A stretch of 44,209 nt of DNA. Origin: a virus. Shown in pieces: positions 1-44,209 of the stretch (positions are counted from its first letter, which is position 1; each line of letters opens with the position of its first letter). The notes beneath the pieces are model-generated. The model made no database searches. It was not told where the DNA came from and saw nothing but the letters and a program-made list of their open reading frames with translations. The translations under genes and the position numbers were made by a program. Where the stretch lies: the IMG/VR virus record IMGVR_UViG_3300019458_000054, positions 1-44,209 of that record, one strand, 5' to 3'.

Positions 1-325
1 CAGGCGGGAACATATTAGTATTACTAGCTGCAACACGCGTAACCGCACCATTATCACCTGATAATATCAACCATTGTTCCCCTGTTATTGCTGTATTCGT
101 AACAATATTTCCTACAGTTGTTGGAAAAGGCGTAAAATTATAAGTCGCAATCGGACTTGCTAACATTCCTGGCCCATAATTTTTATAAGATGAATCAGAA
201 ATTAATAGTCCTGTTGCATCAACTCCTGTTGCGCCTAGTGTATTAAAGTCGGGAGCAATTCTATAACCGTCCGCGACAGCTGTTCCTTTAGAAATATTTA
301 AAGGAATCCTAAATTGTGCTACCAT
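1..325 (-). CDS. Virion structural protein, N-terminal part (cut by window edge)
   Basis: An open minus-strand frame starts at an ATG (bases 323-325) and runs off the window after 108 codons. It lies 12 bases downstream of the capsid gene, preceded by a good ribosome site (AAAGGAGAATT). The protein starts MVAQFRIPLNISKG and is rich in small and hydroxylated residues, as phage structural proteins often are. If the window is circular and the last four bases (CAGG) overlap the first four, this frame continues without a stop into the protein entering at base 44209, giving about 427 residues. I do not recognise the family. The position after the capsid gene suggests a head, neck or fibre component. 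Confidence 0.7.
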   Translation of the reverse strand, partial: MVAQFRIPLNISKGTAVADGYRIAPDFNTLGATGVDATGLLISDSSYKNYGPGMLASPIATYNFTPFPTTVGNIVTNTAITGEQWLILSGDNGAVTRVAASNTNMFPP

Positions 326-337
326 ACCAATTCTCCT

Positions 338-1237
338 TTAAGAACCTTGTGAACCAAAAACACCACGCCAGTTACGACAACCAAAGCTATAACGCTCTAA
401 CGTTCTCACAGTGATATTGTCAGTAATGATATCTGTAATGAAATCAATATCGAGATTTTCACGCTGATAGTATCTAAAAGCATCACAGTCAGTTAAAATA
501 AACCAAGCATTACCATTGGTTATAAATTGGTTAACAATATAACCACCTGGCATGTACTTATCATGGACAATTGCATTGATATCATTATTTGCCGTACCAG
601 TTTGATATTGTGATTTAAAGATACGTGCAGCATTGAAAGCCTGCTTTTGCGGTACTAATGCCTTGATAGCTCTGGTATTGATCTGCAATCCAGCAAGGTT
701 ATACCATGACCGGATTATTGAAATCGCATCTTCAACCGCTGATTCTGTAAAACCAACACCATTACTAAATGTATTAGAAAGTACTCCAGTTGCAATTGGA
801 TGCGTACTACACAATGGCTGTCCATCACTTACCGTAGAATTAACATTAAAGGCATTATTGAAAATATACATTGCATTAATGTTCTTTAAAGTTTCTAAGC
901 TATTACGCAATTGTAATGATTGCTGCGGAAATTGTGCTTGATATAAGTTATCCAAAATTGCTGCACGCGTAATTGGAAAAGAAGTAGAATAGTATTGATG
1001 CACAAAGGAAGTTGTATAACCTTGTTGCATAAAACTTTGTGAAGTTGGCGCGCCATCAGCCTTTAACTGAGCAATCCCCAAACCTTGCATTTCAACTTCA
1101 TATTCAACTGCTTTTTCTGAATGTAAAACCTTATATACATCCTTCCATAAGGCTGGATATGTATTCCAATCCCCAAAAACATCCGCTAAACCTGGGCGTA
1201 AAAGTGAGGGGATCGATGTCCTATTAATTAATGCCAT
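338..1237 (-). CDS. Major capsid protein (Mu-F/HK97-fold type)
   Basis: This 299-residue protein is the likely major head subunit. Its middle has the block DGQPLCSTHPIATGVLSNT, which resembles the 'GxPLFSxxH' segment of Mu-like and related HK97-fold capsid proteins. This is followed by ALVPQKQAFNAARIFKS and a C-terminal aromatic-rich region. The N-terminal stretch (PSLLRPGLADVFG) is also typical of capsid proteins in this group. It sits directly downstream of the probable decoration gene and scaffold, the usual head-gene order. Length is in the normal range. The assignment rests on remembered motifs and context, not on a search. Folding may depend on the phage GroES-like protein encoded in the same cluster. 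Confidence 0.8.
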   Translation of the reverse strand: MALINRTSIPSLLRPGLADVFGDWNTYPALWKDVYKVLHSEKAVEYEVEMQGLGIAQLKADGAPTSQSFMQQGYTTSFVHQYYSTSFPITRAAILDNLYQAQFPQQSLQLRNSLETLKNINAMYIFNNAFNVNSTVSDGQPLCSTHPIATGVLSNTFSNGVGFTESAVEDAISIIRSWYNLAGLQINTRAIKALVPQKQAFNAARIFKSQYQTGTANNDINAIVHDKYMPGGYIVNQFITNGNAWFILTDCDAFRYYQRENLDIDFITDIITDNITVRTLERYSFGCRNWRGVFGSQGS

Positions 1238-1248
1238 GACTTATCCTC

Positions 1249-1935
1249 CTATATTCTAGCTACAGCACGACGAACGTACTGATGATTTTGAATTAATACC
1301 TCTACGTTATTGAAAGGCGCTCCTGCAGTTGCAGGATTAGGCGGTGATGGAATTATTCGCAAACAAATTACATTCTTGGTATCCGTACCTGCACCTCTTT
1401 GAGCATTATTAATTGCTACAAGTGATTGACCGGTATTCGTATTACCTTGAACAATATCAGCGGTTTGAGGAATTACATAATTAAAAGCCGCTCCTACTTG
1501 CTTTTGTTCCACACCAGTTACAGTACCTAAATTACATTGCACATCAAAAATTGTATTAGGATCATCAACAACATCAGCAACAGCTGGAATCTTGTTTAAA
1601 GTAACTGTACCAGCTGGCCAAAATGGTCGACCAGGAGATGCAGGATCAATTGGATTAGTTGCAGTAGGCGTTACAAAAGAACACCCATTAAAAATACCTA
1701 CTGTTGGCACATCAACAAACACATGTGTACCTATCGCATCGTAGATACTAATTAGATAACCTTGATCATCAGGGTTTGTGGAGGCAGTTCCAGCAATCAT
1801 TACTGGATCACCCTTGAAAATATTATTTGCATAACCAGAACGAATCAGATATGGATTTGTCTGACTATTCCATGCAGCTGCCCCTAAAGATTTAGTTGGC
1901 TTTAAACCCCATGGTAAGTTTTGTCCGTAAGACAT
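1249..1935 (-). CDS. Probable capsid decoration/head structural protein
   Basis: A 228-residue protein with a beta-rich, Pro/Gly/Asn-rich composition. It begins MSYGQNLPWGLKP, a start I associate with head-decoration or cement-like proteins found just upstream of phage capsid genes. Residues 30-120 alternate hydrophobic and polar residues as in a beta-sandwich, and no catalytic motif is visible. The gene is separated from the capsid gene by 11 bases and is preceded by an unusually long, structured 367-base leader. An alternative is a minor capsid protein of another type. Confidence 0.6.
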   Translation of the reverse strand: MSYGQNLPWGLKPTKSLGAAAWNSQTNPYLIRSGYANNIFKGDPVMIAGTASTNPDDQGYLISIYDAIGTHVFVDVPTVGIFNGCSFVTPTATNPIDPASPGRPFWPAGTVTLNKIPAVADVVDDPNTIFDVQCNLGTVTGVEQKQVGAAFNYVIPQTADIVQGNTNTGQSLVAINNAQRGAGTDTKNVICLRIIPSPPNPATAGAPFNNVEVLIQNHQYVRRAVARI

Positions 1936-1976
1936 AAGCGTACTCCTTGGTAAAATTCACAAAATATAACTATTGG

Positions 1977-2037
1977 GGAATTTAAAGGGTACGCCACATC
2001 GTTGCCGGTAAGGCGCTTCAATACTTTATGAAATTCC
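1977..2037 (-). ncRNA. Structured leader element, copy A
   Basis: The same core as copy B (1990-2015) is enclosed by an outer stem of different sequence: GGAATTT 1977-1983 with AAATTCC 2031-2037, extended by AAAG 1984-1987 with CTTT 2024-2027. The inner stem is CGCC 1992-1995 with GGCG 2012-2015. Conserved core with replaced but still complementary outer stems is the pattern of a selected RNA structure. It lies about 40 bases upstream of the decoration start codon. Confidence 0.55.
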
Positions 2038-2110
2038 TAATAACATAAAGTCTCGGAGACATGTCATTTCATACTATTTGATCTTACGCATGTCCGATAT
2101 ATCAAAATAG

Positions 2111-2169
2111 GAGAAGTAAAATACGCCACATCGTTGCCGGTAAGACGATCCATAAAGTAAGCACTTCTC
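2111..2169 (-). ncRNA. Structured leader element, copy B
   Basis: A 7-bp outer stem (GAGAAGT 2111-2117 with ACTTCTC 2163-2169) encloses a core (2122-2147) that is 25/26 identical to the core of copy A downstream. An inner 4-bp stem pairs 2124-2127 with 2144-2147. In minus-strand RNA the single core difference makes a U-G pair, while in plus-strand RNA it would be an A-C mismatch. This supports function as minus-strand RNA. Family unknown. Confidence 0.55.
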
Positions 2170-2302
2170 AACTTTACTTTAAGTAGAGATCTAAATTGGG
2201 TAAAGATCTCTAATCAATAATAAACTTATTCTCTATTCTTTATCAAGATCTCTACATAAATAAAATATCATAAATAGCAAAATACCTAAAAATATACATT
2301 TT

Positions 2303-2500
2303 TCAAGTTCGTACATCTAAATTAAGCGCCTCTCCTTTAATAAATTTGGCATTTAATTCTGCTAATTCAATAATCTCTTTAAAAGCTTTAAAACGATTTT
2401 CCGGAGTTTGGCGATCATTCAATTCTCCTGTTTTAAATCCAACTTCATAAGCCATTTTTAATGCTTCAATCCTTACTTGATAATCAATGTCCATGTCCAT
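2303..2500 (-). CDS. Small hypothetical protein in head-gene cluster
   Basis: A 65-residue acidic, mostly helical protein starting MDMDIDYQVRIEALKMAYEVG and ending in a charged helix. The start is the first of two in-frame ATGs. It follows the upstream gene by 3 bases, so it is probably translationally coupled. It is the last gene before the structured capsid leader. I do not recognise it; it may be a minor scaffold or assembly factor, judged by position only. Confidence 0.6.
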   Translation of the reverse strand: MDMDIDYQVRIEALKMAYEVGFKTGELNDRQTPENRFKAFKEIIELAELNAKFIKGEALNLDVRT

Positions 2501-2503
2501 AAT

Positions 2504-2974
2504 TTAAACTGCTGGTCCCCACCTACGATCATCAACAAACAAGTTCGGGTTTTTAGGATCCATTGTGTGTAAACTTTTTAAGTATTCTTGTCTTGCATTA
2601 TATTCATCATATTTTTTATCTTCAGATTGCTTATCTTCAATGGTGCGCAACATTAATACTTGTCCTTTAACTTTGAGTAAATCATCATCATCTTTTCTTG
2701 AAAAAGGACTATGTACAGTACGTCGTGCTAACTCAGGATAAACACTTGATAAAGCTGGCTCAAAATTCCTTTTATGCACAGCATCATAATATTCATATAC
2801 TTGTTCCACACCACCACATAAATAAGGTACAAAACAAAAACTTTTATCAGGATGTTTTGCTAAAAAACTTTGCGGTAAATTAAATGCACTATCTTCACCT
2901 AAACTAACAGTTGGTCTTTCATTACCCCGTTCATCAGGTCTATCAGTTTTAATTGTTCGTAATTCTCTGCTCAT
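2504..2974 (-). CDS. Hypothetical phage head-cluster protein
   Basis: A 156-residue charged soluble protein. Visible blocks are SLGEDSAFNLPQSFLAKHPD, SFCFVPYLCGGVEQVYEYYDAV and a C-terminal NLFVDDRRWGP. I recall similar proteins beside scaffold and portal genes in other podovirus-like phages but cannot name a function. It follows the scaffold by 10 bases and precedes the small protein at 2303. There is no signal peptide or membrane segment. The likely role is head assembly, inferred from position. Confidence 0.65.
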   Translation of the reverse strand: MSRELRTIKTDRPDERGNERPTVSLGEDSAFNLPQSFLAKHPDKSFCFVPYLCGGVEQVYEYYDAVHKRNFEPALSSVYPELARRTVHSPFSRKDDDDLLKVKGQVLMLRTIEDKQSEDKKYDEYNARQEYLKSLHTMDPKNPNLFVDDRRWGPAV

Positions 2975-2984
2975 AAATTTCTCC

Positions 2985-4145
2985 TTACAATATAGTTAAA
3001 CGATGAGGAGTGCCACCCTCTAATGGACTTTTCGGATAATTCTTTTTTTCAGCATAACGTCTAACTAAATCAGCTTCCCCTTCACCTTTCTTTATTGGCA
3101 AATAACGCGCAATTGCATATTCTTCTTTGGTTAATGGGCGCATCGGTGATTGATTCCCTCGTTGTCTATTTTGCACATATTGATCTGCCATAGTATTGAT
3201 TCCCCTTCTTGTAACAGGCGCTACAGAATTTTGTAAATTACTATAATTATTAGATGTCATAGGTAAATATTCAGATTGATAATAATCATTCTCACTTTGG
3301 TGATAATTATTATCGTTATTATCGTTATTATCGGTTTGAGCAGAATTTGACTCTATGCCATAACGTGAACGCATAATATTAGTAATTGATTCCCTAAACT
3401 GTGGAGTACCAATCATTTGTGATTGATTATTAAATGTTAATCTATCAGCTAAATCTTGAGCCAATAGGTCAGCTTCATCTTTTAAACGTGGACTATTTGC
3501 ATACCAAGGATTATCTTCAACCCATTCTTGAAATTCTTCATTAACTGGTTCCACCCTTTGTGGAGTTTGTGGAAGATACGTTTCAATTGGTATATAAGGC
3601 TCCTCACTAATTTGATTTAACCGCTGTTGTTGTTGTTCATACTTTTGATATTGTGCATATTGATGAGTGTTTTTCTTAGCTTTAATATCTGCTAATTCAT
3701 CAGTTAATTTAATCTCTTCATCAACATCGCCATCTTCTTTAGCACGCTTTAGACCTTGAAGTATCTTACTTTGTATATTATCTAAACTATCTTCAAAATA
3801 TTGGCTATTTTGTGCTTCTCCTTGTGCAAGAGCTGCTTCATAGGCCTGCAAACGTTTATTTTGCTCAGCAAGTAAAGCATCCCTTTCTAAGGCTTGTTGC
3901 ACCAAAAAAGTATTTTGCTGTTCTAAATTACCGCGCTCATAAATTAATTCTTCCACTCTACGATTAGAAGGATTTCTTTTCTTACGCTCTCTACGATTAG
4001 ATAAGGGTAATTCTGTATAATCAGCTTCTATTGTTTGACCTTCTTCAGGAACAATAGATTCAGGAGATGCTTCACTTACAAACCCTTCACTAGAAAAAGT
4101 TGCCGGTGAATATCCTGGTATTACATTATTTTCTGTATCATCCAT
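2985..4145 (-). CDS. Probable capsid scaffolding protein
   Basis: A 386-residue, highly charged protein. Residues 60-190 are long Glu/Gln/Lys-rich helices typical of a coiled coil (RRVEELIYERGNLEQQ onward, then IQSKILQGLKRAKEDG), and the middle has an Asn/Asp run near residue 272. The C-terminus is basic (AEKKNYPKSP), as in scaffolds that contact the capsid through a basic tail. Position between portal and capsid genes and the composition support scaffold function; there is no motif proof. The start codon follows the leader motif CAGGTAGACAAG (complement of 4148-4161), which also occurs before the portal gene. Confidence 0.65.
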   Translation of the reverse strand: MDDTENNVIPGYSPATFSSEGFVSEASPESIVPEEGQTIEADYTELPLSNRRERKKRNPSNRRVEELIYERGNLEQQNTFLVQQALERDALLAEQNKRLQAYEAALAQGEAQNSQYFEDSLDNIQSKILQGLKRAKEDGDVDEEIKLTDELADIKAKKNTHQYAQYQKYEQQQQRLNQISEEPYIPIETYLPQTPQRVEPVNEEFQEWVEDNPWYANSPRLKDEADLLAQDLADRLTFNNQSQMIGTPQFRESITNIMRSRYGIESNSAQTDNNDNNDNNYHQSENDYYQSEYLPMTSNNYSNLQNSVAPVTRRGINTMADQYVQNRQRGNQSPMRPLTKEEYAIARYLPIKKGEGEADLVRRYAEKKNYPKSPLEGGTPHRLTIL

Positions 4146-4193
4146 ACTTGTCTACCTGACTATATTTATCTACATGACTATATATTTACATAA

Positions 4194-4559
4194 TTACTTA
4201 ATAACTTCTAATATTTTTTTAACATCTTCTTCACTATATTTTGCTAAAATATGTGCATCACTTATATAATAAAGTACATATGTTCCAACATATTCTGGAC
4301 TACGTTCAAAATTTGAATAAGCAACCCAATCCCCTACTTCACAATATCTATCTGCAAGATTATCTTTAAAACATGATGGTCCTACTTTTAAAATTAGACC
4401 AATATTTTGACGTCTCATCTGATCTTTAATGACAGAATCTGGTCTAATAATACCACCACTAGTTTTTTCTTCTAATGTAGGAGCTTTTATCAATAGTTGA
4501 TAACCTAAAACTTGTGGATCTATGCCAATTTGGTCTTTACAAAATGAATCTTGCATCAT
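4194..4559 (-). CDS. GroES-like co-chaperonin
   Basis: A 121-residue protein of the Cpn10/GroES family, the lid that works with GroEL in the cytoplasm. After an N-terminal extension of about 12 residues come the GroES landmarks: the mobile-loop region EEKTSGGIIRPDSVIKDQ with the GGII contact, then IGLILKVGPSCFKD and the barrel strand CEVGDWVAYS. It is longer than bacterial GroES (about 97) and near T4 gp31 size. It lies in the head-assembly cluster and overlaps the upstream small gene by one base. By analogy with T4 gp31 it may replace host GroES so that GroEL can fold the capsid protein; that role is inferred. Confidence 0.85.
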   Translation of the reverse strand: MMQDSFCKDQIGIDPQVLGYQLLIKAPTLEEKTSGGIIRPDSVIKDQMRRQNIGLILKVGPSCFKDNLADRYCEVGDWVAYSNFERSPEYVGTYVLYYISDAHILAKYSEEDVKKILEVIK

Positions 4560-4768
4560 TAAACACCAGATTCTTGATATTCATTTAATAACGGATCTAA
4601 TTTGTTGAGGATATCTTTTAAAACATCTCGTGCACCAGCACTGCGATAAAGTAAATTCACATTTCTATCTAAATCTTGAGAAACTAAATTTAAAATATTA
4701 TTTTCTAAGGGGTTTAATGCTTCACTTAATCTTTTACTTAAAAAATTACTAAATCCACGAGCATCCAT
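4559..4768 (-). CDS. Small hypothetical helical protein
   Basis: A 69-residue protein, MDARGFSNFLSKRLSEALN..., predicted helical throughout, without membrane segment or motif. It overlaps the start of the GroES-like gene by one base, so the two are probably co-translated. The leader contains CAGGTAGATAA just before the ATG and CTATACTTAAA further upstream, both also present near the portal start. It is the first gene after the terminator hairpin at 4887-4921, so it may begin a new transcript. Confidence 0.6.
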   Translation of the reverse strand: MDARGFSNFLSKRLSEALNPLENNILNLVSQDLDRNVNLLYRSAGARDVLKDILNKLDPLLNEYQESGV

Positions 4769-4886
4769 TTATCTACCTGATAATTATTGTTAACTTTAAG
4801 TATAGTATCCCAGATTAATCATTTTTTACAATATGAATCTATATTTTCTACGATTTTTTTTATTAAAAAAATATCAATATGAACAA

Positions 4887-4921
4887 AGTTTACATCAATC
4901 AAAAGCAGACTGATGTAAACT
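4887..4921 (-). terminator. Probable terminator after the Gly/Arg/His-repeat genes
   Basis: A perfect 11-bp inverted repeat (AGTTTACATCA 4887-4897, TGATGTAAACT 4911-4921) with a 13-base loop lies just past the stop of the gene at 4930. In minus-strand RNA it is followed by TTTGTT and further U-rich sequence, fitting an intrinsic terminator of weak GC content. Confidence 0.55.
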
Positions 4922-4929
4922 AAGCATTT

Positions 4930-5508
4930 TTATGTATATGGATAATGTTTCCTGGTTTTTCCAGCACCACCCATAGCACGATGTAAACGGCCTCCTTTTT
5001 TACGAGCCCACGGAGCTTTTTGGGCTTGTATAGGATTGCCACTAGCATCTTTTATTGGATTGCCTTGATCATCTCTCAAGCGATTACCATACATATCTAC
5101 ATAACCGCGCTGAAGTTGTTCAAGAGAATCCATATCCTTATAAGGAATAGCTCCTGCATCCAATTGCTTCTTGCGGTCTGCTATTTCTCGGCTTCTGCTC
5201 GCCTCCCATGACCTACGATCTTCAGGAGCCCACCATGATGTTGGATTAGGCATTCCAACCATGCCAGGTCTCCTATTCATAGCCCAGTTTCTCTGATTCT
5301 GTTGTGCAATAGGATTACTTATAGCTCTTTTATAAATATCCGAACTAGACATATTGGAATCATTATCAATAGGACCACCTATATCATGATGACGACGACG
5401 CCCACCACGTTTCATGGAAGTATCTGCTGTCGCAGGACCACCAGTAGCATAAGCATGACGAGATCCCCCAATACCCATTAATATATGAGCTGGTTTTCTA
5501 TCTGTCAT
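4930..5508 (-). CDS. Gly/Arg/His-rich protein, probable virion component
   Basis: About 192 residues starting MTDRKPAHILMGIGG. The ATG at 5508 is preferred over an upstream in-frame GTG because GGGGGAAG lies five bases before it. The N-terminus resembles the neighbouring 314-residue protein (PAHILMGIGG against PAQILMSHGG), and both carry KRGGRRRHH-type basic patches. The middle is soluble and charged, and the C-terminus is basic (GGAGKTRKHYPYT). It overlaps the upstream gene by 11 bases. Function is unknown; DNA or virion-interior association is inferred from its basicity. Confidence 0.6.
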   Translation of the reverse strand: MTDRKPAHILMGIGGSRHAYATGGPATADTSMKRGGRRRHHDIGGPIDNDSNMSSSDIYKRAISNPIAQQNQRNWAMNRRPGMVGMPNPTSWWAPEDRRSWEASRSREIADRKKQLDAGAIPYKDMDSLEQLQRGYVDMYGNRLRDDQGNPIKDASGNPIQAQKAPWARKKGGRLHRAMGGAGKTRKHYPYT

Positions 5509-6442
5509 AACCACTTCCCCCTTCTGCGTGATAACGTCTTCTACCTCCTCGTCTCATTTTTCCACCTTCTGCTTCACCACCTTCCGCCATTGATCCACCA
5601 TATGCTGCTGATTCCCCAGCCCAATGATGACGGCGACCTCCTCTACGCATACCTCCTTCTGCCATACTTCCTCCATACGCTGCATGACCTCCTTCTGCAT
5701 GGTTCATTGATCCACCATATGCTGCTGCATTGCCTTCTGCATGGTGACGTCTTCTACCTCCTCTACGCATCTTACCTCCTTCTGCTGCAGTGGCACTTCC
5801 CCCTTCTGCTAAAATCAGATTAGCAAGTGGACCTACAAGAGGAAGGCTTCCTAGTAAGTTATTTAACAGACCATACCCTGGATGACCTGGATGAGCACTT
5901 ACAATATCACCTGCATCATGATGACGGCGACCTCCTCTTCTTATTGCACCTCCTCGTGCTACTGCGGCTTCGTGTTGGCCGGCTCCACTTAGAAGACCTG
6001 GCAAAATACTACCAGCAAGTCCGGCTAGAGCAGGTAAAAGCATAGGCCAAAAATATTGTGGATGACCTGTCTTAGGATTAACAGTATCTCCTGAGGAATG
6101 GCGACGGCCTCCTCTACGCATCTTACCTCCTTCTGCTGCAGCTCCTCCGTATGCTCGAGCTTCACCACCTTCCGCCATTGATCCACCATATGCTGCTGAT
6201 TCCCCAGCCCAATGATGACGGCGACCTCCTCTACGCATACCTCCTTCTGCAAATGGCTGTGGTGGAGTCAAATCTCGTGACATTGGCCCCATTAATCCTC
6301 CTTCTGCATTAGCTCTTGCTGCTCCTTGTACAGGTACTGTACTTCCACCTTCTGCATAACGACTTCTATGTACATCATGTGCATTACCATGGTGCTGTGT
6401 TCCTCCATGGCTCATTAATATTTGTGCTGGTGTTCTAGACAT
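5498..6442 (-). CDS. Repeat-rich Gly/Arg/His protein, probable virion protein
   Basis: A 314-residue low-complexity protein with six RRGGRR-centred units (RRGGRRHHWAGESAAYGG-like) separated by AEGG linkers. Two hydrophobic segments follow a short motif: HPQYFWPMLLPALAGLAG near residue 125 and HPGYGLLNNLLG near 185. That motif resembles NPHTGHPHYGFL in the ejection-like proteins at 31802-32968 and 29961-31787. A strong ribosome site (AGGAG) precedes the ATG. A 92-bp segment is exactly duplicated inside the gene. The function is not known; basic repeats plus hydrophobic segments would suit an internal virion protein, but this is inference. Confidence 0.6.
   Translation of the reverse strand: MSRTPAQILMSHGGTQHHGNAHDVHRSRYAEGGSTVPVQGAARANAEGGLMGPMSRDLTPPQPFAEGGMRRGGRRHHWAGESAAYGGSMAEGGEARAYGGAAAEGGKMRRGGRRHSSGDTVNPKTGHPQYFWPMLLPALAGLAGSILPGLLSGAGQHEAAVARGGAIRRGGRRHHDAGDIVSAHPGHPGYGLLNNLLGSLPLVGPLANLILAEGGSATAAEGGKMRRGGRRRHHAEGNAAAYGGSMNHAEGGHAAYGGSMAEGGMRRGGRRHHWAGESAAYGGSMAEGGEAEGGKMRRGGRRRYHAEGGSGYDR
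5571..5662. repeat. 92-bp exact direct repeat, copy 1
   Basis: Identical by eye to 6159-6250. It encodes the RRGGRRHHWAGESAAYGG repeat region in the same frame. Exact identity over 92 bp implies recent duplication or gene conversion. Confidence 0.9.
6159..6250. repeat. 92-bp exact direct repeat, copy 2
   Basis: Second copy of the repeat at 5571-5662, in the same gene and frame and 588 bp away. It could allow slippage or recombination that changes protein length. Confidence 0.9.
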
Positions 6443-6446
6443 AATT

Positions 6447-6653
6447 TTATTCTCCTATATGTGGATTATGTTGTGGTGTCGCGGTATCTTTCATCGCTGA
6501 CACGGTTTCCAAAAGCTGCTTTCGCTCGGCTTCTAATTGCGCAATCTCGAGCTTTCTATTTTCTAATTCAGCTTTTGTTCTGTCGGACTCTTGCTTTTGC
6601 TGGAGTCTCATTTCTTCAATAGCCATTTGGGCTTGTAACTTGGTTTGTTGCAA
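6447..6653 (-). CDS. Small coiled-coil protein downstream of portal
   Basis: A 68-residue protein that is almost entirely one charged helix (IEEMRLQQKQESDRTKAELE). The frame starts at a TTG two bases after the portal stop codon, so translation is probably coupled; an internal ATG at residue 10 is possible. The sequence resembles the end of the portal protein (EAEANKTAIEKMKLAMQE), suggesting duplication or a split of the portal C-terminal helix. Function unknown. Confidence 0.5.
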   Translation of the reverse strand: MQQTKLQAQMAIEEMRLQQKQESDRTKAELENRKLEIAQLEAERKQLLETVSAMKDTATPQHNPHIGE

Positions 6654-6655
6654 TG

Positions 6656-9139
6656 CTAATCAGATTGCACTTTTGCTTCTTGTAATACACGTGCTCCATG
6701 TTCTTTATTCTCTTGCATAGCGAGTTTCATTTTTTCAATCGCTGTCTTATTAGCTTCCGCTTCTCTGCGCTGTTGGACACGTAAGTTTTCAATTTCAATA
6801 CCAGCCACACTTGGATCCATTGGTGGTGGTGGTTGTTGTGCCGCTGCTTGTTGTTGCATTTGTTGTGCCACTTGAGCCGCATGTATAGCAATTTGATTTT
6901 GCATTTGGAGTTGCTGTTGCTGTTCAGCTTGCTGCTGCTCTTGCTGATTTGGCATACCTGATTGACCAAACTGCTGCATACCCTGTTGAGGTGACTGTTG
7001 CTCTTGTTGTGGAGCCTGTGGACTTGCCATAAATTCTGGTGGTGGTAATTGCTGTTGCATCTTCTGTTGCATAGCAGCAAAAAACTTTTGTGCTTGATGT
7101 TCTTGTATATGGGCTTGAACTGCAGCAGCTACTTGTGGTTGAGGCTGCTGCTGTGGATCTGCCAAAATCATTTGATGCACTAATATATGAGCATCGTGAG
7201 CTTGTTGTAATTCAGCTTTAATTGGTTTATTAGTCATAAGATAAGTATTTTCAGTAACAGGATCCCCAGAAAATGGTGGTGGAGCTGCTTGAGGTTCTGG
7301 TAACAATTGCTTAATATCTTCTGGCGATAATCCAAGATTTTTATAAAAATATTCATACGCAAAACGCATATTATGAATATCACCACTTTGTCGTGCCTGA
7401 GTTAAAATTATTTCTGATTGCATAAAGCGATAAGAAGTATTTTGTAATGCAGGGTTAGACGCTGGAATTACTTTTACATCATCATCAAAATCAGTTTTGA
7501 TAATCTGAAGATCACCACCAGGAACTTTAAAAGGATAAGGCATATTAGCCGGTAACCATTCGCCAAACCGCTCATTAAACAGCATTAGTTCTTGTCCGAA
7601 TGATTCATGAAAACCTTCAAGAATCGCATTGGGGACTTTTTGTAAACTTTCTAGCATTGCAAGAACTGATCCAACTGGCGCATGCGGCGTCATTTCCGCT
7701 ACTTTTTGATTAATAATAGCCGATGGTTTCTTAATGCTATCTTCAATACCAACAAGTAATTGTCCTAAAGCAACTGACGGTTCTTTATAGGGTAGGGTTG
7801 TAACCATCTGATCAATGGGCACTCCGGCTGTCATCACCGGAATAAACTCACCTGGGCTCGGTCTTAGATTGTTATTTTCTAACCTAATTCCAGCCGAATA
7901 TATCCCACCTGGGAAATTAGCATAAGTACCTGTATTAATTAATTGTCTTTTAATCGCAGTAGCCGCTTCAGCCAAGCGACCAGCATAATGAACAAGGCCA
8001 TATCCTTCTCCTTCTAATGATGGCAATAATGAAAAATTAACAAAAAATTCCCTTTTCTTCCGCAAATAATCATTAGGACTCCAATTACGGCATATATCTA
8101 ATACATATCCACTATTAGAATCCATGGTGATAATATAAGGCATAGGTAAATCAAATTTAGGCCCTAAAGGATCTTTTTCTATGTAATAATCAGTATGAAT
8201 TTCATAAAGGACATACTCTTCATCCAAATTCACTTCATAACTACTTCTATCAATACCTGTGGTTTCATTTAATGCTTCTTGAATTGCATCTTCGCCTTCT
8301 CGATATCCATCTTCTTTTACAAGATTCATACCTTCGCGATACCGCCCCATTAACATACGAATCTTAAGATCTCTACCACTTAACCTAATAATATGAGTCT
8401 TACGACTAGCATTTAAATGAGTTGAATGTTGAGAATTAACAATAAAATCCTCAGGACGAATAAACATCGACGTGGGTCGTTGTAAAGTCGGATCTATATA
8501 AACCTTCTTATAACAAGAACCCGTTAGAATTGCCCATGCTAAAGCCCGACGACCTTCTTTTTTAAACTCTTTAGCTACTTGGGTTAAATAATAGTTAAAG
8601 AATAATTTCTTACGATAAGCCTTATCTCTTAATTGATCATTTGCCTCTCCTTGAATTATACAATCAACCATTCCAGTTGGTGGATAAAGACTAGATGTTG
8701 CTGAAGCCAACATATCCAATAATGACTCAAAAAGAGCTGTTGAACATACTCCACTTGCTCCTTCAAAAGGCAAATCTTCTTTCTCATTAATGCCATCAAT
8801 ATTAATCCCCAATAACTTAATAACATCAGCTACAGCTTTAAAATATTGCTCTTGGCTTTGTATGTCTTCTTCTACAGCTCTTTTTAATTCAAAGCCAATT
8901 TGCTGAACATCAAGATCCGCCAATGCCTTCGCAAGATTTTGCGTATGATCATTTGGATTTAATCCTTCACCATTAAAAGTTTGTGGATGTGTATCACCAA
9001 CTGCAGCACTACCATCAGGAAACTGGATTATTTTTGTATTGCCATGAATACTTTCATAAGGTTGCTCCTGCTCCATACCTTGAGGAGCAATACCTTGTGA
9101 AAGCGGACTATAATTACCTAAAAACGGATTCTGATCCAA
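6656..9139 (-). CDS. Portal protein
   Basis: An 827-residue portal, the dodecameric ring at the capsid vertex through which DNA enters and leaves. Features: an N-terminal acidic region, a body with ALAWAILTGSCYKKVYIDP and MFIRPEDFIVNSQHST of the large podoviral portals, then PYKEPSVALGQLLVGIEDSI and a Gln-rich tail (roughly residues 640-770) ending in a charged helix. It is longer than P22 gp1 (725) because of this tail. It lies directly downstream of TerL. The first available start is TTG at 9139, with AGGT upstream and the repeated leader motif CAGGTAGACAAG; no ATG fits. Confidence 0.85.
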   Translation of the reverse strand: MDQNPFLGNYSPLSQGIAPQGMEQEQPYESIHGNTKIIQFPDGSAAVGDTHPQTFNGEGLNPNDHTQNLAKALADLDVQQIGFELKRAVEEDIQSQEQYFKAVADVIKLLGINIDGINEKEDLPFEGASGVCSTALFESLLDMLASATSSLYPPTGMVDCIIQGEANDQLRDKAYRKKLFFNYYLTQVAKEFKKEGRRALAWAILTGSCYKKVYIDPTLQRPTSMFIRPEDFIVNSQHSTHLNASRKTHIIRLSGRDLKIRMLMGRYREGMNLVKEDGYREGEDAIQEALNETTGIDRSSYEVNLDEEYVLYEIHTDYYIEKDPLGPKFDLPMPYIITMDSNSGYVLDICRNWSPNDYLRKKREFFVNFSLLPSLEGEGYGLVHYAGRLAEAATAIKRQLINTGTYANFPGGIYSAGIRLENNNLRPSPGEFIPVMTAGVPIDQMVTTLPYKEPSVALGQLLVGIEDSIKKPSAIINQKVAEMTPHAPVGSVLAMLESLQKVPNAILEGFHESFGQELMLFNERFGEWLPANMPYPFKVPGGDLQIIKTDFDDDVKVIPASNPALQNTSYRFMQSEIILTQARQSGDIHNMRFAYEYFYKNLGLSPEDIKQLLPEPQAAPPPFSGDPVTENTYLMTNKPIKAELQQAHDAHILVHQMILADPQQQPQPQVAAAVQAHIQEHQAQKFFAAMQQKMQQQLPPPEFMASPQAPQQEQQSPQQGMQQFGQSGMPNQQEQQQAEQQQQLQMQNQIAIHAAQVAQQMQQQAAAQQPPPPMDPSVAGIEIENLRVQQRREAEANKTAIEKMKLAMQENKEHGARVLQEAKVQSD

Positions 9140-9188
9140 TGTGCTACCTGCACTTTCTTGTCTACCTGACTGTTTAAGTATAGCTTAA

Positions 9189-10814
9189 TTAATAATAAGG
9201 TCTATTCTGTTTTTTCCATGCTTCTTCTGGTGGTGGTAGTGGATCTTCTTTATTAATCAACCAGCCAAAACTAGTTAATCGAATAAATGCCTGACTTGTA
9301 CTATCTATAATATCATTACTTTCATCATTTGGAAACAAACAAGCTGCCTCTAAAAACATTTGTGCCTCCTCAGTTAAGTATTTGCAATGAGGTAATACAG
9401 TAGGTAACCACACCAATCCATTTTCCATTAAATGGGTAATTAATCTACATCTACCAATCTTGTCGCCATATTGATTTGGATTAAATTTTAAGACAGGAAT
9501 ATTAGCCGACATTAAATCTTGCAATAAGGAATAACCACTTACCTTTTGTTCAATTAAAATATGATGAGGTTTATTCTTCCCTTTAAGAGGATCATCAATT
9601 AAAGTATCCTCATAATTATTATAAAGTCGGACAGCCATTTTACGTAATTCAGGATATTCTAACTTCTCTCGCATTAAGCTTAGTAACATAATATTCTTAA
9701 TACCATGTTGATCAAAAATACCCCAAGTACTACAAGCACTATAACAACTCGTTTCACTATTTGTTAATGCTGTATCCCAACTTTGGATGATATATTGAAA
9801 CTCAGGATAATCTTTTTCCCGCCACCACTTAAACCAATCCTTTTGAATAATACCACCACCACTAGGAGAAGGTCGTTGTTGTAATTGACCAGAAATTCTA
9901 TATGAATCATAATTGAAATCGGCCTTAAGGTTTTTTAACTCCAGATACCCTATACCTTGAGGCCATAATAATTCCCCTTCTTTCTTTCTAGGATCTACCC
10001 ATACTTTAGCATTTGGTAACAATGCAACTGTCTTACATTTTCTATTCTCTTCATATTCCATTGGTAAACATAAATGCACCCATTCTTCCATATTCTTCGC
10101 TAAAATATGACCTGACAAATCCGATGTATGCGTACGCTGTTGCGCCATAATCCACCGCGCCGTCTTAAAACTACTCACACGAGTAGACATAACATAGTCC
10201 CACCAATTGTTAATTGTATTACGAGTAACCTCAGACTCAGAGTCTACAACGTTGTTAGCATCATCGCAGACAATGAAGTCACCACCAAGACCAGTGTTAG
10301 AACCACCAGCAGAAGAAGCTATACGATAACCAGATTTATTATTATCAAACCTAAGCTTGTTGTTCACATCTCCCATAAGATGGAACTTATCTGCCCATAA
10401 TGATTGATACCAATTTGAATTGATTAGTCGTCTTGAACCTACACTATCTCTCACTGACAAAACTTGTGCATACGATGTATATAAAAATCGTAATCCTGGT
10501 TGCTTAACCCAACACCATGCAGGGAATAATACACTTAAGATGTTTGATTTACCAGTACGAGGAGGTAAATTAATAATGAGCTTACGTATATCACCTCTGT
10601 AAGTCGCCTCTAGATGCTCACACAATGCATTAACGTGCCATCCGGGAATGAACTCCCGATTCTCTAAAGTCTGCCAAGCATGAACAATAAATTCATAAAA
10701 GGATGCTTCACACTTTTCTTTAATAAGTGCTTGCTCATCAGTGATCATAATAGTCTTTTTAAGTTGCCGATTATTTAGAACAATTTTATTATCTAGCCTT
10801 GCAAGTGATGCCAT
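9189..10814 (-). CDS. terL: Terminase large subunit (ATPase-nuclease)
   Basis: A 541-residue packaging motor that pumps DNA into the prohead and cuts it. Walker A is at about residues 83-90 (LPPRTGKS) and Walker B at 179-185 (DFIVCDD). The coupling segment IMAQQRTHTSD lies near 222-232. The C-terminal RNase H-like nuclease shows D347 (IIQSWDTA), E422 (ILIEQKVSG) and an Asp at 501-505 (DIIDS). All key residues are present and length is normal. An alternative start is the ATG at residue 23. It lies between a zinc-finger protein and the portal, and ends about 50 bases before the portal start. Confidence 0.93.
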   Translation of the reverse strand: MASLARLDNKIVLNNRQLKKTIMITDEQALIKEKCEASFYEFIVHAWQTLENREFIPGWHVNALCEHLEATYRGDIRKLIINLPPRTGKSNILSVLFPAWCWVKQPGLRFLYTSYAQVLSVRDSVGSRRLINSNWYQSLWADKFHLMGDVNNKLRFDNNKSGYRIASSAGGSNTGLGGDFIVCDDANNVVDSESEVTRNTINNWWDYVMSTRVSSFKTARWIMAQQRTHTSDLSGHILAKNMEEWVHLCLPMEYEENRKCKTVALLPNAKVWVDPRKKEGELLWPQGIGYLELKNLKADFNYDSYRISGQLQQRPSPSGGGIIQKDWFKWWREKDYPEFQYIIQSWDTALTNSETSCYSACSTWGIFDQHGIKNIMLLSLMREKLEYPELRKMAVRLYNNYEDTLIDDPLKGKNKPHHILIEQKVSGYSLLQDLMSANIPVLKFNPNQYGDKIGRCRLITHLMENGLVWLPTVLPHCKYLTEEAQMFLEAACLFPNDESNDIIDSTSQAFIRLTSFGWLINKEDPLPPPEEAWKKQNRPYY

Positions 10815-10817
10815 GTG

Positions 10818-11060
10818 TTAAACCTTACAAGATTTAATAAGAGCCCTTTTTTCTCTGGCTAAAAACTTTTTTAAGTTCACTGGTTTCCCTTCCAATCTTT
10901 CTTGATAAACACGTAACTTTTGAATACAATTTTTACACAAAATAACATGATTATTGTAACGTGGATCATCCTCCATAAGATATAACTTTATGTTTATTAC
11001 ATAAAGATGAATATCAGCAAAAAAGTCCGACTTACAACACTGACATCTTTTATCTGTCAT
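10818..11060 (-). CDS. Small zinc-ribbon protein upstream of TerL
   Basis: An 80-residue protein with two cysteine pairs, CQCC near residue 6 and CKNC near residue 43, spaced as in a zinc ribbon or HNH-like zinc knuckle. The C-terminal helix is basic (KKFLAREKRALIKSCKV). No HNH catalytic triad is visible. It ends 3 bases before the TerL start and follows a 52-residue gene by 6 bases, so it belongs to the packaging operon. It might assist DNA recognition or cutting during packaging, which is inference from position. Confidence 0.65.
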   Translation of the reverse strand: MTDKRCQCCKSDFFADIHLYVINIKLYLMEDDPRYNNHVILCKNCIQKLRVYQERLEGKPVNLKKFLAREKRALIKSCKV

Positions 11061-11066
11061 ATTGAA

Positions 11067-11225
11067 TTAATAATTACAAGCAAAGTCTACTACGCGATTA
11101 GGGGTATGTTCTGCCACATACTGTTCATTACACTTTTCAATATATCTATCGCTTATAATCTTTATCCATTCTTCATACCATCCATTATCATCGGTGTATT
11201 TATCTATTCTGATAAATTTTACCAT
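11067..11225 (-). CDS. Small hypothetical protein (52 aa)
   Basis: A short minus-strand frame starting MVKFIRIDKYTDDNGWYEEW and ending VVDFACNY. Its charged, aromatic-rich composition looks genuinely coding. The stop lies 6 bases before the zinc-ribbon gene, consistent with one operon, and GAGTG lies just upstream of the ATG. No family recognised. Confidence 0.6.
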   Translation of the reverse strand: MVKFIRIDKYTDDNGWYEEWIKIISDRYIEKCNEQYVAEHTPNRVVDFACNY

Positions 11226-11319
11226 AATTACACTCTATTATTAATAATACTTCTAGTATAAGATATTCCATGAAAAACATTTAATGTCTATGAAAAAACA
11301 CCACTGAAAGGATATTTTT

Positions 11320-11520
11320 ATGAATAATGTAAATATTAAAGACTTTAAAGAAGTAACAAAGAAAATATTTAACAAAGTATGGGACTTCGCAGTAGAACAA
11401 GAACAACTACAAGAAGATGAATTTCTAGAAGAACAAACTGATGTAAGCAGTAAAAAGCGCTACTTTGTAAAGCTTGCTATATATAATCCATGGCTAGAGT
11501 CATTAAAGAAAGCAAAGTAA
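11320..11520 (+). CDS. Small hypothetical protein, isolated on the plus strand
   Basis: A 66-residue acidic, helical protein (MNNVNIKDFKEVTKKIFNKVW...). It has a good ribosome site (GAAAGGAT, about 6 bases before the ATG) and sits alone on the plus strand within the minus-strand packaging region. A transcript started at the repeat element at 11569-11640 would run antisense to it, which could set up opposing expression. No function recognised. Confidence 0.55.
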   Translation: MNNVNIKDFKEVTKKIFNKVWDFAVEQEQLQEDEFLEEQTDVSSKKRYFVKLAIYNPWLESLKKAK

Positions 11521-11568
11521 AATTACTATGCAATAAAAACGATGTAAGAGCTATGGGTGACTGTAGTT

Positions 11569-11640
11569 CTTTATTCTTTCCCATTGTAATTTTCTTTCTA
11601 ATCACTCCGTGACGCATGTTCATTTCACGGTAATATTATT
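11569..11640 (-). promoter_or_regulatory. Promoter-hairpin repeat, copy 1
   Basis: A 72-bp sequence matching 12396-12467 at about 56 of 72 positions by hand alignment. On the minus strand, AATAAT (11635-11640) could be a -10 box. It is followed within a few bases by a hairpin, CCGTGA 11607-11612 with TCACGG 11625-11630. In the other copy the stem is CCATGA/TCATGG, a compensatory change. It probably marks a minus-strand transcription start feeding the TerL-portal genes. Confidence 0.5.
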
Positions 11641-11884
11641 AGCAAACCTTCTTCTTACGCCGTAACTGATCAGCGCAGACACGATCACAAAAAATACGTT
11701 GGGTGTTGCCAAATATTTTCTTTCGCGTCTTTGGTACTACAAATGTTTTTTCACAGGTAAAACAAATATGTGTGCGCTTCTTTTCGGCAAATGCTCTGCG
11801 GCAATCCATACAACAAAAGCGCGTGGGAATATATCCACTACGCTTACTCTTTAGTAAAGGACCACCACATTCTTCACAACTCAT
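11639..11884 (-). CDS. Small zinc-finger protein
   Basis: An 81-residue basic protein with four CxxC-like pairs: CEEC near residue 3, CCMDC near 24, CFTC near 42 and CDRVC near 66. This suggests two zinc knuckles, the second before a basic tail (LRRKKKVC). It resembles the Cys-rich small proteins next to phage terminase genes. It starts one base after the end of the TerS-like gene region and is coupled to it. DNA binding is likely; the specific role is unknown. Confidence 0.65.
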   Translation of the reverse strand: MSCEECGGPLLKSKRSGYIPTRFCCMDCRRAFAEKKRTHICFTCEKTFVVPKTRKKIFGNTQRIFCDRVCADQLRRKKKVC

Positions 11885-11885
11885 A

Positions 11886-12341
11886 CTAATCTTTCAGTTT
11901 TAGTTGATCGTCTTGTTCAGCTAAGATCTTCTGTAACTCAGGTGAGAGTTGCCCTTCAATATGCTTTTGCCGAAGCGATAATGTATTAAGTAATCGTTCG
12001 CCTGTAGATATAGGCAATTCATTACGTAACATCTGCTCATGTATTTCTTGGGAAACTTTATTAACGTCTTCAAGGGTTTTTAATTTAGCATATAATGGAT
12101 TTTCTAGTATATTGTCCATTCTAAGGACTTGTTGTGTATTATATTCATTAAGCCACACACGAGCTGCATTAGAACAACCTTTAACCTCCATACCTAATGA
12201 TAATGCCCACAATCTATCCATAATCGCTTCACGTTGATCAGGCGTTTCTTTCAACTGCTTAGCAAGAAATGTAACCTTATTGGTAGTGCCTTTTTTCCTT
12301 CCAGCATTGGCAGGACGAGGCTTACCTTTTTCAAATCCCAT
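11886..12341 (-). CDS. Probable terminase small subunit
   Basis: A 151-residue protein that begins with KGKPRPANAGRKKGTTNK, the 'GRxKGTxNK' N-terminal tag common in phage small terminases and related DNA-binding proteins. The rest is helical (residues 60-150) and ends in an acidic tail (AEQDDQLKLKD). Length and position, first in the packaging operon and about 1.1 kb upstream of TerL, fit a TerS that recognises the packaging site. The leader carries the promoter-hairpin repeat copy 2. The assignment is from context and the N-terminal motif. Confidence 0.6.
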   Translation of the reverse strand: MGFEKGKPRPANAGRKKGTTNKVTFLAKQLKETPDQREAIMDRLWALSLGMEVKGCSNAARVWLNEYNTQQVLRMDNILENPLYAKLKTLEDVNKVSQEIHEQMLRNELPISTGERLLNTLSLRQKHIEGQLSPELQKILAEQDDQLKLKD

Positions 12342-12395
12342 ATGCGTTATCTATCTGTTATGTACGTTAAATGTGCTTTTTAACATGCATTTTAT

Positions 12396-12467
12396 CTTTA
12401 TTTCTCATATCTGTAATTTCCTTTCTATTCAGTCCATGAGACATGTTCATTTCATGGTAATATTATA
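12396..12467 (-). promoter_or_regulatory. Promoter-hairpin repeat, copy 2, upstream of TerS
   Basis: Minus-strand TATAAT (complement of 12462-12467) is an exact -10 consensus. It is followed by a hairpin, CCATGA 12434-12439 with TCATGG 12452-12457, at the expected 5' end of the transcript. It differs from copy 1 by a paired change in the stem. No strong -35 box is visible, so a phage or host activator may be needed. Confidence 0.55.
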
Positions 12468-12499
12468 ACCTCTAGTTTAATCTTTTTCTAATCATAGGA

Positions 12500-12601
12500 C
12501 TAATCATAAAATAAGGTTAAAACAGCTGATATCGCAGTTAATAATACTGTCAATATAAAAATTAATTGTTTATTAGATAGTTTTAATAACTTATTAATCA
12601 T
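12500..12601 (-). CDS. Small membrane peptide (33 aa)
   Basis: A short frame, MINKLLKLSNKQLIF..., with one strong transmembrane helix (ILTVLLTAISAVLTLFY) and a basic N-terminus. It lies between the 12633 gene and the TerS promoter on the same strand. The ribosome site is weak. It could be a small membrane effector or holin-like peptide, but nothing proves this. Confidence 0.4.
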   Translation of the reverse strand: MINKLLKLSNKQLIFILTVLLTAISAVLTLFYD

Positions 12602-12632
12602 TCTTAATTAGTTTCATTAAAATATACTAGTT

Positions 12633-13181
12633 TCATACCGCTTTCTTCCTTTTCTTATTTCTGGCAATAGCCAGTGATAATTCATAAGCTTCTCTTTGTT
12701 TTCGATTATAATCTTCTAAAGCTTCTATACTCGGGAATATTCTATCATGAGGGCCGATTATGCCAAACATGCAAATGGCTACTGAATCTAAGCATTTTAG
12801 CTTCTGTTCGCTCAGCATGAAAGTAATGTCATTGTATTTCCAAAATATTATTGGAGAATCATAATCTGCTTCTGGTAACCACACATTAATTTCTGGTGTT
12901 AGAAATGTAATATATACATCAGTGAGTCTTCTTCGTTTAATTGCATCATCATTAGTGCAACCAAATTTTTGAGCTACGAGTAGACCTGTAAATAATACAT
13001 CTAGTATACGTAATTCCTTTGTATTAGATGGTGGTTGGGTTTTACCACGTTTAACCACTGGTTTTACTGATTCTTCTTGGAGTTGTCTAATATATCTAGC
13101 TAATCCTTGTGATTTTTTAAAATAGGAAGCTACTTCTAGGCCTTCCATAAAGCTCATTGGTCTTATTTTATATACGTACAT
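12633..13181 (-). CDS. Hypothetical protein
   Basis: A 182-residue soluble protein with a basic C-terminus (ARNKKRKKAV). Visible stretches include YKIRPMSFMEGLEVASYF, AQKFGCTNDDAIKRRRLTD and TFLTPEINVWLPEADYDSP. No catalytic motif was recognised. It is the last gene of a minus-strand group running from 14923, two bases after the preceding stop, so it is co-transcribed with the paralogous small proteins. Function unknown. Confidence 0.6.
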   Translation of the reverse strand: MYVYKIRPMSFMEGLEVASYFKKSQGLARYIRQLQEESVKPVVKRGKTQPPSNTKELRILDVLFTGLLVAQKFGCTNDDAIKRRRLTDVYITFLTPEINVWLPEADYDSPIIFWKYNDITFMLSEQKLKCLDSVAICMFGIIGPHDRIFPSIEALEDYNRKQREAYELSLAIARNKKRKKAV

Positions 13182-13183
13182 AA

Positions 13184-13681
13184 TTATGCTTTATCTTTAT
13201 CAACATAGGAAATGACTTGTGTTTTAAAATCTGATAAAAATTTGTCAGCCAATTTTTTATCTCCTTTATAAACAGAGATATATTTGTCATATGCATCCAT
13301 TAAACTTTGAGTAAAACTATAAATTATCTTTGAAATCTCTACCATATTCAACTGTACTTTTTTAATATCTAGTACATATTTTTCTTCATCTTCCTTAATA
13401 GTAACTATAATAGTTTTTTCAGTATTAACGGATTCTTTATTAATAGATATGGATTTTGTCATATTTGTTTCTTTCATATTATTTACTTTCTCCTTTTCTA
13501 ATATAGTAGTAGAGACATAAACTGTATCAGTTAGATCATCTTCTGTTACTGTTAATGTAACTGGTGTTTTTTTAGTCATTTTATTTACTTTCTCCTTTTC
13601 TAATATAGTAGTAGAGACATAAACTGTATCAGTTAGATCATCTTCTGTTACTGTTAATGTAACTGGTGTTTTTTTAGTCAT
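13184..13681 (-). CDS. Hypothetical protein with a perfect 34-residue tandem duplication
   Basis: A 165-residue protein whose first 68 residues are two near-identical 34-residue units starting MTKKTPVTLTVTEDDLTD. They are followed by MKETNMTKSISINKESV and a unique domain (EKTIIVTIKEDEEKYVLDIK plus a helical end). Each unit ends in AAAGGAGAAAGTAAATAA just before an in-frame ATG, so translation could also start at 13579 or 13477. The C-terminal domain, a short beta part then helices, resembles the proteins at 14293 and 14570. It overlaps the upstream gene by 8 bases. Function unknown. Confidence 0.55.
   Translation of the reverse strand: MTKKTPVTLTVTEDDLTDTVYVSTTILEKEKVNKMTKKTPVTLTVTEDDLTDTVYVSTTILEKEKVNNMKETNMTKSISINKESVNTEKTIIVTIKEDEEKYVLDIKKVQLNMVEISKIIYSFTQSLMDAYDKYISVYKGDKKLADKFLSDFKTQVISYVDKDKA
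13478..13681. repeat. Tandem 102-bp duplication
   Basis: Two adjacent 102-bp units (13478-13579 and 13580-13681), almost identical, within one gene. Each contains a start codon and a Shine-Dalgarno-like AGGAG for the next unit, so the duplication multiplies translation starts. Confidence 0.85.
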
Positions 13682-14300
13682 TTGCTTTTACTTTCTTTGT
13701 TATCTCTTTTGATGGACAAGCAATTATTTCTTTATAAAAATAGCCACTGTTACAATCTGGAGCTTCTCCAGCTTTTAATGTAAAGATGCAAGGCAGAGAT
13801 CTTACTCTATGACTCTTTTCAGACATGAGTTTTGCTAATTGCTTTAATGTGTCACAGACCAATTCGCGAAGCTCTGGCATTTCAAAAATTATCTTAAAAA
13901 TATCATAAGTAACAATTGTAACTTCATCATAGAGGTTACGGTAATGTCTACATACAAAGTTTTGTAGATCAATTAAACAAGTTATAGACGGGACACACTT
14001 ATTATTGATATTTTCTTGTTCAATTTGCAAATAGCTGGTAATAAGACCTGTTCCATCTTCAAAGGTAATAAAACCTGTTCCATCTTCAAAGGTTATGTTA
14101 ATAACATTATTTTCATCTATCTTTACTACAGGCTTGTTACCAGGAACTTTAAAAAAATCTAACTTTACTTTACCGGTCATATTATCGGCTAATGATCCAT
14201 AAATATCTAAAACAATCTTTGCAACTGGTTTACCTAATTCATCATAAATTAGTTGATCCAGCTTAGAAGATAATTTATCTCTATATGAAAGTTCAGTCAT
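13674..14300 (-). CDS. Hypothetical protein
   Basis: About 208 residues from the ATG at 14300 (MTELSYRDKLSSKLDQLIYDE). This start gives an 8-base ATGACTGA overlap with the preceding gene, the same junction style as the next gene downstream. A longer frame from 14324 is possible. Residues near 85 hold a small internal repeat (ITFEDGTGFITFEDGTGLI). The rest is mixed, with four scattered Cys. It has the same beta-then-helix layout as the neighbouring small proteins. No function recognised. Confidence 0.55.
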   Translation of the reverse strand: MTELSYRDKLSSKLDQLIYDELGKPVAKIVLDIYGSLADNMTGKVKLDFFKVPGNKPVVKIDENNVINITFEDGTGFITFEDGTGLITSYLQIEQENINNKCVPSITCLIDLQNFVCRHYRNLYDEVTIVTYDIFKIIFEMPELRELVCDTLKQLAKLMSEKSHRVRSLPCIFTLKAGEAPDCNSGYFYKEIIACPSKEITKKVKAND

Positions 14301-14595
14301 TTTTATCTGCCATTTTATTTTCATTTTTAATTTCTATTTCTATATTTTTGATAGAAATAGCACAGTGTTTTATTAATTCTAATAATGAACGAAGTTCATG
14401 AAGATACCTTCTTTCTTCTATTTCCTCAATTGAGAAAGTTTTTTCAAAATGTTTTAAGACCATATTTGCGAGCGACCAGATTATCTTAACAATATCACCA
14501 TTTTCTATTTTACCTGTGCCACTTTTAAAACTAGCTTTCTTATCATCAAAAATTATCGTTAATTCTTTTTCAGTGGGTGGATCTATAAATGACAT
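14293..14595 (-). CDS. Hypothetical protein, paralogue-like of its neighbours
   Basis: A 100-residue protein: a short beta segment (KELTIIFDDKKASFKSG), then GDIVKIIWSLANMVLKHFEK and a long charged helix. The layout matches the 117-residue protein upstream and the end of the 165-residue protein downstream, suggesting gene duplication. It starts inside the preceding gene (26-base overlap), with AGGTAAAACTAATG as ribosome site. Function unknown. Confidence 0.55.
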   Translation of the reverse strand: MSFIDPPTEKELTIIFDDKKASFKSGTGKIENGDIVKIIWSLANMVLKHFEKTFSIEEIEERRYLHELRSLLELIKHCAISIKNIEIEIKNENKMADKND

Positions 14596-14923
14596 TAGTT
14601 TTACCTGTTACTTCACTAATCATATCGGTTAATATCAGCCGAAAAGCTTCATTCAATACATTCACATCTTTAAGCAATCTACTTTCTGGAGCACTAGAGT
14701 TTTTGAACATTTCAAATACTATCTCTTGTAATCCACTTAGCACTACAATCAAAGGAGGTAGTGTTAATGGTTTATTCTCATGAAGCTTATCATATGAATT
14801 TATTGTTAAACGAACCTGCTTATCTTCATGATAAAGCTGTATTATAACTGTACCATCAGCTGATACGCGCACAGATTGTTCTTCTTGCTGTGTTAAATTT
14901 TTTTCTTTTTCTTCCATTGACAA
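14570..14923 (-). CDS. Hypothetical protein, first gene of the minus early cluster
   Basis: A 117-residue protein: a charged N-terminus (MSMEEKEKNLTQQEEQS), a beta part (ADGTVIIQLYHEDKQVRLTI), then PPLIVVLSGLQEIVFEMFK and helices. It is similar in design to the two downstream proteins. It is divergent from the plus-strand operon that begins at 15008, so the 84-base gap between them should hold both promoters. Function unknown. Confidence 0.55.
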   Translation of the reverse strand: MSMEEKEKNLTQQEEQSVRVSADGTVIIQLYHEDKQVRLTINSYDKLHENKPLTLPPLIVVLSGLQEIVFEMFKNSSAPESRLLKDVNVLNEAFRLILTDMISEVTGKTNVIYRSTH

Positions 14924-14975
14924 TCTCGATTTTCTTTATATGATAATAACATAGAAATTAAATTTAGATATGTCA

Positions 14976-15023
14976 ATGGCAATTTTTAAATATGGCAATT
15001 TTTAAATATGGCAATTTTTAAAT
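14976..15023 (+). repeat. Triple 16-bp repeat carrying three start codons
   Basis: The unit ATGGCAATTTTTAAAT starts at 14976, 14992 and 15008 (the third copy diverges in its last base). Each begins with ATG and encodes MAIFK, but the first two frames stop after nine codons (MAIFKYGNF). Only the third opens the long gene. It could buffer or attenuate ribosome loading at the start of the operon. Confidence 0.75.
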
Positions 15024-15382
15024 GTAGTACCACCACTGAAAAACCTTTTAATAGAAAAGAAATTATAAGTGAGATTAAAGAAAGAGTATATGAAAAATAT
15101 CCTAATTATCATATTATAGACAATATTGAAGGTGAACCATGGGACTTATTAATTATCCGTTCAATAACTCGTGAAGTTAAGCAAATTATAGGTGCTTTTA
15201 ATCATGAGAAAGTATCTCAAGAACGTTTCCAACAAATCTATGCGATTGAAGTTTCTAATTTAAAGCCTTCAACAGATCTACTTTATTTAAAACAACTTCA
15301 AAGGATAAGTGATTGGATTACTTTGCCATATATTTACACTGACAACGCAGCTTCAATAATACGCAGATTAGAAGAAATATAG
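15008..15382 (+). CDS. Hypothetical protein, first of plus-strand operon
   Basis: A 124-residue protein, MAIFKCSTTTEKPFNRKEI..., mixed alpha/beta and soluble. Segments such as EIKERVYEKYPNYHIIDNIEG and DLLIIRSITREVKQIIGAF are visible. Start codon choice is set by the 16-bp repeat: only the third ATG gives the long frame. It is followed by the next gene after 11 bases with AGGAGAATATT as ribosome site. No family recognised. Confidence 0.6.
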   Translation: MAIFKCSTTTEKPFNRKEIISEIKERVYEKYPNYHIIDNIEGEPWDLLIIRSITREVKQIIGAFNHEKVSQERFQQIYAIEVSNLKPSTDLLYLKQLQRISDWITLPYIYTDNAASIIRRLEEI

Positions 15383-15393
15383 GAGAATATTAT

Positions 15394-15798
15394 ATGACTA
15401 AACTATTACCATTACTATACTTAACAGAGGAAGAACTGCAGAAGAAAATCGCGGAGTTTACAGAAAAAGAAAGACCAGCACGAACAAAATTCTTTGAAGA
15501 TATTACAGATGGCTTAATGAAAAGAGTGAAAAGAAGTAACGCAGATTACTGGAGACTAATAGAGGAAGAAGATAGTTCTTCGCGAGTATTAATTATAGGA
15601 GTAAAAGGATATTTACAAAAAGTATTTTTTCTCACCTATAGGGCCAATCCTGACAGAATGATGGAGATTGAAACTCCTTCTGGTTCAGAAATAACAGCAG
15701 ACACGGGAGAAACTGTCTTAAGTTGGATAGATAAACATTTACATCATATTGAAAATGGCACCTATGCAAAATATATAAATGAGGGATGGGGACTCTAA
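15394..15798 (+). CDS. Hypothetical protein
   Basis: A 134-residue soluble protein (MTKLLPLLYLTEEELQKKI...) with helical N-terminus and a beta-rich centre (SSRVLIIGVKGYLQKVFFLT). It has a good ribosome site (AGGAG, 8 bases upstream). It shows similar size and charge to its operon neighbours but no recognised motif. It ends one base before the next ATG, so the two are coupled. Confidence 0.6.
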   Translation: MTKLLPLLYLTEEELQKKIAEFTEKERPARTKFFEDITDGLMKRVKRSNADYWRLIEEEDSSSRVLIIGVKGYLQKVFFLTYRANPDRMMEIETPSGSEITADTGETVLSWIDKHLHHIENGTYAKYINEGWGL

Positions 15799-15799
15799 A

Positions 15800-16078
15800 A
15801 TGATACTAGATTCACCAATTAAATACGACACAGTAACAGAACTAGAGTTTTGTACATACTTAGATGATATCAAGGCTAGATTAAAAAAAGACGCACCTGA
15901 ATGGCATATTAATAAACATATAATCCCACCACTAACTATGTATCACTTATCTAGATGGGACTTTAGTAAAGGTAAAGATCAAACTTGGCCCATTAACATG
16001 GAAGGATTCATCTTTGCTTATGAAGAGACCGACAAATACTACCTACTTAATAAATATCCTATTACAGAAAAGGAATAA
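15800..16078 (+). CDS. Hypothetical protein
   Basis: A 92-residue protein starting MILDSPIKYDTVTELEF. I chose the ATG at 15800 because GGGATGGGGA lies about 8 bases upstream and it follows the previous stop by one base; a start at 15779 would overlap it. Acidic, with aromatic clusters (PPLTMYHLSRWDF). No domain recognised. Confidence 0.55.
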   Translation: MILDSPIKYDTVTELEFCTYLDDIKARLKKDAPEWHINKHIIPPLTMYHLSRWDFSKGKDQTWPINMEGFIFAYEETDKYYLLNKYPITEKE

Positions 16079-16081
16079 GAA

Positions 16082-16222
16082 ATGAAAGAAATAATAAGTT
16101 TAGGTTTACTTTTGGGAATCTGCTTAGGTACACACATATTAGCAAGCTACCTTAAAGATATTAAAACCGAACTACACGATCTTAATACAGTTCTAGTAAC
16201 AATTATGGAATTTGAAGATTAA
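16082..16222 (+). CDS. Small membrane peptide (46 aa)
   Basis: A short gene, MKEIISLGLLLGICLGTHIL..., with one transmembrane helix followed by an acidic helix (KDIKTELHDLNTVL). AAAAGGAATAAGAA precedes the ATG as ribosome site, and the gene fits the operon spacing. Function unknown; a membrane-associated accessory or holin-like role is possible. Confidence 0.55.
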   Translation: MKEIISLGLLLGICLGTHILASYLKDIKTELHDLNTVLVTIMEFED

Positions 16223-16271
16223 TAAGGAATAAAATACTTTAAAGAAACAATATCTCAAGAAAGAAATAATC

Positions 16272-16742
16272 ATGACAGATCAACTAACATTAGCACTAAT
16301 CCTATTTGGAATGTTCCCACTAGCATGCTTTATTGGGATAGCTTGTCTAATTCTTAGCTGCCCAGATAAAATTATGAAATATCTAAATGACAAAATTGTT
16401 GTACATAAAGAATCAATCGATTTCGTGCATAAATACTTAGAACAAATATTTACGCCACTTCATAATATGAAAGTTAACTTAGAGTCCATAGCAACATATG
16501 CAAGAGAAGCTAATGAATTAGTCCATGAAGTTAAAGCAGAAGTTAAAAAAGAAACCATTAAATCATTCAAAACACATAATAAAAAAAGAATGCGCAGAAC
16601 AATAACTATAAAAGATCTTCAAGAAATAAGAGAAAGAGTAACTGCGGGACAAACCCATCCTTTCATTTATAATGATATGGGGATTAGCAGAGCAACGTAT
16701 TACAGATATATAAAGATACATAAAATATCTCAGAATACGTAA
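16272..16742 (+). CDS. Membrane-anchored helix-turn-helix protein
   Basis: 156 residues in three parts: a transmembrane segment at about 6-29 (LALILFGMFPLACFIGIACL), a helical linker (30-105) that could form a coiled coil, and a C-terminal DNA-binding-like part at about 110-152. The last contains IKDLQEIRERVTAG and GISRATYYRYIKIHKIS, the form of recombinase/transposase-type helix-turn-helix domains. A membrane anchor joined to a DNA-binding domain suggests tethering of DNA or a membrane-bound regulator. Neither is demonstrated. It ends the first part of the plus operon. Confidence 0.6.
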   Translation: MTDQLTLALILFGMFPLACFIGIACLILSCPDKIMKYLNDKIVVHKESIDFVHKYLEQIFTPLHNMKVNLESIATYAREANELVHEVKAEVKKETIKSFKTHNKKRMRRTITIKDLQEIRERVTAGQTHPFIYNDMGISRATYYRYIKIHKISQNT

Positions 16743-16917
16743 TGGAAAACCTTTTGGGAATAACCACCACTACTAAATTATTTATATCTGGCATAAGGCA
16801 TCGGCATTTTAACGCGCTTACGTATAGGACCCCCCTTTTTCCTTACCTGATACGGAGTATTCCATGGTTGATTGAATGAAGGAAGCTTAGACCGATAAAT
16901 GTAACATAATTTATTAA
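16743..16917. other. Short intergenic region, no convincing gene
   Basis: A minus-strand open stretch ending at 16778-16780 reads like protein (NQPWNTPYQVRKKGGPIRKR) but lacks an ATG, GTG or TTG start upstream of the conserved-looking part. It may be a gene remnant from the neighbouring HTH gene's region, or a gene with an unusual start. Confidence 0.35.
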
Positions 16918-17277
16918 CTAATCACCAACCACATACCTAAAAAAATGTCCATCTATCATATAATAAGGATTACATACTTTTGTGATATTTAGACGTTTAA
17001 AAGCACCACAAATACCACCTATACTTACATTAAATAATGCAGCACGATCTTTCAAAATTAAAGTTGGTTGATCCTTAACATTGGATTTAAGCGCTTCCAT
17101 ATCAATTTTAGTACACACTCTTGAACGCTTAATAACTTCAATTATAGGGCTACGTACCCACCGCCTAAGAGTGGCAATATTTAAATTAAAATGTTTAGCA
17201 GTTTTAGTTATACTTAAATTGTGCTTTTCTCTATATTTTAAAACTTTAAATCTAAATGATTGAGAATAAACCGTCAT
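16918..17277 (-). CDS. IS630-type transposase N-terminal HTH protein
   Basis: A 119-residue protein from the ATG at 17277 (MTVYSQSFRFKVLKYREKHN), chosen because AGGAT lies just upstream. It matches the N-terminal DNA-binding part of IS630-family transposases: a first helix-turn-helix (SITKTAKHFNLNIATLRRWV) and a second (LILKDRAALFNVSIGGICGA). The DDE catalytic domain is absent, and no inverted repeats flank the gene. It is the only minus-strand gene inside the plus operon and has an 11-bp inverted repeat in its promoter region. It may be a domesticated regulator that controls its own and neighbouring promoters, or simply an IS remnant. Confidence 0.65.
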   Translation of the reverse strand: MTVYSQSFRFKVLKYREKHNLSITKTAKHFNLNIATLRRWVRSPIIEVIKRSRVCTKIDMEALKSNVKDQPTLILKDRAALFNVSIGGICGAFKRLNITKVCNPYYMIDGHFFRYVVGD

Positions 17278-17302
17278 TAAATATCCTACTATAATAAATT
17301 GA

Positions 17303-17349
17303 TATTGTGATAGCTTACACAGATTCCCATTTGATAAACTATCACAATA
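17303..17349. promoter_or_regulatory. Long inverted repeat between divergent genes, operator candidate
   Basis: TATTGTGATAG (17303-17313) and CTATCACAATA (17339-17349) form a perfect 11-bp inverted repeat with a 25-base spacer. It lies between the HTH gene (start 17277, minus) and the plus gene starting at 17447. A matching 10-bp half-site, CTATCACAAT, lies at 21222-21231 upstream of the outer-membrane protein gene. It is suited to binding a dimeric HTH protein. Confidence 0.55.
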
Positions 17350-17446
17350 AGTAAAATTAACATGATTTTTCACCATTTACAACAGATAAAAAATAATTCA
17401 TGTTGCTGTTATGAAGAAACTGATATTTATAGAGGAAAGCACGATT

Positions 17447-17767
17447 ATGTATAAACTAATATGGAAATTACCTAAAACTATAGAGGCTCTAACCAACTGG
17501 AGAGTTAATCATCTTCATATTAAATGTAATATTGAATATTATGAAATAGAAAAAAAGATAGAGTCATTCAATAAAGCATTTTCTAATTTTCCTAAAATTT
17601 CCACTTTTGAAGAAGTAAAGGTTTTTACTGAGATAATTTTTAAAATAATAAAAGATACTACAGAAGAATTAAAAGAAGATAGAGAAAATAAAATAGACAT
17701 ACTCAAACAAGATATCAAAAACCTTACTATTGAATTCCAAGAAATTACCAGTGATAAAAATTTATAA
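17447..17767 (+). CDS. Hypothetical helical protein
   Basis: A 106-residue protein from the ATG at 17447 (MYKLIWKLPKTIEALTNW), preferred over 17411 because GAGGAAAG lies 8 bases upstream. It is largely alpha-helical and highly charged, ending in ILKQDIKNLTIEFQEITSD. It is the first plus gene after the operator-like inverted repeat. No family recognised. Confidence 0.55.
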   Translation: MYKLIWKLPKTIEALTNWRVNHLHIKCNIEYYEIEKKIESFNKAFSNFPKISTFEEVKVFTEIIFKIIKDTTEELKEDRENKIDILKQDIKNLTIEFQEITSDKNL

Positions 17768-17785
17768 CAATTAGGAGATAATTTT

Positions 17786-17980
17786 ATGAAGAACTTTAAA
17801 GCAGGAACTGTAAATCTTATTAGAGAAATATATATCAACAGTGATAAACATCCCCATGTAAAAATTATTAATAACTTGTTATATAGAAAACCCAAAAAAA
17901 ATACCTTTTTTAAAATTATCGTAAATAGTTTGTATGCACTAAATAAAAAAATCAAAAAAGAATTAAAAGGAATACATTAA
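17786..17980 (+). CDS. Small basic hypothetical protein
   Basis: 64 residues, very basic (MKNFKAGTVNLIREIYIN... KKIKKELKGIH), with TAGGAGATAATTTT as ribosome site. Its stop codon shares a base with the start of the next gene (TAATG). It could bind nucleic acid or a membrane surface. No motif. Confidence 0.5.
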   Translation: MKNFKAGTVNLIREIYINSDKHPHVKIINNLLYRKPKKNTFFKIIVNSLYALNKKIKKELKGIH

Positions 17981-18096
17981 TGGAAGATAAATATTTAATA
18001 CTTTTAGAAAGTATACACTATTCCCTGATGAGTATACATGTAACAATGGCAATTCTAATGACAACCAACATAATCATAAAAATAATAAAAAGGTAA
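17980..18096 (+). CDS. Small membrane peptide (38 aa)
   Basis: MEDKYLILLESIHYSLMSI... with one hydrophobic helix and a basic end (IIIKIIKR). It starts on the last base of the preceding stop (TAATG) and is preceded by AAAAGGAATACATT. It ends three bases before the ERF gene, so it sits in the same transcript. Confidence 0.5.
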   Translation: MEDKYLILLESIHYSLMSIHVTMAILMTTNIIIKIIKR

Positions 18097-18099
18097 CAC

Positions 18100-18768
18100 A
18101 TGGATAACCCTACCCACAGCTATATACCTACATTCAACATGAGCGAAAAAATTGATGAATTAACCAAAGCATTAAGCCTTGCACAAGGCGTACTAGAAAA
18201 CGTACAAAAAGATAGTAAAGGATATGGATATACATATTCATCGTTAGCTAGCTGTCTTGATACAATCAAACAACCACTATTAGACAATGGTTTAGCTATT
18301 ACCCAAGTAATGGGAAATCACAATAAGGAACTAACTTTAGTAACCTATCTAATGCACATTAGTGGACAATGGATAAAATCTACAATTCCGATATTAACAC
18401 CACCACCAGAAAAAAATAATAACAACAATAACAAATATGCTAAAAGTCCGATGCAAGAGCTAGGTTCTTCAATTAGCTATGCTAGACGCTATGCCCTAAC
18501 AGCTATTATAGGACTAGCCCAAGCAGATGATGATGGCACTAATAAGGATAATAAAACACCACCACCAAAAAATCCCATAGAAGATCGCTCAAACTTGGTA
18601 AGTCAAATTACTCATCTCTGTGAAGAACAAGGAATAATTACCAAAGCATTTGGTGATTTCCATAAACTACGGGAGAAAAATACGATAGAACTTAGTAAAG
18701 TTGTAGAAAACTTTGAAGCTTTAGCTATGGAATATATGACTTTCAGTAAAGGTGATGATGATGAGTAA
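18100..18768 (+). CDS. ERF-family single-strand annealing protein
   Basis: A 222-residue recombinase of the ERF superfamily (P22 Erf type). It anneals complementary single strands during phage recombination and genome circularisation or replication. The core shows ALSLAQGVLENVQKDSKGYG, a SSLASCLDTIKQPLLDNGLA block and the signature LGSSISYARRYALTAIIGL followed by AQADDDG. An Asn-rich insert lies near residues 104-112. It ends in an acidic region overlapping the next gene by 8 bases. The VRR-NUC nuclease at 23407 is a natural partner. Confidence in the family is high; the role is from family knowledge. Confidence 0.88.
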   Translation: MDNPTHSYIPTFNMSEKIDELTKALSLAQGVLENVQKDSKGYGYTYSSLASCLDTIKQPLLDNGLAITQVMGNHNKELTLVTYLMHISGQWIKSTIPILTPPPEKNNNNNNKYAKSPMQELGSSISYARRYALTAIIGLAQADDDGTNKDNKTPPPKNPIEDRSNLVSQITHLCEEQGIITKAFGDFHKLREKNTIELSKVVENFEALAMEYMTFSKGDDDE

Positions 18769-18967
18769 ACCTACCCGAATACGCAAAAAGTTTACGCCAA
18801 CTCATAATGTTTATGGAATTAAATGCAAAATAGGACACGGTTGTTCCTTATACACTGAAGAAGATTTAATTATTCCGCAGGAAAAATATCCAGAGCTTGC
18901 TAAAGACGAATCTCCATACGCCAAATCTTCTTTCTTTAAAAGACTTTGGAGAAAATTCTGGGGATAA
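18761..18967 (+). CDS. Small basic hypothetical protein
   Basis: A 68-residue protein beginning MSKPTRIRKKFTPTHNVYG and ending KRLWRKFWG. The ATG at 18761 is the last of a run of in-frame starts (GTGATGATGATG) and has AAAGGTG six bases before it. The N-terminus includes CKIGHGC, one Cys pair only. It overlaps the ERF gene by 8 bases. No function recognised. Confidence 0.5.
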   Translation: MSKPTRIRKKFTPTHNVYGIKCKIGHGCSLYTEEDLIIPQEKYPELAKDESPYAKSSFFKRLWRKFWG

Positions 18968-19003
18968 CAATCATCCATCATGGTTTTAAAAAAAGGAATA
19001 ATA

Positions 19004-19402
19004 ATGGCTTTCAATATTGATTATCAAACATTAATAATATTAAAAAAACAAATTCAAAAAATTCAATTTTATGAAAAGAAAACACGTATTCATGAAATTC
19101 TTCATGATCTTAATGAAGAATTGGAAAAAGAACTAACCCCATTTGGCAAAATATTACTAAAGAAGGTTGACGAATTAGAGCTTTCTGTTCGTTCTGCGAA
19201 TTGCTTGAAGAATGAAAATATTTATTTCATAGGTGAGTTGTTGCAACGTTCTGAATATGAAATGTTGCTTATGCCGAATTTTGGTCGTAAGTCCTTAAAT
19301 GAAATTAAAGAAGTGCTTTCAACGATGGGGCTTGCATTTGGTATGAACTTATTGAATCCATATTCCCCATTCTTTACAAAAGAGGAGCAATTAATAAAAT
19401 GA
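19004..19402 (+). CDS. Free-standing RNA polymerase alpha C-terminal domain-like protein
   Basis: A 132-residue protein with a full alpha-CTD at about residues 51-117, after a helical N-terminal 50 residues not found in RNA polymerase alpha. The residues aligned with the E. coli DNA-binding (265) determinant are all present without gaps: R63, N66, C67, N92, G94, K96, S97 and E100 (E. coli number minus 202). The sigma-contacting VDELEL segment is also kept. The alpha-NTD needed for polymerase assembly is missing. Core wording ([20 protein letters not shown]) looks alphaproteobacterial. ATG 19004 has AAGGAAT upstream; an ATG at 18980 is also in frame. It probably competes with or bridges host polymerase at promoters. 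It overlaps the next gene by ATGA. Confidence 0.88.
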
Positions 19403-19620
19403 AAATCATACTAGAATTTGACGAAACTCAAAGATCAGAAGGAGTATTAGCAACTCATGCTATAGATCTAGCAAGTTGTATTACCGATATACAATTATAC
19501 TTTCGTAACGCAATCAAATATGAAAATTTGGAAGGTGAAACTTTAGAAATCTATGAAAAGATTTATAGTAGTATTAATGATATTATCAATGATCTACCTG
19601 TAAAGGAGTTTTTAGAATGA
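19399..19620 (+). CDS. Small acidic hypothetical protein
   Basis: A 73-residue protein starting [20 protein letters not shown] with a beta strand followed by helices. It resembles in layout a widespread class of small phage proteins with an N-terminal (M)KI-L-FD strand and a 'DLxxxLxDIxxYLRxxIKY'-like helix. It starts inside the alpha-CTD stop (ATGA overlap) and ends in an ATGA overlap with the next gene, so all three are coupled. Function unknown. Confidence 0.6.
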
Positions 19621-20126
19621 GCCTTGCAGGAGCATTTTTTATAGGTATAGGAACATTAGGTTTAATAGGATGCTTTAAAAGATATACTGATAAAAAATTT
19701 GATGAACAAAATAAGATTGAGAATAAGATACTTTTACATTTTGAGCCCCCCGCAAAATTTGATATCTCTACTTCTATAAATAGTATTCCAATAAGAGTTA
19801 GTGTATCTGTTCATAATTGTTCCAATCAAATTATTGATTATGAAATAATAGCAAATGAAAATTATTTCAAACTCAATGGGGTGAGTGAATCTTCAGAATT
19901 TATATTTGATAGAACTCAGAATTATATTGGGCCTTATAGCCTTTCCCAGATTAATATGCCTTTAAGATCTTTTGACCCTAAAGAAAAAAACTTAACTTTG
20001 GATATAAAAGTTTCAATAAAATATAGAGCACGCATTAATAAGGAAGAAGAATTTGCAAAAGAACAATTTTTTAAAGTTGTATATGAGAATAAAAATAACA
20101 TCTTTGAACTTAAAAAACTTTCGTAA
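19617..20126 (+). CDS. Membrane-anchored or lipoprotein-like protein
   Basis: A 169-residue protein with a hydrophobic N-terminus ([20 protein letters not shown]), then a charged linker and a beta-rich domain (residues 45-165, for example IPIRVSVSVHNCSNQIIDYE). LIGC could be a lipobox, but no positive charge precedes the hydrophobic stretch. A plain membrane anchor is equally possible. The beta domain would be outside the cytoplasm in either case. It is coupled to the previous gene by ATGA. It may be an accessory envelope protein; function unknown. Confidence 0.55.
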   Translation: MSLAGAFFIGIGTLGLIGCFKRYTDKKFDEQNKIENKILLHFEPPAKFDISTSINSIPIRVSVSVHNCSNQIIDYEIIANENYFKLNGVSESSEFIFDRTQNYIGPYSLSQINMPLRSFDPKEKNLTLDIKVSIKYRARINKEEEFAKEQFFKVVYENKNNIFELKKLS

Positions 20127-20147
20127 ATTCTAATTATTGGGGGATCT

Positions 20148-20504
20148 GTGGCAATTGCAGAATGGTATAAAACTATGAATTTTATAAGTCCGCTTTTATA
20201 TGGTGTAGGTGCAATTATATTCACTTTATATATACAAAAATTAATAGGTATTTCAAAATCTGATCGTTCAAAAATTCAATTACTTAAGCAGTTAGGTGAA
20301 TTATATGAAATATCAATTGGTCAACAAATGCCTAATAGAGAGCAATTATGGAGAGAAGCTATAGATTATATTAATTCTTCTTTGTGTTCTGAAATGGAAA
20401 AAGAAAAGCTAATAAAACATATAGGACGTATTAGTAATTCATTGGCTGCCCAAAATCTTCCATTAATAATTGCAGATGTAACAAGATTAATAAAAAATCA
20501 TTAA
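20148..20504 (+). CDS. Membrane protein with cytoplasmic helical domain
   Basis: A 118-residue protein with a GTG start (20148), preceded by TTGGGGGATCT. Residues 10-31 form one transmembrane helix (MNFISPLLYGVGAIIFTLYI), followed by a helical soluble part (RSKIQLLKQLGELYEISIG onward). An ATG at 20175 is an alternative start. It ends nine bases before the stop codon of the convergent outer-membrane protein gene. No family recognised. Confidence 0.55.
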   Translation: MAIAEWYKTMNFISPLLYGVGAIIFTLYIQKLIGISKSDRSKIQLLKQLGELYEISIGQQMPNREQLWREAIDYINSSLCSEMEKEKLIKHIGRISNSLAAQNLPLIIADVTRLIKNH

Positions 20505-20513
20505 GGCATTAAA

Positions 20514-21185
20514 TTAGAATCTATATCCTATACTACCTGTAAAACGATGTTGACCAGCATCAATCTTTACGGTTGAACTTATAGGCATATCACTGCGTAA
20601 TCTAATCTTAGGACCATTAACATAAGCATATTCACCACGTAAAAATATAACCTCATTTAAATGATTTTCTACACCTAATGCATAAGCAAAATGTAACTGG
20701 GTTGCACTTACATGAGTATTGTCATAATTAATTAGAGGGTTAGCCTTTATAGTTTTAAGCTGCCATTTGCTATATTCAGTACCCATACCTACATATAACA
20801 TCATATCTTCGCACAAGAAATAACCTATGCGCACCTTACCACCAGCATTAAAAGTATTAGTAAACTTTTGAGATTCTTCCTTAGTTTTTGTAAGAATCAT
20901 ATTATTCTGATTACAATTGCAGTAAGCTTCAATACCAACATAATAAGCATTTATTATGCTGCCATAACCACCATACCATCCTACTAAAAGTGTATGAGCT
21001 CCTAAATTGCCCCTAGCTTTAAATTTTTCATCACTACCCTTATTAACACCAGGAAAAATACTAACTGAATTTTTAGCCGCAACAAGCGCATTAAGTCCAA
21101 CTTGCTTACCTAGATAAAAACCACTAAAAGGTGAATCAGTTGCAAAAATATAATTTACAAATACTAAAGCAAAGAAAATTTTCAT
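20514..21185 (-). CDS. Outer-membrane beta-barrel protein
   Basis: A 223-residue protein with a signal peptide (residues 1-15, cleavage probably after NYIFA), mature start TDSPFSGFYLGKQVGLNAL, alternating amphipathic strands and a C-terminal GSIGYRF ending in Phe, the usual barrel-assembly signal. It resembles the small 8-strand OmpA-like/porin proteins of intracellular alphaproteobacteria. It is a lone minus gene convergent with the plus operon and is not part of the structural operon, so it is probably an accessory 'moron' gene. It may alter the host surface, for example blocking superinfection; that is inference. The upstream region has an operator-like half-site at 21222-21231. Confidence 0.75.
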   Translation of the reverse strand: MKIFFALVFVNYIFATDSPFSGFYLGKQVGLNALVAAKNSVSIFPGVNKGSDEKFKARGNLGAHTLLVGWYGGYGSIINAYYVGIEAYCNCNQNNMILTKTKEESQKFTNTFNAGGKVRIGYFLCEDMMLYVGMGTEYSKWQLKTIKANPLINYDNTHVSATQLHFAYALGVENHLNEVIFLRGEYAYVNGPKIRLRSDMPISSTVKIDAGQHRFTGSIGYRF

Positions 21186-21253
21186 AATCTATTCCAATTT
21201 CTAAGCACTCCACTTACCATGCTATCACAATTTTTTGCAAAGTGCGTTAATTT

Positions 21254-21300
21254 AAAAGTTAAAACTTCACTCGGTTTTTAGGATACAAGTTTTAACTTTT
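21254..21300. terminator. 14-bp inverted repeat, terminator-like
   Basis: AAAAGTTAAAACTT (21254-21267) and AAGTTTTAACTTTT (21287-21300) pair perfectly, with a 19-base loop. The 3' arm runs into TTTTTT on the plus strand and the complement does the same on the minus strand, so it could stop transcription either way. It would insulate the outer-membrane protein gene from the replication operon. The stem is AT-rich and therefore weak for its length. Confidence 0.45.
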
Positions 21301-21371
21301 TTCTGGTTGACTAAATAGAATTTTCTAGATGGCTTGACTCAAATACCTATACTTTGCTATAAAAGTAATTG

Positions 21372-21403
21372 CGAAGTATGGTTTATTTATAATGCATACT
21401 TCG
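21372..21403. repeat. 9-bp inverted repeat
   Basis: CGAAGTATG (21372-21380) pairs with CATACTTCG (21395-21403) around a 14-base AT-rich spacer. No T-run follows, so an operator or structured RNA is more likely than a terminator. Confidence 0.45.
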
Positions 21404-21464
21404 ATTATAAGGGCGTTAGATTCCGGCTTTTACAGCTGATTTAAGGGCCCACTAAGCTTACAGG

Positions 21465-21507
21465 CCCCTTTCGAGCTCTTGTTGTTGTGAACCAAGTTCG
21501 AAAGGGG
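21465..21507. repeat. 10-bp inverted repeat downstream of the replication module
   Basis: CCCCTTTCGA (21465-21474) and TCGAAAGGGG (21498-21507) form a GC-rich stem around 23 bases. On the minus strand it lies about 125 bases past the end of the DnaA-like gene. No U-tract follows, so if it is a terminator it is not a classic one. Confidence 0.45.
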
Positions 21508-21631
21508 ATTAAGTTGTTCGGAAATTCCGACATACTGGCAGAAATCCTAGATCATCTTTGTAAACCTATTTTTTAAGTACTTGTGGTGGTTTTTATGTGG
21601 TCTCTGGTATATCCCTAGCCGACATGGGTAT

Positions 21632-22021
21632 TTACAGTGTTACTTGCTCACGTATGAGCTTCCTAGAGGCATCTGAAAGGGGGGTCGACCCCAGATATTT
21701 ATCCAGCATCTCATTAAAGTTCTTTTGTGCTAACTCAGCGTATGGATCTGGCAACGGGGTGACGTACTGCATAACCCAAGGAAACCTACGTTCCCACATG
21801 CTTTCAACAAAGCTATTAGGAGCTGCAATCATTACCTGGTCCGGGTTTTTGTCGTCGTAAATTGCCTGGTCAAACCAGCTGACGTACTCGTTGCCCCCAG
21901 CACGCCGGGCCAATTCCCGCCTGAATTCCTTGATACGCCAGCTTTCAAATTGCCCGTGACCGTTAATCTTCAACTTAGCGTTGATTTTGCCCTCTTCGGG
22001 GCTGATATATTCCTTGGACAT
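21632..22021 (-). CDS. DnaA domain I-like protein, possible helicase loader
   Basis: A 129-residue protein (131 if a TTG at 22027 is used), MSKEYISPEEGK.... The middle (about 45-90) resembles the N-terminal domain of DnaA: a Trp-containing helix (YVSWFDQAIYDD), a strand and the APNSFVESMWERRF block, close to the DnaA 'APNrFV' motif. The ATPase and DNA-binding domains of DnaA are absent. In DnaA this domain binds the DnaB helicase, so this gene, directly after the initiator gene and overlapping its end, may act like lambda P. It is GC-rich compared with the rest of the window. Domain likeness is from memory of the motif. Confidence 0.55.
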   Translation of the reverse strand: MSKEYISPEEGKINAKLKINGHGQFESWRIKEFRRELARRAGGNEYVSWFDQAIYDDKNPDQVMIAAPNSFVESMWERRFPWVMQYVTPLPDPYAELAQKNFNEMLDKYLGSTPLSDASRKLIREQVTL

Positions 22022-22023
22022 GC

Positions 22024-23277
22024 TCAATGCATCGTTTCGTCAGGGGGCGGCACTAAGCCGAACTGCTCGGCCCAGGGTTTGGCCGGGTCAAAACCACCCT
22101 CCACAGCATTTTGCATTTCGGCGAGTTCTTCTGGTTCGATGAAGGGTAAGCCTTGCTCGGCCAAACGCGCGGTATACTTTGCCTTGGTACGAGCAAGAGC
22201 CTCCGCGTGAGCTCTTGCCATTGCTCCATCCGGGTGACCCTCTGGAAGGTTAGAATAGCCCTTAGAGGCAGGATATTCTTCCGTTAGCGCCTTTTCCTGC
22301 CGTTGCCGCTCCGCTACGCCGGGGAGCTGGACTCGCCATTCGCCGCTCTGCACCTCCCGAATCCTGTGAGGGTTACACGCCCAGTGCAAGGACAGATCCC
22401 ATCCTATACCGGTCAGCTTGGGGCTGCTCCTAATCAGCGTGCAATACGCTCGCCATTCATCCAGCGACGGAAAATGACTTGCACGCACTGATTTGAGCAG
22501 CTGTTCTGCTCCCGGATAGGCAACACATATCCGCTTTTTAAAGCCCAAGATCTCGTTCCATACACGTGCCATCTCATCTTCCGGACCTGACCAATCCTTT
22601 ATTGCCTGCTGGCCATAGTCATCCTTGCTAGTACTTACCACCTTTAGCGCCCCTTCTTTTTTTTCTTCACTTTCTAGATTTTTTTTGGTGGTGGTGGTGG
22701 TTTGGGGCATCGTTACCTTTGCCTGCCTGTCAAAAAGCTCGTAGTGCTCGTGCGCGGATATAGAACTATAACTAGATATACCACCACTATTATTATTAAA
22801 CTTACTTAAAGAAACAGTAGTATATAGAGAAGGTGCAACTTTTTGCACCTTCGATAGTGCAAGAAATTGCACCTTCGACATTTCTGCGGGTTTCAAGGCA
22901 TCGTTTTGCGAAAATTCCACTAATGAGTAATAATAATTTTGCTCATACTCTTTTTTCAAGTGCTTCTTCTTATGCAAGAAACCACTTATGCACAACTTAT
23001 CAACAGCATATTTGATCATACGTTCACTCTTGTTTGTAACCTTGGAAAGCTCTTGAATACTCACTTTTAACCACTTAATGCCATTGAAATTATCCACCGT
23101 TCCAATATCTTTGCAAAAAGTTGCACCTTCGACATTTCTGCGGGTTTGGTGGGTATCTGTGTATAACTCTGTGGATAACCTAATAAGCATCCAATTATAA
23201 ATTAATGACGCTGTTGGATTACATTTTTGCTGAACTTTGAAAAGTTGTTCTAAATATTTAAAATCAAACTTATCCAC
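22024..23277 (-). CDS. Replication initiator-like protein, mosaic, with the origin inside
   Basis: A 417-residue protein starting at GTG 23277 (MDKFDFKYLEQLFKVQQKCN) after GAGGGG. The N-terminal half has a winged-helix-like region (SIQELSKVTNKSERMIKYAV) as in phage O-type initiators. A Thr/Lys/Glu-rich linker follows (about residues 195-215), then a C-terminal half of different composition (WNEILGFKKRICVAYPGAEQ; HFPSLDEWRAYCTLIRSSPK). The first half is AT-rich like the genome; the second half (roughly 22024-22640) is visibly GC-rich (32 of 60 bases at 22081-22140). This suggests fusion by recombination. DnaA boxes and iteron-like repeats lie in the 5' half. It is coupled to the DnaA-like gene. 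Confidence 0.65.
   Translation of the reverse strand: MDKFDFKYLEQLFKVQQKCNPTASLIYNWMLIRLSTELYTDTHQTRRNVEGATFCKDIGTVDNFNGIKWLKVSIQELSKVTNKSERMIKYAVDKLCISGFLHKKKHLKKEYEQNYYYSLVEFSQNDALKPAEMSKVQFLALSKVQKVAPSLYTTVSLSKFNNNSGGISSYSSISAHEHYELFDRQAKVTMPQTTTTTKKNLESEEKKEGALKVVSTSKDDYGQQAIKDWSGPEDEMARVWNEILGFKKRICVAYPGAEQLLKSVRASHFPSLDEWRAYCTLIRSSPKLTGIGWDLSLHWACNPHRIREVQSGEWRVQLPGVAERQRQEKALTEEYPASKGYSNLPEGHPDGAMARAHAEALARTKAKYTARLAEQGLPFIEPEELAEMQNAVEGGFDPAKPWAEQFGLVPPPDETMH
22867..22893. repeat. 27-bp direct repeat, copy 1 (iteron-like)
   Basis: Identical to 23121-23147, but read in a different frame by the initiator gene (AEMSKVQ here, RRNVEGA there). Identity at DNA level with different protein readings means the DNA sequence itself is what is kept. 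Confidence 0.85.
23121..23147. repeat. 27-bp direct repeat, copy 2 (iteron-like)
   Basis: Second copy, 254 bp from the first and next to the paired DnaA boxes at 23158-23178. Probable binding site of the initiator protein. Confidence 0.85.
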
Positions 23278-23406
23278 AGGCCCCTCAATTGCAACAATAA
23301 TTACATTATATGTAAAAAGTTATTATAATCAATTGGTAACTAGGGTGTTTTAATATAGCTTTTACTATACAATGTGATATACAACTTCACAGCTTAAAGG
23401 CAACTA

Positions 23407-23850
23407 ATGACGAATATCCTAGCAGATAAATTAACTTATTTTAGGAATCCTAATTTTAAGAAAAAAAAGCGTTATTCAGCAAACCGCAATCCCCATATTG
23501 GCGAAAACGCTTTATCAATAGAAATAGCTAATTACCTCAAAGCTAAAACTCTTACAGGTGAGCTTTTTGGAACTTGGACAAAGATTGCCCATGAAACATC
23601 CAGTAGTTCATTAGAATATGGCATACTGATGCGCAATATGGGTAAAAATTCCGGTGCAGCTGACTTTATCTTTGTTACAGATAAAAGCCATTTATGGTTA
23701 GAACTTAAGGTCAATGAAAAATCAAAAATGCAACCTTCTCAAGTATTCTTTAAGAATTGGTGCCAAGAACAGAAATGTAATTACTTTGTGGTAACATCTC
23801 TAAAAGATGCAATTGAATGTCTATTAGCTCATGGAATTGTAAGAGCATAA
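23407..23850 (+). CDS. VRR-NUC domain nuclease
   Basis: A 147-residue nuclease of the VRR-NUC (PD-(D/E)XK) family, small phage enzymes that can cut branched DNA. The active-site pattern is visible: GAADFIF with D86, then LWLELKV with E99 and K101, and Q112 in MQPSQVFF. An N-terminal basic stretch (FKKKKRYSANRNPH) could contact DNA. It is divergent from the initiator gene across a 129-base gap that must hold its promoter. Together with ERF it would resolve recombination or replication intermediates before packaging. The family call is from motifs. Confidence 0.8.
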   Translation: MTNILADKLTYFRNPNFKKKKRYSANRNPHIGENALSIEIANYLKAKTLTGELFGTWTKIAHETSSSSLEYGILMRNMGKNSGAADFIFVTDKSHLWLELKVNEKSKMQPSQVFFKNWCQEQKCNYFVVTSLKDAIECLLAHGIVRA

Positions 23851-23857
23851 AAATAAA

Positions 23858-23888
23858 CCCACTATTTCTTCTTTAAGGAAATAGTGGG
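23858..23888 (-). terminator. Probable terminator of the late operon (minus strand)
   Basis: CCCACTATTTC (23858-23868) and GAAATAGTGGG (23878-23888) form a perfect 11-bp stem with a 9-base loop. In minus-strand RNA it is followed by UUUAUUUUU, a good terminator tail. On the plus strand no T-run follows. It lies downstream of the late genes ending at 24880 but is separated from them by the IS remnant. Confidence 0.7.
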
Positions 23889-24050
23889 AAGCCATGAGAT
23901 CAATCATGAAACTCTATAGATATAGAGTAGTTAATTTTAACATTAATATCTGAAAATACAACTTATAAAGCATATTAACATGGTAAACGCATCTAATTTA
24001 CAAAAATAAATTTATAGCATATGATAAATATATGAATAACATTTTTATAG

Positions 24051-24245
24051 AAACATTGGGTTTTAGATGTTGTTTTCCGTGAGGATGAGTCTAGAATAAG
24101 GAATGAGCGCACAGCATTGAACTTCGCATGGTTTAGGAAAATGGCTCTGTCATTACTGGCTAAGGATGAAGCTAAGTTATCTAACAGAAGGAAGATGCTC
24201 AGGAATTGGGCTAATCCGGAAAATATAATAAAGGGTTTATTGTAA
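24051..24245 (+). pseudogene. ISAs1-family transposase, C-terminal remnant
   Basis: Codons read KHWVLDVVFREDESRIRNER, then NFAWFRKMALSLLAKDE and end NIIKGLL, matching the conserved C-terminal part of ISAs1 transposases ('HWxLDVxFxEDxSR'). A TAG directly before the first codon and the absence of the upstream catalytic part show it is a truncated, dead copy. Confidence 0.85.
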
Positions 24246-24551
24246 ATGTCAGAAATTCCCGCTCTTATATTTACTAATGGCGAAAGAAATCGCAGATTAT
24301 TTGATCATTTGCTATCGATAGGTTTAATAGTAATTCCAATATTCATTGATAATGAGGATGGTTCTTCTGAAATAGATTATATGATAGTAAAATGTAATTC
24401 CACATCAAGATCTTATTCAAAAAAACCATTCAAAACTAAGAAGGAATCATCGCGCTCTAAAGCCAGAGATACTCTTCTGACCTGTGCATCTACTCCAGTG
24501 AACAGCTCTGGGTGTTCCGGAAAAATCTTGAATTTTCCAACCAAATTCTGA
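24246..24551 (+). CDS. Uncertain ORF inside the IS remnant
   Basis: A 101-residue frame starting one base after the transposase stop (MSEIPALIFTNGERNRRLFD). The first 55 or so residues look protein-like, with a hydrophobic strand (LIVIPIFIDNEDG). The remainder is Ser/Lys/Thr-rich, overlaps the minus-strand pseudogene and may be read-through into unrelated sequence. It is probably passenger DNA or a truncated gene. No function recognised. Confidence 0.35.
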   Translation: MSEIPALIFTNGERNRRLFDHLLSIGLIVIPIFIDNEDGSSEIDYMIVKCNSTSRSYSKKPFKTKKESSRSKARDTLLTCASTPVNSSGCSGKILNFPTKF

Positions 24552-24715
24552 TTCAACATTATCGTAATCTTCATAATGAATTTCATTACCATAAAGATCT
24601 TGAGCGCACATTTCATATAGTTCTGGACAATCTTTTAATGCTTGCACAGTATCATTCCATATTCTTCTCTTAGTTTTTCGTCAATTTGGTTGGATTTTTT
24701 ATAAATTTCGGACAT
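24413..24715 (-). pseudogene. Frameshifted passenger gene in the IS remnant
   Basis: It starts MSEIYKKSNQIDEKLREE at 24715 with AGGAG upstream. It shifts frame near 24655-24665 into EWNDTVQALKDCPELYEM..., and appears to shift again near 24500 into FPEHPELFTGVDAQVRRV. All three pieces look like real protein, so this is a broken gene. The intact product would be about 100 residues, soluble and acidic. Its family is not recognised. It is antisense to the transposase remnant. Confidence 0.55.
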
Positions 24716-24818
24716 AATGAATTCTCCTAGGCAATAGGTTATCGAGGATCAAGCCAGTTGACGCTGGCTCCTCAACTCAATTTCTATCACGATATCATGG
24801 AAAATTCAATTAGATGCG

Positions 24819-24848
24819 TTTACCCTGGTTTACCCTGGTTTACCCTGG
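24819..24848. repeat. Three tandem copies of TTTACCCTGG at the IS right end
   Basis: Units at 24819, 24829 and 24839. The unit is the outer tip of the inverted repeat, and the target duplication follows the third copy. This suggests repeated end insertion, slippage or an aberrant transposition event. Confidence 0.85.
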
Positions 24849-24879
24849 CATATTAACTCAATTAATACGCTTTACAGAC

Positions 24880-27033
24880 TTACTCATCCATCTCAATCAT
24901 TAGACTTCTAACTACTGGTGCTTTAAATAGCATATCTACAGCATTAATCGCAGATTTAGAATTCCTAGCTGTCATTACGCGATTAACCCGGCTTAAAAAG
25001 GTCGGGTTAGTTGTAAGTTTAGCACCACCACGAGTTACCAATAAGCCGAGTCCTGTTGCAAGTAATCCTTCTATACCTGCCATTGCTTGTACACCTTTAG
25101 CGGCCACACCACCACTAACAATCTTACCAATATTACCTAAAGTCTTTTTAGCAGTGCTCATCACAAAAGCTGTAGGTGCAGTTGCTGAAGTATTAGCAAT
25201 AGCATTAACCTGCTCTGCATTTTGTTCAACCAAACGCTTAGCCTTTAAAAAACCATTTTGAGCATCTTTACCACCTAACATGCTTAAATACGTTTTTTGC
25301 ACTTCTGGTTTCCATTTATCAAATGCATCAAAGCCTTTTACGGGATTAAAATGCCCTTTAGCCTTTCCTGCTTGACTCATTACACTTGCAGCTAATTGCT
25401 GCCGCTCCTCTGGGTTAAGTCCTGCATTAACTACCTCTAAATATTTACGATCACCTCTAGTTAAAGCATTAAAAGCAGCATCATCGGTGCGCATTTCTAA
25501 TAATTCATCAACATGACGAAACCTATCAGATCGCTTAGGATTTTTATATTCAGACCAAATGTTCTTAGCTTCTTTAATAGCTGCGAGCTGTTCTGGATGT
25601 CTTGCCGCTTCCTCTAAGATGCTCATGTTATGATCTCTTACCATTTTAAAGGCAATCGTTGCATCACGCCTTTCAGCTGAGCGCGGTTTGGCATCTTGCA
25701 TTTTATCAAATAAGTTTTTTTCTAATTGCTCTAAATGAGCATAATTAGTAGTAGCTCCACCTTGTTGATCAATAATACCTAAAGCCTTTTTAATTGTGTC
25801 TGGATTAAATCCTTGTTTTTCAGCTGCCTTAACCAATACTCCAAGTTCTGAACTACCTTCAGCCGCAGCTTCTATCAATTGAGTTTCTAAATATCCTAAT
25901 GGGCTTTTTTGAAAATTCTTTTTAGAAACTTTTTTAGTAAGTCCAACTTTATGCTGTTGAATCTCGTTTAAAAGATCACTTGAAGGATATTCTTCTCCTG
26001 CTACTTTTATTTGATGCTCTAAATTTTCTGTTCTAGCTTTAGCTGCGCGATAAGCTTCATTTTGTGCTTCGTGATACTTCTGAGCCCCTTGCTTAGCTAA
26101 ATAAGTCTTTGGATTTTCTACAGCCTTCCATAAATCAGATTCATCTATTCCAGTATGCTTACTTATTTTTGCAATATTGCTTTGCATATTTTCCATTAAA
26201 GGCCCTTGAGTCCAAGGTAATTTAGCCCCCATCAATTCTAACCCTAATGGCCAACTCCGCTGTGACGATTGTCCTAATGTGGGATTTAAACCTAATTCTA
26301 TACCAGCCCTATATTTTTCAGGATCAAAAGACGTAACCTTACCAACCCCTCTTGCTAACATATCTTTAGGACGCATTATAGCTTCTGTTAAAAAAGGTGC
26401 TGCTTTATGAGCTGCATATGAACCAGCTATCCCACTTCCTAAACCAACTCCTAGTTTTTCAAGTGTTGATGCTTCTGGACGTAATTCACGATGTAAATGA
26501 CTACCACCAATAGTTGATGCTATACCACCAATATTAGCAGCAGAAGGTGCCGACATTTCTACTAAAGCTTTACCCATACGAGGAGCAGCTTTACTAATAC
26601 CCATGCCAATACCACCACCAACAGGCAAACTGACTAAAGCTTGACCAATTTCCGATGCTAATTGTTGACCAGCATTTCTAGGTTTAGTGTAATCTCCTGT
26701 TGCTGTATCAATTTTATCTGCAATAGATGGACCTAAATTAGTATATTTCCCATATGTAGGTGCATCAAAATATTTTGGCGCAATTTTATGATCTATATAT
26801 TGACTTGCATACCTGGCCATTTCAACTGGAGTCATTACAAAATCTGCAACACGACCAAGACCAGCGGCAATATCACGGGCACCCATAGCCAGACCACGTC
26901 CAACACCTCTTAAGCCAGAATCTTCAGCTTGTTCAATTTGCGCAAGTTCTTCATCAATCTCAATTAAGCGCAATTCTTTATCAATTTGCTCTAATCGGGC
27001 TTGCTTCTTTAGATCTTGCAAAACTTTTGGCAT
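24880..27033 (-). CDS. Large probable internal virion (ejection) protein
   Basis: A 717-residue protein, last gene of the late operon. A charged helix at the N-terminus (about 1-35) is followed by Gly/Ala-rich hydrophobic segments (VGRGLAMGARDIAAGLGRVA; ALVSLPVGGGIGMGISKAAP), a long helical middle and another Gly-rich hydrophobic segment near 645-670 (GVQAMAGIEGLLATGLGLLV). Alternating amphipathic and hydrophobic blocks are typical of podoviral proteins that leave the capsid and form a DNA channel in the host envelope. No lytic transglycosylase motif was seen. Its start lies against the stop of the upstream gene. Confidence 0.6.
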   Translation of the reverse strand: MPKVLQDLKKQARLEQIDKELRLIEIDEELAQIEQAEDSGLRGVGRGLAMGARDIAAGLGRVADFVMTPVEMARYASQYIDHKIAPKYFDAPTYGKYTNLGPSIADKIDTATGDYTKPRNAGQQLASEIGQALVSLPVGGGIGMGISKAAPRMGKALVEMSAPSAANIGGIASTIGGSHLHRELRPEASTLEKLGVGLGSGIAGSYAAHKAAPFLTEAIMRPKDMLARGVGKVTSFDPEKYRAGIELGLNPTLGQSSQRSWPLGLELMGAKLPWTQGPLMENMQSNIAKISKHTGIDESDLWKAVENPKTYLAKQGAQKYHEAQNEAYRAAKARTENLEHQIKVAGEEYPSSDLLNEIQQHKVGLTKKVSKKNFQKSPLGYLETQLIEAAAEGSSELGVLVKAAEKQGFNPDTIKKALGIIDQQGGATTNYAHLEQLEKNLFDKMQDAKPRSAERRDATIAFKMVRDHNMSILEEAARHPEQLAAIKEAKNIWSEYKNPKRSDRFRHVDELLEMRTDDAAFNALTRGDRKYLEVVNAGLNPEERQQLAASVMSQAGKAKGHFNPVKGFDAFDKWKPEVQKTYLSMLGGKDAQNGFLKAKRLVEQNAEQVNAIANTSATAPTAFVMSTAKKTLGNIGKIVSGGVAAKGVQAMAGIEGLLATGLGLLVTRGGAKLTTNPTFLSRVNRVMTARNSKSAINAVDMLFKAPVVRSLMIEMDE

Positions 27034-29961
27034 TTATCCCCCCAAAATAGCTTGTCGCTCTTGTAAAAGCGCTGCTTTTCTAGCACTTAACGCTGTAGAT
27101 ACAGCTTTTGGTGCAATTGTTGCATTTTTTGCAACAGTTGGCTTTACAGGACTTTTAAACTGCTTTTCCATCATAGCTTTATAAGCTTCTACTGCTTCTT
27201 CAGAATGACCAGCATTCCTTAAAGCTTCTAATGCTAATTCTGCCTGTTCCTCAAATGGCTCTGTTTGCATTTTCAGGATCTGTTCATTAGCTTCTTTAGA
27301 TCTGCTTCTACTTAATGGAATGCGTTTTTTAGTACCTTTTGTAATAGCATCGGCTGCCTCAACATCTGCTGGATCTTCTCCAGTCATCCAACTAGGTAAA
27401 TAACGCGAAAGATTACCTTGATTAACGCGCTTAAAAACTTCACTTTCCTTTTCTAATTGGCTCTTTTCTTTTAAAGCTTTTTCATAATTAGCTTTAGCCT
27501 TTTCAGTAGTCTTATCAATTTGCTTTAAAGCACTCTTAGATGGCATTCCTATCTTTCTTGCAGAATGCTCTTCTATAACTGAGTGATGACGCTGAGTTTC
27601 CATATGATGTGCACGTTTAGCTTCATAATCAGCTAAAAAATGCTGTTGATGACGTAAAGATTCATTCATTTTGTCATATAAATTAGCAGCACTTACCTGA
27701 TCAGCGCGACTCCTATCATAAGCATGTTGCTGAGATGCTTCGCGATCAGCTTGCGCTAATGCCATACCTTTACCCATAGCCTCTAAAGGATCACCACGCA
27801 AATTCATTAATTGTTGAGCACTTACATGACCCATCCAATTTGCCATAGGATTAAAAGGTGATTGATAAGACTGTAATCTATTAGCTATTTGTTCTTGTTG
27901 CTGTGCATATTTATCCGGTTGCACTTGCATAGCTAATTCTTGCCAGCTTGGAATTAAACCACCACCAGCAAACTTTTGCCCCTTTGCATGCCCTCCTTTG
28001 GCCATACCTGCATACTGTCCAGCACCAGGCATACCAGGAATTGACCCCAACGCACCCAGTTGACCTAACAGGGCTGACATAAAACCAGGACCAGAAGGTG
28101 GCGCAGAAACAACCCTTGAAACATTAGGTGTGACAGAAAGTGGGATTTGAAATCCTCTGGCTAAATTCGCTTCAAGTGCTAATCCCCGTTCTGCCAACTC
28201 ATCTTCACGCTCTGTAGCTTGTATTCTTGAATCTATTTCACGTTGTCTTTGAGCTTGTCTTTGTTGCGCTAATTGACTCATAGCAGTTAGATCAGCTTGT
28301 TCATGTGTTTTAGCACGTAATGCATCACGTAAAGCTAATTCTTGAACCCTTACAAGATGATCTTGTTGATGTTCTCCTAACCGTCCTTTTACTTGTGCAC
28401 GTTCTAAACCTTGGGAATGCTGTAATGTTGCTGCTGCTTGAGCTGCTTCACGCGCTTTGTCATAAGCATGATCTTGATAATGTATAATCCTTTGTTCTAA
28501 ATCACGAAAATGCTTATCTCTAGCTTCAGTTAAAGCTTGCCCATGTGCTCCACCATGCGTAGCCCCCATTACGGCAAAACTTCCACTAATTCTAGGTGCT
28601 ATCCTTTTTTGCCATTCTTCTTCTGCAGCTTGTCTCATATGAGCAATAATTGGCTCAGCCCTAGGAGAATAATACTTTTCTATACCTTCAGGAGTAACAT
28701 GTTGTAATGCAGGTGCTTGCTCCCCTAATTCCCGATAAACTTCTGGCTTTACATCTAATTCTCTTAACTCTTCTAATTGCCTCCCAGTTAATGCAGTTCT
28801 TCTTTGTGTCATAGCTGCTGATCTGCGCAATATATCTTCAGCTTCACTGTGGTGTATATTAAAAGGAGCAAGTGTTTCAGATTGCTTTTTTAACCGATCC
28901 GCTTCTTCAACAACTCCAACACGCCTTAACAAAGCTTGTCTTTGAGCAGGGGGTAAGGGGCCTTCTAATGATCCCTCATGGGTTCTAACTTTTTCAAGAT
29001 AAGAACTTATGGCAGGTTCAAAATAACTTCCAATTATATCAGGGGTAAATATAGCAGCACTAGGAACAACTCTAGGCAGCTCACTCATATCTATAGGTTG
29101 ATTAGTTCTAATTTGTGTATCGATATAGCTTTCAGCCTCTTGCATGCCCACTTTAAGTTTTTTTCTAATAATAGGCACCGTTAATGTAGAATCAGCAGCC
29201 ATCTGACCGCCATAATGGGCAGTTATATATTTATCAGTTAAGAAATGTTCTTTTATTTGCGCTAAAGTGGGTTGTCTATGCCTCTCTCTTTCAACTTGTT
29301 GAGAGCGTAATAATTCACTTCTTTCTTCTCTTTCTTCTTGTAATGCCTGCAATATAGGATCGATGTAACCGCTTACGGTCTTCCTTCCTATTAAATGTGG
29401 TATTATTCCTTCTAATTTTGTTTTGTACCTCTCCATGATTGCCTTGTCGGATAGAGGAGACAATACTTCAGCAACTGCTCCTTCACCTGCTTCCCTTGGC
29501 TCTGACAACATATCTGAATCAAATACAGCAAATTGTTTTCTAAATGATTCTTCGCCAGATTCTTCAAGATTAGGAAAATCATGACGAATTTTCATCCTAA
29601 AATCTTGCACATCTTCTTCCGCAGGATTTCTAATTCCCGTAGCTCTTGCATAAACTTGGCGAGCTAAATCAAAATCTTGTACAATGTTTACTAACTCTTG
29701 TGGCGTAAAAGGAATTGGATCTATTCCAGGTAAAACCTGCACCTCATAGGTTATTCCTCCAGGTCTTCTATATTCAGGTTGTGCACGTAAAGCTGCTAAT
29801 TTTTCTGCTTCTTGTGCAGGCGTAATGCCATATGGCCCCTTTGCTCTTTTGGTTGCAGTTAATTCAGCTGCTCGATTAGCTAAATCCTGCTGTAATTTCA
29901 TGAACCATTGAGGGTGTTCAGCAGTAGCACCAGCCGGACTTGTATATAAAGGATTTGGCAT
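27034..29961 (-). CDS. Very large coiled-coil internal virion protein candidate
   Basis: A 975-residue protein, the largest in the window. It is Gln/Glu/Arg-rich with long helical stretches, for example EARDKHFRDLEQRIIHYQDH near 480 and ERAQVKGRLGEHQQDHLV near 525. A Pro/Gly break with MAKGGHAKGQKFAGGGLIP lies near 660. It starts in an ATTAATG overlap with the previous gene. Size, helicity and position next to other candidates suggest an ejection or inner-core protein similar in role to T7 gp15/gp16. The sequence itself shows no enzymatic motif, so the call is positional. Confidence 0.55.
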   Translation of the reverse strand: MPNPLYTSPAGATAEHPQWFMKLQQDLANRAAELTATKRAKGPYGITPAQEAEKLAALRAQPEYRRPGGITYEVQVLPGIDPIPFTPQELVNIVQDFDLARQVYARATGIRNPAEEDVQDFRMKIRHDFPNLEESGEESFRKQFAVFDSDMLSEPREAGEGAVAEVLSPLSDKAIMERYKTKLEGIIPHLIGRKTVSGYIDPILQALQEEREERSELLRSQQVERERHRQPTLAQIKEHFLTDKYITAHYGGQMAADSTLTVPIIRKKLKVGMQEAESYIDTQIRTNQPIDMSELPRVVPSAAIFTPDIIGSYFEPAISSYLEKVRTHEGSLEGPLPPAQRQALLRRVGVVEEADRLKKQSETLAPFNIHHSEAEDILRRSAAMTQRRTALTGRQLEELRELDVKPEVYRELGEQAPALQHVTPEGIEKYYSPRAEPIIAHMRQAAEEEWQKRIAPRISGSFAVMGATHGGAHGQALTEARDKHFRDLEQRIIHYQDHAYDKAREAAQAAATLQHSQGLERAQVKGRLGEHQQDHLVRVQELALRDALRAKTHEQADLTAMSQLAQQRQAQRQREIDSRIQATEREDELAERGLALEANLARGFQIPLSVTPNVSRVVSAPPSGPGFMSALLGQLGALGSIPGMPGAGQYAGMAKGGHAKGQKFAGGGLIPSWQELAMQVQPDKYAQQQEQIANRLQSYQSPFNPMANWMGHVSAQQLMNLRGDPLEAMGKGMALAQADREASQQHAYDRSRADQVSAANLYDKMNESLRHQQHFLADYEAKRAHHMETQRHHSVIEEHSARKIGMPSKSALKQIDKTTEKAKANYEKALKEKSQLEKESEVFKRVNQGNLSRYLPSWMTGEDPADVEAADAITKGTKKRIPLSRSRSKEANEQILKMQTEPFEEQAELALEALRNAGHSEEAVEAYKAMMEKQFKSPVKPTVAKNATIAPKAVSTALSARKAALLQERQAILGG

Positions 29962-31787
29962 TAATGAACCCTTCCTTCAATATAAGCCCAAGGGGATTTA
30001 GCTTTAGGTGGCAATCCACCACCTTTGAGCGCTTTATGAGCTCGTAAATTATTAACCATATGCTTTAACATGACTGCACCTTGAGTATTAGAACCCTTAC
30101 CTAACATTGTAACGGTAATTGGATCAAACTTATATTCTGAATCACTTAAGTAAACTGGCAATTGCTTAGTAGAACTTTTAGTGTGGTGATAAATTTGTAT
30201 AGCTTTATGCTTAGGACATCTACTTTTAATTTGCTCTTCAAACTCTTTTAATACCTTAGCCCCCGCATCTGAAGAACCATCCCCAAACATACCCGTTGAA
30301 GATGCATCAATAATATATGAATTTTCAGGTACAGTAGTTTTAATCAAATCCTGCTGACCCTTTCCAGGTCCCCTGATTAATACTCCTTCAACTACAGATT
30401 GCAGTTTGTTTTGATCATAACCACGTGGATTAATATCTTTAGCACGAACATTACCACCAGCTTTATAACCCGCTTCTAATCCTTGCTCAAAACCAGGATC
30501 ACCCTCATATAACCATGGTCTATCATGCACTCCTCTTTCCATAGCTTCCCTAGGTGCATCATAAAATGCTGGATTTTTACGAACCTTTATATCCTTAGCT
30601 TTTACAGGAACCCAAGGGTCATTGTATCCCAGACGTTGTCTATGTGCATCTTCTCTAGCTATAGCCTCTCGCTGTTGATCTAATTCATGCTTATGTCTTT
30701 GTTTAGAACCCTGATAAGATAATCCAGCCATTGCCATTGGTAGTAACAAATTACTACTACCACCAAGCATATTACCTAAACTTCCGAATAATCCAGGTGC
30801 AGCAACTCCTGCTGCACGATCTGCAACTGCTTTTGCTGCAATAGCTGAAGACGACAAGCCTTGTTCTGCTCCACTTAATGCACCTTTTACCCCTGGACTA
30901 GACCCTTGCATCCATGATGGTAAGTACCCTGCTTCACCTAATTGCCCCATACCATAATGTGCACCTCCATGGGTTAATCCAGACATCGCGGCTTGTCCAA
31001 GATTTTCTCCCATTAACATGCCAGAGCCAGCACGCGTTAAACCTTGTATTAATGATGGATTTAAACCAGTATATTCACTAATACCAGGTGCAAGACCTGC
31101 GGTCAGGCCACTTATTACAGTTGGTCCCATACTTTCTTTGTGACTAGCTCCTATGGCACGATGTGCTAAATAACTTGCTCCTGCTGCTGTTGCTCCTGTA
31201 GCAGCTAAAGCAGCTAAAGAAGTTCCTCCAGTCCAAGGTGCTGCAGCAACCGCTATTATCGGAGCAGCTATACGAAATACTGGTTTAAATACCTTTCCAA
31301 GACTACTAAAAAATCCAAACATAAGTAAACCAGTATGTGGATTAGTTTGAAAATGCCCTTGATTGATATCAATTAAAAATGCCGCAACATCTTGCGGAAT
31401 CCAAGCAAGCTTAGTATCTCCATGCGTACCTGTCTTTTCCAATTTTTTTGCAACTGGATTAAAACTTTCAGCGGTGGTTTTTTGATATGGCGATAATTTT
31501 TTCCTAGATTGTTTATAAGCTTTTTTAAGAGGTCCATTAAGTTTGCCATCATCACTTAAATCTTTGACAACTGCTCGTTGAACCTCATAAACGATTTTTT
31601 TTACTTGCGGTATTTTAATTATCTTAGATAATTTACTGTATTCTCTATATCCAGTTGCATCATCTACAGAAGGACCACCTTGTAAACTATCTAAAGCTTC
31701 CAATTCATCTATATCAAAATGAACAAGCAACATCCGCGATTTACGCGAACGTTCCCAAGGTGCCCTTATTGTTTGAGTCCTTGCCAT
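29961..31787 (-). CDS. Probable ejection protein with Gly/Ala-rich membrane-active centre
   Basis: A 608-residue protein from ATG 31787 (MARTQTIRAPWERSRKSRML), preferred over a GTG at 31799 because AAAGGTGG lies 8 bases upstream. Residues 10-165 are paralogous to the next protein (LLVHFDIDELEALDSLQGG; HGDTKLAWIPQDVAAFLI; TNPHTGLLMFGFFSSLG). Then comes a long Gly/Ala/hydrophobic region (APIIAVAAAPWTGGTSLAAL onward) that could insert in membranes, and a C-terminal beta/alpha domain. It fits a virion protein delivered with the DNA. No known enzyme motif. Confidence 0.55.
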   Translation of the reverse strand: MARTQTIRAPWERSRKSRMLLVHFDIDELEALDSLQGGPSVDDATGYREYSKLSKIIKIPQVKKIVYEVQRAVVKDLSDDGKLNGPLKKAYKQSRKKLSPYQKTTAESFNPVAKKLEKTGTHGDTKLAWIPQDVAAFLIDINQGHFQTNPHTGLLMFGFFSSLGKVFKPVFRIAAPIIAVAAAPWTGGTSLAALAATGATAAGASYLAHRAIGASHKESMGPTVISGLTAGLAPGISEYTGLNPSLIQGLTRAGSGMLMGENLGQAAMSGLTHGGAHYGMGQLGEAGYLPSWMQGSSPGVKGALSGAEQGLSSSAIAAKAVADRAAGVAAPGLFGSLGNMLGGSSNLLLPMAMAGLSYQGSKQRHKHELDQQREAIAREDAHRQRLGYNDPWVPVKAKDIKVRKNPAFYDAPREAMERGVHDRPWLYEGDPGFEQGLEAGYKAGGNVRAKDINPRGYDQNKLQSVVEGVLIRGPGKGQQDLIKTTVPENSYIIDASSTGMFGDGSSDAGAKVLKEFEEQIKSRCPKHKAIQIYHHTKSSTKQLPVYLSDSEYKFDPITVTMLGKGSNTQGAVMLKHMVNNLRAHKALKGGGLPPKAKSPWAYIEGRVH

Positions 31788-31801
31788 ATCATTAACCACC
31801 T

Positions 31802-32968
31802 TTAATAACTAACTCTACCACCACGGTTATATAATCTTTCTGGTAGCCTTGCATTAAGTGCTTGTTGACCTATATCTCTTGCCATTTCTAAAGGATTACG
31901 GTGTTGCTGAATACCCTGACCTATTTGATCAGCATAACCACCAAACTCACCTCCGATTTGACCACCAATATCGCGAATACCTTGACCACCTAGATCACGA
32001 GCCATTTCTAAAGGATTACGATTTTGCTGAATACCTTGACCTATTTGGTTAGCATAATCCCCAAATCTGCCACCTGCTTGTTGACCAATATTACGGATAA
32101 CATCACCACCCATTTCTCTAATACCACCACGGTTATAAGCATCATAAGCAGATTGACCCATCTGACCAACACGTTGAGCCATTTCCTGTCCTTGCTGCTG
32201 TTGTTCAGGAGTAAGACCTTCTTGCAGTCGCTGATTCATAAATTGCAAACCTTGATTTGCATATTTACCCATTGTTTCTCCCCCATATCTTCGAGCAAGT
32301 TGTGGTAAATATTGTTGAGCCAGATTGCCTGCCATTGCTGGTAGACTTGGTGCTAGTTTTTTCACTCCACCACCAATCATATCAGCAACACCACCGATTA
32401 GATTTCCAACTAGAGGTATCTTTCTAGCAAAATCAACTACCGGGGAAAGAACAGAACCTATACCTGAAATAATTGAATCTAAAAATCCATAATGTGGATG
32501 TCCAGTATGCGGATTAACTTGCAACGGATGATGAGTCATTTGAACTAAATGATCAAAAACCTGCTTAGTATGAGGTCCAATTAAAGCAACTTCTGTATCT
32601 CCATGTATACCTTGATCTGCCATCTTATTTAAACCCGCATCATGATAATCATGTAAATGACCACCCCTTGCATGATGAGTTCTATGCATATGATGCTCAT
32701 GTACTTTATGTACTAACGATCTTAAAATGTGAGGATTCTTTAAAAGCTCTTCTAAATGCGCATAAGAACGCATGCCTGTACGTGGACATGTCTCTCTTTT
32801 ACCTTGCCAGTGATCTAAAGCATTTAATTCATGAGGATTAAAATGCGCTATGATCATTTTACCTCTTTTTAGTCTGCCTCCTGGCGCAAATCCCATATGT
32901 GGTGCAGCAGATCCAATCAAACCGTGTCCTGCTCTATGTATGTTTCCATCCTCGCCTATCCATGCCAT
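31802..32968 (-). CDS. Probable ejection protein, paralogue of the next gene
   Basis: A 388-residue His-rich protein. Its N-terminus shares three blocks with the 608-residue protein: IIAHFNPHELNALDHWQGKR, GIHGDTEVALIGPHTKQVF and VNPHTGHPHYGFLDSIISG. A hydrophobic region follows (about 185-215), then near-identical repeats containing YANQIGQGIQQNRNPLEMAR and YADQIGQGIQQHRNPLEMAR. It ends LYNRGGRVSY. The large number of His residues (HHMHRTHHARGGHLHDYHD) may bind metal or act in pH-dependent release; that is speculative. Likely virion interior. Confidence 0.55.
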   Translation of the reverse strand: MAWIGEDGNIHRAGHGLIGSAAPHMGFAPGGRLKRGKMIIAHFNPHELNALDHWQGKRETCPRTGMRSYAHLEELLKNPHILRSLVHKVHEHHMHRTHHARGGHLHDYHDAGLNKMADQGIHGDTEVALIGPHTKQVFDHLVQMTHHPLQVNPHTGHPHYGFLDSIISGIGSVLSPVVDFARKIPLVGNLIGGVADMIGGGVKKLAPSLPAMAGNLAQQYLPQLARRYGGETMGKYANQGLQFMNQRLQEGLTPEQQQQGQEMAQRVGQMGQSAYDAYNRGGIREMGGDVIRNIGQQAGGRFGDYANQIGQGIQQNRNPLEMARDLGGQGIRDIGGQIGGEFGGYADQIGQGIQQHRNPLEMARDIGQQALNARLPERLYNRGGRVSY

Positions 32969-33009
32969 ATTCTTTATCCCTCCTGGATTTTTATGTTAAC
33001 TTACCTGTT

Positions 33010-33258
33010 TTATGTTAAATATATAGTTTCAACGAAATAATTCGCCCAATGCCTCCAATCCTTTGTTTTAGGAAATGCTATTTTTGTAGCAAAAGGTGCA
33101 TTTGATAATTCATTAACTGCAATTAATTGATTAGCCCATCCATGCCAATTCTTTTCATCGCTAGCCAATGGAATTATCAAATTCGGTAAATCTTCTTGAA
33201 TCTGAAGAGACCAAGTCATAAAATCAATTCCTACAGGTTGTACAATTGCATTAGCCAT
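33010..33258 (-). CDS. Small hypothetical tail-region protein
   Basis: An 82-residue protein, MANAIVQPVGIDFMTWSLQI..., with several Trp residues in a repeated W-x-x-WAN pattern (KNWHGWANQLIAV; KDWRHWANYFVETI). The repeat suggests a small helical bundle. It starts in a TAATG overlap with the hub gene. I associate this kind of protein with podoviral tail clusters but cannot name it. Function unknown. Confidence 0.6.
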   Translation of the reverse strand: MANAIVQPVGIDFMTWSLQIQEDLPNLIIPLASDEKNWHGWANQLIAVNELSNAPFATKIAFPKTKDWRHWANYFVETIYLT

Positions 33259-34913
33259 TACTTTAGTGTATCCCCTTTTTCATAGAAGTATAGGCTTTTA
33301 CCTGCTTGGTAATTACCACCAACAACATTTGACGTAAAAGTAAAACTGCAAAGCCCACCTTGGGAATTTAAATCTATAAATTCCGTATCATTATTAAATA
33401 TATAAGGCCCATAACTTGTAATCTTACTTTGAGGATACATTTGCGTATTTACAGTTAAAGTCATTTGGCCGCTTTGCAAGAAATCAGTAGCCACTCGCCA
33501 ATTGTTCAATAAATTGGAATTTGTTCCATCCTGACTCCATAAATCAATCAAATGTGTCGTAAAATACGAATTTATAGCAAAATGTTGATTTTCAACTACC
33601 CTATCTACACCTTGTTCATGAGTCCAAATTGGATAAGAAAATGAGCCAGGATTATTAGGATTATCCACTAAGGTATTATCGGAAAAAATTGGAAATGGAT
33701 AATTACCAGTAGCAGATACACCAGCTGCACGGGTAAAGGGATAAACGTTAAATGGTGATAAAGGATTAATTGTATTATCGTACCAAATATTTAACGCTAC
33801 ACTATAAATGACACAGGCATTATTCTCATTTGATGTTCCCCTAGGATAAAACCACCAGATTTCTTTATAACGCGGGACTGCTACTCCAAAGATTTTAGAA
33901 CGTTGTTTAAGATTTATATTGTTAAAGAACCAGTCATTATTCATCGTGTTAGGCAAGGTTTGAACTATACCGTTATAAACATAAAATTGATCTGTACCTA
34001 TCCAAAAAAACTGCTGTTCGTAATTAACTACACTATTAGCTGAAATTATCGAAATGTTATCTTGAACTACATTGCTTACAAAAGTACCTTCTGGAGCTGC
34101 AGCAGTTTGCACAAAAGTCGCCTTACATAAACTGGTTAAAGACCAAAGTAATATAGTAGGACTACCACCACCTCTAGTATTTGCCGCATGAACAATCTTA
34201 GTATTTGTAACTGTTAAATTATTAGTTAAAGGCCAAGTACCAGGATTAGCGGCAGAAAATGTATTATCATTTCTGCTCCAGATAATCTTGCCATCATTAC
34301 CATAAGCAACTAAGACGGGAGCACAAAATAAAATACCACCGGATGCTCGAACTGGGGTGCCATCTGTATAATACACTGGATTTAATGGAGTGATATCAGG
34401 ATTACCCGCAACATTGATTAAGCCTGCGTAAATATTACCTTCTTCGGTTGAACTAATATCATTAATAATTGGATTTGCAAAAATAAGATTAGCTGGACTA
34501 ACTGCAGGCCCTGCGGGAGGTAAATAACTAGTAAAACTACCAACATCAAAATTCCAAACATAATTAATATTAGGGATAAAATCAACCACAGGCGTACGAT
34601 CAACTGCTGCTGTTGTATTACCACTTATATCAATAGGAATAAATTGAACATTTCCTGGCGCATAAGGCAATCCCGCTCTTACCGGCGCTCTTCCCATATA
34701 TAAAAGAATACCATTTGTTTGAGATACAACATATAAACTACGAACAATATCTTGATCACCTAAATCAGTGGTAAGACAACCACCTATTTTTTTAGGGACA
34801 TTTTCATGAAATCTTACCCATTGTCCATCAATATAAGATTTAGAAAAATAAAAAGTTCCATCTCTTTGAATACCATTTTGTGAATGTAGCATGCCAATGA
34901 TGTAATTTCTCAT
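33258..34913 (-). CDS. Probable tail hub/DNA-stabilisation protein (P22 gp10-like)
   Basis: A 551-residue protein from ATG 34913 (MRNYIIGMLHSQNGIQRDGT), which follows GAGG at a good distance and a 7-base gap after the fibre gene. It is a repetitive beta protein, with strands such as WKPLTN and FWIGTDQFYVYNG, and a KEIWWFYPRGTSNENNACVI block that recalls P22 gp10-like stabilisation proteins. Position downstream of the adaptor and fibre genes fits a tail hub that closes the DNA channel. The call is from partial motif memory and context. Confidence 0.5.
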   Translation of the reverse strand: MRNYIIGMLHSQNGIQRDGTFYFSKSYIDGQWVRFHENVPKKIGGCLTTDLGDQDIVRSLYVVSQTNGILLYMGRAPVRAGLPYAPGNVQFIPIDISGNTTAAVDRTPVVDFIPNINYVWNFDVGSFTSYLPPAGPAVSPANLIFANPIINDISSTEEGNIYAGLINVAGNPDITPLNPVYYTDGTPVRASGGILFCAPVLVAYGNDGKIIWSRNDNTFSAANPGTWPLTNNLTVTNTKIVHAANTRGGGSPTILLWSLTSLCKATFVQTAAAPEGTFVSNVVQDNISIISANSVVNYEQQFFWIGTDQFYVYNGIVQTLPNTMNNDWFFNNINLKQRSKIFGVAVPRYKEIWWFYPRGTSNENNACVIYSVALNIWYDNTINPLSPFNVYPFTRAAGVSATGNYPFPIFSDNTLVDNPNNPGSFSYPIWTHEQGVDRVVENQHFAINSYFTTHLIDLWSQDGTNSNLLNNWRVATDFLQSGQMTLTVNTQMYPQSKITSYGPYIFNNDTEFIDLNSQGGLCSFTFTSNVVGGNYQAGKSLYFYEKGDTLK

Positions 34914-34920
34914 AGATGCC

Positions 34921-37158
34921 TCAAATACTTGCTGGATTAATGATTTGCCAACCCACACCATTAGTATCAGCTACATTACTTGATGTAATTGTAATGGAAG
35001 TGTTAGCTATTAAACTTGTATATAAAAATCCCGCATTTGCAGCATTAAAAGCAGGTGTATTATTATATGTAACAAGTATAACTGACGATCCAGTCACAGC
35101 CGTTGTCGCAATTGTAACAGTACCTGCTACTAACGTTGATAAACCAGCAGTAGGAGCAGCTCCTATACTATTAGCAACAACAATTGCCCCTGTGTGTTTA
35201 ATAGTTCCACTTCTACAACTAGGTTGTCCTAATGTACTTACATAAATAATTGCATCTCCTGCAACACCTGGATTTCCAGGCGTTGCTATACCTGGAATAC
35301 GAATTGCTGGCGTAAAATGAGCACCAGCTGGCCCTAAATGTAATCCCATAGTTGGGGTAGGATTATTTAGGCCGATATTAACATCATTTCCTAAATTCAT
35401 AACAAAACTTGCACTAACTTGCGTACCTACGCCAATTGCAGTTGAACTATTTAAATTAATAGCAGTTGCATTTGTCAAAGAACCTAAGAATGTACAATTA
35501 ATATTATTAGTTTGTGTTAATCCCGCATTAACACCCAGTCCTACATTACCAATACCAGTCGTATTAGCATTTAATGCCTGGTATCCTATACCAACATTAC
35601 TATCACCACTAGTATTGCTACTTAAAGTAGCTGTACCCAGTCCTACATTATTATTACCAGTCGTGTTACCAGCTAAATTACCTACACCCACTGCTATATT
35701 GTTAGCACCAGTAGTATTACTGAATAGATTACCATTACCATAAGCAATATTATTACCATTACCAGTAGCAGTTGTATTATAATTATTAACACCAACTACA
35801 ACACTAGGATTAGTAGTAACCGATAAATTAGAACTGCGACCTAAAGATACCCCTAAATTACCTACAATGTTATCTTGTAATTTTGAAATCCAACCTATAG
35901 TTTGAGGCCCAGTTCCGTTAACTACAAGAACTTGCCCTATCGTACCATTAGGCAAATTGACATCTATTGTTCCTGCAGTTGTGATAGGACTACCAGTAAT
36001 TGTTAAGCCTGTGTTACTTGCAATACCTACAGAAGTTACAGTACCTCCACCACCACCAGTTGGGATATCAAACATAGATTCAGAGTCACTATAAAAAATC
36101 CTACGTTCCCCTTGTGGAATTACATAAATATTACCTATAGGAGTACCAGGGGTACCTAATTGTACAGATAAACTAAATGCACCTGTAGTATCATTAAAAA
36201 TAAACCATTCTCCATCAACAGTTGGAAAAAATACCGTAATATTTCCTGTTAAAACTCCTGTATATTGTTGAATATCATTACTTGCCTCAGAGGCAGTTAA
36301 AATAATATCATTATTACCTGCAACAGATTTATCAAGAACGGTAATATTACTTAAGTTTTGTTGACCATAACCTAAAGTAAACCATTTAGTTTGTACGGTG
36401 CCAATTAGGACTGCATACCCAGGAGTAGCAACAATCAAAGTTTGCCCAGGATTTATTGAAAGACTGACTTGTCCTTGAATACCATCCATTACTATAGAGG
36501 ATAAAGTAAGTGCACCTGTTCCCGCATTATTTATCGATACATAATAAAAGGGAGGCACTTGACCTACTGGTAATGGCGAAGGTGTTGGTGATACAGCAGG
36601 TAAAAATATAGAAGATGTACCGCCAGTCCACACCAACATACTAGCATAATCTGTAATAGCTATATTGTAATTTGATGGTATCGCAGTATTAACGTTTATT
36701 TGCGTATTAAGTCTACTTTGATTTATAGGTGGCAAAATGTAATCATTTAAACCATAACCTACTAAACTAGCTGCCGTTGCTGAAGAACTACCTGCACCAA
36801 ATTGTAAAAAATGCCATGTTCCTGCTGCTGTAGAATTATCAGTTAAAATAAAATACCAAGCCGTACCAGCGACAATTGTATTAATAACACCACCAGCAAA
36901 ATCTAAGACATTAAATGACTCTGCACCAATATTACTGATGATAAAGTTTTGACCTACACTTACTTGTCTTGCATCAGGAATAGAAATAGAATTAGCAGGC
37001 GCAATGTTATCTGCAATGTCCATATAAGCTGCAACTATATTAACAGAATCTTGATAGGCAGTTGGCCAAAATAAAGTAAGATCACCGAGTAAACTATATA
37101 GTTTATATTCTACATAGGCTGTTTGAACTGGGCCAAATTGATTTGTAAAAACAGTCAT
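34921..37158 (-). CDS. Tail fibre with adhesin-head-like repeats (fibre 1)
   Basis: A 745-residue protein. The first 350 residues are beta-sandwich-like, with an LTGNITVFFPTVDGEWFIFN module. Then a linker (TVTSVGIASNTGLTITGSPI) leads to a run of NTTGxxNxAxGxxxL repeats (residues 460-570, for example NLFSNTTGANNIAVGVGNL), the left-handed roll repeats of YadA-type adhesins and many phage fibres. The C-terminal 130 residues form a distinct tip domain. It shares linker and repeats with the 822-residue protein, so the two are paralogues. It probably binds the host surface. Confidence 0.8.
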   Translation of the reverse strand: MTVFTNQFGPVQTAYVEYKLYSLLGDLTLFWPTAYQDSVNIVAAYMDIADNIAPANSISIPDARQVSVGQNFIISNIGAESFNVLDFAGGVINTIVAGTAWYFILTDNSTAAGTWHFLQFGAGSSSATAASLVGYGLNDYILPPINQSRLNTQINVNTAIPSNYNIAITDYASMLVWTGGTSSIFLPAVSPTPSPLPVGQVPPFYYVSINNAGTGALTLSSIVMDGIQGQVSLSINPGQTLIVATPGYAVLIGTVQTKWFTLGYGQQNLSNITVLDKSVAGNNDIILTASEASNDIQQYTGVLTGNITVFFPTVDGEWFIFNDTTGAFSLSVQLGTPGTPIGNIYVIPQGERRIFYSDSESMFDIPTGGGGGTVTSVGIASNTGLTITGSPITTAGTIDVNLPNGTIGQVLVVNGTGPQTIGWISKLQDNIVGNLGVSLGRSSNLSVTTNPSVVVGVNNYNTTATGNGNNIAYGNGNLFSNTTGANNIAVGVGNLAGNTTGNNNVGLGTATLSSNTSGDSNVGIGYQALNANTTGIGNVGLGVNAGLTQTNNINCTFLGSLTNATAINLNSSTAIGVGTQVSASFVMNLGNDVNIGLNNPTPTMGLHLGPAGAHFTPAIRIPGIATPGNPGVAGDAIIYVSTLGQPSCRSGTIKHTGAIVVANSIGAAPTAGLSTLVAGTVTIATTAVTGSSVILVTYNNTPAFNAANAGFLYTSLIANTSITITSSNVADTNGVGWQIINPASI

Positions 37159-37161
37159 GAT

Positions 37162-37824
37162 CTACACCCTTGAATCTAATAACGTACGTTTACTAAAATT
37201 GTCATAAATGCGTTGCAAGTCTTCTTTGGTTAAGGCATCTTGCGCTGTTTTGTAGTATTGCTGCCATACCGGCACACGATCATCATCCTTTAAATAACTC
37301 GCAGTTTCTAACAAGCAACCATAAATTAAAATATCAGGACAACTTTCCGTTATAAAATTAGTTGAAACTGTATTGTCAATTAATTGAGGCACTTCATAAT
37401 AAGCAATCCGACAAGGATAAGCTTGATCAGGAGTAGGAGAAATCCACCAACTATTAAAATCAAAATCACTAACGTATTTTGGCCTATCCGTATCTGTAGG
37501 GGTTGGCCAATAGGTATTACAAAATTCATAAGATCTAAGCGGCAAATTAACAATTGTATCAAATCCTATAGCTGTACCAATATTTGTACCTATATTAAAA
37601 GTAGAAGTATTAAACCAACGTGTAGGTTTACGTAAAAGCGGATTACCAACGATCAATACACCATCAATTACAACACGCATACCCAAAATCTTTAGATCAC
37701 GTGCAACCCTACGCTGCCCAAGCATAATAAATAGGGGAATATCAGATACAAAAGTGGCATCTGTCCTCTTGACATAATCCTCAATCGTTGTAACTAAACT
37801 TGTATAAGTTAAGACAAATGCCAC
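37162..37824 (-). CDS. Head-tail adaptor protein, gp4-like (short)
   Basis: A 220-residue protein with a GTG start (MAFVLTYTSLVTTIEDYVKR). The segment FIMLGQRRVARDLKILGMRV and WFNTSTFNIGTNIGTAIGFD resemble podoviral adaptor proteins that sit below the portal, and DDDRVPVWQQYYKTAQDAL is a typical C-terminal helix. It sits between the two fibre genes. A second, longer adaptor-like protein lies at 40903. Probably part of the head-tail connector; exact position within the tail is not known. Confidence 0.6.
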   Translation of the reverse strand: MAFVLTYTSLVTTIEDYVKRTDATFVSDIPLFIMLGQRRVARDLKILGMRVVIDGVLIVGNPLLRKPTRWFNTSTFNIGTNIGTAIGFDTIVNLPLRSYEFCNTYWPTPTDTDRPKYVSDFDFNSWWISPTPDQAYPCRIAYYEVPQLIDNTVSTNFITESCPDILIYGCLLETASYLKDDDRVPVWQQYYKTAQDALTKEDLQRIYDNFSKRTLLDSRV

Positions 37825-37837
37825 TTAATTTCTGCCC

Positions 37838-40306
37838 CTAGATCAATGGTGCTAAATATTCAGTGATAATTATGAGGCCATTTGCACCAGCTCCTGATAT
37901 TTGTACTGGGTTACCAGATCCACTATAAGAAGGTTGCCCTCCCTCTCCTGGATTAACGCCATTATTTCCTACCCTAAAATTAAAATTATTAATCAAATGG
38001 TTTTGAGATGCTGAAGAAAAGAAAGAACCTGCTGTCGGAGGTATAACTATAATACTATTACTCATACCAAGGGCAGAAGCAGTAAATGTTACACCTCCAT
38101 CTGATCCCTTAAGATTAAGATCTCCTCCAGTTCCTATACCTCCAACACCAACCATAATCGAAGCTGCACCACCACCACCTCCAGTAGCCGTAAGAAAAGC
38201 ACCAAACGTAGAACTTCCCCCACTATTACCATTAGCACCAAACACGGCAAGACCTCCTGCCCCTACAGTATATGTTTGAGAAACACCTATCTCAGTTGAA
38301 GAAAACCATTTTTGAGTATAACCTCCTGCTCCTCCTCCAGTTCCTATATTATTGGTTAGTGCACCGGGAGATTCACCACTTCCACCACCACCCACAATTT
38401 GCACAAAGCAAAATCTCATGCCAAGACTTGGTGTATAAATACCAGAAGTAGTAAATTTTTGAACATTAACTAATGCTACTAAATCAGTACTATCCATCAA
38501 TCTCCAATTAGTACCATTAAAATAAGTCATCATATTAGTATCAGTTCGATAATACTGCACACCAGCTGTTACAGGGGTTGGAAATGCATTAGAACCAGGG
38601 ATACGCACACCACCTGTTCCTAAGTTACTAAAATCAACCGATGTACCATCAGAAGGAGTAGAAAGCCCTACACTTAAAGCTGTGACATTAGTATCCCCTA
38701 ATATTACAGAGTTAGATACTGTAATCATTGAATTATTTCCAACAGCTGTAGAATTGGTTAAATTATTAACCGTAGCAATAGAGCTATTGCCCAAAAATGT
38801 ACAATTATTATTATTATCGTGCAAAGTAGCAGCACTATGACCGATAGCAATGTTACCAGTTCCGGTCGTATTATTTTGTAAACTTTGATATCCAATAGCA
38901 AGATTAGAAGCTCCGGTCGTATTCTTTAATAAAGCTTGAGCACCAATACCTATATTGTTATTTGCAGTATTAGCATTTAAAGCACTATTTCCTATCGCTA
39001 TATTTAAAGTACCTGTGACATTTTTTTGTAAAGCAGTTGTACCAATCGCTAAATTATCAGAACCATTTGTACCGCTTAATGAACTACTAATACCAATCGC
39101 TATATTATTTTTACCCCCAGTATTAGCTATTAAAGCTTGGGCACCAAGCGCTATATTATTAAAGCCATTTGTATTAACCTGTAAAGTATTAGCACCAAGT
39201 GCTATATTATTAAAACCAGTAGTATTTTGACTTAAATTGTTACTACCAATCGCTATATTACCTCCACCGGTAGTATTAGCAGTTAAAGCACCATTACCAA
39301 TCGCAACATTATCAGAACCAGTTGTATTAGAACTTAAACTGCTAACTCCAAAAACAAAATTGCCACCGTCTCCTGTAGTACCAGCACTACCGACATTTTT
39401 ACCCATAATAATACTAGGAGTGGTAGTAGCTACAGATGGTAGAACAGCAGTACTGCCAACTCCTATAGCCCACGCTGTTTCCGTTACTCCACCACCACCA
39501 GTTGGTGTTATCCATCCTAAGGTTTGAGGTCCAGTACTGACTATACTTAATACTTGATTAAGTGAACCTGTTGGTAAATTAACATCTATAGTACCACTAG
39601 TAGTTACAGGACTGCCGGTTACTAACAAACCACTAGTGCTTGCTACTCCTACTGAAGTTACGGTTCCACTTCCGCTACCAGCATTTACCCATCCAACAGT
39701 CAAAGGAGTTGTATCTGTAATCGCTAATACCTGATTAAGAGTACCAACCGGTAAAGTTAAAGCGATATTTGGCGTAGTGGTTGGAGCAGTAACATTGACA
39801 TCTAAACCAAGGTAATTGCTAGTCGCACTTACTGATGTTACAGTTCCCGTACCATCCCCAATACCATTAATTGTAATTACAGTTTTGGTACCAATATCCA
39901 CAGCATTAATACTAATATTGTTACCACTCACAAAATCAATAGTACTCTGTGGTGCTCCTGTTGGAATACTATCTGCTTGTACATGAACCTTTTGCGTACT
40001 GGTACTATCTACTACTGTTAAATTAATATCACCAGCAGTACCTTGAGGATTCGTGATTAATACACTTCCTCCAGAAGTTATATTACGGCTTACAAATCCA
40101 GGACCACCAATATAAGTTGTTAAACCTGGTTGCGTAATAGCAGCAAGCGAACCTAAATTTAAAACTGTATCTATATTTAAGGTTCCTCCAGGCCCGGAAT
40201 CTTGCAATTGAATATTGGATGTAAAAGGATCAGCCGTTAATTGCCGTGATTGATCAACTGGTGGATTTGAATCCGGGGTAACTAATATATAAGTTGGATT
40301 TGCCAT
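37838..40306 (-). CDS. Tail fibre with adhesin-like repeats and Gly-rich tip (fibre 2)
   Basis: An 822-residue protein in three parts. An N-terminal part has two TVTSVGVASTSGLLVTGSP linkers (about 150-270). A long run of NTTGxNNIAIGxxAL repeats follows (about 310-520; GNGALTANTTGGGNIAIGSN is one). A C-terminal tip of about 200 residues begins FTTSGIYTPSLGMRFCFVQI and is very Gly-rich (IVGGGGSGESPGALTNNIGT; GGGAGGYTQKWFSSTEIGV). Gly-rich tips of phage fibres bind receptors. It is related to fibre 1 through linkers and repeats. A strong ribosome site (AAGGAG) precedes the ATG. Confidence 0.85.
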   Translation of the reverse strand: MANPTYILVTPDSNPPVDQSRQLTADPFTSNIQLQDSGPGGTLNIDTVLNLGSLAAITQPGLTTYIGGPGFVSRNITSGGSVLITNPQGTAGDINLTVVDSTSTQKVHVQADSIPTGAPQSTIDFVSGNNISINAVDIGTKTVITINGIGDGTGTVTSVSATSNYLGLDVNVTAPTTTPNIALTLPVGTLNQVLAITDTTPLTVGWVNAGSGSGTVTSVGVASTSGLLVTGSPVTTSGTIDVNLPTGSLNQVLSIVSTGPQTLGWITPTGGGGVTETAWAIGVGSTAVLPSVATTTPSIIMGKNVGSAGTTGDGGNFVFGVSSLSSNTTGSDNVAIGNGALTANTTGGGNIAIGSNNLSQNTTGFNNIALGANTLQVNTNGFNNIALGAQALIANTGGKNNIAIGISSSLSGTNGSDNLAIGTTALQKNVTGTLNIAIGNSALNANTANNNIGIGAQALLKNTTGASNLAIGYQSLQNNTTGTGNIAIGHSAATLHDNNNNCTFLGNSSIATVNNLTNSTAVGNNSMITVSNSVILGDTNVTALSVGLSTPSDGTSVDFSNLGTGGVRIPGSNAFPTPVTAGVQYYRTDTNMMTYFNGTNWRLMDSTDLVALVNVQKFTTSGIYTPSLGMRFCFVQIVGGGGSGESPGALTNNIGTGGGAGGYTQKWFSSTEIGVSQTYTVGAGGLAVFGANGNSGGSSTFGAFLTATGGGGGAASIMVGVGGIGTGGDLNLKGSDGGVTFTASALGMSNSIIVIPPTAGSFFSSASQNHLINNFNFRVGNNGVNPGEGGQPSYSGSGNPVQISGAGANGLIIITEYLAPLI

Positions 40307-40317
40307 AGATAAACTCC

Positions 40318-40896
40318 TTAGTTGGATTGGATAATTAGCAATGTGTAACCATCATTACACAAGAGCATGGTTTGATTGGGGATTAGTAAAACTTTAGAAG
40401 CTGAATTATTAGCAATCTGCATAAATAAATTAAAACCACCAGTGGTGTTATTCATTACAAAAAGCTCATACACACTTGGACGAAATACAGGAGTTAGCGA
40501 AGGACTTATAAAAATAATAACGTCCCCAGTTAAAACACCTGTGAAGAAGAAATTAACATTTGTAGCCTCTTCTTCAGTTAAAGTCCTATTGGTGTTACCT
40601 GATACATCAATAGTTATAGTCTGGTCAGGAATCACATCAACATAATTATCCGGCCGCGCATTACTTAAAGGCACCGGATCAGCTTTAATCAATGGAGTTA
40701 AATCTTGTGGATTAGGTTTATCCAAAAAGTGGGGATCAACCATATAACCAGTCTTAATTAAACCATTACCCCGGTACTGCAATTGATCTTTCATCGAGCT
40801 GTGCATAACCATAAAGCCAGAGTAATCACATCTAGCAATGCCCCTAGGATTGTTCTTACTCATTTTTGTATATTTACCGTGATTCCTAACTCTCAT
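40318..40896 (-). CDS. Tail/neck structural protein
   Basis: A 192-residue protein. The N-terminus (NNPRGIARCDYSGFMVMHSS; LQYRGNGLIKTGYMVDPHFL) is a block I recall in many phage tail clusters, ending DKPNPQDLTPLIKADPVP. The C-terminal half resembles the beta module of fibre 1 (VLTGDVIIFISPSLTP; LFVMNNTTGGFNLFMQIAN), suggesting that the two proteins share a fold or assemble together. Ribosome site GAGGAATT. It likely connects fibre and tail tube; this is inference. Confidence 0.55.
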   Translation of the reverse strand: MRVRNHGKYTKMSKNNPRGIARCDYSGFMVMHSSMKDQLQYRGNGLIKTGYMVDPHFLDKPNPQDLTPLIKADPVPLSNARPDNYVDVIPDQTITIDVSGNTNRTLTEEEATNVNFFFTGVLTGDVIIFISPSLTPVFRPSVYELFVMNNTTGGFNLFMQIANNSASKVLLIPNQTMLLCNDGYTLLIIQSN

Positions 40897-40902
40897 AATT
40901 CC

Positions 40903-41988
40903 TCACGCCATATAATTTAAGAAATCAGGCTGAATTCTAAGAGGTACATAAGTTGCATCAGTCAAAGCTGCTATTTGGAAAGCTTCTTGTGCTTCTGACT
41001 TTAAAAGAGCTACTTTATCAGGTGCAAATTTTAAAGCTAAACGAAAAGCAATTCCTGCAACAAGTGCATCATAAAATCTTTGAGGCACATCAAACTGGTT
41101 AAACAAGTTAGTAACATCTTGTGAATATTGATAAGCCGTATACAAAAGTCCTGTAAATTGACTATTAGCAGCTGTGGGGCCTAAAACAGGCCAAAGTGTT
41201 AAATAAGGATCCACTTGTGCATTAAAAAAATAAGAACTAGGAAATCCCTGACTGTTTTTAGTGGGAATCTGCATCCATTCTGTATAAGAAAGCGGCGTTA
41301 AATACCTATCTCCCGTACCAGTTACTGTAGGCACTGAAAAATAAATCTGCTGAATTTCTAAAGTAGCTCCCTTAGTTTCTCGTATCCTCCAACTTTGTGC
41401 ATTAATTGATTTTTCAATCACAAACCATATAATCTGATTAGCATAATAGATTTGTGTTGGAGCTTGATAAATTAGATTCCAATTAACATTATCAAAGGAA
41501 TATTCAACAGCTAAAGTGTAAGTTGCTTGTGTTGGAACTGGCGTAATCCCTACATATTGAATAGAAGGGGTAACTCCCCCACCATATGCATAAGAAATAT
41601 TGCCATTTGGAGCTGTTTGTATACAACCGGCAGTTGCGGTTGCATCAAAACAATTAGCCGCATTACCGCCTGCAGATGATGATGCAGTACCACCACTATT
41701 TAAGCGCTGTGGCTGCACCGCTGCGACATCAACAATACGTGTTATCGTAGTTGGTAGTGTGTAAGTAGGTTGATTGACATATAAACTTAAGAGAAAACGT
41801 TTGCGTGTCCATTGAAGAGGAACCCGTCCTTGCCAATTAGTTAATTCCAAATTGGCAGACATAATAGCCGATTGCACTTTAAGTCCGGTTAATTCATCAC
41901 CAACTGTACCTATACGCTCGAATGATTCTCTTATTAAATCATCGATTTCGGTATTAGAACCAAATGTATAAGTATTGCTTGTGACCAT
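40903..41988 (-). CDS. Tail adaptor/stabilisation protein (gp4-like, long)
   Basis: A 361-residue protein, MVTSNTYTFGSNTEIDDLIR... The first 90 residues (ESFERIGTVGDELTGLKVQS; SANLELTNWQGRVPLQWTRK) are typical of podoviral adaptor-type proteins with two helices reaching the portal. A beta-rich middle is followed by a helical C-terminus with VPQRFYDALVAGIAFRLALK. It belongs to the head-tail connector. Order in the operon (after the small basic protein and before the fibres) agrees. Confidence 0.6.
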   Translation of the reverse strand: MVTSNTYTFGSNTEIDDLIRESFERIGTVGDELTGLKVQSAIMSANLELTNWQGRVPLQWTRKRFLLSLYVNQPTYTLPTTITRIVDVAAVQPQRLNSGGTASSSAGGNAANCFDATATAGCIQTAPNGNISYAYGGGVTPSIQYVGITPVPTQATYTLAVEYSFDNVNWNLIYQAPTQIYYANQIIWFVIEKSINAQSWRIRETKGATLEIQQIYFSVPTVTGTGDRYLTPLSYTEWMQIPTKNSQGFPSSYFFNAQVDPYLTLWPVLGPTAANSQFTGLLYTAYQYSQDVTNLFNQFDVPQRFYDALVAGIAFRLALKFAPDKVALLKSEAQEAFQIAALTDATYVPLRIQPDFLNYMA

Positions 41989-41997
41989 CTATATTCA

Positions 41998-42492
41998 TTA
42001 TCCCCCTCGTGGACCATGTTTGTGGAAACCTTTTAAAGTCATAGCTAAATTGGAACGTTTTCTCGTTAAAGGATTATGTGAATGCAATCCTTGTTCTAAC
42101 TTTTTCATAGGAATTTTATGACCTTGGGGTACATCTAAAGATCTATGTAATGCACCAGGATGTGAAATTGCCCCTTGAATCCACTTACCACCAGCAGCAC
42201 AATTACCACCACCAGAAAAATGTTTTTTACCAGCTAAACTATGCTGATAATTAGGACCAAAATCTAAAGGCTCATGAAAACTTTCATCATAAACGCCACG
42301 ACCTTTAGTGAATTTACGTGCAGGTGAAGGCTTAATATTTGGATTATATTGATGTGGTAATCCTTCGCCTGTCTCTTCATAAGTTGCACCAAGCTTTATA
42401 AAAGAAGGTTCATCATGTAAATTTTTATGAGTAAAAGAACCGGAATTTTTTTCCGCAATCTTACCACCTCGTTTATACCTACTAAAAGTCAT
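41998..42492 (-). CDS. Small basic virion-associated protein with a conserved phage motif
   Basis: A 164-residue, very basic Gly/His-rich protein, MTFSRYKRGGKIAEKNSGSF. Residues about 102-155 read GGKWIQGAISHPGALHRSLD, then VPQGHKIPMKKLEQGLHSHN and LTRKRSNLAMTLKGFHK. This 'KWIQxAIxxPGALHxxLGVPxGxxIP' unit is widespread in phage virion-cluster proteins, function unknown to me. It starts in an ATGA overlap with the previous gene. KRGG and GGG patches resemble the repeat proteins at 5-6 kb. It may bind DNA. Confidence 0.6.
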   Translation of the reverse strand: MTFSRYKRGGKIAEKNSGSFTHKNLHDEPSFIKLGATYEETGEGLPHQYNPNIKPSPARKFTKGRGVYDESFHEPLDFGPNYQHSLAGKKHFSGGGNCAAGGKWIQGAISHPGALHRSLDVPQGHKIPMKKLEQGLHSHNPLTRKRSNLAMTLKGFHKHGPRGG

Positions 42493-43250
42493 GATGTTAA
42501 TCCTTGCTGTACAACGGTAAAATAAAAAGAAGAATTTGGCAGTACACTAGTATCATTAATTGTTGCCCAAACAATCACTGGTAATTGCACTTGCGTATTA
42601 ATATTAGTAGTTACAGAATTATTATTGTGCTGCACTGCCCCCAATAAAGCAAAAGCCGGGAGCTGCTGAGGAAATGGCATTATATTCCCATAAATAGTAT
42701 TTACCGTTTCTGGTTTTGTCATGCTTGCGTAAAATTGATAATCAAAATTAATCGTTGCATCAATTGGTTGACCTTGATATCCAGCCCACATAGGTGCTGA
42801 ACTATTTAAGTTCAAAAATATATAAGCAGTAATACCTCGTACACCAAATCCAACAGATATCTCATCTACACCTGTATCTGCATCAGTTGTAATTGCATTG
42901 ATCTGTTGATAAATTCTAGCCGTTTCAACACTACCAGCATTAGGTCCAGGAATTGTTTCAGTAAAAAGCTCCATGACCGATAAGAGAGGATTGCCATCCA
43001 CATCAATAGGACTACTTAATCCGGTAATTGATATGTTTATACCACTTAGATTTGCCACACTCGTCAATCTTACTGTACGCAACATATGATCATAGACATA
43101 AATACCACTATTATTTACCGGAACATTTGGCATATTCGGCAAATTAGAAGTAATTTTTATAATATGGTCATCACCTACTACTTGTAATGGAGCAATCGTT
43201 GCCTCATTAGAAGCAGTATCAGGCCAAAATATAACAGAAGCTTGGCTCAT
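42489..43250 (-). CDS. Hypothetical virion structural protein
   Basis: A 253-residue beta-rich protein (MSQASVIFWPDTASNEATIA...), without signal or motif. Segments such as LSVMELFTETIPGPNAGSVE and VGFGVRGITAYIFLNLNSSA alternate in a sandwich-like pattern. It starts inside the end of the upstream structural gene (ATGA overlap) and runs into the small basic gene. A tail or neck role is inferred from position. Confidence 0.6.
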   Translation of the reverse strand: MSQASVIFWPDTASNEATIAPLQVVGDDHIIKITSNLPNMPNVPVNNSGIYVYDHMLRTVRLTSVANLSGINISITGLSSPIDVDGNPLLSVMELFTETIPGPNAGSVETARIYQQINAITTDADTGVDEISVGFGVRGITAYIFLNLNSSAPMWAGYQGQPIDATINFDYQFYASMTKPETVNTIYGNIMPFPQQLPAFALLGAVQHNNNSVTTNINTQVQLPVIVWATINDTSVLPNSSFYFTVVQQGLTS

Positions 43251-44209
43251 GAAGCTGGTACCCCTGTATAAAATTGTGGTAACCCATACATTTGTACAAT
43301 TGTATTAGGTGGTACGATATTATTGGTAGTACCATCAGGAAACGTATAAGGTATACCATTTAATTGTGCCTGTTGGCCTGCATTTAAAATATTAATCCAG
43401 CGATCAAATCCATCAATATACCAACTAAATATAGCTTTAGTAGAACCATCTGGTACTTTAGCCCAAGTTTCTCCTAAATAAGGCAATTCAAACAATCCTC
43501 TAACATCTCCTGTTAAACCAGCCTTATAGGCTACTGTAGTCGGTAAGGTCGTATCAGCTTCAGCTGTAATAAAAGCCCCACCATTAGAGATAAACCAGGA
43601 AACATGAGCTGTATCTGCTACATTAGTAGAAGTAATTGCAAAGTTTCCAATTGTTTGCGCTGAACTTAGATTTACTGTTCCGGCAAATAAAGAACCAACA
43701 TTTGCAGTAGTTCCACCATTATCCAGATGCGCTAAAGTTAATTGTTGTGAATTACCTCCAAGCGTAGTACGAGCAAGTGTAATAGCATCTACTGCAGGTG
43801 TTTGTACTGTTACATTTCCCGCAACAAGCAGTGCTGATCCACCTTGGGTTAGCATATCCTGGTCATTCCAACCAAAATTTACGATATTGCTATAACTATT
43901 TAATACATAAGGAAGCCCAAATGTATTAGAAACCTGACAGTTAATTGTACCACCAGGTGCCGTAGCACCATTAAAATAAACTCCGGTAATTTTATAAAAT
44001 GCCTTCCCCTTAGTCTTAGCTGAGTTCGTAACTGGACCTGGATAAGTACCTTGATTTTGCACCACATAAGTATGTTGTAATGGTTTATCGTGTATATCAA
44101 AACCAAAGAAAGTTATATTTACAGGTGCTGCTAAATTAGCACCTGCTACTGTAATCGTTGGTACACGTGGCCAATCCATTTGCAAAAAGAATTTATTGGG
44201 TGCAGCAGG
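43247..44209 (-). CDS. Virion structural protein, C-terminal part (cut by window edge)
   Basis: An open minus-strand frame runs to the window end without a start in view. Residues at the edge read PAAPNKFFLQMDWPRVPTIT, and a TTG at 44185 would be a poor start. It is beta-rich, with AGTVNLSSAQTIGNFAITST and a C-terminal FPDGTTNNIVPPNTIVQMYG. It joins in frame to the partial gene at 1-325 if the window closes as a circle with a 4-base overlap. The combined protein of about 427 residues would lie between capsid and neck genes. Confidence 0.7.
   Translation of the reverse strand, partial: PAAPNKFFLQMDWPRVPTITVAGANLAAPVNITFFGFDIHDKPLQHTYVVQNQGTYPGPVTNSAKTKGKAFYKITGVYFNGATAPGGTINCQVSNTFGLPYVLNSYSNIVNFGWNDQDMLTQGGSALLVAGNVTVQTPAVDAITLARTTLGGNSQQLTLAHLDNGGTTANVGSLFAGTVNLSSAQTIGNFAITSTNVADTAHVSWFISNGGAFITAEADTTLPTTVAYKAGLTGDVRGLFELPYLGETWAKVPDGSTKAIFSWYIDGFDRWINILNAGQQAQLNGIPYTFPDGTTNNIVPPNTIVQMYGLPQFYTGVPAS

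What the first reader, a model, noticed from the sequence alone, without database searches (positions are those of the whole stretch)
1977..2169. Two covarying structured elements in the capsid leader
Two copies of a 26-base core (25/26 identical) are each enclosed by a perfect 7-bp stem whose sequence is entirely different between copies (GGAATTT/AAATTCC against GAGAAGT/ACTTCTC). The one core difference keeps pairing only as minus-strand RNA (U-G), the transcribed strand. This is strong two-copy covariation for a leader RNA before the decoration and capsid genes. Possible roles are capsid-level autoregulation, a self-cleaving or processing element, or binding of a coat protein. I compared the core in memory with hammerhead, twister and pistol and saw no match.
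Basis: seen in the sequence. Interest (0 to 1): 0.8.

Follow-up and report, generated by a model that had tools for sequence, protein, structure and literature searches.

The report
Tandem pseudoknots in phage capsid leader
Just ahead of the genes for a phage's shell proteins, the messenger RNA appears to fold into two matching knotted structures whose sequences differ but whose base pairing is preserved in relatives, which points to an unrecognised RNA control element for phage shell production; its function is still untested.

Summary
In detail: two copies of a 26-nt core (25/26 identical), each flanked by a perfect but unrelated 7-bp pairing. The reading changes. Each '7-bp outer stem' is the second helix of a pseudoknot. 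Anchored on B, hairpin A plus pseudoknot recurs in all five units of three related phages with unrelated sequences (joint shuffle p 0.001-0.009 each). B covaries inside: GCGCC/GGCGU to GCGUC/GACGU, G[GCAA]C to A[GCAA]U to A[GUAA]U.

More distant relatives (capsid 47-75% identity) mostly carry similar leaders, often tandem, after a sigma70-like promoter, with lineage-specific cores. Outgroups have short spacers. Rfam has no match. The core changes between lineages but is the same in both copies of a genome, which argues against a ribozyme or metabolite riboswitch.

Best mechanism (inferred, about 40%): a translational switch for the decoration-capsid operon. In the window, B's 3' strand plus the pseudoknot strand can instead pair with the Shine-Dalgarno region (-17.1 kcal/mol; 8 and 1 of 1000 shuffles). 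This is not seen in every lineage. An RNA-decay barrier is the main rival.

The parts
2241..2246 (-). -35-like hexamer TTGATA of the inferred leader promoter (18-nt spacer)
   Evidence: 10 of 12 consensus matches; consensus only: 4 sites found in the region against 2.7 expected; promoter-like sites read by eye at the same place in L003, L005, L012-L014, L027, L061
2217..2222 (-). -10-like hexamer TATTAT; inferred transcript start near 2210, leader about 275 nt
   Evidence: no transcript data
2185..2211 (-). hairpin AGAGAUCU/AGAUCUCU at the inferred 5' end of the transcript
   Evidence: (minimum-energy fold), coordinates; L003 has a different hairpin at the same place
2153..2181 (-). unit 1 hairpin A: UAAAGUAA[AGUUGAGAAGUGC]UUACUUUA
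2163..2169 (-). unit 1 pseudoknot 5' strand GAGAAGU (inside the loop of hairpin A)
   Evidence: 2 of 2000 shuffles reach the joint score of hairpin A plus pseudoknot
2124..2147 (-). unit 1 hairpin B: CGUC[UUAC CG GCAA CG AUGU]GGCG, GNRA-type cap
2111..2117 (-). unit 1 pseudoknot 3' strand ACUUCUC
2058..2095 (-). spacer hairpin GGACAUG..CAUGUC between the units; in L003 it is GGCCAUG..CAUGGC (compensatory change)
2023..2051 (-). unit 2 hairpin A: ACUUUAUG[UUAUUAGGAAUUU]CAUAAAGU
2031..2037 (-). unit 2 pseudoknot 5' strand GGAAUUU (inside the loop of hairpin A)
   Evidence: 3 of 2000 shuffles reach the joint score
1991..2016 (-). unit 2 hairpin B: GCGCC[UUAC CG GCAA CG AUGU]GGCGU
1977..1983 (-). 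unit 2 pseudoknot 3' strand AAAUUCC
1978..1995 (-). alternative anti-Shine-Dalgarno strand GGCGUACCCUUUAAAUUC (B 3' strand + linker + pseudoknot 3' strand)
   Evidence: -17.1 kcal/mol; 8 of 1000 and 1 of 1000 shuffles; minimum-energy fold
1938..1958 (-). Shine-Dalgarno side of the alternative helix, GAAUUUUACCAAGGAGUACGC; AAGGAG at 1943-1948
1249..1935 (-). first gene of the operon: 228-aa decoration/cement-like protein
   Evidence: predicted fold weakly like phage capsid-stabilising proteins
338..1237 (-). major head protein gene

Best explanation
The leader of the decoration-capsid messenger carries two tandem three-stemmed pseudoknots: hairpin A, whose loop pairs with a strand downstream of hairpin B. 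I propose that they form a translational switch. When unit 2 folds with its pseudoknot, the strand B3'-linker-PK3' is held away and the Shine-Dalgarno sequence is open. When the pseudoknot is not formed, that strand pairs with the Shine-Dalgarno region and start codon and shuts translation. A lineage-specific, probably phage-encoded RNA-binding protein recognising the two near-identical hairpin-B cores would bias the choice and so set shell-protein output. The structure is supported by sequence comparison (my confidence about 0.85). The switch is computed for some lineages only. The ligand is pure inference.
For: Structure: five units anchored on B alone give joint shuffle p of 2, 3, 6, 18 and 2 in 2000; each loop pairs best with its own downstream strand in 4 of 5 rows, with one tie. 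All three helices keep pairing through different sequences, including U-G allowed only in sense RNA. The tandem score was reached by 0/1000 shuffles in the window, L007, L012, L014, L016 and L023, by 3 in L003 and by 6 in L018. With hairpins chosen without regard to the pseudoknot in 14 lineages, native loop-strand pairing beats swapped pairing (-7.68 against -6.01, permutation p 0.0037). Group D hairpin A1 has three pairs with compensatory changes. The leader follows a sigma70-like promoter and ends about 40 nt before the first shell gene. Switch: anti-SD helix in the window -17.1 kcal/mol (8 and 1 of 1000 shuffles), L007 -14.5 (4 and 1), L014 -13.2 (27 and 3). Holding the pseudoknot strands out raises predicted Shine-Dalgarno accessibility from 0.12 to 0.48 (L014), 0.20 to 0.68 (L012), 0.15 to 0.46 (L007) and 0.00 to 0.46 (L035). 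Ligand: both copies of a genome share the core while orthologous cores differ (L003 copies 29/29 identical, window copies 25/26, but 4-5 of 24 positions differ between window and L003). Precedent: the T4 gene 32 pseudoknot 67 nt upstream of its start codon is an autogenous translational operator (PMC3014915).
Against: The anti-SD alternative is not better than shuffles in L003, L005, L006, L008 or most of group E. In the window, B's 3' strand rather than the pseudoknot strand does most of the anti-SD pairing, so holding only the pseudoknot strands out does not free the site. Energy alone does not single out the leader: five other 300-nt windows of 880 in this genome score as well. Some leaders (L028, L032, L038, L039, L044, L047) show no convincing pseudoknot with the simple scanner, and L005 keeps only one full unit. 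No ligand was identified.
Confidence: 0.4

Rival explanations
1. RNA-decay barrier: the stacked pseudoknots and 5' hairpin at the start of the shell-protein messenger mechanically block 5'-to-3' decay (RNase J type) or 5'-end-dependent endonuclease entry, giving a long-lived mRNA for the most abundant proteins, without any ligand.
For: Structures begin at or near the inferred 5' end in many relatives; tandem copies and a conserved shape with changing sequence are what a mechanical block needs. A tandem-type viral exonuclease-resistant RNA stops bacterial RNase J1 in vitro (PMC5760640).
Against: A purely mechanical block does not need the same 20-nt B core in both copies of a genome. The host and its RNases are unknown. 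The unit lacks the tested fold of flaviviral resistant RNAs.
Confidence: 0.27
2. Processive antiterminator: the nascent leader binds RNA polymerase, as HK022 put RNA does, and lets it read through terminators in the long late operon.
For: It sits directly downstream of the inferred promoter of a long operon. putL and putR are about 70-nt two-stem-loop RNAs placed downstream of phage promoters (PMC9378689).
Against: put needs one element of two stem-loops per transcript, whereas here two to three full units stand in one leader. The element is absent from relatives with the same operon. No terminator test was made.
Confidence: 0.12
3. Riboswitch-like aptamer for a metabolite or ion, in tandem.
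For: The same three-stemmed pseudoknot layout occurs in preQ1-II and fluoride riboswitches (PMC11262651); an SD-sequestering alternative is computed for some lineages.
Against: Binding cores of metabolite riboswitches are conserved across distant lineages; here the core changes completely between lineages. No Rfam match.
Confidence: 0.08
4. Self-cleaving or processing element.
Against: No match to any Rfam ribozyme family; no invariant catalytic core across lineages.
Confidence: 0.04
5. Protein-binding DNA site or chance repeats, with no RNA function.
For: Repeats near promoters are often operators; AGAGATCT palindromes do flank the promoter.
Against: Flank sequences vary freely while pairing is kept, G-U is tolerated only in the sense RNA, and B and A are not DNA palindromes.
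Confidence: 0.04

Closest known systems
T4/T2/RB69 gene 32 leader pseudoknot (autogenous translational operator)
   Same: Pseudoknot in a tailed-phage mRNA leader, some 40-70 nt upstream of the start codon and followed by an A+U-rich stretch (PMC3014915).
   Different: Two-helix H-type, single copy, before an ssDNA-binding protein gene; here three-stemmed, tandem, before shell genes; no repressor known.
Three-stemmed (HL_out) pseudoknots: preQ1-II and fluoride riboswitches, coronavirus frameshift element
   Same: Same topology: hairpin whose loop pairs downstream of an inserted hairpin (PMC11262651).
   Different: No shared sequence, no Rfam match, tandem units, different position and context.
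Tandem exonuclease-resistant RNAs of flaviviruses
   Same: Tandem pseudoknotted elements in viral RNA, possibly mechanical (PMC5760640).
   Different: Different fold and position; resistance untested here.
HK022 put RNA
   Same: Compact structured phage RNA directly after a phage promoter (PMC9378689).
   Different: Two stem-loops without this pseudoknot layout, early operons, polymerase binding shown there and untested here.

Membership tests
Any Rfam 15 family | covariance-model score at or above the gathering cutoff | tested here: not met
   no hit in the window or in eight related loci; only chance-level hits at E 2.1 and 2.2 in the leader
Three-stemmed (HL_out) pseudoknot, as a shape class | hairpin whose loop pairs with a strand beyond an inserted hairpin | tested here: met
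   (computational; no probing)
T4 gene 32-type autogenous pseudoknot operator | pseudoknot in the leader upstream of the ribosome-binding site of the regulated gene | tested here: met
T4 gene 32-type autogenous pseudoknot operator | binding and repression by the product of the same gene | not testable with these tools
   needs protein and RNA; the first gene's product looks like a decoration protein, not an RNA binder
preQ1-II / fluoride riboswitch | conserved ligand-binding residues across the family | tested here: not met
   core differs between lineages; no Rfam match
HK022 put-type antiterminator | read-through of downstream terminators by binding RNA polymerase | not testable with these tools
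   none
Exonuclease-resistant RNA | stops 5'-to-3' exonucleases | not testable with these tools
   none
Self-cleaving ribozyme (hammerhead, HDV-like, pistol, twister, hatchet) | match to a curated ribozyme family | tested here: not met
   recently described phage ribozymes may not all be covered by Rfam

The most novel reading that the evidence does not exclude
A previously undescribed class of phage regulatory RNA: tandem three-stemmed pseudoknots that gate translation of the decoration-capsid operon by exchanging pseudoknot pairing for Shine-Dalgarno pairing. The shape is kept and the recognition core turns over lineage by lineage in step with a phage protein.
Probability: 0.3. Interest if true: 0.8.

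Novelty: new variant of a known kind. Interest (0 to 1): 0.62.

Why it matters
[quoted passage not shown] Here many uncultured podovirus-like phages appear to have pseudoknotted, often tandem leaders on genes that should be among their most highly expressed. If functional, this would be a second and more elaborate system. It would also be a natural set of co-evolving RNA sites from which to learn how DNA phages balance shell proteins.

Tried and rejected
Rfam at gathering and permissive thresholds: nothing. Exact and degenerate core searches in IMG/VR: only the contigs of the three close relatives L003, L004 and L005. Plain nested folding does not reveal the structure and scores modestly (z -1.0 to -1.8 for single sense-strand elements). 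HDV-like reading (GGCAAC..UGGCG resembling J4/2): considered by eye; no P1 partner upstream. A blind choice of hairpin B by energy alone picked the wrong hairpin in several loci; replaced by a joint, pseudoknot-independent choice. Universal anti-SD switch: tested and not supported in every lineage. Genome-collection hits for capsid relatives (38 loci) are about 30-43% identical and do not fix the host. A covariance model of the unit was not built, because Infernal cannot model the pseudoknot and five units are few.

Full report
OBSERVATION. The 26-nt core is 25/26 identical; the 23-nt core has no chance expectation in the window and no further copy. The flanking 7-mers are perfectly complementary and unrelated between copies. 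The window is an IMG/VR virus record. The minus strand encodes, downstream of the elements, a 228-aa protein and the major head protein. Capsid relatives among named phages are phages of Roseobacter, Pelagibacter, cyanobacteria and others at 22-37% identity. The 228-aa product has no family match; its AlphaFold model (pLDDT 78) is weakly similar to capsid-stabilising proteins of Sf11, Pam3 and TW1 (best E 0.03), which suits 'decoration protein' without proving it.

REINTERPRETATION. The order is hairpin A, hairpin B, then the strand that pairs with the loop of A: a three-stemmed pseudoknot. Loop lengths fit an H-type pseudoknot (about 4-6 nt, then 7-8 bp, then 0-1 nt before the 3' arm of A). 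Hairpin B has a 4-5-bp base and a 2-bp cap on a GCAA tetraloop.

RELATIVES. A capsid search gave L003/L004 and L005 (87% capsid identity) and L006-L008, then L012-L014, some 40 more loci and outgroups. L003 has both units in the same place with other sequences: pseudoknots UAGAAAAUU/AAUUUUCUA and UGGAAU/AUUCCA, hairpin A of unit 2 CCUACG/CGUAGG, B GCGUC/GACGU, cap A[GCAA]U. L005 has one full unit (AGAUUUG/CAAAUCU, cap A[GUAA]U). With B as the only anchor, hairpin A plus pseudoknot beats shuffles in all five units (2, 3, 6, 18 and 2 of 2000), and each loop pairs best with its own downstream strand in four of five cases, with one tie. In a structure-fitted tally every helix position pairs in every unit that has it, with two to four pair types at nearly all positions of A and pseudoknot (the fit favours pairing).

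FURTHER OUT. L012-L016 have two units: hairpin A1 with pseudoknot CGAGAC/GUCUCG, and A2 with GAGAAU/AUUCUC. A1 has three pairs with compensatory changes, while both pseudoknots are invariant in these four and so uninformative there. L006/L007 unit 1 has GGAGA/UCUCC. L023 has three units. L018, L027, L035 and L061 fit with other sequences. L040-L044, L047, L107 and L108 have tandem structured repeats that I could not fit convincingly to the same unit. Tandem-score shuffle counts were 0 of 1000 in the window and in six other leaders (L007, L012, L014, L016, L023, L031), but not significant in many group E leaders; the second unit scored in L007, and the L031 units, may be chance. A background scan of the window shows that 5 of 880 other 300-nt windows score as high, so the case rests on recurrence and covariation, not on energy. 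With hairpins chosen without the pseudoknot in 14 lineages, native pairing beats swapped pairing (p 0.0037). Outgroup operons have short spacers before the same gene (mostly under 100 nt).

RNA AND POSITION. A sigma70-like promoter (TTGATA-18-TATTAT) precedes the leader, and similar sites were read by eye in relatives; this is consensus evidence only. Wobble pairs fit the sense strand: window unit 1 B has U-G where the opposite strand would have A-C, and hairpin A2 of group D varies by G-U/U-G.

MECHANISM. Shown: sequence, conservation and complementarity. Computed: in the window the strand GGCGUACCCUUUAAAUUC (B 3' arm, linker, pseudoknot 3' strand) can pair with GAAUUUUACCAAGGAGUACGC across the Shine-Dalgarno site (-17.1 kcal/mol; 8 and 1 of 1000 shuffles); L007 and group D have comparable alternatives, but L003, L005 and most of group E do not. 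Inferred: mutual exclusion controls translation. Also inferred: the two near-identical cores are sites for a lineage-specific ligand, because the copies in one genome agree (window 25/26; L003 29/29) while window and L003 differ at 4-5 of 24 core positions. Gene conversion between copies is an alternative for this concerted pattern.

COMPARISON. No Rfam family matches. The topology is that of preQ1-II and fluoride riboswitches and the coronavirus frameshift element (PMC11262651). The nearest functional precedent is the T4 gene 32 leader pseudoknot (PMC3014915). Exonuclease-resistant RNAs (PMC5760640) and put RNA (PMC9378689) are functional rivals. Functional membership in none of these could be shown. 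I file it as a new variant of phage pseudoknotted leaders, with function open.

Noticed in passing
window 21186-21596: About 400 nt without a long ORF, with strong stems and a TTGACT..TATACT-like promoter; the highest-scoring place of the pseudoknot scan. No Rfam match. Possibly a separate structured RNA.
   Followed up: partly
window 2180-2260: Three AGATCT-centred palindromic sites (AGAGATCT / AGATCTCT) around the leader promoter; could be a DNA operator for late transcription as well as forming the 5' hairpin.
   Followed up: no
window 2303-2500 (-): 65-aa ORF just upstream of the leader; similar small ORFs (..EALKLA.E..FK....RQTPE.R..) lie at the same place in L003 and L005; no Pfam match. 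Candidate regulator.
   Followed up: no
L005:3085-3150: The 5' unit in L005 has lost the B core but keeps an outer pairing (AGAGAUUC/GAAUUUCU): a decaying or replaced unit.
   Followed up: no
L044:1506-1651, L107:609-661, L108:1730-1850: More distant relatives have other tandem structured repeats in the same leader (58 nt at 93% in L044; GGUGG/CCACC versus GCGG/CCGC stems on a shared ACGUAU loop in L107).
   Followed up: partly
window 34921-37158 (-): 745-aa tail protein ending in a K1-lyase C-terminal domain (PF24146, E 1e-11), a depolymerase-type spike.
   Followed up: no
window 4194-4559 (-): Phage-encoded GroES-like co-chaperonin in the head gene cluster, also annotated at this place in related named phages.
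   Followed up: no
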